A stretch of DNA of 50,738 nucleotides. Origin: Candidatus Poribacteria bacterium (lineage in GTDB: Bacteria; Poribacteria; WGA-4E; UBA9662). Positions 1 to 50,738 of the stretch are shown piece after piece (position 1 is the first letter of the stretch; each line of letters opens with the position of its first letter). The notes below the pieces were generated by a model. It saw only the letters and a program-made list of their open reading frames with translations, did not search any database and had not been told where the DNA came from. Location of the stretch: the NCBI GenBank assembly GCA_002709695.1, contig PAQF01000012.1, positions 1 to 50,738 on the forward strand, written 5' to 3'. Position numbers and translations under genes: made by a program.

Positions 1-295
1 CATGTGTGCACTGAAAAGTCAAAGTTTTTTTACACCCTATATTATCTCACGGCAATAACACCTCTTTTTAAAACATGAAAAAATAGTATACTTTCCATAT
101 TTCTTGTATATGACCACTTTTTAGATCAAAATTAATTTGATCCCTCTTACATTAATTTAACGTAATTTGTTCAGTAATTTAACGTGTTAACGTAATTTGT
201 TCAGTAATTTAACGTGATTTTTTCAGTCAAAGTTCAATACGCTATTATAACACTTTAAAAAAATTTACTTCGCACAGCTTTTATGAAAATAATAG
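1..295. other. AT-rich non-coding leader region
   Basis: No convincing reading frame was found on either strand. The stretch is strongly AT-rich and contains only the tandem repeat at 153-226. If a gene lies upstream, its end is outside the window. Confidence 0.5.
153..226. repeat. 30-bp perfect tandem direct repeat (2 copies) with flanking partial units
   Basis: Positions 157-186 and 187-216 are identical 30-bp units. Each contains the core TTAACGTAATTTGTTCAG followed by TAATTTAACGTG. A partial unit precedes (from 153) and a degenerate one follows (to 226, ending TTTTTTCAG). The array ends 70 bp before the -35 box of the next gene, so it could be a set of regulator sites or simply a slippage repeat. 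No coding frame crosses it. Confidence 0.85.
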
Positions 296-323
296 TTGAC
301 TTTATTAAGGATTTTGATATAAT
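296..323 (+). promoter_or_regulatory. Sigma-70-type promoter of the secreted-protein gene
   Basis: TTGACT at 296-301 and a perfect TATAAT at 318-323 are separated by 16 bp. Transcription would start near 330, giving a 5' leader of about 105 nt before the ATG at 435. This is one of the best promoter matches in the window. Confidence 0.8.
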
Positions 324-434
324 CCCGTAAACTAAACTGGATCCTACCCCAAGATTCCAAAGCTAGGGTTATAGCTCAGGGTTAGGGTTTGTTCTAAAAG
401 ATTAACTTTTAATTTGAAAGGAAGGATTTTGTAC

Positions 435-1280
435 ATGCAAATATTCAAGATTTGCTCTTTGTTTGCATTTGTAACATTTTTAATTTCGGTACAATTTGTG
501 TCTGCTGGAGATGTCATTAAAGATGGTCCTATTAAAAAAGGTCAGGAAATGGCAAATGCGAAAGCTGGTCCACTAAACGAAAAGCGTGATGATGCAAAGT
601 GGATCACCAAATGGTTGGTACCAGATGGTGGTTATATGGCGAACGGTGGGTTTCAAGCCTCAGCACCCAAAGATCTCATTGATGAAGCAACAAAAGGGAA
701 ACTGGATCAAATTACGTTATCGACTTATGAAGGTTTGTTGGAAGCTAATAAGATCGGAATTAATTTTCCCAAAAAGAACCATATGAAAGGTGCTGTAGGT
801 GACTTTATAGTCGTTGAATTTGAACCAGCTGAAGCTGGTGGACGTAATATGTCATCTAGATACGGGTTACCTTGCCAAAATAATTTCGATACCTATCAAA
901 TCATTGTCATCGATGCCCCCCAAGACATGAAAGCCATCATGTCTCCAGCACAGGATGACCACGCACAAATCTGGATCAATGGGGAAAAGTGGTTCAACGA
1001 CTCCAGATGGACGGGTTCCCCAGTAGAAGTTGATTTCGACATTGAGGTAAAGCTCAAAGCCGGTGGGAACGTCCTCCTATATCGTTGTGGTGAATCTGGC
1101 GGTCATGATTATGCTAACCTTCATCTAGATGATAAAACTATGGGCAAAGTAAAGATTTACCCGGATAGAGCAAAAAAGGCAAATGCGTTCTTTAATGAAA
1201 TTGCTCCAGCCTTTGGTGTGGCACCGAAAAGTAAATTGCCAAGTGTTTGGGGAGACGTCAAATCTATCAATAATCAGTAA
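435..1280 (+). CDS. Secreted protein of unknown function (281 aa)
   Basis: The ATG at 435 is preferred because a GGAAGG ribosome site ends about 9 nt upstream. The upstream TTG at 414 would put that site inside the gene. The first 24 residues form a signal peptide (MQIFKICSLFAF core, cleavage likely after VSA), so the product is exported. The mature protein has no motif I can name. Its C-terminal half (from about residue 160) alternates strands and contains DDHAQIWINGEKWFND and NVLLYRCGESGGHDYANLHL, resembling jelly-roll or PA14-like ligand-binding domains; that is only an impression. It stands alone between a strong promoter and a strong terminator, so it is a single-gene unit. It might be an abundant periplasmic binding or surface protein. 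Confidence 0.85.
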   Translation: MQIFKICSLFAFVTFLISVQFVSAGDVIKDGPIKKGQEMANAKAGPLNEKRDDAKWITKWLVPDGGYMANGGFQASAPKDLIDEATKGKLDQITLSTYEGLLEANKIGINFPKKNHMKGAVGDFIVVEFEPAEAGGRNMSSRYGLPCQNNFDTYQIIVIDAPQDMKAIMSPAQDDHAQIWINGEKWFNDSRWTGSPVEVDFDIEVKLKAGGNVLLYRCGESGGHDYANLHLDDKTMGKVKIYPDRAKKANAFFNEIAPAFGVAPKSKLPSVWGDVKSINNQ

Positions 1281-1308
1281 CGAAGTAATTGTTTCTACAC
1301 ATTATTTG

Positions 1309-1343
1309 GCGGTGTGCGGCCAATAGTCGCGCATCGCTTTTTT
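1309..1343 (+). terminator. Rho-independent terminator
   Basis: A 10-bp stem (1309-1318 with 1328-1337, including two G-U pairs) encloses a 9-nt loop and is followed directly by six T (1338-1343). It lies 28 nt after the stop of the secreted-protein gene. Confidence 0.85.
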
Positions 1344-1392
1344 GTATCTAACAACAAAATCTTACTTTAGTTTTTTTTAACCTATGTTAACC

Positions 1393-3027
1393 TCACCGCT
1401 GATTTTCAATAATAGTTAAATGTTGGTTAACCATTATATCTTCCAATTTCTGGATACTGCCGCTTGTCCACCGGACTTCAACTAGATCAACCTGTGTTGC
1501 TACATTCATGCCGAAATGTAGTCGAAAGTCGTTGACGCTACAATAACTTCCGCTGCTCTGAACTTCACGGACCTGTATCTGATTATCATATTGGATAGTC
1601 ACTTGTGCGCCGACAGCGTCGCGATTGCTTTTGGTTCCGATCAGTGTGATCTGTAACCAGCTTCGATGGTTACCCCCATCGTTTCTGAGCAAGGTGGCAA
1701 AATGGTTCGAATTTGAAATTAATACGTCTAAATCTCCGTCATTGTCATAATCGAAATAGGCAGAACCCCGAGCTACATGTTTTTGCGAAAAATAATTACC
1801 ACTTGAGATAGAAATCTCGGTAAACTTGCCATCACCACGATTTTCAAAGAGTTGATCCGGTTGTGCATAGGTCAATTGATCTGACTGTAATTCATCATTG
1901 TCCATAATATGCCCATTGGCAACGAAAAGGTCTAGGTCGCCATCGTTGTCAGAGTCAAAGAAAAACGTTCCCCAGCCAACATACAAATAACTTGGATTAC
2001 CTAAACCTGCCGAGGATGTGGTATCAATGAAGAACTCCTTCTCATTGTGGTAGAGGTTGTTGAATTCATAAGCAAAGTTCGTCACAAACATGTCAATCCA
2101 GCCATCGTTGTCGTAATCACCCACTGCGACTCCCATACCAGCTAGTGCATTACCAGATGCATCATGACCAACACCAGCTAGTGTTGCTACTTCAGTGAAA
2201 GTTTGGTCACCATTATTATGGAAATACAGATTCTTCGATTTGTCGTTAGCGATATAGATATCTGCGAATTTATCACGATTATAGTCTACAGCTACTACTC
2301 CTAATCCTCTCGCATCATGAAAAATTGTAGAGTTACCTAACTGGGATGTAATGACAGTAAACGTACCATCACCATTGTTCTGATAAAGTACATCAATCTC
2401 GCCATCATAAAAAATTGGATTTCGGTACCCATTACTTCCTGCGTTTGACGTTATCTGATCTGTTGGCACATAGTTGGCTAAATACAAGTCCAAATCTCCG
2501 TCTAAATCAAAATCAGTAAAAGCACAACCAGTACCACAACCGAGGTGCCCAACACCAGCTTTGTCCGTCACATCTGTGAAAGTCCCATCCCCGTTGTTAC
2601 GGTACAATATATTTTTCCCATAATTGGTAACATACAAATCAGCAGTGCCATTGTTATCATAATCGCCGACAGTAACACCAATACCATAACCAGAGTCACC
2701 TGTTCCCGATGATGCGGTTGTGTCAGTAAAAGTACCGTCGCCATTATTACGATATAATACGTTTGTTAATTTTGGGCTGCGGTGTAACACTTGCCCACTA
2801 TTAACAAAATATATATCGATCCACCCATCGTTATCATAATCAAAAGTAGCAACACCAGACCCCAATGTTTCTACAATAAAATAGCGCTGCGATTTGCCAT
2901 TCGTATGTTTGAAATCGATACCAGTCTTCCTCGTTACATCAACAAAGACTGGTCGTTTTGCCAAGATGCCCTTTGGAATTAAAAAAGTCAAAAAAAGACC
3001 TATTAACAGAAAATGTAATATCTTCAC
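1393..3027 (-). CDS. Secreted FG-GAP / ASPIC-UnbV repeat protein (544 aa)
   Basis: This exported protein has a signal peptide (MKILHFLLIGLFLTFLIPKG region, residues 1-23). It then carries many VCBS/FG-GAP calcium-binding blades with the DxDxDG pattern (first DYDNDG at 63-68, then repeatedly as DYDNNG, DFDLDGDLD and DYDNDGDLD up to about 435). An ASPIC/UnbV domain follows (about 455-535: NHRSWLQITLIG, RDAVGAQVTI, HFGM, VEVRWTSG). Such proteins are predicted to form a seven-bladed propeller at the cell surface or periplasm; their biochemical function is unknown. The GTG start at 3027 overlaps the TGA of a short coding remnant, suggesting past translational coupling. It is a tandem paralogue of the next minus-strand gene upstream. 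Confidence 0.9.
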   Translation of the reverse strand: MKILHFLLIGLFLTFLIPKGILAKRPVFVDVTRKTGIDFKHTNGKSQRYFIVETLGSGVATFDYDNDGWIDIYFVNSGQVLHRSPKLTNVLYRNNGDGTFTDTTASSGTGDSGYGIGVTVGDYDNNGTADLYVTNYGKNILYRNNGDGTFTDVTDKAGVGHLGCGTGCAFTDFDLDGDLDLYLANYVPTDQITSNAGSNGYRNPIFYDGEIDVLYQNNGDGTFTVITSQLGNSTIFHDARGLGVVAVDYNRDKFADIYIANDKSKNLYFHNNGDQTFTEVATLAGVGHDASGNALAGMGVAVGDYDNDGWIDMFVTNFAYEFNNLYHNEKEFFIDTTSSAGLGNPSYLYVGWGTFFFDSDNDGDLDLFVANGHIMDNDELQSDQLTYAQPDQLFENRGDGKFTEISISSGNYFSQKHVARGSAYFDYDNDGDLDVLISNSNHFATLLRNDGGNHRSWLQITLIGTKSNRDAVGAQVTIQYDNQIQVREVQSSGSYCSVNDFRLHFGMNVATQVDLVEVRWTSGSIQKLEDIMVNQHLTIIENQR

Positions 3028-3134
3028 TGATTATCGCGTACCTTCATTCCCCATGTAGACTTAGCCACAGGTTTTACTTGATCAACAATATCTTCTTTAG
3101 AAAGGAGTGGATAACTCAAATAAGGTGCAGGGGC
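3024..3134 (-). pseudogene. C-terminal remnant of an unidentified gene
   Basis: On the minus strand a 36-codon stretch (ending STWGMKVRDNQ) runs without a stop from after a TAA at 3135-3137 to a TGA at 3024-3026. That TGA overlaps the GTG of the FG-GAP gene. The residue composition looks protein-like, but in-frame stops lie directly upstream. I read it as the tail of a deleted or decayed gene that once preceded the FG-GAP gene. It could also be chance. Confidence 0.35.
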
Positions 3135-3229
3135 TTAAAATACGCCTCGAGATTATGCTAAGGCATATATCAAAACTAATTTTTCATTGTTTGTTTAACA
3201 ATGCTGATATTGATAAAAAATGTGAAAGG

Positions 3230-4888
3230 TTAATTTTCCTCAGTAATTGCGATGATTTGGTTACAGAGGATATTTTTAACTCGTTGTTTGATTCCACTCG
3301 GCCAACGAATCTCGATTTGATCAACTTTTTGATGGTTGCCTATTCCAAAAAGTAGCCTTTGATCACTATCTGAGGCATAGCCGTTCCCACTTTTCACTTC
3401 GGCGGTTTGGATAGTTTTTCCAGCGGTAACACGAACTTTAGCTCCAATACCGTCTCGGTTACTATAAGTTCCAACCAATTTAACGTGAAGCCAATTATTT
3501 GCATGGTTCCCCTCATTTCTTAACAACACCACTCTTTGATTAGAATTTACGATAAAAATGTCTGTGTATCCATCATTATTGTAGTCACCACTAATTGAAG
3601 CTCGTCCAACAAATGCTTGTGAAAAATATTCTCCAGCACTTTTAGAGACCTGCTCGTAAATCCCTTCTCCGGAGTTACGAAATAATTGATCCATCTGTGC
3701 ATAAGTTTCCGAGTCCGACAAACTTTCAATGGCCGCTTGTGGATGACCGTTTGCTATAAAAACATCTAGATAACCATCATTATCGTAGTCAAGGAAAAGT
3801 GGACTAAACCCAACAAACTGGAATGTTGGTTCGCTTAAGCCGACGGCTGACGTTTCCTCAATAAATATCCCACTCTCGTTACTATATAACGTTGCTGTTT
3901 CCGAATTTGCAACTAAGATATCCAACCAGCCATCCCCATTATAGTCGCCAGCATCTACTCCCATTGACCCCTCGGCAACACCGTTTGCATCGTAACCCGT
4001 ACCATTGAACAAACTCTCATCAGTAAAAGTGTTATTCCCGTTATTATGGTAAAAGAAGTTTCTATTGGTATCATTTGCAACGTAGATATCTGGCCAGCCA
4101 TCGTTATCGAAGTCGCAAGCAACTACTCCCATCCCTCTCCCTTCGATAGCGTTGGTAACGCCGGCCTTTTCGGCAATGTTAGTGAAAGTATTATCTCTGT
4201 TATTATGGTATAAAGCATCCGTGGTTCCTTCGTAAGCACGAGGATGCCCATAAACAGTCAAGCCATTTTTTGTAGCAACAGACATCGATAAATTATAGTC
4301 GAGATAATTTACTACGAAGATATCTAAGTATCCGTCCAAATCGAAGTCCAAAAAGGCTACGGCTACCCCCCAAAGGTAATTATCGATACCCGCTGGCCCT
4401 GTGACATTTGTGAATGTCCCATCCCCATTATTATGATATAAAACATCTGCTCCATAATTTGCCACATAAAGGTCTTGATAACCATCGTTATCATAGTCTG
4501 CTGCTGCTGCTGCCATTCCATAACCAATATCTCCTGTTTTCGATTTTGCTGTTACATCTATAAAATGTCCAGACCCATCGTTACGATATAACACGTTACC
4601 GGTTTGGTTATTGGTTGAACCAGTTATATATCCGCTGTTTACAATGTAGAGATCGAGGTATCCATCATTGTCAAAATCAAAGAATACTGCCCCTGACCCC
4701 ATAGTTTCAATAATATGGCGGTGTGCTGTTTTGCCGTTTATATGTTTAAAGTGTATGCCAACTTTTCGTGTAACATCTACAAAAGTTGGTAGATTGGAAT
4801 GGTCAGCTACGGCTTTTATGATATTCAATAGAAGCACAGTGATGCATAAGTTAATCGTGGTGATTTTAGCGAACAATTTTATTATCAC
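3230..4888 (-). CDS. Secreted FG-GAP / ASPIC-UnbV repeat protein, tandem paralogue (552 aa)
   Basis: This has the same architecture as the 1393-3027 product. A hydrophobic N-terminal export signal covers residues 1-28. The shared block FVDVTRK.GI.FKH.NGK comes next, followed by repeated DxDxDG calcium-binding blades (FDFDNDGYLDLY, DYDNDGYQDLY, DFDLDGYLDIF, DYNNDGYTDIF). The C-terminal ASPIC/UnbV domain contains NNWLHVKLVGTYSNRDGIGAKVRV and IRWPSG. Start is a GTG at 4888; no good ribosome site is visible. The two genes clearly arose by duplication but have diverged widely. Surface display or periplasmic location is expected; the role is unknown. Confidence 0.9.
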   Translation of the reverse strand: MIIKLFAKITTINLCITVLLLNIIKAVADHSNLPTFVDVTRKVGIHFKHINGKTAHRHIIETMGSGAVFFDFDNDGYLDLYIVNSGYITGSTNNQTGNVLYRNDGSGHFIDVTAKSKTGDIGYGMAAAAADYDNDGYQDLYVANYGADVLYHNNGDGTFTNVTGPAGIDNYLWGVAVAFLDFDLDGYLDIFVVNYLDYNLSMSVATKNGLTVYGHPRAYEGTTDALYHNNRDNTFTNIAEKAGVTNAIEGRGMGVVACDFDNDGWPDIYVANDTNRNFFYHNNGNNTFTDESLFNGTGYDANGVAEGSMGVDAGDYNGDGWLDILVANSETATLYSNESGIFIEETSAVGLSEPTFQFVGFSPLFLDYDNDGYLDVFIANGHPQAAIESLSDSETYAQMDQLFRNSGEGIYEQVSKSAGEYFSQAFVGRASISGDYNNDGYTDIFIVNSNQRVVLLRNEGNHANNWLHVKLVGTYSNRDGIGAKVRVTAGKTIQTAEVKSGNGYASDSDQRLLFGIGNHQKVDQIEIRWPSGIKQRVKNILCNQIIAITEEN

Positions 4889-5062
4889 AGAAACGAGAAG
4901 TAGATTATCAGGTTTAGAGTTAGTAGAAAACTAGTTATTGATTTCGGCTGTTCAGTTTGATTCTCGAGGCGGCATCAAACACAGTTGCGATTCAAAACGG
5001 TCTCAAACTTCTAAAGCAACTGTAGGAGGTTGATAACTATATATTGGAAGGTCAAAAAGTGG

Positions 5063-5107
5063 GTTGACAGATGATGCAGATTCGCAGCTTTCCCTTCATT
5101 TGTCAAC
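5063..5107 (-). terminator. Probable terminator of the helicase-HEAT operon
   Basis: Arms 5063-5074 and 5096-5107 pair over 12 bp with one mismatch on the minus strand (a G-U wobble on the plus strand), with a 21-nt loop. Read on the minus strand, the stem is followed by CCACTTTTTG. It lies just after the stop of the PDZ-HEAT lipoprotein gene. The loop is long, so confidence is moderate. Confidence 0.45.
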
Positions 5108-5128
5108 TCAGTTTTGAGAGGAACCTTT

Positions 5129-6589
5129 TTAAAGATCCTGTAGAAAATCTAGCGAATCAGCTTCTGCCTCTGTTCTTTTTGTTTCAGACTTCTGTGTTAA
5201 TATCTCATTTAGGAACGTAGCCAAACCACTAGTTTTATCTAGGCTTCCCTGCTGTTCTTCTAATGCAAGTATTGAGGTATCATCACCTATTTTGGCAATA
5301 GCATCAACTAAGGTCAATTTTGTTGTGTCATTGTTCTCATTTTTCAAGAAGGTAATCAATGCCTGACGTGCTTTGGAACCACCAATGTTTCCAAGTGACG
5401 AAGCTGTGATATCCCTGATTCCTGAGTCACCATTGTCAAATGATGCGATAAGTGGTTCAATTGCGGGGGAACCAATCTGGCTCAAGGTTAAGCCTGCTTT
5501 GAAACGAATGCCTGATGTTTCTTGGTTATCTTCTAGGACAGCAATTAGATCACCTATAACTGATTGAGGCTGTAGGATCCCCAAAATCGAGAGGCAGGAA
5601 CGACGGATCTCCTGATTGGGTTCAATTTCACGCTTGATATATTTTTTCACCAATTCCGTGATCTTTGTGCTACTAATTTTTTTGTATAGAGCTGCCGATC
5701 GATGGAGGAATTCTGTGCCAATAGGATCTGTAAGTTTAGCCTGATTTGTTTGAAGATCAACAGTCAACAAGTCGAGTATCTCTGCTCGTTGAAGTAACTC
5801 CGCATTTAATCCATCGGCAGGTAACTGGTCTGTATCCTTTCTCTGGAATTGTTGGAATAAACCGTTTAATTGGCTTAAAGCCACGAGCCGTTCTAACCCT
5901 TTTGCCGCAGGTTCCCTTAGAGACGGTTCCGTATCTTCGAGAAACCTAATCATTGTCTCAACCGCACTTGCATCAGCAATACTAGCCAATGCATTAATGG
6001 CGGCGATTTTAACGCCTATAAGCTCCTTCGTGCGAAATGATATTGTAGCTTTTGCTCTCGAAAATTCATTGACAGCTTTTTGGTAATCTTTGATTGTACG
6101 AATATTTTTCGCATCAATTATGGATAAAACCTGATCCCCTTCTTTAAGACCTGCGTTATTAGCTAATGTTCCACTTTTAATTTTCTTAATTCGGTTATTG
6201 TCATCAACACTGATCCCTACATCATCACCTTCTCGGCGAACCGAAAATCTTTGGCGAAGTTGCTTTTGGCTACTATCAATAAATTCAAGGGTAAAGCTGT
6301 TTCCATCTCTCATCGCACTCTCAATCGCTCGATTGAAGTCGGAGGGAGTGTTAATTTTCCGTTCACCAATTACATGTGAAATAAGCTCTCCTTCTTTGAG
6401 TCCTGATTGATTACTCGCGTTTTTAATTACTACACCAGTGGTTGACCAGCGATCGTCTAAGTCTCCATCGAGTTGTTGAACTGTTAAACCAAGAGTAGTA
6501 TCGATATACTCGTTATCTGTACAACCAATAAAGCAAAATATCGAACAACATACAAAAACAACTAAAACAGATCTGTTTTTAGCATCCAT
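5129..6589 (-). CDS. Lipoprotein with two PDZ-like domains and HEAT repeats (486 aa)
   Basis: The N-terminus is a lipoprotein signal: a hydrophobic stretch followed by FIGC with the lipidated Cys at 23. Two PDZ-like modules follow (about 30-115, with GVVIKNASNQSGLKEGELI, and 120-185, with GTLANNAGLKEGDQVLSI). The rest (about 190-465) is HEAT/armadillo-type helical repeats (AAINALASIADASAVETMIRFL, FKAGLTLSQIG, IRDITASSLGNIG). There is no protease domain, so this is not DegP-like; it probably acts as a membrane-anchored scaffold that binds peptide C-termini or partner proteins. It starts 14 bp after the stop of the upstream HEAT lipoprotein gene with a strong AAGGAG site, so the two are co-translated. 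Confidence 0.85.
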   Translation of the reverse strand: MDAKNRSVLVVFVCCSIFCFIGCTDNEYIDTTLGLTVQQLDGDLDDRWSTTGVVIKNASNQSGLKEGELISHVIGERKINTPSDFNRAIESAMRDGNSFTLEFIDSSQKQLRQRFSVRREGDDVGISVDDNNRIKKIKSGTLANNAGLKEGDQVLSIIDAKNIRTIKDYQKAVNEFSRAKATISFRTKELIGVKIAAINALASIADASAVETMIRFLEDTEPSLREPAAKGLERLVALSQLNGLFQQFQRKDTDQLPADGLNAELLQRAEILDLLTVDLQTNQAKLTDPIGTEFLHRSAALYKKISSTKITELVKKYIKREIEPNQEIRRSCLSILGILQPQSVIGDLIAVLEDNQETSGIRFKAGLTLSQIGSPAIEPLIASFDNGDSGIRDITASSLGNIGGSKARQALITFLKNENNDTTKLTLVDAIAKIGDDTSILALEEQQGSLDKTSGLATFLNEILTQKSETKRTEAEADSLDFLQDL

Positions 6590-6603
6590 TGAATCTCCTT
6601 AAA

Positions 6604-7530
6604 CTAATAACTAACGATAACGTCCCGCCCACCTTGCTCATTCAAAACATTTAACAACGGTGTGACGGCACGCTCATCTCCTAATTTCTCTAGTGCTTGG
6701 ATTGCATCAACGCGCATTGAGGATCCTTTGTTTTGAATGATGCTTACTAATTCACCAACCGCTCGTCCACCAATTTCCCCCAAAGCTTCAACTGCTAAGC
6801 GGCGAACTTCAGGACTCTCTCTCTGTTTTTCCCGTTTCTCTGATCCGGAGTTAATAATTTCAACCAGTTTTCCAATTGCGATTTCGCTACCAATTTCTCC
6901 TAGGGATTTCACTGCGTTCAATCGAGTTTCTTTACGTTTATAATCTAGAAATCCTATCAAGATTTCTACTATTTTTTGTGTGAACCTAGGATCTTTACCA
7001 ATAGTTGTATAGACGGTTCGTGCATCTTGGCGATCTCTATTATCTTTAGACGTTATCGCTTTCTTAAGTGATTTTAGTAATTTCTGCTGATTCCCTGATT
7101 CGTAGACTTTTTTTAGTGCGTACCTAGCTGCATCCTGAACATTTGTATCTTGCGATCGTAGCGTTTCGAAGATGAGAATCTCCAAGTATTCCTTGGGTGA
7201 GTTTTTGTAGGCTTGGTACATATGATCTCCTCTTTTATTGATTGAGGCGGCATTGTAAACCTCAGGTTCTTTATCTGCATCATAGAAACCTTGAGAATTA
7301 TAAAGTCCAAGCAAATAATTAGCTTCTGCACTATCTTTTGTGTTGTTTTGAATTGCCTTAACGGCTAGTTTGAACTTTTCAACTGCTCTTTCTTCTTTCC
7401 GACGCTTGTCTGATTTTATCAGTTCCTTTCCTTTTGAAAGATCAGTGTTTTGGCTAGTACACCCGCTACAAAAAAACACAAGCGAGCTTACAATGATTCC
7501 CCAGAGAAACGCGTTCACTATAATCTTCAT
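6604..7530 (-). CDS. HEAT-repeat lipoprotein (308 aa)
   Basis: A lipoprotein signal ends in CSGC with the lipidated Cys at 24. Residues 30-80 contain a short TPR-like helical pair (AVEKFKLAVKAI, AEANYLLGLYNSQGF). From about 110 to the end there are HEAT repeats (RLNAVKSLGEIGSEIAIGKLVEII, RRLAVEALGEIGGRAVGELVSII, RVDAIQALEKLGDERAVTPLL). It is likely a periplasmic-facing scaffold anchored in a membrane. It is the third gene of the minus-strand operon that begins with the helicase, and directly precedes the related PDZ-HEAT lipoprotein. Partner and exact function cannot be told from sequence. Confidence 0.85.
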   Translation of the reverse strand: MKIIVNAFLWGIIVSSLVFFCSGCTSQNTDLSKGKELIKSDKRRKEERAVEKFKLAVKAIQNNTKDSAEANYLLGLYNSQGFYDADKEPEVYNAASINKRGDHMYQAYKNSPKEYLEILIFETLRSQDTNVQDAARYALKKVYESGNQQKLLKSLKKAITSKDNRDRQDARTVYTTIGKDPRFTQKIVEILIGFLDYKRKETRLNAVKSLGEIGSEIAIGKLVEIINSGSEKREKQRESPEVRRLAVEALGEIGGRAVGELVSIIQNKGSSMRVDAIQALEKLGDERAVTPLLNVLNEQGGRDVIVSY

Positions 7531-7602
7531 AAAAAAATTGACTCCCAGCTATCTTAAAATGTGTGATTTTTTTAGTGTATTCAAGGGAAACTTAGCCCCA
7601 GA

Positions 7603-8214
7603 TTACAACAACTCTTGCTGTGCGTTTAGATCTTCTGGGATGGTTTCCGTTTCTGTGGCATTTATTCCCTCTAAACCATTATTTCCTAGGTTTGATTCTC
7701 CATCACCTTCATCAATGACAACCTGGTCTTCTGACACGTCAAACACTTTTTTAGATCCTTCTGCTGTAATTTTTTTTTGCAGTGTTATTGTTGGTCGCTC
7801 TTCAAAGCCCCAATTCCTGTAGGCTTCAATAATCGCAGTGTCAGATTTCATGACCTCAATCTCAAGGGTCTCAATACCGTTTTCATTGGCCATTTCTACT
7901 GCTGACTCAATCAATTTTGCTGAAACACCAAAGGCACGAAATGGCCCTGAGACATATAAGTCACCCACGTTAGCAACTGTAGATTGTACAGTTGCACGCT
8001 CAATTCGTACTTGTCCAATTGCATGGCCTCCAGCATCCGCGATAATGCGAAACACTTCACCTTTCTCGATCCTGTCGAGATCTTGGTTTATTTCTTCTTT
8101 AATCTCATCAATTGTTTTATTGGAAAAACAATACGTTTGTAAGTCTTGAACGTCGTCATCCTTCATCGGACGAAACTCTAATTTTGCACTAAATTCAAAT
8201 GCTTGATCAGCCAT
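7603..8214 (-). CDS. GNAT-family N-acetyltransferase with acidic C-terminal tail (203 aa)
   Basis: Residues about 10-145 form a GNAT fold: FRPMKDDDVQDLQTYCFSN at the start, GGHAIGQVRIERATV in the central strands, and the acetyl-CoA loop GPFRAFGVSAKLIESA. The C-terminal strands include YRNWGFEERPTITLQKKI. A tail of about 50 residues rich in Asp/Glu (EDQVVIDEGDGESNLG) follows and is not part of the usual fold. The ATG at 8214 is preferred over that at 8220, because the GGAG site sits 7 nt from the former and 1 nt from the latter. It lies 83 bp after the helicase gene and 72 bp before the lipoprotein genes on the same strand. Substrate unknown. Confidence 0.85.
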   Translation of the reverse strand: MADQAFEFSAKLEFRPMKDDDVQDLQTYCFSNKTIDEIKEEINQDLDRIEKGEVFRIIADAGGHAIGQVRIERATVQSTVANVGDLYVSGPFRAFGVSAKLIESAVEMANENGIETLEIEVMKSDTAIIEAYRNWGFEERPTITLQKKITAEGSKKVFDVSEDQVVIDEGDGESNLGNNGLEGINATETETIPEDLNAQQELL

Positions 8215-8297
8215 CAACATTCTCCATTTATATTTTCAGTTTAAGAAAAACTTGGTAAGTATCTCTGGTCAGAAAGACTCACAATTACCATGATATC

Positions 8298-10640
8298 TTA
8301 TTGTCCAATACGTAGTTGACGTTCTGCGTCAACTACATCTCGATTAATTTTGTCTATGCTACGACTTAATTTATTACCAAGAGATGACATCTCAGCTGCC
8401 GCACGCCGGATTTGACGCAGAAGATCTACGACAAGTCGGAAGGACCGAACGAAATCTCCATCTGCAAGATCTGCATATTGCGGCAGATCTTCAAAGTCAC
8501 AACCTTGGCTCCATTCTAGCATGGCAACACTCAAAATTAATTCTAACTTTGGTGTTGGTTCAATAGTATCGAATTTTTTTTCTACCAGTCGAACCCGATC
8601 TATCATCTTGTCCGCATTTCTCAACATATTGCGCAACATTTTTTGACGTAATTTAACATGGCGAAACGAATCCTTCCTAGGTTCACAAACAATTGCCATC
8701 ATCAAAACATTGATCTCGTCTTCGTTGAGGGAATCCAAGATCCCATTGAAAAGCAACTCGGTAATCTGTGTTTCGTATCCGTAGATCTGCGAGGCAATTT
8801 CGCCTCTAGGTAAAAGCTTGAAATTATCAATGTAATCTAACTGCTGCAAGATAGTTAGACGAAACTCGATTTGCTGTTGCTGATAGCGCTCAACATAATC
8901 TCTTTCCTCCTTCAGTTTTAGGAGAAGATCGTGTTGCCGTTGAATCTGATGATAAAGTTGATTACATGAACTAAGATAGTTACATGAATCACAGAGGCTA
9001 CTGTGCTTTTTTTGCTGAATTCGCTGTTTTTCTTGGTTAATGTTGTTAAATTTGCTACGCCAGTTTCTTTTGGATTTTTGACGTCGCTTTTGCTTATGTA
9101 GGTTTCGGCGTTCAGATTTTAGGCGTCGATCTTCCTCCGAAACCCATTCCAACAATTGATTGTAACTAGCTATTTGGGTATGAGGATCAACCTCTTGGTG
9201 TATACAGGTTGGCTCTGGTAAATTGCTTAATTCTTTAGTAGCTCGTCCCTGCTTGGAATCAATTGAGTGGAGTCTAGTTACGTTCTGAAAATTACTGAGA
9301 CTTTGCGTACAAACATCATAAATTAAATCTCCATGCTCATTACACAAATTTAAAAGGCTAGAGTAAGACAAATTGAATTGACTTTCAAGCGGTTCAATCT
9401 GGCCAGATGTTGTAATTCGAACTTGATTAGCATCTGTAAACTTCGGATCGACTTTGGCATAAACAAACCCAATATCATCAATACCTCGTCTCCCTGCGCG
9501 GCCAGACATTTGATGATATTCACGTGCTTTAAGATATCGAGATGAGATACCATCATATTTCTCGAGACTGTCGAAGACAACCGAACATGCAGGCATGTTA
9601 ATCCCTACAGCAAAGGTTTCAGTTGTAAATAGAAGTTGGATCAATCCTAATGTAAATAGCCTTTCCACCACTTCTTTCAACGTTGGCAGCATGCCTGCGT
9701 GATGGTATGCAATTCCTTTAGAAACCAAGAACCTGAATTGTTTGACGTTTCTATCCTCTAGAATACCAAATCTCTCGCACAACGAATCAAAATGACCAAG
9801 AATCTGACGTTGTTGTACTTTTGACAATAGGTTCTCGCTTTTGGCATAGTATTCTGCATTCTTTTTACAAAGTTTCCGGCTAAAACAGAAATACAAACAA
9901 GGAAATTGCTTCTCTCTTTGAATATGAGCCATCAGTTCTGTTTTACGAATGCCAGGAAAATCTTTAGCTACAAGACTACTGAACTCCCTATATGAAAAAT
10001 TCGTTGGGTCAGCGTAATTTCCTTGCACATTCTGCAGGTCAGAACAAGTTCCAACACCATAATCTTTCAGGTAGAGGAAATGTTTTAGTGGAACGGGACG
10101 TTGATGTTCCTCGATGATCTCAATTGGTATCTCGCGTACCTCACGCATCCAATCGGCGAACTGAATGATATTCGGAATTGTAGCACTAAGACAAATGAAT
10201 TTGATGTGTTGTGGTGCAAAGATAATGCTCTCTTCCCATACTGTACCGCGTTCTATATCATTGATGTAGTGAATTTCATCGAAAATAACATATCCAACAT
10301 CATTTAGCCGGTTAATATTGTCAAAGATCGTATTTCTAAAAACTTCTGTTGTCATGAGCAGTATCTGAGCATACTGATTCAGTACAACATCGCCAGTTAC
10401 AATCCCAACTTGATTTCCATACAGTGTGATCAAATCTCGGTATTTCTGGTTGCTTAATGCCTTAATTGGGGCAGTATAGATTACTCTATCACCATTTTGA
10501 ATGCATTTCTCAATAGCATATTCGGCAATAATCGTCTTTCCCGCACCTGTTGGAGCAGCAACTAAGACTGAGTGTTCTTGGTCAATGCCTTCAATCGCTT
10601 GCTCTTGAAAGGTATCGAGCGTCAAGTTTTTATAATCCAT
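8298..10640 (-). CDS. Ski2/Mtr4-like (HelY-type) superfamily 2 RNA helicase (780 aa)
   Basis: A DEAD/DEAH-type helicase core is clear: motif I APTGAGKT (29-36), Ia region APIKALSNQKY, motif II DEIH (121-124), motif III SAT (152-154), and motif VI QMSGRAGRRG (377-386). The C-terminal region (about 480-780) has an arginine/lysine-rich coiled segment, a Cys cluster (C550, C553, C559) that may hold metal, and a DSHCT/Mtr4-like helical end. Family members unwind RNA during processing or decay. I place the start at the ATG at 10640. A TTG at 10703 would add 21 residues, but it is the -35 box of a perfect promoter, and 10640 has its own AGAGGG site. First gene of the operon. Confidence 0.9.
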   Translation of the reverse strand: MDYKNLTLDTFQEQAIEGIDQEHSVLVAAPTGAGKTIIAEYAIEKCIQNGDRVIYTAPIKALSNQKYRDLITLYGNQVGIVTGDVVLNQYAQILLMTTEVFRNTIFDNINRLNDVGYVIFDEIHYINDIERGTVWEESIIFAPQHIKFICLSATIPNIIQFADWMREVREIPIEIIEEHQRPVPLKHFLYLKDYGVGTCSDLQNVQGNYADPTNFSYREFSSLVAKDFPGIRKTELMAHIQREKQFPCLYFCFSRKLCKKNAEYYAKSENLLSKVQQRQILGHFDSLCERFGILEDRNVKQFRFLVSKGIAYHHAGMLPTLKEVVERLFTLGLIQLLFTTETFAVGINMPACSVVFDSLEKYDGISSRYLKAREYHQMSGRAGRRGIDDIGFVYAKVDPKFTDANQVRITTSGQIEPLESQFNLSYSSLLNLCNEHGDLIYDVCTQSLSNFQNVTRLHSIDSKQGRATKELSNLPEPTCIHQEVDPHTQIASYNQLLEWVSEEDRRLKSERRNLHKQKRRQKSKRNWRSKFNNINQEKQRIQQKKHSSLCDSCNYLSSCNQLYHQIQRQHDLLLKLKEERDYVERYQQQQIEFRLTILQQLDYIDNFKLLPRGEIASQIYGYETQITELLFNGILDSLNEDEINVLMMAIVCEPRKDSFRHVKLRQKMLRNMLRNADKMIDRVRLVEKKFDTIEPTPKLELILSVAMLEWSQGCDFEDLPQYADLADGDFVRSFRLVVDLLRQIRRAAAEMSSLGNKLSRSIDKINRDVVDAERQLRIGQ

Positions 10641-10674
10641 CAAACCCTCTGTTGGGAAGGAAAGCACGTAGCTG

Positions 10675-10703
10675 ATTATAACTGGTTCTTTTTTTTTTGT
10701 CAA
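10675..10703 (-). promoter_or_regulatory. Full-consensus promoter of the helicase operon, A10 tract in spacer
   Basis: On the minus strand a perfect TTGACA (10703-10698) and perfect TATAAT (10680-10675) are separated by exactly 17 bp. The expected start of transcription is near 10668, about 28 nt before the ATG at 10640. A run of ten A (10698-10689) begins with the last base of the -35 box and fills half the spacer. Confidence 0.85.
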
Positions 10704-10905
10704 TCGCGATTTTTTGCCTGCTAGAGTTCACTATTTTCGGTTAAAACTAAAACAAATTAAGTGAAATATATCCTTGACAACTCCAAGTTTTTTTGCAATT
10801 GTATTTAGTTAGATTTCACCTTCTGTGATTTTGTTACTCCTTTTGTGCTGTAATACCCCATACTAGTAATAAATATAAAGATCGCTAGCTGGAGAGTTTA
10901 ATGTT

Positions 10906-13203
10906 ATGAATGCACCTGCTAAGAATGGCTCTGAATCAGAACCTCCACTGATAGACAAGATACCAGTAGAGTTAGAACCTCGAATTAGGGTATTTTTAAG
11001 CGACACTGAAGAAATCAAAGTTGCCGTCTCAACTGACCTTCTTGAAAATGGGAATTATGGTCAAGATTGGATTATTGCTACTACCAGTCAGCTGGTTACT
11101 GCTCGGTTGAACGGCACGCCAGATCATGATCTCCACGTAATACCACTTGAGGATATTGAAACTGTAGATATCCACCCCTTACATGGTAATAACGTGATGA
11201 AAATTAGAACTCACGATAGTGGTATTGAAGTGGCAAGATATTCAAAAACAGCCGCAGAAAAGTTTTTCAATGCCAAATTAGAGATAGATTTTCTTATTCG
11301 CCAAAGCCAGCCAAAAGATTCAGATAAAAGTGAAGAGAGAAAGCATTTAAAGTCACCTCACATCGGGCGAAAAAAAGCAAAATGCGACCAATGTGGCAGA
11401 GCAATACCACATTGGACGGATGTTTGCACTTACTGTATTGAAAAACGAAAATTGATTTTCCGGCTACTGGCCTATGCTTTACCACATTGGAAAATATCGC
11501 TGGGCGCATTCCTTATCATGGTATTTGTCAGGGCAGTGAGTGTATATCCAGGCATTCTCAACAAGAGACTCTTTGACGAAGTTCTTGCTCCTCCTACAGG
11601 TGTTGAATCCTCTGGGTTTTCGGGACTCGTTACCATTGTGTTAATGATGATTGGTGTCAACATATTTACTACCAGTTTTTCCACAATTCGCAGTTATGTT
11701 ATGTCAATCGTCGGCCAAAGGGTGAAGCACCAACTTCGAACAGAAGCTTACCAACATTTGAATCGATTATCTATTAGTTTCTACCAAAAACGTGATACTG
11801 GAAACATTATGTCTCGACTCACTCATGATGTGGGAAGGTTGGAAGATTTCATTGCCTATGGCCTTCAGGATATGGTCGGTGACATTCTAATGCTTGTCTT
11901 TATGTTTTCAGTTATGACCTATTACAATTGGCAATTAACCCTGCTTTCGATGATTCCTATTCCACTGATTATTATATTTACAGTATATTTTGGCACGAAA
12001 GTAAGAAAGATATACCATATTGTTTGGAAGCAAATATCAGGCGTTAGTACAATTCTGGCAAGTGTAATCCCAGGTGTTAGAGTAGTAAAAGCTTTCGGTC
12101 GTGAAGGTTATGAAACTGACAGGTTTGACAAACAAAGTGAACGTGTTCTTGAAACTGGTCTCCGTTCAGCCCGGTGGGAGTCGGTCTATGGACCAACGAT
12201 GGGTTTTATCACCTTTTCAGGTAGTATTATCATTTGGTTTGCTGGAGGTCGTCAGTTACTTAATGGCAATTTAACCACTGGTGAACTAATTATGTTTATG
12301 GGGTACATGATGCAGTTTATGGGACCAATCCGGATGCTTTCCGGGTTGAACCGACGTTTCTTGCAGGCAGCAACTTCGTCCGAAAGAGTATTTGAGATTC
12401 TTGATACTCCTCCAGATATTGCCGACAGTAGAAATTCAGTTAAATTGGAGCAAGCAAGAGGCGAGATTGAGTTCCGTAACGTTTCTTTCTCGTATGACAG
12501 TGAACAGGATGCACTCAACGATGTCAGCTTCACCGTTCAACCAGGTGAGATGATTGGCTTAGCTGGACATAGTGGTGCAGGGAAAAGCACACTAATTAAC
12601 CTTATAACACGATTCTATGACCCGACTGGTGGTGATATTCTTCTTGATGGACATAATCTAGGAAATATTCAGTTAGATTCGCTTAGGGATCAAGTAGGTG
12701 TGGTTCTTCAAGACCCATTCTTGTTCAATGGAACTGTCGCTGAGAATATCGGTTATAGCAAGCTGAACGCAACCAGCACAGAAATCATTGCTGCCGCTAA
12801 GGCAGCGAATGCGCACGATTTTATAGTCAATTTTGCAGATGGCTACGACACCAGAGTTGGTGAAAGGGGAGCAAGGGTATCAGGTGGCGAAAGACAACGA
12901 ATTTCGATTGCTCGTGCGATTCTAAAAAACCCACGGATCCTTATTTTAGATGAAGCTACATCTTCGGTTGATACTGAAACGGAATCAAAAATCCAGGAAG
13001 CACTTGAACGACTAATTCGAGGCCGAACAGTTTTTGCTATCGCTCATCGGTTATCAACACTTAAATATGCTAATCGTTTATTAATCTTGAAAGATGGCAA
13101 GGTTGATGAAATTGGAACTCATGAGGAATTGATTGCTAAAGATGGAACCTATGCATCGTTGTGTCGAAAGCAAACGGATTTATCCAAAATCCGTGCTTGG
13201 TAG
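10906..13203 (+). CDS. ABC exporter (fused permease-ATPase) with extra N-terminal domain and zinc ribbon (765 aa)
   Basis: Residues 1-130 form an extra cytosolic domain with PH-like strands (DWIIATTSQLVTARLNG, VIPLEDIETVDIHPL). A zinc ribbon follows at 160-177 (CDQC and CTYC). Next is a type-1 ABC exporter membrane domain with about six helices (190-480). The nucleotide-binding domain contains Walker A GHSGAGKST (554-562), signature VSGGERQRISIARA (from 658), Walker B ILILDE (D682, E683) and the H-loop AIAHRLST. It belongs to the MsbA/lipid-and-drug exporter group and probably works as a homodimer. The N-terminal addition is unusual. A GGAGAG ribosome site precedes the ATG. A TTGACA at 10774 may be part of its promoter, but no good -10 box follows. 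Confidence 0.9.
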   Translation: MNAPAKNGSESEPPLIDKIPVELEPRIRVFLSDTEEIKVAVSTDLLENGNYGQDWIIATTSQLVTARLNGTPDHDLHVIPLEDIETVDIHPLHGNNVMKIRTHDSGIEVARYSKTAAEKFFNAKLEIDFLIRQSQPKDSDKSEERKHLKSPHIGRKKAKCDQCGRAIPHWTDVCTYCIEKRKLIFRLLAYALPHWKISLGAFLIMVFVRAVSVYPGILNKRLFDEVLAPPTGVESSGFSGLVTIVLMMIGVNIFTTSFSTIRSYVMSIVGQRVKHQLRTEAYQHLNRLSISFYQKRDTGNIMSRLTHDVGRLEDFIAYGLQDMVGDILMLVFMFSVMTYYNWQLTLLSMIPIPLIIIFTVYFGTKVRKIYHIVWKQISGVSTILASVIPGVRVVKAFGREGYETDRFDKQSERVLETGLRSARWESVYGPTMGFITFSGSIIIWFAGGRQLLNGNLTTGELIMFMGYMMQFMGPIRMLSGLNRRFLQAATSSERVFEILDTPPDIADSRNSVKLEQARGEIEFRNVSFSYDSEQDALNDVSFTVQPGEMIGLAGHSGAGKSTLINLITRFYDPTGGDILLDGHNLGNIQLDSLRDQVGVVLQDPFLFNGTVAENIGYSKLNATSTEIIAAAKAANAHDFIVNFADGYDTRVGERGARVSGGERQRISIARAILKNPRILILDEATSSVDTETESKIQEALERLIRGRTVFAIAHRLSTLKYANRLLILKDGKVDEIGTHEELIAKDGTYASLCRKQTDLSKIRAW

Positions 13204-13514
13204 AACCTTACTGGAATGTCCAGATTAAAACTTTGAGAAAAATTGGGATTCAATCCAAGAATTTATTTTTAGAAAAGAGTAACATCTCAATTATCAGAAG
13301 AATCTATTAGAGTAAATTGATTTGCTGAAATACGCGATGTTTATAAACATGTGAACAATATGTCTATGCAGATTTGTGGTTTTTCGGTTCCAATTCGATA
13401 TATTGACCAAGGGATTCAGCGGAAGCTGATTTTCCATATGGAGACTCGTTTAGTTCGACATGAACATTGAGAATGATATTCTGCTGAGGTTTGTATAGGG
13501 GGGAAGACTAAAAG
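13204..13514. other. Intergenic region without a supported gene
   Basis: No good terminator or promoter is visible after the ABC exporter gene. A 36-codon frame (ATG at about 13360) is open but has no recognisable content. The GGGGGGAAG ribosome site of the deacetylase gene lies at the very end. Confidence 0.5.
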
Positions 13515-14273
13515 TTGAGCGGTTTGAAGAAGCATCTCTGGAATGATGATAAACAATCTGCCATCAGTTTGACCTTTGATGATGGGATGAAGTCACATTT
13601 GGACCTAGCTATTCCTATCTTAGAAAATTTTGGCTTGGCTGGGACTTTCTATCCAATTGCAAAAGGGAATTGGGAAACATCTCTCGAACGTTTTAGACCT
13701 GCATTCGAAAATGGTCATGAAATTGGGAATCATTCTATTCATCATTGGTGTAGTTGCGCTACCAGTCTTGATTTAGATAATATTGGATTGGAGTACCGAA
13801 CTCTTGATGAACTTGAATCCGAATTACAATTAGCCGACCGTCGGTTTCGAACGGTTTTTCCTGAAATTGACCAATGGAGTTTTTGCTATCCATGTTATAA
13901 TACTTTCGTTGGCCGCGGCAAGGAACGACGGAGCTATGTCCCGGTTGTTGCTAGCCATTTCTTTGCAGCTAGAGCTGGGTGCGAGATGTCGGTTTCGGTC
14001 AATTCACCTTATCATGCTGATCTACACTGTTTGAATTCATGGAAATGTGAGCACCAATCAGCAAATGACCTCATCGGTTTGGTTGAACGAACAAACGATC
14101 TTGGTGGGTGGAGTATTTTCACTTTCCATGGGATTGGGGAAGGACATCTACCAATTGAACGTTGCGATTTGGAGAAGTTATGTGAGTATTTAGACCGAGC
14201 ACGCGATCGCTTTTGGGTCGCCCCGTTAATCAATGTGGCTAAAGATCTATATGCTAGTTGGACTAAAAAATGA
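13515..14273 (+). CDS. Polysaccharide deacetylase (NodB-type) family protein (252 aa)
   Basis: The NodB motif 1 TFDDG is at residues 20-24 and the metal-binding motif region EIGNHSIHHW follows at about 73-82, so a divalent-metal-dependent carbohydrate esterase is likely. Further conserved strands include FCYPCYNTF and GGWSIFTFHGIGEG near the C-terminus. There is no signal peptide. The start is a TTG with GGGGGGAAG about 9 nt upstream; the next Met falls after the catalytic motif and cannot be the start. Its TGA overlaps the ATG of the phosphodiesterase gene (ATGA), so translation is coupled. Substrate may be an N-acetylated cell-wall or extracellular sugar. Confidence 0.85.
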   Translation: MSGLKKHLWNDDKQSAISLTFDDGMKSHLDLAIPILENFGLAGTFYPIAKGNWETSLERFRPAFENGHEIGNHSIHHWCSCATSLDLDNIGLEYRTLDELESELQLADRRFRTVFPEIDQWSFCYPCYNTFVGRGKERRSYVPVVASHFFAARAGCEMSVSVNSPYHADLHCLNSWKCEHQSANDLIGLVERTNDLGGWSIFTFHGIGEGHLPIERCDLEKLCEYLDRARDRFWVAPLINVAKDLYASWTKK

Positions 14274-15037
14274 GTTGGAGTGATTTTGTCAGGATTGCTC
14301 ACCGTGGAGCCTCCGGGCTTGCTCCTGAGAACACACTGAGTGCATTCAGTAAAGCGTTAGAAATCGGGGTGGACGGTGTAGAAGTAGATGTGCGCGGCAC
14401 ACTTGATGGTAAATTAGTTGTTTTGCACGATCAAACCTTGGACCGTACCACAGACAGAACAGGGTGCATTCATAGAATGTCGCTAACAGAAATTCAGGAA
14501 GCTGACGCAGGTGCATGGTTTGGCCCCTCGTTCATTGGTGAAAAAGTGCCGACTTTGGCCGAATCACTTGACCTGATTAAAAAAACCGCAATTACTGTGT
14601 TGGAAGTTAAAGATGAATGGCTATCAGCTGAGGTCGTTCGAGCAATTCATCATACACAATCAGTTAACAATGTTATTGTTATTTCCTTCCATGCTTCCGT
14701 ACTATTGGAAGTACGCAGTCTTGACCCACGAATACCAACGGGTTTTTTGACTTCAGGGAACCCCACTCCACCCCAGCATAAACAGGCTTTAGACCTTATC
14801 CAAACTACCTGTAAAATTGGTGCTTCAACATTAAACGTGAAGCATGAAATGTTGGATGCAAGTTTTGCTTGGGAAGTTCGCAAACGGGGCGTGAACCTCT
14901 GGGTGTGGACAGTTGATGATGTAATCCAGATGCAACAACTTGTCACACTTGGGGTACAAGGTATAACTTCAAATTTCCCAGATCGTTTCGTTCAGGCGGG
15001 AAATGAAGAAGAAAATTACAACGAAATTTACAATTGA
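14270..15037 (+). CDS. Glycerophosphodiester phosphodiesterase (GDPD family, 255 aa)
   Basis: All hallmark residues of the TIM-barrel GDPD family are present: H11-R12 (AHRGASG), E20-N21 (PENT), E38 and D40 (VEVDVRGT), H53 (VLHDQTLDRTT), VLEVKDE in the middle, and NLWVWTVDD near the end. The enzyme would cleave glycerophosphodiesters to glycerol-3-phosphate and an alcohol. No signal peptide is seen, so it is cytoplasmic. It overlaps the deacetylase gene at its start and the sigma factor gene at its end. Confidence 0.9.
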   Translation: MSWSDFVRIAHRGASGLAPENTLSAFSKALEIGVDGVEVDVRGTLDGKLVVLHDQTLDRTTDRTGCIHRMSLTEIQEADAGAWFGPSFIGEKVPTLAESLDLIKKTAITVLEVKDEWLSAEVVRAIHHTQSVNNVIVISFHASVLLEVRSLDPRIPTGFLTSGNPTPPQHKQALDLIQTTCKIGASTLNVKHEMLDASFAWEVRKRGVNLWVWTVDDVIQMQQLVTLGVQGITSNFPDRFVQAGNEEENYNEIYN

Positions 15038-15648
15038 GAGAATTACACTTGCGAACTTCAGATGAAGAATTGATGATGCGCTGCCGAAGTGGAGACACTG
15101 CAGCATTTGAGTTGATTGTAATGCGCTTCAAGGATCAGATTATTAATTACATTTGTCGTTCAGTTGGTGACTATCATCAGGCTGAAGATTTAGCGCAGGA
15201 AACTTTTATCCGTATATACAAGAATGCAGATAGTTACGAACCACGCTCGAAATTTAAGAATTGGTTGTATCTAATTGCAACCAATCTGTGCCGAAATGAA
15301 ATCCGGGATCGAAGTCGCCGAAAGACCGATTTACTTGCGAGGAAATCCACTGGAGCCAAGGAAAGCGATAGCTTGGACATTTTTCCTGATTTTCGGTATA
15401 TGCCAGATCGGTTGTATGAAAAAAAGGAGCGAGAACTAATTATTCAACAGAAGATAAACTGCCTACCTGAGAATCAACGCCTATGCCTTATTTTGGTAAC
15501 TTATCAAGGTATGAGATACGAAGAGATTGCTGAAATTATTGGCTGTTCAGTCAGTGCGGTGAAGTCATTGATTCACCGTTCTCGACGAAACATGAAAAAG
15601 CTACTAATGGAATCCGGAATAGGTGAAAGTCACAATGCCAAAATCTGA
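15034..15648 (+). CDS. ECF-type RNA polymerase sigma factor (204 aa)
   Basis: Region 2 spans about residues 20-95 (AAFELIVMRFKDQIINYI, QAEDLAQETFIRIYKNAD, FKNWLYLIATNLCRNEIRDRSRR). Region 4 is at about 145-200 (CLPENQRLCLILVTYQGMRYEEIAEIIGCSVSAVKSLIHRSRR), with a helix-turn-helix. Regions 1 and 3 are absent, as in group 4 sigma factors. The TTG at 15034 overlaps the preceding TGA; a TTG at 15049 with a GAGAG site 8 nt upstream is an equally reasonable start, giving MRTSDEEL. It is followed by a membrane anti-sigma partner whose gene overlaps it by 14 bp. Confidence 0.9.
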   Translation: MRELHLRTSDEELMMRCRSGDTAAFELIVMRFKDQIINYICRSVGDYHQAEDLAQETFIRIYKNADSYEPRSKFKNWLYLIATNLCRNEIRDRSRRKTDLLARKSTGAKESDSLDIFPDFRYMPDRLYEKKERELIIQQKINCLPENQRLCLILVTYQGMRYEEIAEIIGCSVSAVKSLIHRSRRNMKKLLMESGIGESHNAKI

Positions 15649-16159
15649 GGAAACTAACATACAACTGTCTGCCTACTTCGATGGAGAGGTTTCCAGACAG
15701 AAGCGACTAAAAATCAGAAAACATCTCGAAAATTCTGATGAGGCCGCCTTTGAACTAATGCAGATTACACAAGTAGATCATTTACTTAAACAACTAAGTC
15801 CAATTGAAACCAGAGATCAATTTTTGCTGGAGCTTATGCAGAGAGTGTCGGAAACACCCTCACAGGAAGAACCAACACTTACTCTATTTCCTCGAGACAC
15901 AGAGAGATTTCAATCATGTTTTGTTTTTTCACGTGATCAATTGCAACTAAAATTCCGTTCGGTAACTTTTGGGGTTGCTGTATTTGTTTTTATTTGTGTT
16001 GCATTTTTTTTCTTACAAACCCACCCAATCCCAAAAGAGACAAACGTTCCATTAGTAGCACGTTCGGTCGGTCGATTTATTCAAGTGGATTTGGTATCTA
16101 TGCCAATAACTAAAAAACAGTCGATTATATCACCTATTCATATTGAGGAAGAAAGGTAG
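15635..16159 (+). CDS. Putative membrane anti-sigma factor lacking the zinc Cys motif (174 aa)
   Basis: The N-terminal half matches an anti-sigma domain: LSAYFDGEVSRQKRLKIRKHL, then helical segments. One transmembrane helix follows at about 109-128 (VTFGVAVFVFICVAFFFL) with a short C-terminal outer part. In zinc-binding anti-sigma proteins the His is followed by CxxC; here it is HLENSDEAAFEL, so the Cys pair is missing and zinc control is unlikely. The ATG at 15635 has an AGGTG site at good spacing; the GTG at 15623 lies inside that site. It overlaps the sigma gene and stops 4 bp before dnaE, fitting a sigma/anti-sigma pair. Confidence 0.75.
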   Translation: MPKSEETNIQLSAYFDGEVSRQKRLKIRKHLENSDEAAFELMQITQVDHLLKQLSPIETRDQFLLELMQRVSETPSQEEPTLTLFPRDTERFQSCFVFSRDQLQLKFRSVTFGVAVFVFICVAFFFLQTHPIPKETNVPLVARSVGRFIQVDLVSMPITKKQSIISPIHIEEER

Positions 16160-16163
16160 AATT

Positions 16164-19100
16164 ATGGCAACCTCGGCTTTTGTACACTTACATAACCATA
16201 GTGAGTATAGTTTGCTTGATGGAGCATGTCGTATAAGCGAAATGGTTGATTGGGCTTATGACAATAGTGTACCTGCAGTTGCACTAACGGATCACGGAAA
16301 TATGTTTGGAGCTTACGAATTTTATGTAACAGCAAAGGAAAAAGGTGTCAATCCTATTGTAGGTTGCGAGGTTTATGTAGCACCAGATAGCCGGAATAGT
16401 CGTGATCAAAATCAGAGAAAACCTTACCATCTAACACTGATCGCTGAAAATGAAGTGGGCTACAAAAACCTGATGCGACTGGTTTCCGTCGCATACATAG
16501 AAGGTTTTTACTTTAGACCTAGAATTGATATGGAAGTATTACGCGAATACCATGAAGGAATTATAGCCTTAACTGGGTGTATTAATGGGTTTGTTCCAGC
16601 ACTAATAGGTAATGATCAGGCTGCTGCTGTTAAGAACTTGCAGACCTTGATAGATATTATGGGCAAAAACAACCTGTATGTCGAAATTCAAAACCATGGA
16701 TTGGACTTAGAACGTCAAGCAATGCCAACTTTAATCAAGATTGCTGAAGAGTTTGAACTACCATTGGTAGGTACTAATGATTCGCACTATCTGTCGAAAG
16801 AGGATCACAATTCGCACGATATCCTATTGTGTGTTCAGATAGGCAAATCATTTAATGACCAAGATCGCTTAGCGTTTGAAAATCAATTTTATCTCAAAAC
16901 AATTGATGAAATGCACCAAGCATTCAAGGACTATCCAGCAGAAGTTATCACTAACACTGTTGAGATAGCTGCTCGATGCCAGCTCAACCTTTCATACGGT
17001 CAGAACATCATGCCCGAATACAAGGTGCCTGATGGGCATACAGCCGACAGTTATTTGAAAGATGTATGCTTTCAAGGATTGAATGATCTTGTTAAAAGTG
17101 AATTGCCAAATGCAATTGAGGATCGCCTTGATTATGAACTTTCAGTGATTAAAGAAACTGGTTATGCTGGATATTTTCTGATTGTTTGGGATTATGTCAA
17201 TTATGCGCGTAACCAAGGGTTCCCGTTGAATGCTCGCGGATCAGCAGGAGGCAGCTTGGTTCTATATGCTTTAGGGGTCACAACCTTCAATCCAATAGAC
17301 TATGGTTGTATCTTTGAAAGGTTTCTTAATCTGGAACGTGTCGATATGCCGGATATCGATATTGATTTTGCTCCTGAACATCGGGATTTAGTAATTCAAT
17401 ACCTGATTGACAAATATGGTGCGGAATCTGTTGGTTATGTGGCTACTTTCAATACTTTGGGTGCTAAACAGGCTATTAGGGATGTCGGTCGTGTATTGGA
17501 CATGCCTTTAGGCGAAGTAGATCGGTTGGCTAAGCAGATTCCTTCCATACCTGGCATTACGATTGATGAAGCGTTGGATGAAGCGCCACAATTTAAAGAA
17601 GTTGCTGCTGAACCACAAAATGCGGATTTAATGCACTTTGCAACTTCTCTCGAAGGAATCAAGCGACATGTTTCTATTCACGCTTCAGGTATTGTACTTG
17701 CAAATGGTGCCCTCACTGATTACGTTCCACTGTTTAAGGATAAAAATGATCGCATTGCCACCCAATTTGAGTTACAGACTTTAGCTAAAGTCGGCATGGT
17801 AAAATTTGATTTTTTGGGATTGAGAACGTTGTCTGAAGTACACCACTGCTTGGAAAGAGTCAATAGGAAGCATAACCTTGACCTTAAGCTAGAAGATATT
17901 CCATTTGATGACCAAGAAACCTACAAACTTGTTGGTAAAGGTTTTGTAGCAGGATTATTTCAGTTGGAGACTTCCCCAGGCATGAAACGCGTTATTATGC
18001 AAATCAAACCGGATAAGTTCGAGGATTTCATCCCAATTCCTGCGCTTTATAGGCCTGGACCACTCGACAGTGGAATGATGGATAGTTTTATTCGCCGAAA
18101 ACTTGGACTTGAGAAGGTTTCTTATCTACATCCAGTTTTAGAGGAGGTTCTTAGGGAAACTTATGGGGTATGTATTTATCAGGAACAAGTAATGCAGATA
18201 GCACAGGCTATGGCGGGGTTTAGCCTCGGTGAGGCTGATGTCTTACGATACGCTATGGGCAAGAAGAAAGCAGACCTACTCAAGGAACAAGAAGAAAAAT
18301 TCATCGATGGTTGTGTAGGAAATAATATTTCGAGTGATAAAGCAATTGAAGTTTTCGAGTATCTGCAACCATTTGGACGATATGCTTTTAATAAGTCGCA
18401 TACAACTGCATATGCCATTTTGTCATACCAGATGGCGTATCTTAAAACTCATTATCCACGTGAGTTCATGTCATCAATGATGACAGGAGAATCAGCATAT
18501 AGCGAAAAGATAATGAAATATATGACCGAGTGCAAGAAACTCGCTGATTTCTTTCAAACGGAGATTCAAGTTCTTCCTCCAGATATTAACAGCAGTGAAA
18601 CCACCTTTACAGTAGTTGATCGCAACATCCGTTTCGGTCTGGCTGCAGTCAAGAATGTGAGTCAAGGCGCTATTCAGGCGATTGTCGATGCGCGCCTGAC
18701 AGATGGCCCTTTCGACTCTCTCCAGAATTTTTGTCAACGTGTTGACAATAGTGCCATCAATAAACGTGCGATTGAAAGCTTAATTATGGCTGGGGCGTTT
18801 GATACACTTGGTGATGGACATCGAGCCCAATACCTGTCTAGCCTTGACCGGGCGTTAAAAGCGGCACAAAGTGCACAGAACGACATCGACAAAGGTCAGA
18901 TGTCACTGTTTAGCGGCGATGACTCGGCTGATTCTCAAATCCAATTTGAACTTGATGAATTAGAGGAAATGAACTACGATGAAAAACTTGATAGCGAAAA
19001 AGAAATGCTCGGTTTTTATCTGTCTGGACACCCACTTGAACAATACGAAGATTTACTAGAATCCTATGCTACAGTAACATCTGAATCGCTTTATGAGCAT

Positions 19101-19694
19101 CGTTATGACGCTGAAGTTTATGTTATAGGAATGATTTCTGAAGTTCGAGTAGTCACGACAAAAAAAAGTGGTGATCGAATGGCCATAGTTACCCTTGAAG
19201 ACCTTGAAGGATCTATACCAATGGTTATATTTCCTGAGACCTATGAAGCATCAAGGGGACTTATTGAGAAAAATAAGGTTATATGGGTCCGTGGAGATAT
19301 AAGCGTAGATATGCGTAGTAAAAAGACAGATGATGATGGAAATGAAATCGATGCCCGACAAATCCAAGTGAACGAAGTCGTAGCTATAGAGGACCTAGTT
19401 GAATCAAAAACTTCGTCAGTTGAGGTTGTTATCCCTGAAATTACTATTCCTGAACCAATAGAACAATTGAAAAAATTGTGCGTTAAATACCGAGGAGAAC
19501 GCGACTTGATTCTGAGACTTACTAACTCAAAATTTGGAGAAATTATTGTTCAATGTGGTGGAAAGTTTAGAATCAAGGATAGTGAGGAAGCAATCAAAGA
19601 CATTAAGCTACTGTTTGGAGAAAGTACTGTTTATCGTAGTAATCGAACGCAACGTCAGGGAGATCAGCCACGACATTCTGTGAGCTTCAACTGA
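16164..19694 (+). CDS. dnaE: DNA polymerase III subunit alpha (1176 aa)
   Basis: This is the replicative polymerase catalytic subunit. An N-terminal PHP domain (FVHLHNHSEYSLLDG, H8, H10, H12) is followed by the polymerase core with catalytic PDIDIDF (D397, D399, D401). A helix-hairpin-helix region comes next, then the clamp-binding motif QMSLF (912-916) and an OB-fold (about 985-1060, VYVIGMISEVRVV). Length is typical for DnaE (about 1160-1180). The ATG at 16164 has GAAAGG upstream; a TTG at 16143 would overlap the anti-sigma gene. As the last gene of a packed run, dnaE may be transcribed with the sigma and anti-sigma genes, which is an odd arrangement. Confidence 0.97.
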   Translation: MATSAFVHLHNHSEYSLLDGACRISEMVDWAYDNSVPAVALTDHGNMFGAYEFYVTAKEKGVNPIVGCEVYVAPDSRNSRDQNQRKPYHLTLIAENEVGYKNLMRLVSVAYIEGFYFRPRIDMEVLREYHEGIIALTGCINGFVPALIGNDQAAAVKNLQTLIDIMGKNNLYVEIQNHGLDLERQAMPTLIKIAEEFELPLVGTNDSHYLSKEDHNSHDILLCVQIGKSFNDQDRLAFENQFYLKTIDEMHQAFKDYPAEVITNTVEIAARCQLNLSYGQNIMPEYKVPDGHTADSYLKDVCFQGLNDLVKSELPNAIEDRLDYELSVIKETGYAGYFLIVWDYVNYARNQGFPLNARGSAGGSLVLYALGVTTFNPIDYGCIFERFLNLERVDMPDIDIDFAPEHRDLVIQYLIDKYGAESVGYVATFNTLGAKQAIRDVGRVLDMPLGEVDRLAKQIPSIPGITIDEALDEAPQFKEVAAEPQNADLMHFATSLEGIKRHVSIHASGIVLANGALTDYVPLFKDKNDRIATQFELQTLAKVGMVKFDFLGLRTLSEVHHCLERVNRKHNLDLKLEDIPFDDQETYKLVGKGFVAGLFQLETSPGMKRVIMQIKPDKFEDFIPIPALYRPGPLDSGMMDSFIRRKLGLEKVSYLHPVLEEVLRETYGVCIYQEQVMQIAQAMAGFSLGEADVLRYAMGKKKADLLKEQEEKFIDGCVGNNISSDKAIEVFEYLQPFGRYAFNKSHTTAYAILSYQMAYLKTHYPREFMSSMMTGESAYSEKIMKYMTECKKLADFFQTEIQVLPPDINSSETTFTVVDRNIRFGLAAVKNVSQGAIQAIVDARLTDGPFDSLQNFCQRVDNSAINKRAIESLIMAGAFDTLGDGHRAQYLSSLDRALKAAQSAQNDIDKGQMSLFSGDDSADSQIQFELDELEEMNYDEKLDSEKEMLGFYLSGHPLEQYEDLLESYATVTSESLYEHRYDAEVYVIGMISEVRVVTTKKSGDRMAIVTLEDLEGSIPMVIFPETYEASRGLIEKNKVIWVRGDISVDMRSKKTDDDGNEIDARQIQVNEVVAIEDLVESKTSSVEVVIPEITIPEPIEQLKKLCVKYRGERDLILRLTNSKFGEIIVQCGGKFRIKDSEEAIKDIKLLFGESTVYRSNRTQRQGDQPRHSVSFN

Positions 19695-19714
19695 TCTTTT
19701 CTCTTGTATGATTA

Positions 19715-19746
19715 AGGGCATTTGTGCTAAGATGCCTTGGCTTTTA
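19715..19746 (+). terminator. Weak hairpin after dnaE
   Basis: A 7-bp stem (19715-19721 with 19732-19738) encloses a 10-nt loop and is followed by GGCTTTTA. The T-run is short, so this may be a weak terminator or nothing. Confidence 0.3.
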
Positions 19747-19777
19747 ACCACAAATTATTGGGAGGAAATAATTAATT

Positions 19778-20947
19778 ATGTCTAATCTTTTTCAACCTAA
19801 ACCTGAGGATCAATTCACCTTTGGTTTGTGGACAGTTGGTAATCCCGGGCGAGACCCATTTGGAGATCAAGTCCGACCAATAATAAAACCAACTCATTCG
19901 GTTCGGAAACTCAGTCAACTTGGTGCATATGGAGTGAACCTTCATGATAATGATTTGGTCCCATTTGGTTCTTCAGCTAGAGAACAAGACCAAATAGTCA
20001 AAGAGTTCAAACAAGCGCTCAATGATTACAACATGAAAGTGCCGATGGCAACGACAAACCTGTTCTTTCATCCTGTTTTTAGGGATGGGGCTTTTACTTC
20101 TAACAATCCAAAAGTCCGAGCATTTGCCTTGCAAAAAACAGTTAGATCCATCAATTTAGGTGTTGAGTTGGGAGCCAAGATTTACGTATTTTGGGGAGGA
20201 CGTGAAGGTGCTGAAGTCGATGCGTCCAAAAATGGCCCTGATACCGTCAAATGGTTTCGAGAGGCAATTAATTTCTTATCTGAATATGTAGTTGACCAAG
20301 GGTATGACCTGAGATTCGCCTTGGAAGCCAAACCGAACGAGCCACGGGGAGATATTTATATGCCAACTACTGGTCATATGTTACATTTTATTGAGACGCT
20401 GGATCGCTCCGAGATGGTTGGCGTAAATCCAGAATTTGCTCATGAAACAATGGCCGGTCTTAATTTTTTGCATGGGGTTATACAAGCCTACGAAGCTGAC
20501 AAATTGTTTCATATTGACCTCAATGATCAGAAGATGGGACGTTTTGATCAAGACCTCCGTTTCGGGTCGGAGAATATAAAGGCTGCGTTCTTTCTGGTCA
20601 AGTTTTTGGAGGATATGAAATGGTCAGGTATGCGTCATTTCGACGCGCATGCGTATCGAACTGAAGATGAACAAGGAGTCTGGGATTTTGCCGCGGGTTG
20701 TATGCGAACTTATTTAATCCTAAAGGAGAAAGCACAACAGTTCAATGAAGATTCTGACATCCAAGGTTTGCTGTCAGAAATTCAGCAACAGGATGAATCA
20801 CTGGAAAAAATTGTTGCAACCTACAGCAATGAGAATGTTGAAGCTCTTCAAGCAATCGATTTTCAACCTGACAAAATTGCAGAGAAGGGACACGCCTATG
20901 AAAAACTTGATCAGTTGACAGTTGAACTGCTTCTTGGAATAAGGTAG
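19778..20947 (+). CDS. xylA: Xylose isomerase (389 aa)
   Basis: The enzyme interconverts D-xylose and D-xylulose (also glucose and fructose) in the cytoplasm. It is the short (class I, about 390 aa) form. The metal and catalytic residues known from Streptomyces xylose isomerase are all found with a +2 offset: H56, D59, E183, K185, E219, H222, D247, D257, D259, D289. Motifs VFWGGREG and RHFDAH are intact. A GGGAGG ribosome site precedes the ATG. No xylulokinase or transporter gene is adjacent. It is followed by an oxidoreductase and a PhyH protein, a neighbourhood that suggests general sugar use. Confidence 0.95.
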
Positions 20948-21068
20948 CGTTTTTAAAAAGTTTCCGGTATTTGTTGTTTTTTTATCACTTCTGTTGGATT
21001 ATACTGCACTTTTCTTTTTAGACACTCTTGTCGCTCACAACTTGATTTCTTGTTAAAAAGGTGAAAAT

Positions 21069-22106
21069 ATGTACAAATGTGCGTTCTTAGGATGTGGCGG
21101 GCGGGCGCGAGGCCACGCGCAAGCCTATCAACATGTCAAAGGTGGTAAAATCGTTGCTATCTGTGATATGAATGAAGATTTGCTGAATTCTTTTGGAGAT
21201 GAGTTCGAGATTGATAAGCGATACACTGATATTCACCAAATGTTGGACCGAGAATGTCCGGATTTGTTGCATATCGTTACCGCGCCAATATTACGCTCAA
21301 CTGGAGAACCAATTCGCCATTCATTGATGAGCATCGCTGCAGAAAACAAAGTGCCTGCAGCAATCGTTGAGAAACCGATTGCTGTTCAGTCGGAGGATTG
21401 GCGTAACCTGATGGAGCTCTGTCAGAATACTCAGACCAAGTTTGTGGTTAACACACAACTTAACTTTCATCCGCGTAATTTGGAGCTTAAGCGGAATGTG
21501 AATGATGGAAGAATCGGAGATATCAAGTTCATCGATGCCAGTGCAAGGTCAACGCCACTAGACCAAGGTCCTCATGTACTACAATTAGTTTCTTCTTATA
21601 TTGATAATTCTCAACCTGTAAAGGTTTTTGGTCAAATTTCAGGGCGAGATCATCTGGAAGGAGCACAACCTTCTCCTGGAAACGCCGCAGCCTCTGTTAT
21701 GTACGAAAATGGGGTCCGTGCCTCAATTGCATTTGGTACAGAAGGCGCCGCCAAAATCAACGATAGTGATTCTGTTTTCCATCATAAGCGTGTTGCTGTT
21801 TTTGGCACACATGGTTTCACACATTGGCAGATGGCTGGTTGGGAACGCAGTACTCCGGAGGATGGGTATGAAAGTGGTGTACATAGTTATGGTGAGGAGG
21901 ATCTGTTAGGACAGGCAGGACTTACCGAGGCAGTATTTACATGGCTTGATGATGAAGAGCAAGTCCATCCAACCCACCTAGCTCAATCTTTAGCAGAATT
22001 TAACCTGCTTATGGGAATTTATGCTAGTGCCTTGAGGCATGAACCAATTCAACTGCCATTTGATCCACCCGACGGTTTGATGGATTCTCTGAAAAAGATT
22101 CTATAA
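21069..22106 (+). CDS. Gfo/Idh/MocA family oxidoreductase (345 aa)
   Basis: An N-terminal Rossmann fold (FLGCGGRARGHAQAY, nucleotide loop residues 8-15) is followed by the family EKP motif (E101-K102-P103, with the catalytic Lys). The C-terminal half is the beta-sheet substrate domain. Members oxidise or reduce sugars, inositols and related polyols with NAD(P). The first residues have no signal peptide, so it is cytoplasmic. An AAAAAGGTG site precedes the ATG. The PhyH gene starts 7 bp after its stop, so the two are probably one operon. Confidence 0.9.
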   Translation: MYKCAFLGCGGRARGHAQAYQHVKGGKIVAICDMNEDLLNSFGDEFEIDKRYTDIHQMLDRECPDLLHIVTAPILRSTGEPIRHSLMSIAAENKVPAAIVEKPIAVQSEDWRNLMELCQNTQTKFVVNTQLNFHPRNLELKRNVNDGRIGDIKFIDASARSTPLDQGPHVLQLVSSYIDNSQPVKVFGQISGRDHLEGAQPSPGNAAASVMYENGVRASIAFGTEGAAKINDSDSVFHHKRVAVFGTHGFTHWQMAGWERSTPEDGYESGVHSYGEEDLLGQAGLTEAVFTWLDDEEQVHPTHLAQSLAEFNLLMGIYASALRHEPIQLPFDPPDGLMDSLKKIL

Positions 22107-22113
22107 AGGAATA

Positions 22114-22845
22114 ATGGTGCGTTTAACAGAACAACAAGTTAATCAATACAATACATTTGGTTTCATCGTTGTTCATGGTTTGTTTGAGCCATTGGCTGGT
22201 AGTATGATTGACCACTATATGAAAATGCGAACCGAGGGGCCAAAACCAGGTGATACTGGAGGAACAATGGATGACCCTGATGATCCCAATCATGAGTTTC
22301 CACGTATGATAAATATGCATGATTGGGACCAATCAACAGAATATTGGGCAACTGCATCAGAACTTATTCATATAGCTGGAGAGCTGATAGGTGATAAACC
22401 TGTTTTGTGTCAGACTATGCTTTACTTCAAACCTCCAGGAGGTCGTGGTCAAGCACTTCACCAAGATCAACAATATATTACAACCGATCCCTTGATCGGT
22501 GTTTGGGTCGCTTTAGATAAATCTGATCAATCTGTTGGCCAAATGATTGTCATCCCAAAGTCCCATCAGTATGGATTGCTTGAGGTGGAACCAGCCGATA
22601 CATCTATCTCATTCACCAACGTTCAATCGGTTATACCACAAGATGCTGAACAAGTTGGTTTGGATATGGAACCCGGAGATGTGCTATTTTTCGATGGCAA
22701 GATGATCCATGGGTCTTATCGGAATTCTACTACGGATCGATGGAGGCGAAGTTTCATTTGCCACTACATTGGTGAAAATAGTCAGAACTTTGTCGCACCT
22801 CAAGGTAAACACGTATCGCACGTAGCTGACCAATCTCTCCTATGA
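22114..22845 (+). CDS. Phytanoyl-CoA dioxygenase (PhyH) family protein (243 aa)
   Basis: This is a non-haem Fe(II)/2-oxoglutarate oxygenase. The iron ligands are visible as H116-x-D118 (ALHQDQQY) and H199 (KMIHGSYRN), with the 2-oxoglutarate-binding arginine near R210-R211. The N-terminus TEQQVNQYNTFGFIVVHGLF is typical of bacterial PhyH proteins. Such enzymes hydroxylate varied small molecules, so the substrate cannot be inferred. It is coupled to the upstream Gfo/Idh/MocA gene with a 7-bp gap, hinting that both act on one compound. Confidence 0.9.
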   Translation: MVRLTEQQVNQYNTFGFIVVHGLFEPLAGSMIDHYMKMRTEGPKPGDTGGTMDDPDDPNHEFPRMINMHDWDQSTEYWATASELIHIAGELIGDKPVLCQTMLYFKPPGGRGQALHQDQQYITTDPLIGVWVALDKSDQSVGQMIVIPKSHQYGLLEVEPADTSISFTNVQSVIPQDAEQVGLDMEPGDVLFFDGKMIHGSYRNSTTDRWRRSFICHYIGENSQNFVAPQGKHVSHVADQSLL

Positions 22846-22881
22846 CAGACAAACATCTTAACTGTAGTTCAAGGCTAGTTT

Positions 22882-24786
22882 ATGGATACATTGATCATAG
22901 CTGTACTTAGCTTTGTTGGTTTTATTATTGCTTATCATACCTATGGCCGGTGGATCGCTAATAAGATTTTTGGGCTTGAAGATCAAGCCATTACTCCAAG
23001 CCGAGAATTGCAGGATGGTGTTGATTACGTACCGACTAAGAGAGAGGTTGTCTTCGGTCACCATTTCACCAGTATTGCTGGCACGGGACCGATTGTTGGG
23101 CCCGCAATAGCCGTATTTTGGGGATGGTTACCAGCCTTACTTTGGGTTGTTCTCGGGTCAATCTTCATTGGCGCAGTCCATGATTTCGGGGCCTTAGTAG
23201 TATCATTGAGAAATCGTGGTCAGACGCTTGGTGAGGTCGCGGGTCGAATGATTACTCCTCGTGCAAAGATGTTATTTCTGTTGATTTTGTTTTTATCACT
23301 AACTGTGGTGCTAGCAATCTTTGGTTTGGTAATTGCAGTTATCTTTGCTCTCTATCCTGAGTCAGTATTATCTGTTTTGATTGAAATACCGCTGGCTGTT
23401 ACCATCGGCTTCTGGATCCATCGAGCGGGAAAAAGTCTCTTGATACCATCATTGATCGCACTTGGGGTAATGTATGTTACCATGTATATAGGTGCCTATC
23501 ACTTACCGCGGTTATTTGATCTTGGGTTTCAGTTTAATATTCCCTTATTTGGTGATACTTTAGCAAGTGCGGTTGTTGTTTGGACTTTGGTTCTGTTTGT
23601 TTACTGTTTTATCGCATCGGTGTTACCAGTTTGGACTTTGTTGCAACCTCGTGACTACATTAATAGCCATGAATTGATTGTTGCATTGCTATTATTGGTT
23701 GCAGGGCTGGCATTTGCTGGAATCACTGGCCATGCTGATCTCATCGGATCCGCACCAGCTATTGCCAGCGACATACCACCCGATGCTCCGCCTATTATGC
23801 CATTTCTCTTCATCACTATCGCTTGCGGGGCAATTAGTGGTTTTCATTGCTTGGTAAGTTCGGGAACTTCAAGTAAACAGATTCAGTCCGAAGGAGATGC
23901 TCAGTATATCGGTTATGGTGCAATGTTGCTTGAAGGTGGTTTGGCAACAATTGTGATTTTGGCCTGTTGTGCTGGAATCGGTATGGGACTTTTCACCCGG
24001 GTTAATGTAGATGAAGGATCTTATTTCTATCGGAAAACTATTAGCCAGGAAACTGGTGAGCATATAAAAGGTCGTGAAGCTTGGATGATGCGTTATTCAT
24101 CCCAAATCGAGACAATCGAAAACCCCAATGGTACGACCAAAAAAGTGGGGGGTTGGCTTAATCATGGACTGGGACAAAAAGTAGGTGCTTTTATTGAGGG
24201 TGGTGGAAATTTCTTAACTAGCGTAGGTATCCCTCTTAAAATGAGTATCGTGATTATGGCAGTTTTAGTCGCTAGTTTTGCGGCCACTACGCTTGATTCA
24301 GCAACTCGGCTTCAGCGATATGTCATCCAAGAAATTGGGTTATCACTAAAAGTCAAATTGTTAGATAACCGCTATATTGCAACAGCAGTCGCTTTGGTTC
24401 TGGGAGGTATCGTGGCTGTCCTACCTGGTCCTAAGGGCCCCGGTAGTGGAGGTTTAATTCTCTGGCCTCTTTTTGGTGCGACAAACCAACTCCTAGCTGG
24501 TCTTGCCTTTATGGTCATTGTTTTTTATCTAATTCGGAGGAACAAGCCAATCTGGTTTGCAGTAGTACCGATGATATTGATGCTCATCATGCCAGCATGG
24601 GCAATGATATGGAACATGTTTGCGCCAGAAACGGGTTGGTATTTTACGGGGAATTACCTATTACTGGGAGTTGGTATAAGTATTCAAGCTTTGCAAATAT
24701 GGATGGTTGTCGAAGGTTTTCTCGCATTGCGGACAGCACGTGGAAATTATCCTGAATTACCACCGATCGCCGATTTCACTGGATAA
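22882..24786 (+). CDS. cstA: CstA-family peptide/pyruvate carrier (634 aa)
   Basis: An integral membrane protein with about 15 or more hydrophobic segments. Conserved CstA features are seen: HTYGRWIANKIFGL near the start, the block VFGHHFTSIAGTGPIVGPAIAVFWGWLPA (written here in part: FGHHFTSIAGTGPIVGPA), FIGAVHDFGALVVSLR, and SGFHCLVSSGTSSKQI. A C-terminal five-helix part follows (FAATTLDSATRLQRY, LWPLFGATNQLLAGLAF). Family members import peptides or pyruvate under carbon limitation; specificity is not decided by sequence alone. It lies 36 bp after the PhyH gene on the same strand, so it may be the last gene of that unit. Confidence 0.92.
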   Translation: MDTLIIAVLSFVGFIIAYHTYGRWIANKIFGLEDQAITPSRELQDGVDYVPTKREVVFGHHFTSIAGTGPIVGPAIAVFWGWLPALLWVVLGSIFIGAVHDFGALVVSLRNRGQTLGEVAGRMITPRAKMLFLLILFLSLTVVLAIFGLVIAVIFALYPESVLSVLIEIPLAVTIGFWIHRAGKSLLIPSLIALGVMYVTMYIGAYHLPRLFDLGFQFNIPLFGDTLASAVVVWTLVLFVYCFIASVLPVWTLLQPRDYINSHELIVALLLLVAGLAFAGITGHADLIGSAPAIASDIPPDAPPIMPFLFITIACGAISGFHCLVSSGTSSKQIQSEGDAQYIGYGAMLLEGGLATIVILACCAGIGMGLFTRVNVDEGSYFYRKTISQETGEHIKGREAWMMRYSSQIETIENPNGTTKKVGGWLNHGLGQKVGAFIEGGGNFLTSVGIPLKMSIVIMAVLVASFAATTLDSATRLQRYVIQEIGLSLKVKLLDNRYIATAVALVLGGIVAVLPGPKGPGSGGLILWPLFGATNQLLAGLAFMVIVFYLIRRNKPIWFAVVPMILMLIMPAWAMIWNMFAPETGWYFTGNYLLLGVGISIQALQIWMVVEGFLALRTARGNYPELPPIADFTG

Positions 24787-24879
24787 CGAAAACTTCGACT
24801 ATCATTTAAGTTAATGTTGATGCTGTAACTCGGATGTATTGTCATCAAGTTAATTGTCAGTATTTGAGCTCTTTTCTGA

Positions 24880-24909
24880 TTGACATAGTAATTGGCCCAA
24901 TGATAGAAT
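24880..24909 (+). promoter_or_regulatory. Sigma-70-type promoter of the alcohol dehydrogenase gene
   Basis: A perfect TTGACA (24880-24885) and TAGAAT (24904-24909) are separated by 18 bp. Transcription would start near 24916, about 34 nt before the TTG start codon at 24950. Confidence 0.7.
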
Positions 24910-24949
24910 CTGTTGGTTGTTTACATTTTCCTGAAGGGAGTTGTTACAG

Positions 24950-25924
24950 TTGAAAGCGGCTCAAATTGTTGGTCATCGCAAATTTGATATTGTCGACGTA
25001 GACATTCCTGACATATCGTCAGAGACACAGGGAACAGTTCTCGTTAAATCATACCAAAGCGCCATTTGTGGTAGTGATATGCCTCTCTTTGACCTGAAGT
25101 ATCCCGAGGATTCCTATCCTTTGTCATTGGGTCGGTCTATCCACGAGTGTATTGGAACAATTGCAAGCAGCAATTCTGACCGTTTTGGCGTAGGTGATAT
25201 GGTACTCTCAATTCCTCGTGAATTTGGACTTTCAGAGTATTTTATCTCCAGCGAAAGTGTAACAATTCCACTTCCTGATAAATCGACGTATAGTTATGAA
25301 ATAGATCATATTTTGATGTCACAACCGCTTGGAACAGTCATATGGGCTTGTAGAAAACTCGGAAATTTATTACATCAAGATACAGTTGTTTTTGGTCAAG
25401 GTCCTATGGGATTACTATTTTCACATATGTTAAGCAATCTAGGTGTAAGTACCGTAATTGCCGTTGATCGGTTAGATTATCGGTTGGCAATTTCCAAGCA
25501 AATGCGAGCGACACATGTAATTAATTCTGAAAAGGAAAATACCGTAGAAATTGTCAAAGATATCACCAATGGCAAAATGGCAGATCTAGTGGTGGAAATG
25601 GTAGGACATCAGACAGAAACAATTAACGATTGTTTGGATCTTGTAAAGCAAGGTGGGACAATCCTTGCATTTGGTGTACCGGACGATGATAACTACAATT
25701 TTAGATATGGAGATTTTTTTAGGCAAAACATTCGGCTGATAGGTACTGTAGGACCGGAAGAACTAAAAGATTATCCTTTAGCTATGGATTTCATTGTTCA
25801 AGGGCGTATCAATGTTTCGCCAATCATCACGCACCATTTACCGTTTGCTGAAGTCCAGCGCGGATTTGACTTGTTCTCTGAGCGGAAGGATGAAGCGATT
25901 AAGGTTGTTCTTGATTTTGACTGA
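24950..25924 (+). CDS. Medium-chain zinc-type alcohol dehydrogenase (324 aa)
   Basis: A GroES-like N-terminal domain carries the catalytic zinc site C40 (AICGSD) and H65-E66, here as SIHE rather than the usual GHE. The structural-zinc lobe with four Cys is absent. A Rossmann fold follows (VVFGQGPMGLLFSHM), so NAD(P) is the cofactor. The start is taken as the TTG at 24950, 9 nt after GAAGGGAG, giving the typical MKAAQIVG; a TTG at 24941 touches that site. Substrate unknown; sorbitol/threonine-type dehydrogenases are the nearest general class. A small membrane protein gene follows after 29 bp. Confidence 0.88.
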   Translation: MKAAQIVGHRKFDIVDVDIPDISSETQGTVLVKSYQSAICGSDMPLFDLKYPEDSYPLSLGRSIHECIGTIASSNSDRFGVGDMVLSIPREFGLSEYFISSESVTIPLPDKSTYSYEIDHILMSQPLGTVIWACRKLGNLLHQDTVVFGQGPMGLLFSHMLSNLGVSTVIAVDRLDYRLAISKQMRATHVINSEKENTVEIVKDITNGKMADLVVEMVGHQTETINDCLDLVKQGGTILAFGVPDDDNYNFRYGDFFRQNIRLIGTVGPEELKDYPLAMDFIVQGRINVSPIITHHLPFAEVQRGFDLFSERKDEAIKVVLDFD

Positions 25925-25953
25925 AAGTGTAAAGAAGAAGGATAAGCTATAGA

Positions 25954-26310
25954 ATGGGAAAAGAACTTTTAAGAGGGTTGGTATTGTGGGGTAGGTGTCT
26001 CATTTGGGCGGTTGTTCTTGCAAGTCCTTTCATTTGGATTTGGCAAACTCATCCGGGACCGGGGCAAGAGTTAAGTCCATTGTGGGAATGGCTGGAAGCC
26101 GATTCGTCCGTACAAGGTTATGCTAAGATCATTGTGGTGGTAATTGGATTAGTCTGGTTTGTTTCTGGGGCAGTTTTCTTGGTTGGTTCATTTTTGAAGG
26201 CAACGATTGATCTGAATCTGGATACTGCAGAAGAATCCTTGATGGAAGAAAGCGACCACGCGGAGCGCACGCGAGAACGTTTGCTTATGCAGGAGGAATC
26301 TGCAGATTAA
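25954..26310 (+). CDS. Small two-helix membrane protein of unknown function (118 aa)
   Basis: Two hydrophobic segments, residues about 6-30 (LRGLVLWGRCLIWAVVLASP) and 58-84 (KIIVVVIGLVWFVSGAVFLV), enclose a short Pro/Glu-rich loop. The C-terminal 30 residues are charged and helical (EESLMEESDHAERTRERLL), likely cytoplasmic. An AGAAGGA site precedes the ATG. It follows the alcohol dehydrogenase gene closely and probably shares its transcript. I do not recognise the family. Confidence 0.75.
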   Translation: MGKELLRGLVLWGRCLIWAVVLASPFIWIWQTHPGPGQELSPLWEWLEADSSVQGYAKIIVVVIGLVWFVSGAVFLVGSFLKATIDLNLDTAEESLMEESDHAERTRERLLMQEESAD

Positions 26311-26433
26311 TTATCCTTACCTAATTTTTTTTGCTTCGAAGTAGAGAACAATCAGCTTTTTGTCATAGCCATATTTAAGTGATTATGGTTTATGATTGAC
26401 TTCTCAAAAGCGACAATGTATTCGGCTCTAGCA

Positions 26434-26764
26434 TTAATCCAGCTCTTCCTTGAGTTTTACCAGGGATAATAGACTGACTTCACCCGCCCTTACATCCGGT
26501 AAAAAACCCAATCCAACCTCTTGGATGTATTCCTTTCTTTGTCCACTGTAACCAAATCTGATTATGTCCTTCATGAGCTTGATTGTAACATCTTGCTTTC
26601 TACTCTCTTTTGCCACAACAAATAGCAACCATTACCAATCTACCATTACCAGTGCTAAGTTCCTTTCGAAATGTTTTTTACCCCTCAATTCCCCATTCGG
26701 TAATTAACCCATGTATCAATTCAACGTTAATGCGATACTCATGAGATATATAAACATGTACCAT
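26434..26764 (-). pseudogene. Decayed gene of unknown function (one nonsense, one frameshift)
   Basis: On the minus strand an ATG at 26764 opens MVHVYISHEYRINVELIHGL and continues to a TAA after about 27 codons, then carries on in the same frame (KTFRKELSTGNGRLVMV). A protein-like sequence then resumes in another frame (positions 26628-26434) with FVVAKESRKQDVTIKLMKD and RAGEVSLLSLVKLKEELD before a stop. I read this as one gene of about 110 codons broken by a nonsense codon and a frameshift near 26630. The family is not recognised; the evidence is residue composition only. Confidence 0.45.
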
Positions 26765-26864
26765 TAAAATTATCTAACTAAATTAAAGAAATAGCTTGGA
26801 TCGTAATCATTAAAAGATTGTAGGACTCTAAGCCTAGATCCCACAGAATTTGAAAAAACATCTC

Positions 26865-26893
26865 TTGACGCCCCCCCCAAATCGCTATATGAT
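26865..26893 (+). promoter_or_regulatory. Promoter with a C8 tract in its spacer
   Basis: TTGACG (26865-26870) and TATGAT (26888-26893) are separated by 17 bp. The first eight spacer bases (26871-26878) are all C. The transcript would start about 57 nt before the ATG at 26957. A homopolymer here could change spacer length by slippage. Confidence 0.65.
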
Positions 26894-26956
26894 GAAATTC
26901 AGATTTTTAAGTATTAACTTTAATAACCTTAACAAACAATAGAAAAGGAAAAAACT

Positions 26957-27235
26957 ATGGGAAAAGCAAATTTGGCTGCTATCGCTCACTTAAAATGTGA
27001 TTATGAAACTTGGGAAAACCTGTTCCTTGGTCACGAAGACAACCAAGAACAAGTACACTCTGGGAATTATTTGTACGGCAAAGCAAATGACAATACTGCA
27101 ATAATTATTATGAAAGACATTGATATGGTAGCAATGGCTGAGAGAGCTTCAGACCCTGAATTCCAAAAATTCGTCGAACCGTATGTGGAATCACACGAAT
27201 TTTTCATTTTAAATGAAATGGAACCTCCTGAATAA
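26957..27235 (+). CDS. Small conserved-looking protein, possible ferredoxin-like alpha/beta-barrel fold (92 aa)
   Basis: A short soluble acidic protein starting MGKANLAAIAHLKCDYETW. The pattern of an N-terminal strand, a helix, then NTAIIIMKDIDMVAMAERAS and a final strand (SHEFFILNEME) resembles dimeric alpha/beta-barrel proteins, but I cannot assign a family. It has an AAAAGGAAAAAACT ribosome site and a good promoter 57 nt upstream, so it is likely a real, independently expressed gene. No terminator is visible after it. Confidence 0.75.
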   Translation: MGKANLAAIAHLKCDYETWENLFLGHEDNQEQVHSGNYLYGKANDNTAIIIMKDIDMVAMAERASDPEFQKFVEPYVESHEFFILNEMEPPE

Positions 27236-28043
27236 TAGTAGAATTAAGACTTTAAGACTTGCTGAACGGCTTAAAAATTGCGCGGGGATTAGTCGTGATG
27301 AACGACCGCCGGGAAAAGCTCAAACATTCTGCCCAAAACAATGCCAACCTGCGTTGCTAGCCCCCATAAGGATAAGTCATAAAAGATTATACTTATATTT
27401 TGTTTCGCAGACAGCGAAGTATCTACTGGAAAGTTCTCCTAGTTGTTTAGATTCAAAAACGCCGAATTCTCCTGAGTCAAGATGCACAACGAGCTTCACT
27501 TTATGACGTTTCGATTGAACTATAGCGAAATTACTGGGACTCCATAATTATTATTCTCTACTACGTTTTTTCCTCCATTGGTTGGAATGTCAATAAACAC
27601 GTTTATTGACATTCCAAAAGCGTTTAAAAATGGCATGAAAGACAGCCGAACGCAATAAAAATATGGAAACCTATAAATTAAACTTTGGGATGGACACATT
27701 GAAAAGCGATTAGAAAATCTGGAGGTATTTATATTAAACACTAGAAACGTTATTATTATCGAATGGAAATAAAAATGGAGAATTAATAAAACAAGGAAAG
27801 AATTATCAAATACGGGAGCAGGGGTAAGTGTTGCTTTAGGAACTACACTTGGAATTGTAAAACGGAAAAAGACAAAGAAAACTAGATGACAAATTACAAG
27901 CTAGAGATTAAAGTAACCCGTAAGGTTCGTAGTCAAAGACTCAGTTGTCATATTGTCAATAAAGCCATACATGAACTGTCACCCCACAGTAGTTTTAAAC
28001 TCGAGTAGTTCTATCAAATCTTAAAATATCGAAAGGTAGCAAT
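27236..28043. other. Intergenic region with probable decayed coding fragments and a long palindrome
   Basis: No intact gene is supported. On the minus strand, two protein-like pieces in different frames (ending IPTNGGKNVVENNNYGVPV near 27520, and KLVVHLDSGEFGVFESKQLG near 27450) suggest a worn-out gene. On the plus strand near 27810-27890 a short Gly/Ala-rich frame ends in a lysine-rich tail. All are too short or broken to name. The perfect inverted repeat at 27582-27617 lies inside. Confidence 0.4.
27582..27617. repeat. Perfect inverted repeat, 17-bp arms, 2-bp centre
   Basis: Left arm 27582-27598 and right arm 27601-27617 are exact reverse complements (arm TTGGAATGTCAATAAAC) with only AC between them. 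There is no T-run on either side to make it a terminator. It could be an operator, a recombination site or a cruciform. Confidence 0.85.
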
Positions 28044-29495
28044 GTGTCGAGCAAACCTAATATTCTATTTTTGATGACAGATCAAATGCAGGGACGAGTC
28101 CTTGATCCACAACATCCTTGCCAAACTCCTAATATGAATCGCCTCATTCACAAAGGCGTTCGGTTCAAAAACGCTTACCCAGCCAATGCTGTATGTTCTC
28201 CTTCTCGAGCGAGCCTGATGACGGGGCTGTTGCCACACAATCACGGTGTATTACATGTGATTCATAATGTCGATTCAGATCAGAGTTGCTTGCGTGACAC
28301 ACACCCGCACTGGGCACAAAAACTGGAGGTTGCTGGATACAAAACCGGATACTTTGGTAAATGGCATGTCGAACGGAGTAACAAACTCGAACAGTTTGGA
28401 TGGCAAGTTAACGGTACACATGCAAGTGAATTATGGCAACAGAGACAAAAGGAAATTTCGGTTAATAACCCTGTTCAACAGACTTTCTCTCTGCAACGCA
28501 ATTTAGACGAACCTCCGGGGTATAGGGAAAGCATATTCTATGGTGTAACAGATCTACCACCTGAGAAACGAAATATGGGCGTTACCGTGAGTTTGGCAGA
28601 GGATTTTCTCCAAGAAAAATTGGCAGCAGATGATCCCTGGTGTTGTTTTGTTAGCCTAAAGGAGCCACACGATCCGTTCATCTGCGATCAGTCAGCTTTT
28701 GATCTCTATGAAGTTGATAAAATTACGTTACCACCAAATGCCCGGGATGATCTCCACGGTCGTCCCGGCATCTATCGTAAAGCAGCACGTGTATGGCAAA
28801 ATTTCACTGATCAGGAAAAACGTGAAGCAGCAACTTGCTACTATGCATCTATTACTGAGATTGATCAACTGTTTGGAAAACTCGTGGATTTAGTAGAAAC
28901 TAACGATGAATCAGAAAACACTATCATTATAATAACCTCTGATCATGGAGAATTGCTTGGTGCGCACGGTTTATATTGCAAGAATTTTTCGGCCTCGGAA
29001 GAGATTTACAACATCCCACTTGTTATATCCGGCCCAGGCTGTGCAAAGGGGATAGCCACGGACGCTCGTGTTGGATTACACGATCTAGGCCCCTCTCTAC
29101 TGGAACTAGTCGATTGTGAACCGATTGACGTTCCTGATTCACGTTCCTTCGCAAGCATTCTTAGGGATCCAAAATCAGGAGAACATCAGTTTACAAAAGG
29201 GTTCGCTGAATACTACGGTGGACGTATGATTCTAACACAACGTGTAATATGGAACGGATCGTGGAAATTTGTTTTCAACGGATTTGATTTCGACGAATTG
29301 TATAATTTGGATGAGGACCCATATGAAATGACCAATCTAGCGGAAGATCCAACATATCAAGAACAACTCACGAAAATGACCGCACAAATGTGGCAAGTAG
29401 CTAATGAAACGAACGATCATAGTTTGTTCAATTCACAATATCCGATTCTCCGTGTGGCTTCTGTTGGTCCACTAGTCTTAAATGAGAAATGGTAG
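28044..29495 (+). CDS. Cys-type sulfatase (483 aa)
   Basis: A member of the arylsulfatase/alkaline phosphatase superfamily that would hydrolyse sulfate esters. The active-site signature CSPSRASLMTG begins at C51; this Cys must be changed to formylglycine by an FGE or radical-SAM enzyme. The N-terminal metal motif is LFLMTDQ (D13), and a second metal region TSDHGELLGAHG is near residue 300. The C-terminal part includes WKFVFNGFDFDELYNLDEDP, common in this family. No signal peptide is visible, so it may be cytoplasmic. Start is a GTG with GAAAGG 7 nt upstream. The neighbouring SUMF1-like gene is broken and lacks the FGE Cys pair. Confidence 0.93.
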   Translation: MSSKPNILFLMTDQMQGRVLDPQHPCQTPNMNRLIHKGVRFKNAYPANAVCSPSRASLMTGLLPHNHGVLHVIHNVDSDQSCLRDTHPHWAQKLEVAGYKTGYFGKWHVERSNKLEQFGWQVNGTHASELWQQRQKEISVNNPVQQTFSLQRNLDEPPGYRESIFYGVTDLPPEKRNMGVTVSLAEDFLQEKLAADDPWCCFVSLKEPHDPFICDQSAFDLYEVDKITLPPNARDDLHGRPGIYRKAARVWQNFTDQEKREAATCYYASITEIDQLFGKLVDLVETNDESENTIIIITSDHGELLGAHGLYCKNFSASEEIYNIPLVISGPGCAKGIATDARVGLHDLGPSLLELVDCEPIDVPDSRSFASILRDPKSGEHQFTKGFAEYYGGRMILTQRVIWNGSWKFVFNGFDFDELYNLDEDPYEMTNLAEDPTYQEQLTKMTAQMWQVANETNDHSLFNSQYPILRVASVGPLVLNEKW

Positions 29496-29545
29496 TGGTA
29501 AAATTGACAATGTTCTAAGAAGTCCTGACAGTTGCTTGACTATGA

Positions 29546-29734
29546 TTACAGACCAAACAAATGAGCTAAGACAGTCCATATTACAACAACAAAAGCGATA
29601 AGGACAATGATAGAGACAGGTAACTGCTTCCGCCTAAAATTCAAATAGGCTTTAACTTCTTCGGCAGGCGTAGGTTGACCACAATGAGGACAATTTCAAG
29701 CTCGTTTATCACAAAATAAAACACATTCTGTCAT
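29546..29734 (-). pseudogene. Zinc-ribbon plus single-helix membrane protein, interrupted by TGA
   Basis: A 63-codon minus-strand frame begins ATG at 29734 (MTECVLFCDKRA), has a TGA at 29696-29698, then continues in the same frame NCPHCGQPTPAEEVKAYLNF and a hydrophobic helix (VSIIVLIAFVVVIWTVL) to a TAA at 29546. The two Cys pairs (C4/C8 and C15/C18) make a clear zinc ribbon split by the stop. It is either a recently inactivated gene or contains a read error at one base. Confidence 0.6.
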
Positions 29735-29942
29735 CTAAGAAACAAAATTTCTTAAGTTCTGTAAATCACTTTTGATGGTTTCAGCAATCATAAAAACGCT
29801 TCTTATCTGAAGTAATAGAAACATGTTATTTCTACAGCCTGAAGTCATTGGGTAGCAACGGCTTAAGTTAAAACTTAAAAATGAAAAGATTGTTAATGAA
29901 AGTTCTACGCAGGAAATCATTTAGGAAAAAGATGGTGCCGAA

Positions 29943-30635
29943 ATGGTGCGTATCCCTGCAGGATCCGTTGAGATGGAAGACCATTTCAACGAAGGATTGG
30001 CTCGCGAACTTCCTGTTCATATAGCAGATTCCTTCTATATGGACAAGCATGAAGTGATAGTCCAGAGATTCAGGAGGTTTGTTAAGGAAACAAGTTACCA
30101 ATACAAACGTTGGGATGATGTAGAAGAATCTTCGCTAACATCTAGACACCCCATGGTCTTCGTCAACTGGCATAATGCAACTGCTTATTGTGAATGGGCG
30201 GGCAAACGACTGCCCACTGAAGCAGAATGGGAATATGTCGCTCGTGGAGGACTAAGTGGCAAACGATATGTGTGGGGTGATAATGAAAATCAGGCACGAA
30301 AATATGCCAATTATGATGGTACAAATGGTCAGGATAGATGGACACGATGTGCCCCTGTGAACAGCTTTAAGCCCAATCGTTATGGCCTATCCAATATGGC
30401 CGGTAATGTCTATGAGTAGTGTGCCGATTGGTACGATGAAGATTATTATAGAAATTCGGCATTGCGTAATCCTCAAGGTCCAAGCTCAGGAGAAGATCGT
30501 GTTTTGAGGGGAGGTTCTTGGCCTAACGTTTCAAACTTACTACGTGTAGCATACCAATTCAACTTCAATCCCATGGGTGCTAACTTCAACTGTGGTTTTC
30601 GATGTGTGTCAGAATACTCTACTATGCAGCAGTAG
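29943..30635 (+). pseudogene. SUMF1/FGE-sulfatase domain gene interrupted by an amber codon at a conserved Trp
   Basis: The frame reads MVRIPAGSVEMEDHFNEG, then HPMVFVNWHNATAYCEWAGK, RLPTEAEWEYVARGG and NRYGLSNMAGNVYE, then TAG at 30417-30419. It continues in frame with CADWYDEDYYRNSALRNPQG, RVLRGGSW and NCGFRCV to a TAG at 30633-30635. The family consensus here is GNVxEWCxDWY, so the TAG replaces the expected TGG. Family similarity also extends upstream of the ATG (EKDGAE) to another in-frame TAG at 29922-29924. The Cys pair of true FGE (human C336/C341) is not found after RGGSW, so even intact it would probably not generate formylglycine. Confidence 0.8.
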
Positions 30636-30645
30636 GCTTTACCCC

Positions 30646-30990
30646 TTATCTGTGTTTAGTCAAGTTCTCCATCGAGTTACTTCTGTCCCCCTTGGAAGAT
30701 GGCTTCATAACCACGTCAAACCGTTCCAAAACATTTACTGAATACGAAATAGTTCCGTTTGAAGTTCTATCAAATACTAACACTGGAATTCCCCTCTTGT
30801 TGGCAATCTCTTCTTTAGAAAAATCATTTTAGAATATTGTTGTTGCAACGTACACTGTGACATGATATTCCCCTACATTAGGAAACGTAAAAGCAAATCG
30901 CCTTTATAATAAATTAGCTGGTTCTGCGACGAAAGCACTCAGAACCGAAGCCCCACCAACTAGCACATATCCGATCATTCTTGGCCTCAT
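30646..30990 (-). pseudogene. Decayed gene of unknown function with two in-frame TAA codons
   Basis: A 115-codon minus-strand frame opens at ATG 30990 with a basic start and hydrophobic stretch (MRPRMIGYVLVGGASVLSAF, export-signal-like). After a TAA at 30904-30906 it continues FAFTFPNVGEYHVTVYVATT. After a second TAA at 30829-30831 it continues SKEEIANKRGIPVLVFDRTS and ends at a TAA (30646). No frameshift is needed. The family is not recognised; the composition suggests a small exported beta-rich protein. Confidence 0.5.
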
Positions 30991-31182
30991 CTTCCGCTTC
31001 TCCCTGTTCTGTACTTTTAAACTTGGATTGAATCATATTAGTGCTATTTTTCTATCTCAAGTACAATCATAACAAATTTAAACAGGTTGACTGCTATTGC
31101 TTCTGTTATAAAAATATATTTTTCCCTGAGCAAAAAGAGCTGGCTAAACAAATCGAAAATTTATTGGTAGCTTAAACGTATC

Positions 31183-31216
31183 ATGACAAACTATAATATA
31201 TAATAATATTTGTCAT
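31183..31216. promoter_or_regulatory. Inverted repeat around a TATAAT box, possible operator of the PQQ-propeller gene
   Basis: Half-sites ATGACAAA (31183-31190) and TTTGTCAT (31209-31216) flank a perfect TATAAT (31192-31197). There is no clear -35 box at the right distance. The ATG of the next gene is 28 nt downstream. A protein bound to both half-sites would block the -10 region. Confidence 0.45.
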
Positions 31217-31243
31217 TTCTCACTCACTACTAGGATTTTTCTT

Positions 31244-32545
31244 ATGCACTGTATCGTCACTTCGATTATGATTTCAACCTTCATCACACTTAATCTTTTT
31301 GCTAACAACGGAGGTCCTTCACTACTAGCAAAAAAAGAAGCAGCCAGTGGTAATTGGTCAACTTGGCGAGGTCCTAGCCGCGATGGTTTGTCGGCTGAAA
31401 CCAACTTGCTGTCTTCATGGCAAGAACATGAACCAAAACTGGCATGGAAAACCAAAGGCTTAGGAAACGGTTTCTCCAGTGTAGCTGTTGCAAACGGGCA
31501 AATCTATACAATGGGTCAACGAGATGAAGTAACCAAAATGATCGCCTTAAGCACCAAAGACGGCACAAAAATTTGGGAAACAGATGTAAGTTCCGAAGCA
31601 AATGATGGTCCAAATAGTACACCTTCGGTTGATGAAGATCGCGTTTACGGTTTAACTTACGCTGGCCAATTGGTCTGTGTGAGTACTATTAATGGCTCGA
31701 TCTTGTGGAAGAAGCATCTCCCAACAGATTTCAAAGGTAAAATGGAATCTCGCTGGGGCTATTCCGAATCTCCTATTGTCGACAATGGTAGCTTGATCTG
31801 TACACCTGGAGGTAATTCGGCGGTCATGGTCGCTCTTGATAAAAAGACGGGAAAACATCTCTGGTCAGCTGAAATGCCAGCAGACATTGGCGACCGAGGT
31901 CACGATGGAGCTGGATACTCCTCAATTGTCATTGGCCAAATCACTGGACGCAAGCAATATGTACAGTTAACAGGACGCGGAGTAATTGGGGTAGATAGTG
32001 AAAACGGTGATTTACTTTGGGTCTATAACCGTATTGCCAACGATGTGGCTAATATCCCAACTCCTATTGTAAAAGGAGATTACATTTTTTGCAGTACGGG
32101 ATATGGAACAGGCGCAGCCCTGATTCAAATCCATAATCGAAACGGTAAGTACGAGGTTGAGGAAAAGTACTTCCTAAAAGGGAACGAACTCCAGAATCAC
32201 CACGGAGGCATGGTACTTATTGATGGCTACATTTATTGTGGCAACGGGCACAATAAAGGCCATCCAATTTGCTTGAACATGATGAATGGCGAATACGCAT
32301 GGGGGCCGGTCCGAGGTCCCGGTACTGGTAGCGCCGCAATTCTCTATGCAGATGGACATCTCTATTTTCGCTATGAAAGTGGTGACTTGGCATTAATTGA
32401 AGCAACTCCGGAAGAATACAAACTTAAAGGCACTTTTAAGACCGACGAAATCAATGGCAAAAGCTGGCCACACCCAGTCATTGCTGACAAGAAGCTTTAC
32501 CTTCGTGATCAAGGAACATTGATGGTCTATAACGTTGCCCAGTAA
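31244..32545 (+). CDS. Exported PQQ-like beta-propeller protein (433 aa)
   Basis: A hydrophobic N-terminus (MISTFITLNLFANN region) acts as export signal. The mature part begins WSTWRGPSRDGLSAETNLLSSW, the typical opening of outer-membrane PQQ-like/BamB-related propellers in planctomycete-type bacteria. Repeated blade motifs follow (VAVANGQIYTMG, ALSTKDGTKIWE, VCVSTINGSILWKK, ALDKKTGKHLWS). There is no catalytic residue set of true PQQ dehydrogenases, so a structural or binding role is more likely. An AGGA site precedes the ATG. It is single-gene on this strand and convergent with the MBL hydrolase gene. Confidence 0.9.
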   Translation: MHCIVTSIMISTFITLNLFANNGGPSLLAKKEAASGNWSTWRGPSRDGLSAETNLLSSWQEHEPKLAWKTKGLGNGFSSVAVANGQIYTMGQRDEVTKMIALSTKDGTKIWETDVSSEANDGPNSTPSVDEDRVYGLTYAGQLVCVSTINGSILWKKHLPTDFKGKMESRWGYSESPIVDNGSLICTPGGNSAVMVALDKKTGKHLWSAEMPADIGDRGHDGAGYSSIVIGQITGRKQYVQLTGRGVIGVDSENGDLLWVYNRIANDVANIPTPIVKGDYIFCSTGYGTGAALIQIHNRNGKYEVEEKYFLKGNELQNHHGGMVLIDGYIYCGNGHNKGHPICLNMMNGEYAWGPVRGPGTGSAAILYADGHLYFRYESGDLALIEATPEEYKLKGTFKTDEINGKSWPHPVIADKKLYLRDQGTLMVYNVAQ

Positions 32546-32580
32546 CAGTTGGTTATATACTACTAGTTACCACGAAATTC

Positions 32581-32610
32581 AAAAATTAGGTTCGTAGTTT
32601 CTGAACCTAA
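32581..32610 (-). terminator. Terminator reading on the minus strand
   Basis: A perfect 8-bp stem (32586-32593 with 32603-32610) has a 9-nt loop. Read on the minus strand it is followed by TTTTT (32585-32581), so it would end transcripts of the MBL-fold gene about 115 bp past its stop. Confidence 0.55.
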
Positions 32611-32723
32611 GCTAATAATCCAAAACTTGACATTGATTAGCTTCTGTTATTCAAAGCAAGTTTCAAGCTATAAAATAATAGTTTATAAGAAGATATTAGT
32701 CTTATACGCGACAGTAAAGAGAA

Positions 32724-33629
32724 TTATCCTTCTCCCCAAGGAGGAACAGTCCACGAATTTTGCCAATTCCATTTCCAGAGAATCTTTTTATCAGGCATTG
32801 TAACTTCATATTCAACTCCAGCAGTGAATGGTAAAATCTGTGTTTGTTGTCCTATCGCTTCTCGAATGGACTCGATGAATGCACAGGTATCAGTAACATT
32901 CGGAGGCCAGTGTCCTTCTGGAATAGGGTCAGCTATTCTATCAGTTCGATAATGAGTTGGGATAAAATATTTAGGGCGAACTAGGTCAACAATCTCTACT
33001 AATCGATCAGTTAAATTTGATCCCTGCCATTCGGTTAATCCCAGTTTCATATGAATAAAAAAGTCCACTTTGCCACGCAGTTCCTGCAAAGCAGGATACG
33101 ACTGATGTAAATCACCTATATGTAGAAATGAGATATTCTTTTCTCTATGAGTAACGAGATAACCGCAAGTAGGCAAATCTGGTGTTTGGTTTTCTCCGCT
33201 TTCAATAGTTTCGACATGTAAGGAACCTAGATTCAATTCAAAGGGACCAGGAAATTTACGGTACCACTGACCATCATCCTGCAGATACTTTGGGTACAAA
33301 ACCTCGACCTTTTCGGGCGAAACATATTTGGTAACTGGCAAATCGCGAGCAAAAGCCGCATCACCGTACCTTTCGTCAATCGGCAGAGTTGGATTAATAC
33401 AACCTGGACTAACGAACAATGTCTTAAAGCGTTCTCCTTGGCAAAGCTTTTGCAACGTTTTCGGATGACAGTGGTCGAAATGCTCATGACTGACAAAGAT
33501 ATAATCATAACATGGTTCAATCTGTTCCAGGTTTTGGCCAAAGAGATAGGGATCAAACGCAAAGTTAGTATCACCTAGAATCACGTCAAAAGCGCCACAT
33601 CCCCACCACCTTAGAAAGGCATTTTTCAT
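32724..33629 (-). CDS. MBL-fold metallo-hydrolase, UlaG-like (301 aa)
   Basis: The metallo-beta-lactamase motif is SHEHFDH (H48, H50, D52, H53), with further likely ligands in LHIGDLH and PTHYRTD. The overall pattern (MKNAFLRWWGCGAFDVIL start, FDPYLFG) fits the UlaG-like/L-ascorbate-6-phosphate lactonase branch of MBL hydrolases. The protein has no signal peptide. A GGGAGA ribosome site is 6 nt before the ATG. It is divergent from the PhyH gene at 33903. Substrate unknown. Confidence 0.88.
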   Translation of the reverse strand: MKNAFLRWWGCGAFDVILGDTNFAFDPYLFGQNLEQIEPCYDYIFVSHEHFDHCHPKTLQKLCQGERFKTLFVSPGCINPTLPIDERYGDAAFARDLPVTKYVSPEKVEVLYPKYLQDDGQWYRKFPGPFELNLGSLHVETIESGENQTPDLPTCGYLVTHREKNISFLHIGDLHQSYPALQELRGKVDFFIHMKLGLTEWQGSNLTDRLVEIVDLVRPKYFIPTHYRTDRIADPIPEGHWPPNVTDTCAFIESIREAIGQQTQILPFTAGVEYEVTMPDKKILWKWNWQNSWTVPPWGEG

Positions 33630-33902
33630 TAGAATCTCCCTGTTGTATTTACTTTTGATGTTTTAACTATCTGACGAATTAGTCAGGACGTACCCAAGTA
33701 TCAATATTTCCTGCCTCTGGACTTCAACCAAATTCTGCATCTTGCACAAAACAACAGATTTTGCTCCTCTTGGCAGTTAATAACAATAATTTAATAAAAA
33801 TTCAAACAAAAAAAAGTCGGAAGTTATGTAGTATAATATTCAGATAATAACAGGTAGTAGATGTGTGACTAATTATAACTTAAGCTCAATGGGAATAAAG
33901 AA

Positions 33903-34697
33903 ATGGATCTTACGTATGATTGTCCACCAACACTAACAGACAGCCAAGTCCTAGAGTTCTGCAAAACTGGGTTGCTTAGATTAGATACAATTGTTCCTGA
34001 TGAAATTAACAAACGTGTCTTTCAATATTGCAATCAGCATGATGGTGCAATACCAGCAACAGAAGATTGGTACATAGAAAATGTAACACTAAATCCCCAA
34101 GTTTTCGGACCGATACGATCTCTGCTGGGTAGAGACTTTACATACCCCACAGCTGGCGGAAACCATCGCGTTCAGGGTCCCATTCGGATAACCAATGGTT
34201 GGCATAATGATGGAGGCTCTACGCATAAACCTAACTTGGATTGTCTGCAAGTATTTTACTTACCACAGGATACACCTAAAGAACTCGGACCTACCGAATT
34301 TTTACCCGGTTCGCACCTTCTCTTGAGTTTACAACCTTGGATGAGACATTACGGTAACATACGAGGTTCAGTTTCAACAGCAGTTCCTGCTGGCTCAATT
34401 TTTTTGACTGCTTACAGTATTTGGCATCGTCGGACGTCATCGACAGCTGACGAGATCCGTAATCTGATAAAATACTGGTACAAAAGAACAGTCCCACCTG
34501 AACGCGACTGGATTCAGGAACGGGGTTTCCAACCCAAAGATGCCAAACAGTCACAACCTGGATTCTATTTCCACCGTGAACACCATCGCACCATTAATGA
34601 TGTCGCCGAAATGTTTTATTGGTTATGTGGTATGGAGGATGAATATAGTTCTGTCAATAATCTAGATAACAACCTACCGATTTTCCTATCGAAGTAG
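33903..34697 (+). CDS. Phytanoyl-CoA dioxygenase (PhyH) family protein (264 aa)
   Basis: The Fe(II)/2-oxoglutarate oxygenase fold is supported by the ligands H101-x-D103 (NGWHNDGG) and H175 (YSIWHRRTSS), plus GPTEFLPGSHLL. Compared with the 22114-22845 enzyme it is clearly a different subgroup. A TATAAT (33832-33837) lies upstream, without a good -35 box. It is followed on the same strand, after about 100 bp, by a second PhyH protein with altered iron ligands. Substrate unknown. Confidence 0.88.
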   Translation: MDLTYDCPPTLTDSQVLEFCKTGLLRLDTIVPDEINKRVFQYCNQHDGAIPATEDWYIENVTLNPQVFGPIRSLLGRDFTYPTAGGNHRVQGPIRITNGWHNDGGSTHKPNLDCLQVFYLPQDTPKELGPTEFLPGSHLLLSLQPWMRHYGNIRGSVSTAVPAGSIFLTAYSIWHRRTSSTADEIRNLIKYWYKRTVPPERDWIQERGFQPKDAKQSQPGFYFHREHHRTINDVAEMFYWLCGMEDEYSSVNNLDNNLPIFLSK

Positions 34698-34795
34698 GCA
34701 AACTAGCAACAGCAAACGCCATATTGTAAGCAGTGTAACAAAATGCTGTTTTGGAAGGGGTAACTGAAAGGAATATAACGTTGAGGGAGATTATT

Positions 34796-35557
34796 ATGTT
34801 GGATTTGCAATCGAAAGCAGAAGAAGTATCAGAACAAGGCTACTGCGTTATTGAATCAGTTTACAGTGAGCAAGAGTGCGAACAGATACGAACTATATTC
34901 AAAGAACTATGCCACCAAAAAGGGGGATTTTCTAACGAACAACCAACAATTAGTTTTCACCCACTCTTAAAATTGGCACCAGAAATGGCACCTTTTTATG
35001 CTAAACCTATCTTAGTCAACCTAATGGCAAAAGTATTTGATGATGAGGTTCGCCTCGCACACAGCGGCGCGGCAATATTTAATAACAGTTTGGTATCTCC
35101 AATTCTGTCGGGGTGGCACAACCATTATTCTTGGAAGGTCCCCGAAACAGGCCTACAACGCCGTAACCCAGAACGAGTTCTTTGTAACATCTACGTAGAT
35201 GGCACCATGCCGGATGTCGGGCCATTGATCGTCTTACCAAGAAGCCTGAATGACTCGATTGATAGCCAAGGAGAAGCTAATGCCGAATGGACGAAGGAAA
35301 AGACCGTGTCAATCCCACCAGGCTCAGCGGTCGTTTTTGACACAACAGTCTGGCATTGCTCCAGACGAGGTAACTCTGATGGGCTACGTCACCTGTGGGG
35401 AGGGCATTATCAAGGTTGGAGCAACCCAACACCACATCCAGAAGATAATAAGGCTGAAAATTCAACTGTTGGCGCTTACAAAAACCAGTTTCCTCTACTA
35501 AAAAAGTTATTGGAGAATCCAATTAACCAAAACGCAAATCAAACAAACATTCCATAA
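34796..35557 (+). CDS. PhyH-family protein with HxH in place of the HxD iron motif (253 aa)
   Basis: The fold matches PhyH: SEQGYCVIESVYSEQECEQI at the start, GPLIVLPRSLNDS, and TTVWHCSRRGNSDGLRHLWG with the distal His H187. The usual HxD/E reads H108-N109-H110 (GWHNHYSW), so the carboxylate ligand is replaced by His (CAT instead of GAT, one base). The protein may bind iron differently, catalyse another reaction, or be inactive. The ATG at 34796 has GAGGGAG 6 nt upstream; a TTG at 34751 would place that site inside the gene. It ends 4 bp from the convergent AAC(3)-like gene. Confidence 0.85.
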   Translation: MLDLQSKAEEVSEQGYCVIESVYSEQECEQIRTIFKELCHQKGGFSNEQPTISFHPLLKLAPEMAPFYAKPILVNLMAKVFDDEVRLAHSGAAIFNNSLVSPILSGWHNHYSWKVPETGLQRRNPERVLCNIYVDGTMPDVGPLIVLPRSLNDSIDSQGEANAEWTKEKTVSIPPGSAVVFDTTVWHCSRRGNSDGLRHLWGGHYQGWSNPTPHPEDNKAENSTVGAYKNQFPLLKKLLENPINQNANQTNIP

Positions 35558-35561
35558 TTTA

Positions 35562-36284
35562 TCAAACATATAAAAGCAGGTTGGATTCAACTTCCTTTAA
35601 TAGAGAATCAACGTAATTCTTAATACTGAAAAAACGACAATCGGCACTACCTACTAGACCTCGGGTAAGTTTTCCTGACGCATCCCAAAACTGCCCTAAC
35701 GAGGATCTATCCAATACGACGTAAGAAGAATTTGAGTTCGTAGCAAGCTTACGATTCCAGTATATAACTTCCACAAAATGTACATAGGTTGAAGATTGGT
35801 AGTCAACTCCAAGCATTAATAACTTCCCACCGTTCTGGTATGCCCTGTACATTGGTGAATGAAAACCATATGTTCTACCCCACGGTTGGAGATCCCATGG
35901 AGACCAGTATCCTTCCTGGCTAAGATGGTCCGCCACAAAGTCTGATGCTTTCTTGCCAAAGGATGCTACAGAATGAGAATAGTGATCAGAGCGAAAGGTC
36001 CCACCCATTTGCCTAAAAAATTCGGTCAGCCATCCCACTGTCGACGGAGTAGTTTCGATATCCCAAGTTTCAGCACGTTTCTCGACCAAATTGAAAGAAG
36101 GCATCAGTATCAACCCTTCCGAGCCAACCACATCTTTGAAAGCTTCGATGACTGTACCAGCCCCACCAATCACAGGTCCTATGCTTCTAAATGAAGAATG
36201 AATAAAGATGGTATCTCCAGCTTCTATTCCTAAATTCCTGAGATCCAGAACGAGTGCCTCTCGGCTATAGGAAGCAATTGTCAT
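35562..36284 (-). CDS. AAC(3)-family N-acetyltransferase (240 aa)
   Basis: The aminoglycoside 3-N-acetyltransferase family fold is recognised from IHSSFRSIGPVIGGAGTVIEAF (in part, SFRSIGPVIGGAGTV), LMPSFN, SDHYSHSVASFGKKA (about 99-112) and LLMLGVDYQSSTYVHFVE (155-172). These contain the conserved His/Glu active-site positions. The family is broad and includes biosynthetic acyltransferases, so antibiotic resistance should not be assumed. It is the last gene of the minus-strand unit, separated from the PQQ-propeller gene by a broken cupin gene. No strong ribosome site is visible. Confidence 0.88.
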   Translation of the reverse strand: MTIASYSREALVLDLRNLGIEAGDTIFIHSSFRSIGPVIGGAGTVIEAFKDVVGSEGLILMPSFNLVEKRAETWDIETTPSTVGWLTEFFRQMGGTFRSDHYSHSVASFGKKASDFVADHLSQEGYWSPWDLQPWGRTYGFHSPMYRAYQNGGKLLMLGVDYQSSTYVHFVEVIYWNRKLATNSNSSYVVLDRSSLGQFWDASGKLTRGLVGSADCRFFSIKNYVDSLLKEVESNLLLYV

Positions 36285-36328
36285 TTGTGAATCTCTATTG
36301 ACACATACCTGTCAAGACAACCAGTGGT

Positions 36329-36637
36329 TCAGCTAGCAACTGTGATGGAATGTGAGGTGTTCTTGGGTACATCCAAACGATCGTCCGGGAAGATCTTTCC
36401 TACTTGTTGGGCAACCACAATATCAACTGTTCCAGACAAAACACAGACCACTTCATCTCGTGTGTGAATATAATCCAAATAAGATTAACCAGAATTGCCA
36501 CACTACTGATAAACGCTGACCCCCTCTGATTGTAACTGCTGTTCTAAAACCTTAGGATTGACATTGCTTTCATCATCCAGCCATCGAGTAATCCAATCCC
36601 TTTTTAAATCATGGCTAATCCTACAATACTGGGACAT
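36329..36637 (-). pseudogene. Broken cupin-domain gene (two in-frame stops)
   Basis: A 103-codon minus-strand frame begins ATG at 36637 (SHDLKRDWITRWLDDE) and is interrupted by TAG at 36503-36505 (codon 45) and TAA at 36485-36487 (codon 51). It continues in the same frame with YIHTRDEVVCVLSGTVDIVV, then FPDDRLDVPKNTSHSITVAS to a TGA. The second part is a clear cupin barrel (metal-binding HTRDE, then a distal H in TSHSI). No frameshift is needed. Confidence 0.65.
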
Positions 36638-36665
36638 CGATCCAAAAAATTTTCTCCTACAGAGT

Positions 36666-37937
36666 CTAGGGACTAAGGTCCAAAGCCAAGATCTCTTTCA
36701 TATCACGAAGATAGAGCTTTGTTCCCGATAAGGTAGGTACAGTCCAAGAACGAGAGGTTAGAACTTGAGCCTGCGCCAGTACCTCAAAACTATTAGGGTT
36801 AGCGTTAACAATTGCTAATTGGCCAGCCTCATCAAGAATAATCATTTGGTGCCCGGCCATCATCAAGTTGGCTTTCCCAAACCCCCGTTGCTGTGCAGTA
36901 ATCTCTCCAGTCTTAACTGTCACGGCGGTTAGAAAGGCAGGCCCATGACCACTGGAAGCGTATATGGTTTCACCTATCCGCACAGCCGATCCATGCTGTA
37001 CTCTAACCTTTTCGTTGTACCACAATTCCTTCACCACAGTTTTACCATTTTGAAGTGAAAGATGAAGTGCACGACTACCTGCATCATAAGCAGAAGATAT
37101 GAACAAGATATTATCCTTCCCCCAAATTGGGGTCGAGGCATGTATTTGATATTGTGTGTTGTGTGCATGCTGCCACAATAAGTCTCCGGTATTTGGATCT
37201 AGTGATGCTACCTTTCCTTCCACAAAAACAATAAGTTGATCTTGTCCATCCACATTAATGATAATGGGAGAGGAATAAGAATTGATGAAGTCTTGCCCTC
37301 TCCAAACCAGTTGCCCGTCTTTCAAATTGAAAGCCATAACACCATGATCTTTGCCACCAGCAAGTACAATTAGTAGATTTTTGTATGCCATTGGACTAGA
37401 AGCATAACCGCGATCACCCGGTTTGGCATTATACTCATCCCACAAATTGTGAGACCAAACTTTTTGGCCATTTTTTTTGTCTAAACAGGTCAATTCAGTG
37501 CGAAAACCAATAGCATAAATATAATCTCCAACAATCAATGGTGTAGCATGAGGACCTGGCCCATATTGCTTACTGAATTCCTTCCATGGAAGTGAGGTAT
37601 AAGCATATTCCCAAAGTGTTTTTCCTGTATCAGCGTTCAGAGAGGTTACAACATCCTCATCTCCACGACGAAACATTGTGTACAAGGTACCTTGATCAAC
37701 ACAAATTGCTGAATACCCTTCCCCAAGCTGACGTTTCCAAAGTTGTCCCGGTCCTTCTTCAGTCCAAGTCGTTTTGAGCTGTGCTGAATCAACCTTAAAG
37801 TTTCGGTTTGGTCCACCCCATTGCAACCATTGTGAGGAGCCTATTGCAGTATAAAAATTCAGAAAAAGTAACATAAAAACTATTATTTGACACCATTTAA
37901 TAAAGCGATAAGAATTGGGAGAAAATTTCTTTATCAT
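36666..37937 (-). CDS. Exported PQQ-like beta-propeller protein (423 aa)
   Basis: A signal/anchor helix (IVFMLLFLNFYTAIG, residues about 19-33) is followed by WLQWGGPNRNFKVDSAQLK, then propeller blades: SLNADTGKTLWEYAY, CLDKKNGQKVWSHNLW, AFNLKDGQLVWRG, SLDPNTGDLLWQHAH. It is similar in plan to the 31244-32545 protein but only distantly related. AAGGAG precedes the ATG. It lies 69 bp after the alpha/beta hydrolase gene, within a minus-strand operon. Its role is probably structural or ligand-binding outside the cytoplasm. Confidence 0.9.
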   Translation of the reverse strand: MIKKFSPNSYRFIKWCQIIVFMLLFLNFYTAIGSSQWLQWGGPNRNFKVDSAQLKTTWTEEGPGQLWKRQLGEGYSAICVDQGTLYTMFRRGDEDVVTSLNADTGKTLWEYAYTSLPWKEFSKQYGPGPHATPLIVGDYIYAIGFRTELTCLDKKNGQKVWSHNLWDEYNAKPGDRGYASSPMAYKNLLIVLAGGKDHGVMAFNLKDGQLVWRGQDFINSYSSPIIINVDGQDQLIVFVEGKVASLDPNTGDLLWQHAHNTQYQIHASTPIWGKDNILFISSAYDAGSRALHLSLQNGKTVVKELWYNEKVRVQHGSAVRIGETIYASSGHGPAFLTAVTVKTGEITAQQRGFGKANLMMAGHQMIILDEAGQLAIVNANPNSFEVLAQAQVLTSRSWTVPTLSGTKLYLRDMKEILALDLSP

Positions 37938-38006
37938 CCGATTGCTCCTTATATAATTGTCTAGAATAAATTTTCTATGAGTAAGTTTGTTTTCCTAATA
38001 ATCAAA

Positions 38007-39152
38007 TCAACTATGGCCATTAAATACAAACTGGCTAGATACAATAGCACCTCTTTCGTCTCTTACAGTCAAAATTGATGTGCATTTTTGGTCTGTTCCT
38101 ACATTAGCAACAATGGTATTATCATCTATCTCTGCGTCAACCGTGTTCCACCTACGTTCAGAGTAAGGGGTGGTATCAGTGGTATAGTGTAAGTTAGCTG
38201 AAAACAACTCTGTTTCTGCTGAAACGGAAGCAACCAGTCGGCGACCTAGATGGACGATAGGGCAGTGTACCACTGGCAGTGGTACGCCACCTGTCAAATA
38301 TTGTGAAACAAACATCTCGATTTCTTTAGGTGCCCAACCCTGTTCATGTCCGTGTTCCATGTCAAGAGTAATTCGAAAATTTCGCGGGCCTTTAACCAAG
38401 CGATAAGATTGGTCATAAATATCTGGTAAATAAGCGAAATCATTGGTGCCGTTGACAAAAAATACGGGAGTATTACAATAACCAAGGTATTGAGAGGGGT
38501 CATACCTCTTAATCCATTGATCCCGATGTTCATTTTTCATAGCTCCAAACTCAGTCAACCAAGGACCATTTTTGTAGATGTACCCACATCCATAAATTGG
38601 TATTGCGGCTTTGAACCGATCATCTAATCCCAAAACGATGCAGGTAAGAAACCCTCCCCAGCTAATACCTGTAATAGCAGTTCGGTTGCTATCAACTTCA
38701 GGAAAACTGCGGATCAGTGAATGGGCTCGAATAACATTAGCCACTCCATGATAACACCAGTGTTGATTTTTGGAAGCATCCATAGTATGAAATATATTTG
38801 GATGGTTCATAGTAGGCCCACCATGTAAACACAACTCCCCACTGGGCCTACTACCTTTGAGATCCATAGCTAGTGCAGCGTAACCGTTCGTAGCCCATTT
38901 TTCTGCCCATTGGCTAAAAGCAGTACCACCTCCTCCATGCACTAATATTATCGCCGGCAGATTTTGATCAAGTTCCGGGTCAGCATTTAATGTACCAGGC
39001 GATGCATAATAAGCGAAAACCTCAGTTGCACGATCACCCTCAAATGGTTCTCCTTCATATAAAAGGGAATGAACCGTTTCTGTTCGATTTAGCCATTCAG
39101 CCTGCGGTTTTTCTTTTAATATCTCAAGATCCCATGGAATATCAGTAATCAT
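38007..39152 (-). CDS. Alpha/beta hydrolase of the acetyl-xylan-esterase / dienelactone-hydrolase type (381 aa)
   Basis: The fold is shown by ILVHGGGGTAFSQWAEKWA (oxyanion region), the nucleophile elbow GISWGG (Ser about 168), the acid region NGTNDFAYLPD and the His in MEHGHEQGW. A C-terminal beta-sandwich of about 90 residues follows. No signal peptide is visible. It starts 11 bp after the M81 peptidase gene, so the two are probably co-transcribed. Substrate may be an ester of a sugar or small metabolite. Confidence 0.88.
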   Translation of the reverse strand: MITDIPWDLEILKEKPQAEWLNRTETVHSLLYEGEPFEGDRATEVFAYYASPGTLNADPELDQNLPAIILVHGGGGTAFSQWAEKWATNGYAALAMDLKGSRPSGELCLHGGPTMNHPNIFHTMDASKNQHWCYHGVANVIRAHSLIRSFPEVDSNRTAITGISWGGFLTCIVLGLDDRFKAAIPIYGCGYIYKNGPWLTEFGAMKNEHRDQWIKRYDPSQYLGYCNTPVFFVNGTNDFAYLPDIYDQSYRLVKGPRNFRITLDMEHGHEQGWAPKEIEMFVSQYLTGGVPLPVVHCPIVHLGRRLVASVSAETELFSANLHYTTDTTPYSERRWNTVDAEIDDNTIVANVGTDQKCTSILTVRDERGAIVSSQFVFNGHS

Positions 39153-39163
39153 ATTTGCATTAA

Positions 39164-40663
39164 TTAGCTTGTTAGTATTGTCGGACTTAAATTAGGAATA
39201 TGGTCGTCAATTGGGAAATATGGTCGTTGAAGATTCTCATAATTCAGGTGACGGCAGGTAGCAGGAGTTGGCCCCGGGGTATCAAGTATAAAAACAGATT
39301 TGGCAATATCACCATAAGCAAACTGGTAGTTCATTGGATTTTTAACTACAATAAACTTGGCAGTTGATGGATCCAAACCGACTGATCGAAACTGTTCATC
39401 TGCCCAATCATAGGTGCCGTGAGTCGTCACTAATACCTGGATTGCTCCTAAGGTTATCACTGCACTGAGTCCCATATCGCCGGTAACTCCATCCCAGATA
39501 CCACCAGTATATTTAAAATCCCCTTGGCTTAATTGCGTAACTTTACCAATAATGGAGATCGGCTCTCCCCAATTAGAATCAAGTTGACAACCAATCTCCG
39601 ACCTTATTTCTTTGCCAACACCAGCTTGGTGACATATCTTGGCAACCTGTGGATCAACAACAGGTACCAGTGAAGGTAAGGTTACTTCAGCCTCGAGAAG
39701 AGCAGACAAAGCAGCTACGCTATCACCGGCAGCACCACCACCACAACAATCGGCTGTTTCGACTAAAAGAACTGGACCACCAAGGGTTTCCAACCCACTT
39801 TTAATAGCTTCTCGTGGTGTATAAATCTCTGGTTCAAACTGAAACCGTTTATCCCAATACTGTTCTGCCAGTTTCCCTGCCAAATTGACTGCTTTTTCCA
39901 AATTATTATCAGTAATAACTAAGCCACCGCTACCCATGTCAGGTTGATCTATATACGGATGAACTAAAAACACACTAGTTGAAATAACATCGTCTTCAAC
40001 CTCATATTTTTTGGCTGTATCCATAACTTCAGCAAATGGAGAATCGCCATCTGTCGACCCACGAATGCCACTGGTGATTACTGGAACCTTTGCCATAGCC
40101 ATTGTCGGTTGAACACTACTATTGATTACAGATAAAAGTACTTTTGCACCTCGAATACCAGTAGTAAAAGCATCACGATGGGGATAAGTCTCCCAAGCAA
40201 TCAAGGCATCCGCAAAACGGATCATCTCATCCGTCACATGCGCATGTAAATCGAGTGTAACAACTATTGGCACTTGATCTCCAATAACACGACGAACAGC
40301 TTTAATGAGATCACCTTCAGGGTCACCAAGATCTTCAACAACACTAGCACCATGCAATGGTAATAACACGCCATTGACAGGCATAGTATTTTTCAGTCGA
40401 TCAATTAGTTCGTTCTTCAGCTGAAAATAACATTCCGCGGTTATAGGTCCTCCGGGACAGCTACTAGCATACAACAAAGGGGCAATCTCCACTTGATTTT
40501 CTTCTAGTACATGTGACATACCACCCACGACACCAGTACCAACCTCCAAAACATCAGTCCCCCTTCGTAATTCATAACGCTCAAAACATTGAATGTCAAT
40601 GGGAGTCCCCCCGAACTGGTTGCATTCTGTCAAAATGGATCCAATAGCGACACGTTTTCGCAT
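39164..40663 (-). CDS. M81 family metallopeptidase (MlrC-like, 499 aa)
   Basis: The family, named after the microcystin-degrading enzyme MlrC, is recognised by VAIGSILTECNQFGGTPID at the start, LPLHGASVVEDLGDPEGDL, TLDLHAHVTDEM, AWETYPHRDAFTTG, and VLLVETADCCGGGAAGDS. His and Asp in these motifs form the likely zinc site. Most bacterial members act on unknown amides, so microcystin degradation should not be assumed. It is the second gene of a minus-strand operon, 4 bp after the PhyH-HEAT gene. Confidence 0.92.
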   Translation of the reverse strand: MRKRVAIGSILTECNQFGGTPIDIQCFERYELRRGTDVLEVGTGVVGGMSHVLEENQVEIAPLLYASSCPGGPITAECYFQLKNELIDRLKNTMPVNGVLLPLHGASVVEDLGDPEGDLIKAVRRVIGDQVPIVVTLDLHAHVTDEMIRFADALIAWETYPHRDAFTTGIRGAKVLLSVINSSVQPTMAMAKVPVITSGIRGSTDGDSPFAEVMDTAKKYEVEDDVISTSVFLVHPYIDQPDMGSGGLVITDNNLEKAVNLAGKLAEQYWDKRFQFEPEIYTPREAIKSGLETLGGPVLLVETADCCGGGAAGDSVAALSALLEAEVTLPSLVPVVDPQVAKICHQAGVGKEIRSEIGCQLDSNWGEPISIIGKVTQLSQGDFKYTGGIWDGVTGDMGLSAVITLGAIQVLVTTHGTYDWADEQFRSVGLDPSTAKFIVVKNPMNYQFAYGDIAKSVFILDTPGPTPATCRHLNYENLQRPYFPIDDHIPNLSPTILTS

Positions 40664-40667
40664 TTTA

Positions 40668-42101
40668 TCAGCTTTTTCTCATTCTTGACAGTCCCACGAG
40701 AGCCCAAGCGCGAATGTACTCATTCTCATCTTCAGAGGCTTCTCTAAGTTTGCCCCCGGCTGCTGAGGAAGGTCGAACCTTAGCTAATGATGCTATTGCA
40801 TTTTCACGTAGAGGAGAATCAGAAAGAGACCAGGGTGACGTTTTCCTTTTATCACCGAAGGCTTTGATTAGAGCGGCCTCCACTACCTGAGAAGTATACC
40901 CGGCGTAGCCTAAAGCGTCAGCGGCATTCCTCCGGACCCATTCCGAATCATCATTCAAGGCTTTTAACAAATGAGGTACTGCTGAGTTGGCCGCCTGGCC
41001 GATGCAACCCAATGAGCTACAAGCCGCAGCACGAATCCACCAATCCGGATCATCTAAAGTCTCTATCAAGGCTGGCACAGCCAGTTTACCAACAGCAGCT
41101 AACCCATATACAGTATCAATTTGGCTTGGATTAGCGAAGTCAGCTCGTTCCAGATTCCGGATAGATCCGATTCTTGATTCCTCTCGGAATCTTTCCATTA
41201 ACTTAGGGACAACCGGCGCACCAACTGCCCCCAACGCATATAAACTTCCGAGCCGAATGCTTTCATCCTGATCATGAACAGCTTGATCTAGCATCCTAAT
41301 TGCCTCTTCAATTTTAGACTTAGGATCAGAAAACGGTTTCTTCAACTTTATTCCTTCGGTATTGATCGAAGGAGCAGTTCTTTTCTTTTCATTATCCTGT
41401 CCAAGATACCATTGCCAAATGTGTTGCCAAATCAACTGATGTTGGTCAGAAAAAGGTGTACTAGCATTCCAGCCAAAGTCATCAGTGTTCCCAGCATTCC
41501 ATGAAGGTTGCTGAGGTTCTTCCATCCGGCAAAAGAGAAATTTCAACATCAACCTGATCTTCTCACTCCGGTTTTCGGTTGCCTTGTGCCAGAGATCGTA
41601 ATGAACGATAGTAACTGTACCAGCTTCTCCACAAAGGGGCAGTCCCTCTACCATTTGATTGTGCTGTTGGTAGTATTGCGTACCAGGCTGAATTGCCGTT
41701 GGCCCCATGTTTTCCGAAACATCCTGGGGATAGTAGAAAGCCATGGCCATTCTGCCACGATGACATCTGAGATTCCCTCCAACCGGATAATCCTTATGCC
41801 AAGCTTGTTCCTGACTTTGAGGAGGATGGTAATGGCAAGCACGATGTGGATGCATAACATAATTTGGCCCAAGGATACTAACTAAAGCTCCTGCAACTAT
41901 AGGATCTGTAAATACATCTGCTAAAATTGGAATCTTGGGCAAAAGATTATTCCCAGGAGGCCCTTCATTCTGTATAAGATCTAAGGTTTGACGATGAACT
42001 TTTTGATGAAAACTAAGAGGAAGTGATGTTTTGACAACATGGTAACCATTGACAATAAATTTTTTCATATCCTGATCATTAAGGAGAAATTTCTTTTCCA
42101 T
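40668..42101 (-). CDS. PhyH dioxygenase fused to HEAT repeats (477 aa)
   Basis: Residues 1-230 form a PhyH oxygenase with iron ligands H102-x-D104 (EQAWHKDYP) and H172 (DLWHKATENRSEKIR, including the 2-oxoglutarate Arg). Residues about 265-475 are HEAT repeats (RLGSLYALGAVGAPVVPKLM, VYGLAAVGKLAVPALIETL, IRAAACSSLGCIGQAANSAV, VRRNAADALGYAG). This fusion may let the enzyme dock on a partner. The ATG at 42101 is preferred, with GAGGG 8 nt upstream; a start at 42146 would put that site inside the gene. First gene of the operon with M81 peptidase and hydrolase. Confidence 0.9.
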   Translation of the reverse strand: MEKKFLLNDQDMKKFIVNGYHVVKTSLPLSFHQKVHRQTLDLIQNEGPPGNNLLPKIPILADVFTDPIVAGALVSILGPNYVMHPHRACHYHPPQSQEQAWHKDYPVGGNLRCHRGRMAMAFYYPQDVSENMGPTAIQPGTQYYQQHNQMVEGLPLCGEAGTVTIVHYDLWHKATENRSEKIRLMLKFLFCRMEEPQQPSWNAGNTDDFGWNASTPFSDQHQLIWQHIWQWYLGQDNEKKRTAPSINTEGIKLKKPFSDPKSKIEEAIRMLDQAVHDQDESIRLGSLYALGAVGAPVVPKLMERFREESRIGSIRNLERADFANPSQIDTVYGLAAVGKLAVPALIETLDDPDWWIRAAACSSLGCIGQAANSAVPHLLKALNDDSEWVRRNAADALGYAGYTSQVVEAALIKAFGDKRKTSPWSLSDSPLRENAIASLAKVRPSSAAGGKLREASEDENEYIRAWALVGLSRMRKS

Positions 42102-42170
42102 GTTTATGCCCTCTATCCGGCGGTTAGTCTTATCCAGCCACGCCACGCTATCCTTACGAATTCAATGTCC

Positions 42171-42199
42171 ATTATGCCATTTCTCAAATGGAGACACAA
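42171..42199 (-). promoter_or_regulatory. Candidate promoter of the PhyH-HEAT operon
   Basis: On the minus strand TTGTGT (42199-42194) and CATAAT (42176-42171) are 17 bp apart. The start of transcription would be about 63 nt before the ATG at 42101. The -35 match is partial. Confidence 0.4.
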
Positions 42200-43061
42200 A
42201 CGAATTATGTTCTCGCAATTCTCTTTTTTGCTCGTAAACACATTTTCCAAAGCGGAGGAAGCTCCACAAACAGATGATTCAAATGTCAGAACTCCTGTTT
42301 TGGTGTATCTAAGCCCGTTTTTTACCATGTCCTATCCAGTTAACCTAAATATTTGGCAAACAACATTTGCGAACTTTAAAACCCAAAAAGCCTACCCGAG
42401 AATAGGATGAAAAGACAAATAAAGACCACCTTACCTATATTAACTTAATTGAATTGCTTCAACATATCACCCAAACAACTAAATTATAAACACCTTCCTT
42501 TGTTCTATTTCTTCGATCACTACACGAGAAAAGTAGAGCTTTTATACTAACCATAGAGTGACTTGAGCTGTCAATTTCTATCTGAACTTCCAATGATTCA
42601 TATAAATATCTATGTTGAAAAGGAGACTAAATTGTTTTGGAACTACAGAAGTGATGTATTTTCACGTAAGTCAAAAACTGATCAGAACTAACCTACTGGT
42701 TGATGATAGAGGTTTGTGTTTCGAAGGGAGGATAGACACCTTCAACTTCAAAGAGTGCCCGTTGTTGAGATTAGATATGGAAGTAACTATTAAAAACGAC
42801 GCTTGTTTTTTTAGCTGAGAGGAATGAAAACGTTAGTGTTAAAAAGTCCAACATTCTTAATTAATAACATATTGTTATGATAATTTTATTTTGTCAATAT
42901 TTATCAGTTATCCACTTTTAAATTAGCCCACACCTATGGGAGTTTTTCTTTGGCTTCTACAACTAAGGTCAATGCAAATACCAATTGTTGCATCATGGGA
43001 AAACCCCTCTGAAACTTTTTTTTTACAGGAACAAAAAGCAGAAAAAGTGGCCTTGAAATTC
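42200..43061. other. Intergenic region without a supported gene
   Basis: Convergent or shadow frames only. A plus-strand frame of 68 codons at 42612-42818 contains a protein-like end (RGLCFEGRIDTFNFKECPLL), but its first half reads better in another frame, so it may be a decayed gene. On the minus strand a 20-codon frame (42934-42996, MMQQLVFALTLVVEAKEKLP) with an AGAGGGG site looks like the start of an exported protein cut by TAG. A T9 tract lies just upstream of it. Confidence 0.4.
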
Positions 43062-44051
43062 TCAATCCATGGCCCAAGTGTGATTATAAAGAAAATCAAA
43101 GGAAAATGACTTCTTTTGTGCCTTATTTTCAATATACTTTGCGACCTTTTCAAGTCGAACAGACAAATTCATAATTTTCTCTTGTGCCTGATTCCCAATT
43201 TCGTTAAGACCTGTCAAAGAACTAATATCCCAAAATTTCACGATTTCATCTACAATTGCTTTGTATTCCCAAGGGCCATAAATGCCAACCCGTCTGACAA
43301 CATCTGCCATCTCTCTAAATTTCGGCATAGAAATACCGGGCATATCAATGGAAGGCAACAGTTTGAGGGCTGATTTCAAAGCTTCGTTTGGATCCACCTG
43401 AATAACTGCTTTGAATGCATTGCGATAAAAATTAAAATGCTTGGCTTCATCAGCCGCAATATTCTGAAGTATACCTTTCAACAAGGGTTCACTGACAACT
43501 TTTCCTGTATTTCGATGAGAAACTTGTGTTGCTCGTTCTTGGAGAGATGTATAAACAAGAATTTGGTAAATATCCATTTCCCAATCTGGTGTAAATCCGG
43601 AATTGATATAATAATACTGCATGATCTCAACCACTCCAAAATTAAGTATACGCGTATCCCGCATGTAGTCACGGAGTATATTACCGTGTCGGTCTTCTTC
43701 AGCTGTCCACATAAAATTCCATTTTTGCCAAATACTGTCCGAGCCAAGATAGGTCGCAATCAACCGATGGAAGTGAGGGAGCCCTTCTTCAGTTAGGGTA
43801 TTTAATGTTAAAGCAACTTTCACCGCATCTGAGAGACTGCGTGCGCGCTCACGTAGTTTCTCTAATACGCTCTTCTTATCATCATCCATTTTTTCATCTG
43901 AAGGCAGAAAATCATTTGGGAACCATAAGTTTTGTTTTGCTTGGTGTTGGTCATACAACTTTTCAACTGTAGGTTCTATTTCTTTGATAACCTCAGCTTT
44001 TCTATCTCTTTCTAGTTGCTTATTTTTTTCTGCAGGAATAATTACGTCCAA
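43062..44051 (-). CDS. Acyl-ACP desaturase, ferritin-like di-iron type (329 aa)
   Basis: The soluble fatty-acid desaturase family (plant stearoyl-ACP / mycobacterial DesA) is recognised by its di-iron ligands: E88 or E89 (LTEEGLP), E119 and H122 (AEEDRHGN), E172 (QERATQ), and E202 and H205 (DEAKHF). It would insert a double bond into an acyl chain on acyl carrier protein, using reduced ferredoxin and oxygen. The TTG start at 44051 has a GGAG site 9 nt upstream. The length (329) fits the family. It is a single-gene unit on this strand. Soluble desaturases of this kind are uncommon outside plants and actinobacteria, but several marine bacteria have them. Confidence 0.9.
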   Translation of the reverse strand: MDVIIPAEKNKQLERDRKAEVIKEIEPTVEKLYDQHQAKQNLWFPNDFLPSDEKMDDDKKSVLEKLRERARSLSDAVKVALTLNTLTEEGLPHFHRLIATYLGSDSIWQKWNFMWTAEEDRHGNILRDYMRDTRILNFGVVEIMQYYYINSGFTPDWEMDIYQILVYTSLQERATQVSHRNTGKVVSEPLLKGILQNIAADEAKHFNFYRNAFKAVIQVDPNEALKSALKLLPSIDMPGISMPKFREMADVVRRVGIYGPWEYKAIVDEIVKFWDISSLTGLNEIGNQAQEKIMNLSVRLEKVAKYIENKAQKKSFSFDFLYNHTWAMD

Positions 44052-44098
44052 ATCTCAATTCTCCACTTGTGATTTAATAAAACAAATTCACGACCAAT

Positions 44099-44127
44099 AT
44101 TACAACCAAGCTATACACATTAAGCAA
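44099..44127 (-). promoter_or_regulatory. Candidate promoter of the desaturase gene
   Basis: On the minus strand TTGCTT (44127-44122) and TGTAAT (44104-44099) are 17 bp apart, about 48 nt before the TTG start. The -35 box is only a partial match. Confidence 0.4.
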
Positions 44128-44450
44128 TCAATCCACTTCGAAAGGCACAATTATAAATTCTGTACACCAAGCATCATGCCACAAAAATTGATCACGCAAA
44201 CTACTCAAGCTCAAAATTCTTGCTTGCTTCAGCTAAACTCCCCCAGCTAGCATCAAGAATACAACTTAATGAAATAATTTGAAACGACAAGCTAATTCTA
44301 GCCTAAATATAGAACTTCCGCAATGTTAATCTTTGTAGAATTTGTAAGACATGTCCAAACAAACAACAACAAACTAAGTTAAATAAATCCACAATATCCT
44401 AAATTTGCGGTAAATTTCTAAATTACGTATCCTACTTTTCAATCCTGTAA
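44128..44450. other. Intergenic region without a supported gene
   Basis: AT-rich, with only short frames on both strands and no recognised motif. It separates the divergent desaturase and Gfo/Idh/MocA genes and probably holds control sites for both. Confidence 0.45.
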
Positions 44451-44468
44451 CATGACAATTTTGTCATG
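44451..44468. promoter_or_regulatory. 18-bp palindrome, possible operator
   Basis: CATGACAATTTTGTCATG: two 8-bp arms with a TT centre. The half-site ATGACAA/TTGTCAT is the same as in the inverted repeat at 31183-31216. It lies 2 bp before the large inverted repeat and 85 bp before the ATG at 44553. Confidence 0.5.
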
Positions 44469-44469
44469 A

Positions 44470-44510
44470 ATTCTACCTTGCTTGCAGTCCCTCTGCAAGC
44501 AAGGTAGAAT
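44470..44510. repeat. Perfect inverted repeat, 18-bp arms, 5-nt loop
   Basis: Left arm 44470-44487 and right arm 44493-44510 are exact reverse complements around TCCCT. No T-run follows on either strand, so a terminator is unlikely. The repeat covers a possible promoter, TTGCAG (44482-44487), 17 bp, TAGAAT (44505-44510), whose transcript would begin near 44517. It may be an operator or a strong mRNA/DNA hairpin controlling the next gene. Confidence 0.8.
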
Positions 44511-44552
44511 ATAGACCGCATTAAAAAAACTGAAGATGAAGAGAGAGATGAT

Positions 44553-45668
44553 ATGAGTCAGAAATATCGTGTTGGTATCATTGGTTTTGCTCACATGCAC
44601 ATTAATAGTGTTGCTGCACAGTTTGGAGATCACCCAAAAGTTGAGATGGTCGCCTGCGCGGACACAGTACCCGCTAAACCAGAATTGCGAGACGCACCTT
44701 ATACTCGCGGTTGGAATGTGGAAAACGCACTCAGTAACATTGGGATATCCAAGTTCTACGAAGACTACCACGAAATGTTGGAGACAGAAACATTCGACAT
44801 CATTATCTGTTGTTCTGAGAATGCAACACACGCAGATGTCGTAGAAGCATGCGCTGAAACTGGTATCAATGTCTGCGTGGAGAAACCAATGGCCTCATCT
44901 TTGAGCCACGCTTTAAGAATGGTCCGGGCTTGCCAGTCGGCCAATACTAAGCTAGTCATCAATTGGCCTGCCACATGGTCACCAGGAATAAGAAAGGCAA
45001 AAGAGCTCATTGACCAAGGAGCCATTGGACAAGTAATACAAGTTAAATGGCGAGGAGGCCATACAGGACCTCTTGGCCCTGGTGCTACTCATGCAGGCGT
45101 GCAAGAATCTGCGGATCAAATGACTGGCACCGAACTTGGGGCAACTTGGTGGCATCAAGTCGAAACAGGGGGTGGTGCCATGCTAGACTATTGTTGCTAT
45201 GGATCAATGCTAGCAAGGTGGTATATTGGACAACAAGCGTTATCCGCCACCGGCATGCGTGCTAACCTAAATAGCCAATGGGGCAGTGCAGATGACAACG
45301 CGGCTATGATCGTCCAGTTTCCCAGTGCACTTGGACTCTTTGAGGGATCATGGACTACACTAGACCATGGAGTACCAACTGGTCCCATCGTTTATGGTGT
45401 TACGGGAACATTAATTTTGGACAGCGAAGGCGTACGGATAGAACGAGGTCAAGGCAAAACGAGCATCCATCAACACGATCCGCTCCCGGAAGGAAGACAA
45501 CGAATCTCAGAGGAATTTATCCACCATTTAGAAACAGGCGATCCGCTACACCAAACATTGGAAATGATGTTTAACTTAGAAATTATGGCCATTCTCGATG
45601 CGGGTGTCCGTTCAACCTCAAGTGAAAAATTTGAGAGGGTTAACAATTCAGCTTGGCAAATCGGATAA
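44553..45668 (+). CDS. Gfo/Idh/MocA family oxidoreductase (371 aa)
   Basis: The Rossmann nucleotide loop is GIIGFAHMH (8-16) and the EKP motif with catalytic Lys is E110-K111-P112. The substrate domain includes TWWHQVETGGGAMLDYCCYG (a Trp/Gly-rich block before the conserved His/Asp region). It would oxidise or reduce a sugar or sugar acid with NAD(P). It has a GAAGAGAGAG ribosome site. A TIM-barrel sugar isomerase gene follows 56 bp later on the same strand. It heads a cluster of sugar-related genes, and its upstream region carries two palindromes. Confidence 0.9.
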   Translation: MSQKYRVGIIGFAHMHINSVAAQFGDHPKVEMVACADTVPAKPELRDAPYTRGWNVENALSNIGISKFYEDYHEMLETETFDIIICCSENATHADVVEACAETGINVCVEKPMASSLSHALRMVRACQSANTKLVINWPATWSPGIRKAKELIDQGAIGQVIQVKWRGGHTGPLGPGATHAGVQESADQMTGTELGATWWHQVETGGGAMLDYCCYGSMLARWYIGQQALSATGMRANLNSQWGSADDNAAMIVQFPSALGLFEGSWTTLDHGVPTGPIVYGVTGTLILDSEGVRIERGQGKTSIHQHDPLPEGRQRISEEFIHHLETGDPLHQTLEMMFNLEIMAILDAGVRSTSSEKFERVNNSAWQIG

Positions 45669-45724
45669 AACAGGAAGAAATAAACAGTCGTTTGATACAC
45701 AAACAATTATAGAAAGGAATTCAA

Positions 45725-46516
45725 GTGAAGTATTCATTTATGAGTTTTTCGTGTCCCGAGTTGACTCTGGATGAGATGTTAGCCATGGCCAAGGAATTTG
45801 GTTATGACGGTATTGAGCCACGAATCAGTTCTAACCATCAACATGGCGTTGAGTTCGATACTAACCAGCACCAACGAAAAGAAATTAAACAAAAAGCTCT
45901 CGACATTGGTATTGCCATTGGTTGTGTTGCAACTTCGTGTCGTTATGCAGACCCAAAAATCAGTCAGGACATGGTAAATGACACCGAGAAAGCCGTCGAT
46001 TTAGCCGCAGACATCGGATCTTCTCGAATTAGGGTTTTTGGCGGTAAAATTGGAGATGGGCTAGATAGAACTGATGCTGTTGAACTGGTGGCTGAATCAC
46101 TCCTCTCTATTGCCGATTATGCTAGTAAAAGAGGGGTATCCATCTGCGTGGAAACCCACGATGACTGGTGTAATCCAATAGATGTGGCAGCCGTGATGGA
46201 GAAAACTGACCATTCAGCAATAGCCGTAAATTGGGACATTATGCATCCGGTACGGCGGGGCTATGCAACCATCGAAGAATCATTCGAGAGTCTAAAACCT
46301 TGGATACAGCACCTCCACATACACGACGGTTCCGCGCAGAAAAGTTTACTTCCAATCGGTGAAGGGGACATTGACCATAAAAGCGCAATTGAACGGCTAT
46401 CGACAATCGCATTTGACGGTTATCTTAGTGGCGAGTGGATTAGCTGGGACGATCCATATAGGAACTATTTACCGCGCGAGCTTCAAACACTGAAGCGATA
46501 TCAAAGCGAATTATAA
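45725..46516 (+). CDS. Sugar phosphate isomerase/epimerase-like TIM-barrel protein (263 aa)
   Basis: The AP-endonuclease-2/xylose-isomerase-like barrel is recognised from GYDGIEPRI, IRVFGG, VSICVETHDDWCNP, AVNWDIMHP, LHIHDGS and GYLSGEWISWDDP. The Glu/Asp/His in these strands are the usual metal ligands. Members isomerise or epimerise keto-sugars and inositol derivatives. The GTG start at 45725 has AAAGGA 8 nt upstream. It follows the Gfo/Idh/MocA gene and probably works in the same pathway (oxidation of a sugar or inositol, then isomerisation). Confidence 0.88.
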   Translation: MKYSFMSFSCPELTLDEMLAMAKEFGYDGIEPRISSNHQHGVEFDTNQHQRKEIKQKALDIGIAIGCVATSCRYADPKISQDMVNDTEKAVDLAADIGSSRIRVFGGKIGDGLDRTDAVELVAESLLSIADYASKRGVSICVETHDDWCNPIDVAAVMEKTDHSAIAVNWDIMHPVRRGYATIEESFESLKPWIQHLHIHDGSAQKSLLPIGEGDIDHKSAIERLSTIAFDGYLSGEWISWDDPYRNYLPRELQTLKRYQSEL

Positions 46517-46534
46517 ATGCTAACTGGTATCATG

Positions 46535-46702
46535 CTAACAGGCCCTGCTTATGGTGAGGCAACTCGATGCTGCTTTAGTTCCTACAATGGTCGGGGCATT
46601 ATAGCAATCAGACATTCGATCCGCTTCCTCAGTAGGCATAACATCCTCAACAACGTAATAGCCCATATCATCCAAATTCACCTTTATGGACTCTAAATCC
46701 AC
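46535..46702 (-). pseudogene. N-terminal fragment of a PhyH dioxygenase gene
   Basis: A 56-codon minus-strand frame starts at a GTG (46702) and reads LESIKVNLDDMGYYVVEDVM and PTEEADRMSD, very like the first 30 residues of bacterial PhyH proteins (helix, then GYxVVEDV, then helix). It then runs into unrelated residues and a TAG at 46535. All catalytic parts are missing. It is a deletion remnant. Confidence 0.6.
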
Positions 46703-46739
46703 AACGCAAATTTTCCTGTTAACTTAATTCGACCAGAAA

Positions 46740-47780
46740 TCAGGGTAAGATCAACACTTTGATCGAACCATGATCTTGACGTCCTGAAGCGACTTCAAAA
46801 GCCTGACCAATTTCACTTAGTGGGAAACGATGGGTAATTAAAGGCACGGGATTAAGCTTACCGGCTGAGAGCAATTCTATCGCCACTTGGAACTCTTTTT
46901 GACCATCTCGTCGCCCATAACAAAATGCCCACGATACAGTAAGCTCACGGCTTCGCGCCAAGTGATCACTAAAAGTAATCGGGGATGTATGCCCACCAAC
47001 GATACAAATCCTGCCTCTTTTAGCTGCTATCTCTGTTGCTTGCTGCAAGGTGTTCGAGCGCCCTCCCACAGCCTCGAAAACGACGTTGGCCCCTCTATTC
47101 CCACTCCAACACTTTATAGCTTCAACAGGATCCGATGTATCAACATTGATCACTTCGCAACCCATTAATTCTTGGCCGATCCGTAATGGTTGATCTGGTT
47201 TTCCAAGTACAATGACAGACCTAGCACCTGCCAAATCTGCCATTTGGGCAATAGTCAAACCAACTGGTCCACTACCAATAACTGCTACTAGATCACCTGG
47301 TTGAACTGGAACTCGCGCCAGTGCATGCACAGCAACAGCATAGACTTCTGTTAAAGCCCCAGCTTCAAAAGTAACATTATCCGGCAAAAGATAGGTATTT
47401 CCAACTGGAGCAACCATGTATTCACCAAATCCTCCACCACTATCACTTCCACCCAGATGTCTGAGTTTGTTGCAAATATTATAATTTCCATTCCAACATT
47501 CTGGACAATTACCACATGGTACAGTTGGTTCTACAACCACACGATCGCCAACTTGAAATTGTGTTACATCATCTGATGTTGATGATATCACACCTGTAAG
47601 CTCATGCCCACCTCTCCGCGGCAAACCAGGCTTGATCGAGGTAGCATGATATCCGTGCAGATCACTGCCACAGATACCAGCCGCTTGGACTCTAACTTGG
47701 ACTTGTCCTGATTCTGGGTCCGGATCGGAGACTGTTTCAATACGTATATCCTTGCCACCATAAAATAGTGCTGCTTCCAA
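46740..47780 (-). CDS. Zinc-dependent medium-chain alcohol/polyol dehydrogenase (346 aa)
   Basis: Catalytic zinc ligands C37 (GICGSDLHG), H59 and E60 (GGHELTG) and a full structural-zinc lobe C89, C92, C95, C103 (CGNCPECWNGNYNIC) are present. The Rossmann motif VIGSGPVGLTIAQMADLAG follows. It belongs to the sorbitol/threonine/2,3-butanediol dehydrogenase branch. The TTG at 47780 with a TGGAG site 8 nt upstream gives MEAALFYGG; a TTG at 47816 would lack a site. It is on the same strand as the enolase-superfamily gene, 112 bp downstream of it. It probably oxidises a sugar-derived alcohol. Confidence 0.92.
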   Translation of the reverse strand: MEAALFYGGKDIRIETVSDPDPESGQVQVRVQAAGICGSDLHGYHATSIKPGLPRRGGHELTGVISSTSDDVTQFQVGDRVVVEPTVPCGNCPECWNGNYNICNKLRHLGGSDSGGGFGEYMVAPVGNTYLLPDNVTFEAGALTEVYAVAVHALARVPVQPGDLVAVIGSGPVGLTIAQMADLAGARSVIVLGKPDQPLRIGQELMGCEVINVDTSDPVEAIKCWSGNRGANVVFEAVGGRSNTLQQATEIAAKRGRICIVGGHTSPITFSDHLARSRELTVSWAFCYGRRDGQKEFQVAIELLSAGKLNPVPLITHRFPLSEIGQAFEVASGRQDHGSIKVLILP

Positions 47781-47892
47781 TTTATATGCTCCATGTCGAA
47801 TTTTTATTTTGTGCAACCGCTTGTGCTAGAGCTATCATCTCTGAAAATGAGCAACTGATTTTGAAAACATTATTTGTTCAGTAACATTCAAA

Positions 47893-49011
47893 TCATTCGA
47901 TCCGATAATGATCAACTTTATCTTCGTCTAACTCTACACCTAACCCAGGAAGTTCGAGAGGTCGAGCTTCACCTCCTTTTATCGGTAGATTCTGACACAA
48001 GATGCTGTCTTCGTAATAAAGGGGACCAATAATATCACAAGGAATCTGGCTGGAATTAATACTGGGTGTAGACATTGCCAGATGAATCATAGCTGAACTA
48101 GCAATACCCATCTCCATATTACTTCCGACAGTACAGGTTAGTCCCGCTGCTTCAGAAACTACAGCAATCTTTCGGGCCGAGCCAAGCCCTCCACCTTTGC
48201 CCACATAAACAGAGATAATATCAGCTGCCTTAGCTTTAACCACAGTCATTGCATCTTGCAAGTTGAACACGCTTTCATCAGCCATGATTGGCAAGTTAAC
48301 TTGACTGCGTACATCAGCCAACCAAGCTACATCCAATGGAGAAACTGGTTGTTCGACAAATTGGATATTAAACTCAGACAACCTGTGAATGGTTTGAACC
48401 GCTGTGCTGGGTGACCAACCACCATTGGCATCTACTCCTAATTTAATTTTTTCCCCAATTGCTTCCCGTACCGCACGTACACGTAATATATCAGTTTCTG
48501 GTTCAAGCCCAACTTTAACTTTCATAGCTTGAAACCCTATGCTGACTGCCCAGCTAGCGATTTCCGCTGCTTTCTTTGGTTCTGTACCTGAAACTGAGAA
48601 CTTAGTAGGAACAAAATCACGAATTGGACCTCCTAGTAAACGGTATAACGGCAAACCAACAGATTTCCCCAATATGTCCCACAGTGCCATCTCTATCGCT
48701 GATTTGGTAAAAGGATTACCGATAATAGCATTACTAATTTTAATGGTTAACCTTTCTACTTCTGTGGGATCTTCTCCTGTAAGTAATGGAGTGAATACAT
48801 TTTTGATATAGTGTGAAGAAGTAACATGATCTTCTCCACTCCAAATAGGATCGCAAGAAACCTCACCCAAACCAATAATGCCTTCATCCGTAAAGATCTT
48901 GACAATAACGAAGGTGGATGATTTTCTGTTGGCACCTAGGCTCGAAACGATTGCCAAACTTTCTTTTTTCTGGATTTGGATTGGAATGGTTTCAATATGA
49001 GTAATATTCAT
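47893..49011 (-). CDS. Mandelate racemase / muconate lactonizing enzyme family protein (372 aa)
   Basis: The enolase superfamily is shown by a capping domain (MNITHIETIPIQIQ start) and a barrel with KxK at K164/K166 (QAMKVKVG), metal ligands D194 (LGVDANGGW), E220 (FVEQPV) and D245 (MADES), and K272 (YVGKGGG). The second Lys on strand six, rather than a His-Asp pair, marks the muconate-lactonizing subgroup (cycloisomerase, dipeptide epimerase or succinylbenzoate synthase). The ATG at 49011 is preferred for its typical N-terminus; a TTG at 49032 is possible. It sits with the dehydrogenase gene on the minus strand. Confidence 0.9.
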   Translation of the reverse strand: MNITHIETIPIQIQKKESLAIVSSLGANRKSSTFVIVKIFTDEGIIGLGEVSCDPIWSGEDHVTSSHYIKNVFTPLLTGEDPTEVERLTIKISNAIIGNPFTKSAIEMALWDILGKSVGLPLYRLLGGPIRDFVPTKFSVSGTEPKKAAEIASWAVSIGFQAMKVKVGLEPETDILRVRAVREAIGEKIKLGVDANGGWSPSTAVQTIHRLSEFNIQFVEQPVSPLDVAWLADVRSQVNLPIMADESVFNLQDAMTVVKAKAADIISVYVGKGGGLGSARKIAVVSEAAGLTCTVGSNMEMGIASSAMIHLAMSTPSINSSQIPCDIIGPLYYEDSILCQNLPIKGGEARPLELPGLGVELDEDKVDHYRIE

Positions 49012-49102
49012 AATTGGACCGTGGAAAAACAAGGCGATTCACTATCGTATAGATAATGCAATGAATATGAGATCAGCTTAATCATTTGTGTGCTTCCAAA
49101 AG

Positions 49103-50422
49103 CTAGTTCCACCAGCGTTTAGCTTCATCAGCAATTTCGTTCTCCAATGGTACTCGACAGGTACGACGAACCCTCCGAATCCCAGGAGCAGAGAGCATAG
49201 GCCCACCCCAGTAATGAGGACTTGGATTTTGTGACAAATCTACTGTGACTAAAATCATTTGTTTGTCAGAATCTTGGTGGTATTCGAGAATAGCATTGTT
49301 TGGTGAGAACCGTGTCTCATCGATCTCATCCTCACCAGCTCGATTGCCACCAGAATCCCAGACTCCAGCCGGGCAATTAAGACTACTTGCTGCAATAACT
49401 AAACCATTATCGGAAGCACGGGCATACATCAATTCACGGTAATATCCAGCATTGGGCAGGAGCAGCAGCTCTGCTCCTTTATAACCTAGCAATCTTGCTG
49501 TCTCTGGAAACCAGCTGTCATAACAAATTATAATTCCCACCTGCCCAAAATCTGTTTGAAACACGGGTAAACCAACACCAGGTGTAACTCCAAGGTCTAG
49601 CTCTGGATCATAAAGCATATTCTTGTCATAAATTCCAACCAATTTTCCTTGACGATCGAAAAGTGGAGCAGAATTAAAAACCAAATCACCTTCCTGCCTG
49701 GCAAAAGTGCCGCAGACATACATACCCCACTGTTGAGCTTTTTCAGCCATAAATTGACCAGTAGGACCATCAACAGATTCAGGTACGGGTGGTTCCGACG
49801 CGTTATCCTGTAACAAGTTACAAAATTCAGGGAGCAGCGCAATATCGGCACCCAATTCTCCAGCTGTATCTAAGAACTGCCCCCAACGCTTAAAGTTTCC
49901 CCATCCCCAGCAACAAGCAATACGTACTAGACGAGGTGGAATAGGATCACATTTTTGCAGGGTCACTTCCTCCCACCAAACCTTTCCGTTTGGACTAAAG
50001 CGAAAACAAAGCCGAATCTGCACTTCAACAGGTTGATCATGAGTGGAGAAACAATTTTCACCGATAATCTGATCACCCTCTTGCTTGTAACTAAATATGC
50101 CGTTATTAAAACCAGGGCCAAAAATACCATGCACTAAGTGCTGATTTAGGTCTTCCAAGTGTTTACATCGAAATTTCACTTTTAATCTATATGTTTGTTG
50201 AGCATCAAGACATAGTCGTCGAGATACATATCCAAAACACTCATCTCGACCATTACCTGTTGCCATTAGGGAGCGTTTGCCGTGTTTCGTTTCAACTAAA
50301 GAAAAACGAGGTGCGATACTCTGGCTTGGTAGTACCCTCGACCATCCCGTCGGCATTTCCCCAATTTCGCCGCTTGAAAAATCACCGTTTTCAATTAGAT
50401 TACTTCGTTGCTCAATATTCAT
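49103..50422 (-). CDS. Nitrilase-superfamily carbon-nitrogen hydrolase with N-terminal beta-sandwich (439 aa from ATG 50422)
   Basis: The nitrilase triad is present as Glu in LLPEFCN, Lys in YDKNMLY and Cys in IICYDSW (E199, K267, C300 counted from 50422). The first 160 residues are a jelly-roll-like carbohydrate-binding type module (NLIENGDFSSGEIGEMPTGW, YRLKVKFRCK, VEVQIRLCFRFS), an unusual addition. An upstream ATG at 50524 would add 34 residues including a weakly hydrophobic start and overlap the next gene by 56 bp, so I prefer 50422, although neither has a clear ribosome site. It probably hydrolyses an amide. Confidence 0.85.
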   Translation of the reverse strand: MNIEQRSNLIENGDFSSGEIGEMPTGWSRVLPSQSIAPRFSLVETKHGKRSLMATGNGRDECFGYVSRRLCLDAQQTYRLKVKFRCKHLEDLNQHLVHGIFGPGFNNGIFSYKQEGDQIIGENCFSTHDQPVEVQIRLCFRFSPNGKVWWEEVTLQKCDPIPPRLVRIACCWGWGNFKRWGQFLDTAGELGADIALLPEFCNLLQDNASEPPVPESVDGPTGQFMAEKAQQWGMYVCGTFARQEGDLVFNSAPLFDRQGKLVGIYDKNMLYDPELDLGVTPGVGLPVFQTDFGQVGIIICYDSWFPETARLLGYKGAELLLLPNAGYYRELMYARASDNGLVIAASSLNCPAGVWDSGGNRAGEDEIDETRFSPNNAILEYHQDSDKQMILVTVDLSQNPSPHYWGGPMLSAPGIRRVRRTCRVPLENEIADEAKRWWN

Positions 50423-50468
50423 CTGTTCATTAGTTTGATTTTTTTGATGTATTTGTTGGGTTGCTTCC

Positions 50469-50738
50469 TTAGTATAACTGCTCAGAGCACAAGCTAGACT
50501 TGACGTTGTTAATATCCAGATCATACCGCTCTCGATTTAAAAAAATACTGACCTTTGTATATCCAATCTCACTGAGTGTAGCAAGGGCTTCCTCGAAATT
50601 AGCGGCCACACGGGATGGATGATGTGCATCCGCACCGACAACTATTGGAATATCGCGTTTATATATCTCCTCCAGCATAAATCGTCCTGGATTCATCTCA
50701 GGCAACGATTTTTGTAATCCAGAGGTATTCAATTCCAT
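50469..50738 (-). CDS. C-terminal part of a PHP-domain phosphoesterase (histidinol-phosphatase-like), cut by window edge
   Basis: Only the last 89 residues are in the window. ELNTSGLQKSL, then FMLEEIYKRDIPIVVGADAH with the metal-binding D-A-H, then VAANFEEALATLSEIGYTKV match the end of HisJ-like PHP phosphatases. The gene continues past the right edge, so the ATG at the edge is just an internal Met. The product hydrolyses a phosphate ester; histidinol phosphate is likely but not certain. It overlaps the possible upstream start of the amidase gene. Confidence 0.8.
   Translation of the reverse strand: MELNTSGLQKSLPEMNPGRFMLEEIYKRDIPIVVGADAHHPSRVAANFEEALATLSEIGYTKVSIFLNRERYDLDINNVKSSLCSEQLY

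Follow-up and report, generated by a model that had tools for sequence, protein, structure and literature searches.

The sequence at positions 26865–26893 is best explained as an ordinary sigma-70-type promoter of a gene for a 92-aa protein, the run of eight C (C8) in its spacer being a chance homopolymer, and to this reading we assign a probability of about 0.77. Positions refer to the window, i.e. the whole stretch of 50,738 nucleotides analysed, which belongs to contig C12 in a Poribacteria draft genome of 5.2 Mb. The site lies on the plus strand and reads TTGACG-CCCCCCCC-AAATCGCTA-TATGAT. Sequence and promoter scoring place the −35 hexamer TTGACG at 26865–26870 and the −10 hexamer TATGAT at 26888–26893; sequence and run counts place C8 at 26871–26878, in the half of the 17-bp spacer nearest the −35 hexamer, and AAATCGCTA makes up the rest of the spacer, between C8 and TATGAT. 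The original prediction had the two hexamers separated by exactly 17 bp with eight C between them, and its sequence, coordinates and spacing were all correct.

Between the end of the −10 hexamer and the ATG of the 92-aa open reading frame (ORF), which occupies 26957–27235 on the plus strand, there are 63 bp. The intervening stretch (26894–26956, plus strand) includes a predicted leader from about 26900, and the promoter would start this leader of about 57 nt and drive the gene. A purine-rich ribosome-binding region, AAAAGGAAAAAA, precedes the 92-aa gene and is also found before its Marinimicrobia homologue. The intergenic stretch containing the site is 646 bp long, and the neighbouring genes encode CstA, a zinc-dependent dehydrogenase, a 118-aa protein without family and a sulfatase. 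No Rfam families were matched around the site, and folding of the leader RNA gave no structure beyond chance (z = 1.05).

When scored against sigma-70-like hexamers (TTGACA/TATAAT), the site reached 10/12 and was the top match in 26300–28100, sharing this rank with a single site on the minus strand, within the 92-aa gene. The promoter scan of the genome covered 841 kb (790 kb beyond the window) on both strands and recorded sites of at least 10/12, the upstream class being the 250 bp before ORFs. The ORFs were called longest first with a minimum of 100 aa, and the C8 site was thus classed as lying elsewhere, its gene having 92 codons. Altogether 338 sites were found, 74 of them upstream. Their density was 1.11 per kb before ORFs, 0.15 per kb within ORFs and 0.28 per kb in the remaining sequence, a roughly sevenfold enrichment of the upstream class over coding sequence. 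Because of this upstream enrichment, the sigma-70 consensus can be taken as valid in the organism and the site as a credible promoter: it has TTGACA/TATAAT-like hexamers within the spacing of 16–18 bp and precedes a gene, and gene starts in this genome are marked by sites of this kind. Both promoter activity at 26865–26893 and the placement of the transcript start are likely, judging from these sequence features.

The hexamers might instead be a chance match, the 92-aa gene being read from another start in the intergenic stretch or not transcribed at all, which we consider unlikely. Chance matches are common in this region, as 26300–28100 includes 11 promoter-like sites of at least 9/12 against 6.2 expected (sd 2.4), and the site lacks conservation in relatives. 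However, it is the best match upstream of the gene, has the plus-strand orientation and a usual spacing to the start codon, and belongs to the quality class that showed the roughly sevenfold upstream enrichment.

The 92-aa ORF is considered a real gene because homologues exist: one with 71% identity in a Marinimicrobia genome (L054), one with 34% identity in the family-level relative G002, and a distant paralogue on contig C39 of the same genome. The promoter half of the original prediction, which had described the site as a possible phase-variable promoter, was thus supported by the correct −35/−10 geometry, by the higher density of such sites ahead of genes and by the reality of the gene.

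The other half concerned the tract. Slippage in C8 would give a spacer of 16 or 18 bp and could change the expression of the 92-aa gene, making the promoter phase-variable or tunable as at porA or fimX, a reading that we find rather improbable. The location of the tract speaks for it, a homopolymer lying between a −35 and a −10 hexamer at the correct spacing, and we agree that one C lost or gained would leave 16 or 18 bp between the hexamers. However, the tract is rather short, and a single step either way would still give a usable spacer, 16 and 18 bp being within the usual sigma-70 range. We infer that the promoter at 26865–26893 tolerates these lengths; single C steps give usable spacers, and therefore an on/off switch is not expected, but at most modest tuning. 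If the site is an ordinary promoter with a chance tract, C8 would occupy the −35-proximal half of the spacer, which is weakly constrained in sequence, and occasional one-base slippage would modestly change promoter strength without switching the gene off.

It had also been claimed that C8 stands out in an AT-rich genome, and this did not hold. The GC content of the window is 37–45%, not extremely AT-rich, and C8, the sole such run in the window, compares with an expectation of 0.54 per window; at least one C8 occurred in 38 of 100 dinucleotide shuffles of the window. The whole genome includes 34 C or G runs of at least eight, the longest of ten, whereas about 44 are expected per genome under a first-order model of the window and 21 under a second-order model of the 841 kb. 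The second-order model thus leaves a slight excess, at most 1.6-fold over the range of 21–44, and in the lack of a clear genome-wide excess these counts lend phase variation no clear support. With such lengths present a few dozen times in the genome, C8 would most likely be a chance homopolymer. Neither are the long C/G tracts of the genome concentrated in promoters, and 28 of the 34 are located in open frames of at least 240 codons.

More in favour of phase variation is the position of this particular tract, which is the only one of the 34 inside a spacer scoring at least 10/12; the runner-up lies in a 9/12 spacer within a 657-codon frame. Multiplying the 34 tracts by the density of sites of at least 10/12 and by 10 offsets, the number of tracts expected by chance wholly inside a 10/12 spacer is 0.14 per genome with all sites and 0.03 with upstream sites only. 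The coincidence of a tract and a good spacer is mildly unusual, but the pattern had already been seen when it was picked. Searching for TTGACNCCCCCC elsewhere in the genome produced no matches, and its reversed control produced one.

Poly-G or poly-C tracts in promoters are known from other bacteria. In Neisseria meningitidis porA, a poly-G tract lies in the −35/−10 spacer (van der Ende 1995, as cited in PMC5084427). The likeness to the present site is a C/G homopolymer between −35 and −10 whose length sets the length of the spacer; porA differs in that changes of tract length, and what they do to expression, have been measured, and in that its product is a surface protein. Long C/G tracts are clearly over-represented in Neisseria genomes, whose variable tracts start from about 7 nt (PMC4085013), the latter a point in favour of a tunable promoter. 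In Bordetella pertussis, C7 and C8 promoter alleles of fimX differ in transcript level, which likewise favours a tunable promoter, and in Bordetella genomes, too, such long tracts are clearly over-represented (PMC1891110). The fim2, fim3 and fimX promoters share with the present site a poly-C tract, that of fimX being near C8 in length, but the C-stretches of fim2 and fim3 are mostly longer, 12–22 in the unbroken copies of the table in that paper (PMC1891110). Furthermore, the fim tracts are polymorphic among strains and form part of the fim-box element of fimbrial genes, whereas here one allele is at hand. A limited literature search found no work on phase variation in Poribacteria.

The arrangement did not recur within the phylum above the level of the control. 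A pattern of TTGAC, C7 and TATNNT with loose gaps gave five matches in 85 genomes of the phylum and its reversed version gave four, i.e. the arrangement is no commoner than the reversed pattern, which counts against phase variation. Two of the matches, with a 20-bp and a 19-bp spacer, had the elements in the same order, and both were rejected as parallel cases with no convincing promoter. The first (L113 1501–1532; G031:C17:7787–7818), in another Poribacteria genome, consists of TTGACA, C9 and TATTTT with the 20-bp spacer, and the second (L114), with the 19-bp spacer, lies inside an opposite-strand 138-aa ORF.

Comparison with relatives showed that the promoter and the gene are within a segment (26366–28005, no strand assigned) with no counterpart in the same-genus genome G001, a sister species. 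Over 22879–26365 of the window, G001 shows 84.7% identity, and the similarity resumes at 28006 on a different contig, the two blocks flanking the segment thus being on separate contigs of that genome. The intergenic DNA of the site had no match among 59 relatives. The DNA similarity to the Marinimicrobia homologue starts at 26938, in the ribosome-binding region, with the promoter and the tract outside it. Upstream of the G002 homologue there is TTGAGT-17-TATTAT, and no C or G run longer than four was present in the 300 bp upstream of three homologues (L054, L003 and L002). The tract is thus missing at the homologues, which is a further point against phase variation, and as far as can be seen from these sequences C8 is lineage-specific. 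No tract-length variants were found in viral contigs.

The Marinimicrobia protein with 71% identity is the closest relative found of the gene in 26366–28005, and this suggests transfer between phyla. No homologues of the 92-aa protein were found in plasmids and phages. Within the same segment, absent from the sister species, there is also a perfect palindrome at 27582–27617, its arms of 17 nt separated by a 2-nt loop (TTGGAATGTCAATAAAC / GTTTATTGACATTCCAA), present as a single copy in the genome. Further downstream, 29943–30635 matches dozens of places in G001 with 65–80% identity, a pattern expected of a large gene family, and appears split over two ORFs (29943–30419 and 30462–30635).

For the gene product, the prediction is a small dimeric alpha/beta-barrel protein (ABM/EthD-like) and not a surface antigen. 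The AlphaFold2 model, built from a four-sequence alignment, was confident, with a mean pLDDT of 89.7, and had the order beta-alpha-alpha-beta-beta-alpha-alpha-beta. The top fold matches were ABM-type proteins, among them DR_2100, SnoaB, PA3566, YgiN and LsrG, and are consistent but weak, with E values from 0.002, none below 0.001, and TM-scores of about 0.5–0.6. The likeness to ABM/EthD-type dimeric alpha/beta-barrel proteins thus consists of the predicted secondary-structure order and the best fold matches; the difference is that the protein of the window has no family profile match (neither in Pfam nor in NCBIfam). One homologue matched EthD, only at E = 0.17, and a PDB sequence search with the 92-aa protein gave no meaningful match. 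Most small dimeric alpha/beta-barrel proteins are enzymes of the cytosol or resemble enzymes, whereas contingency loci typically encode surface structures, and a product that is not surface-like speaks against phase variation.

Also the presence of the MutS and MutL mismatch-repair families argues against it: MutS-type and MutL-type genes are present in the genome, with two MutS_V matches not sorted into MutS and MutS2. In sum, the original prediction stands as regards a credible promoter, and its phase-variation part found no support in tract excess, phylum, homologues, mismatch repair or product. Phase variation is possible but unsupported, a slim prospect, in a comparison that comprised one genome per species.

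A C8 run in a promoter spacer alone is not evidence for a switch, considering the 34 such runs of the genome and the control-level arrangements of the phylum. It is very improbable that a lineage of Poribacteria tunes a gene it has in common with Marinimicrobia, one that has probably moved between phyla, by slippage of a C-tract in the promoter spacer. A real switch of this kind would mean that phase variation through promoter spacers, known from pathogens, also occurs in Poribacteria.
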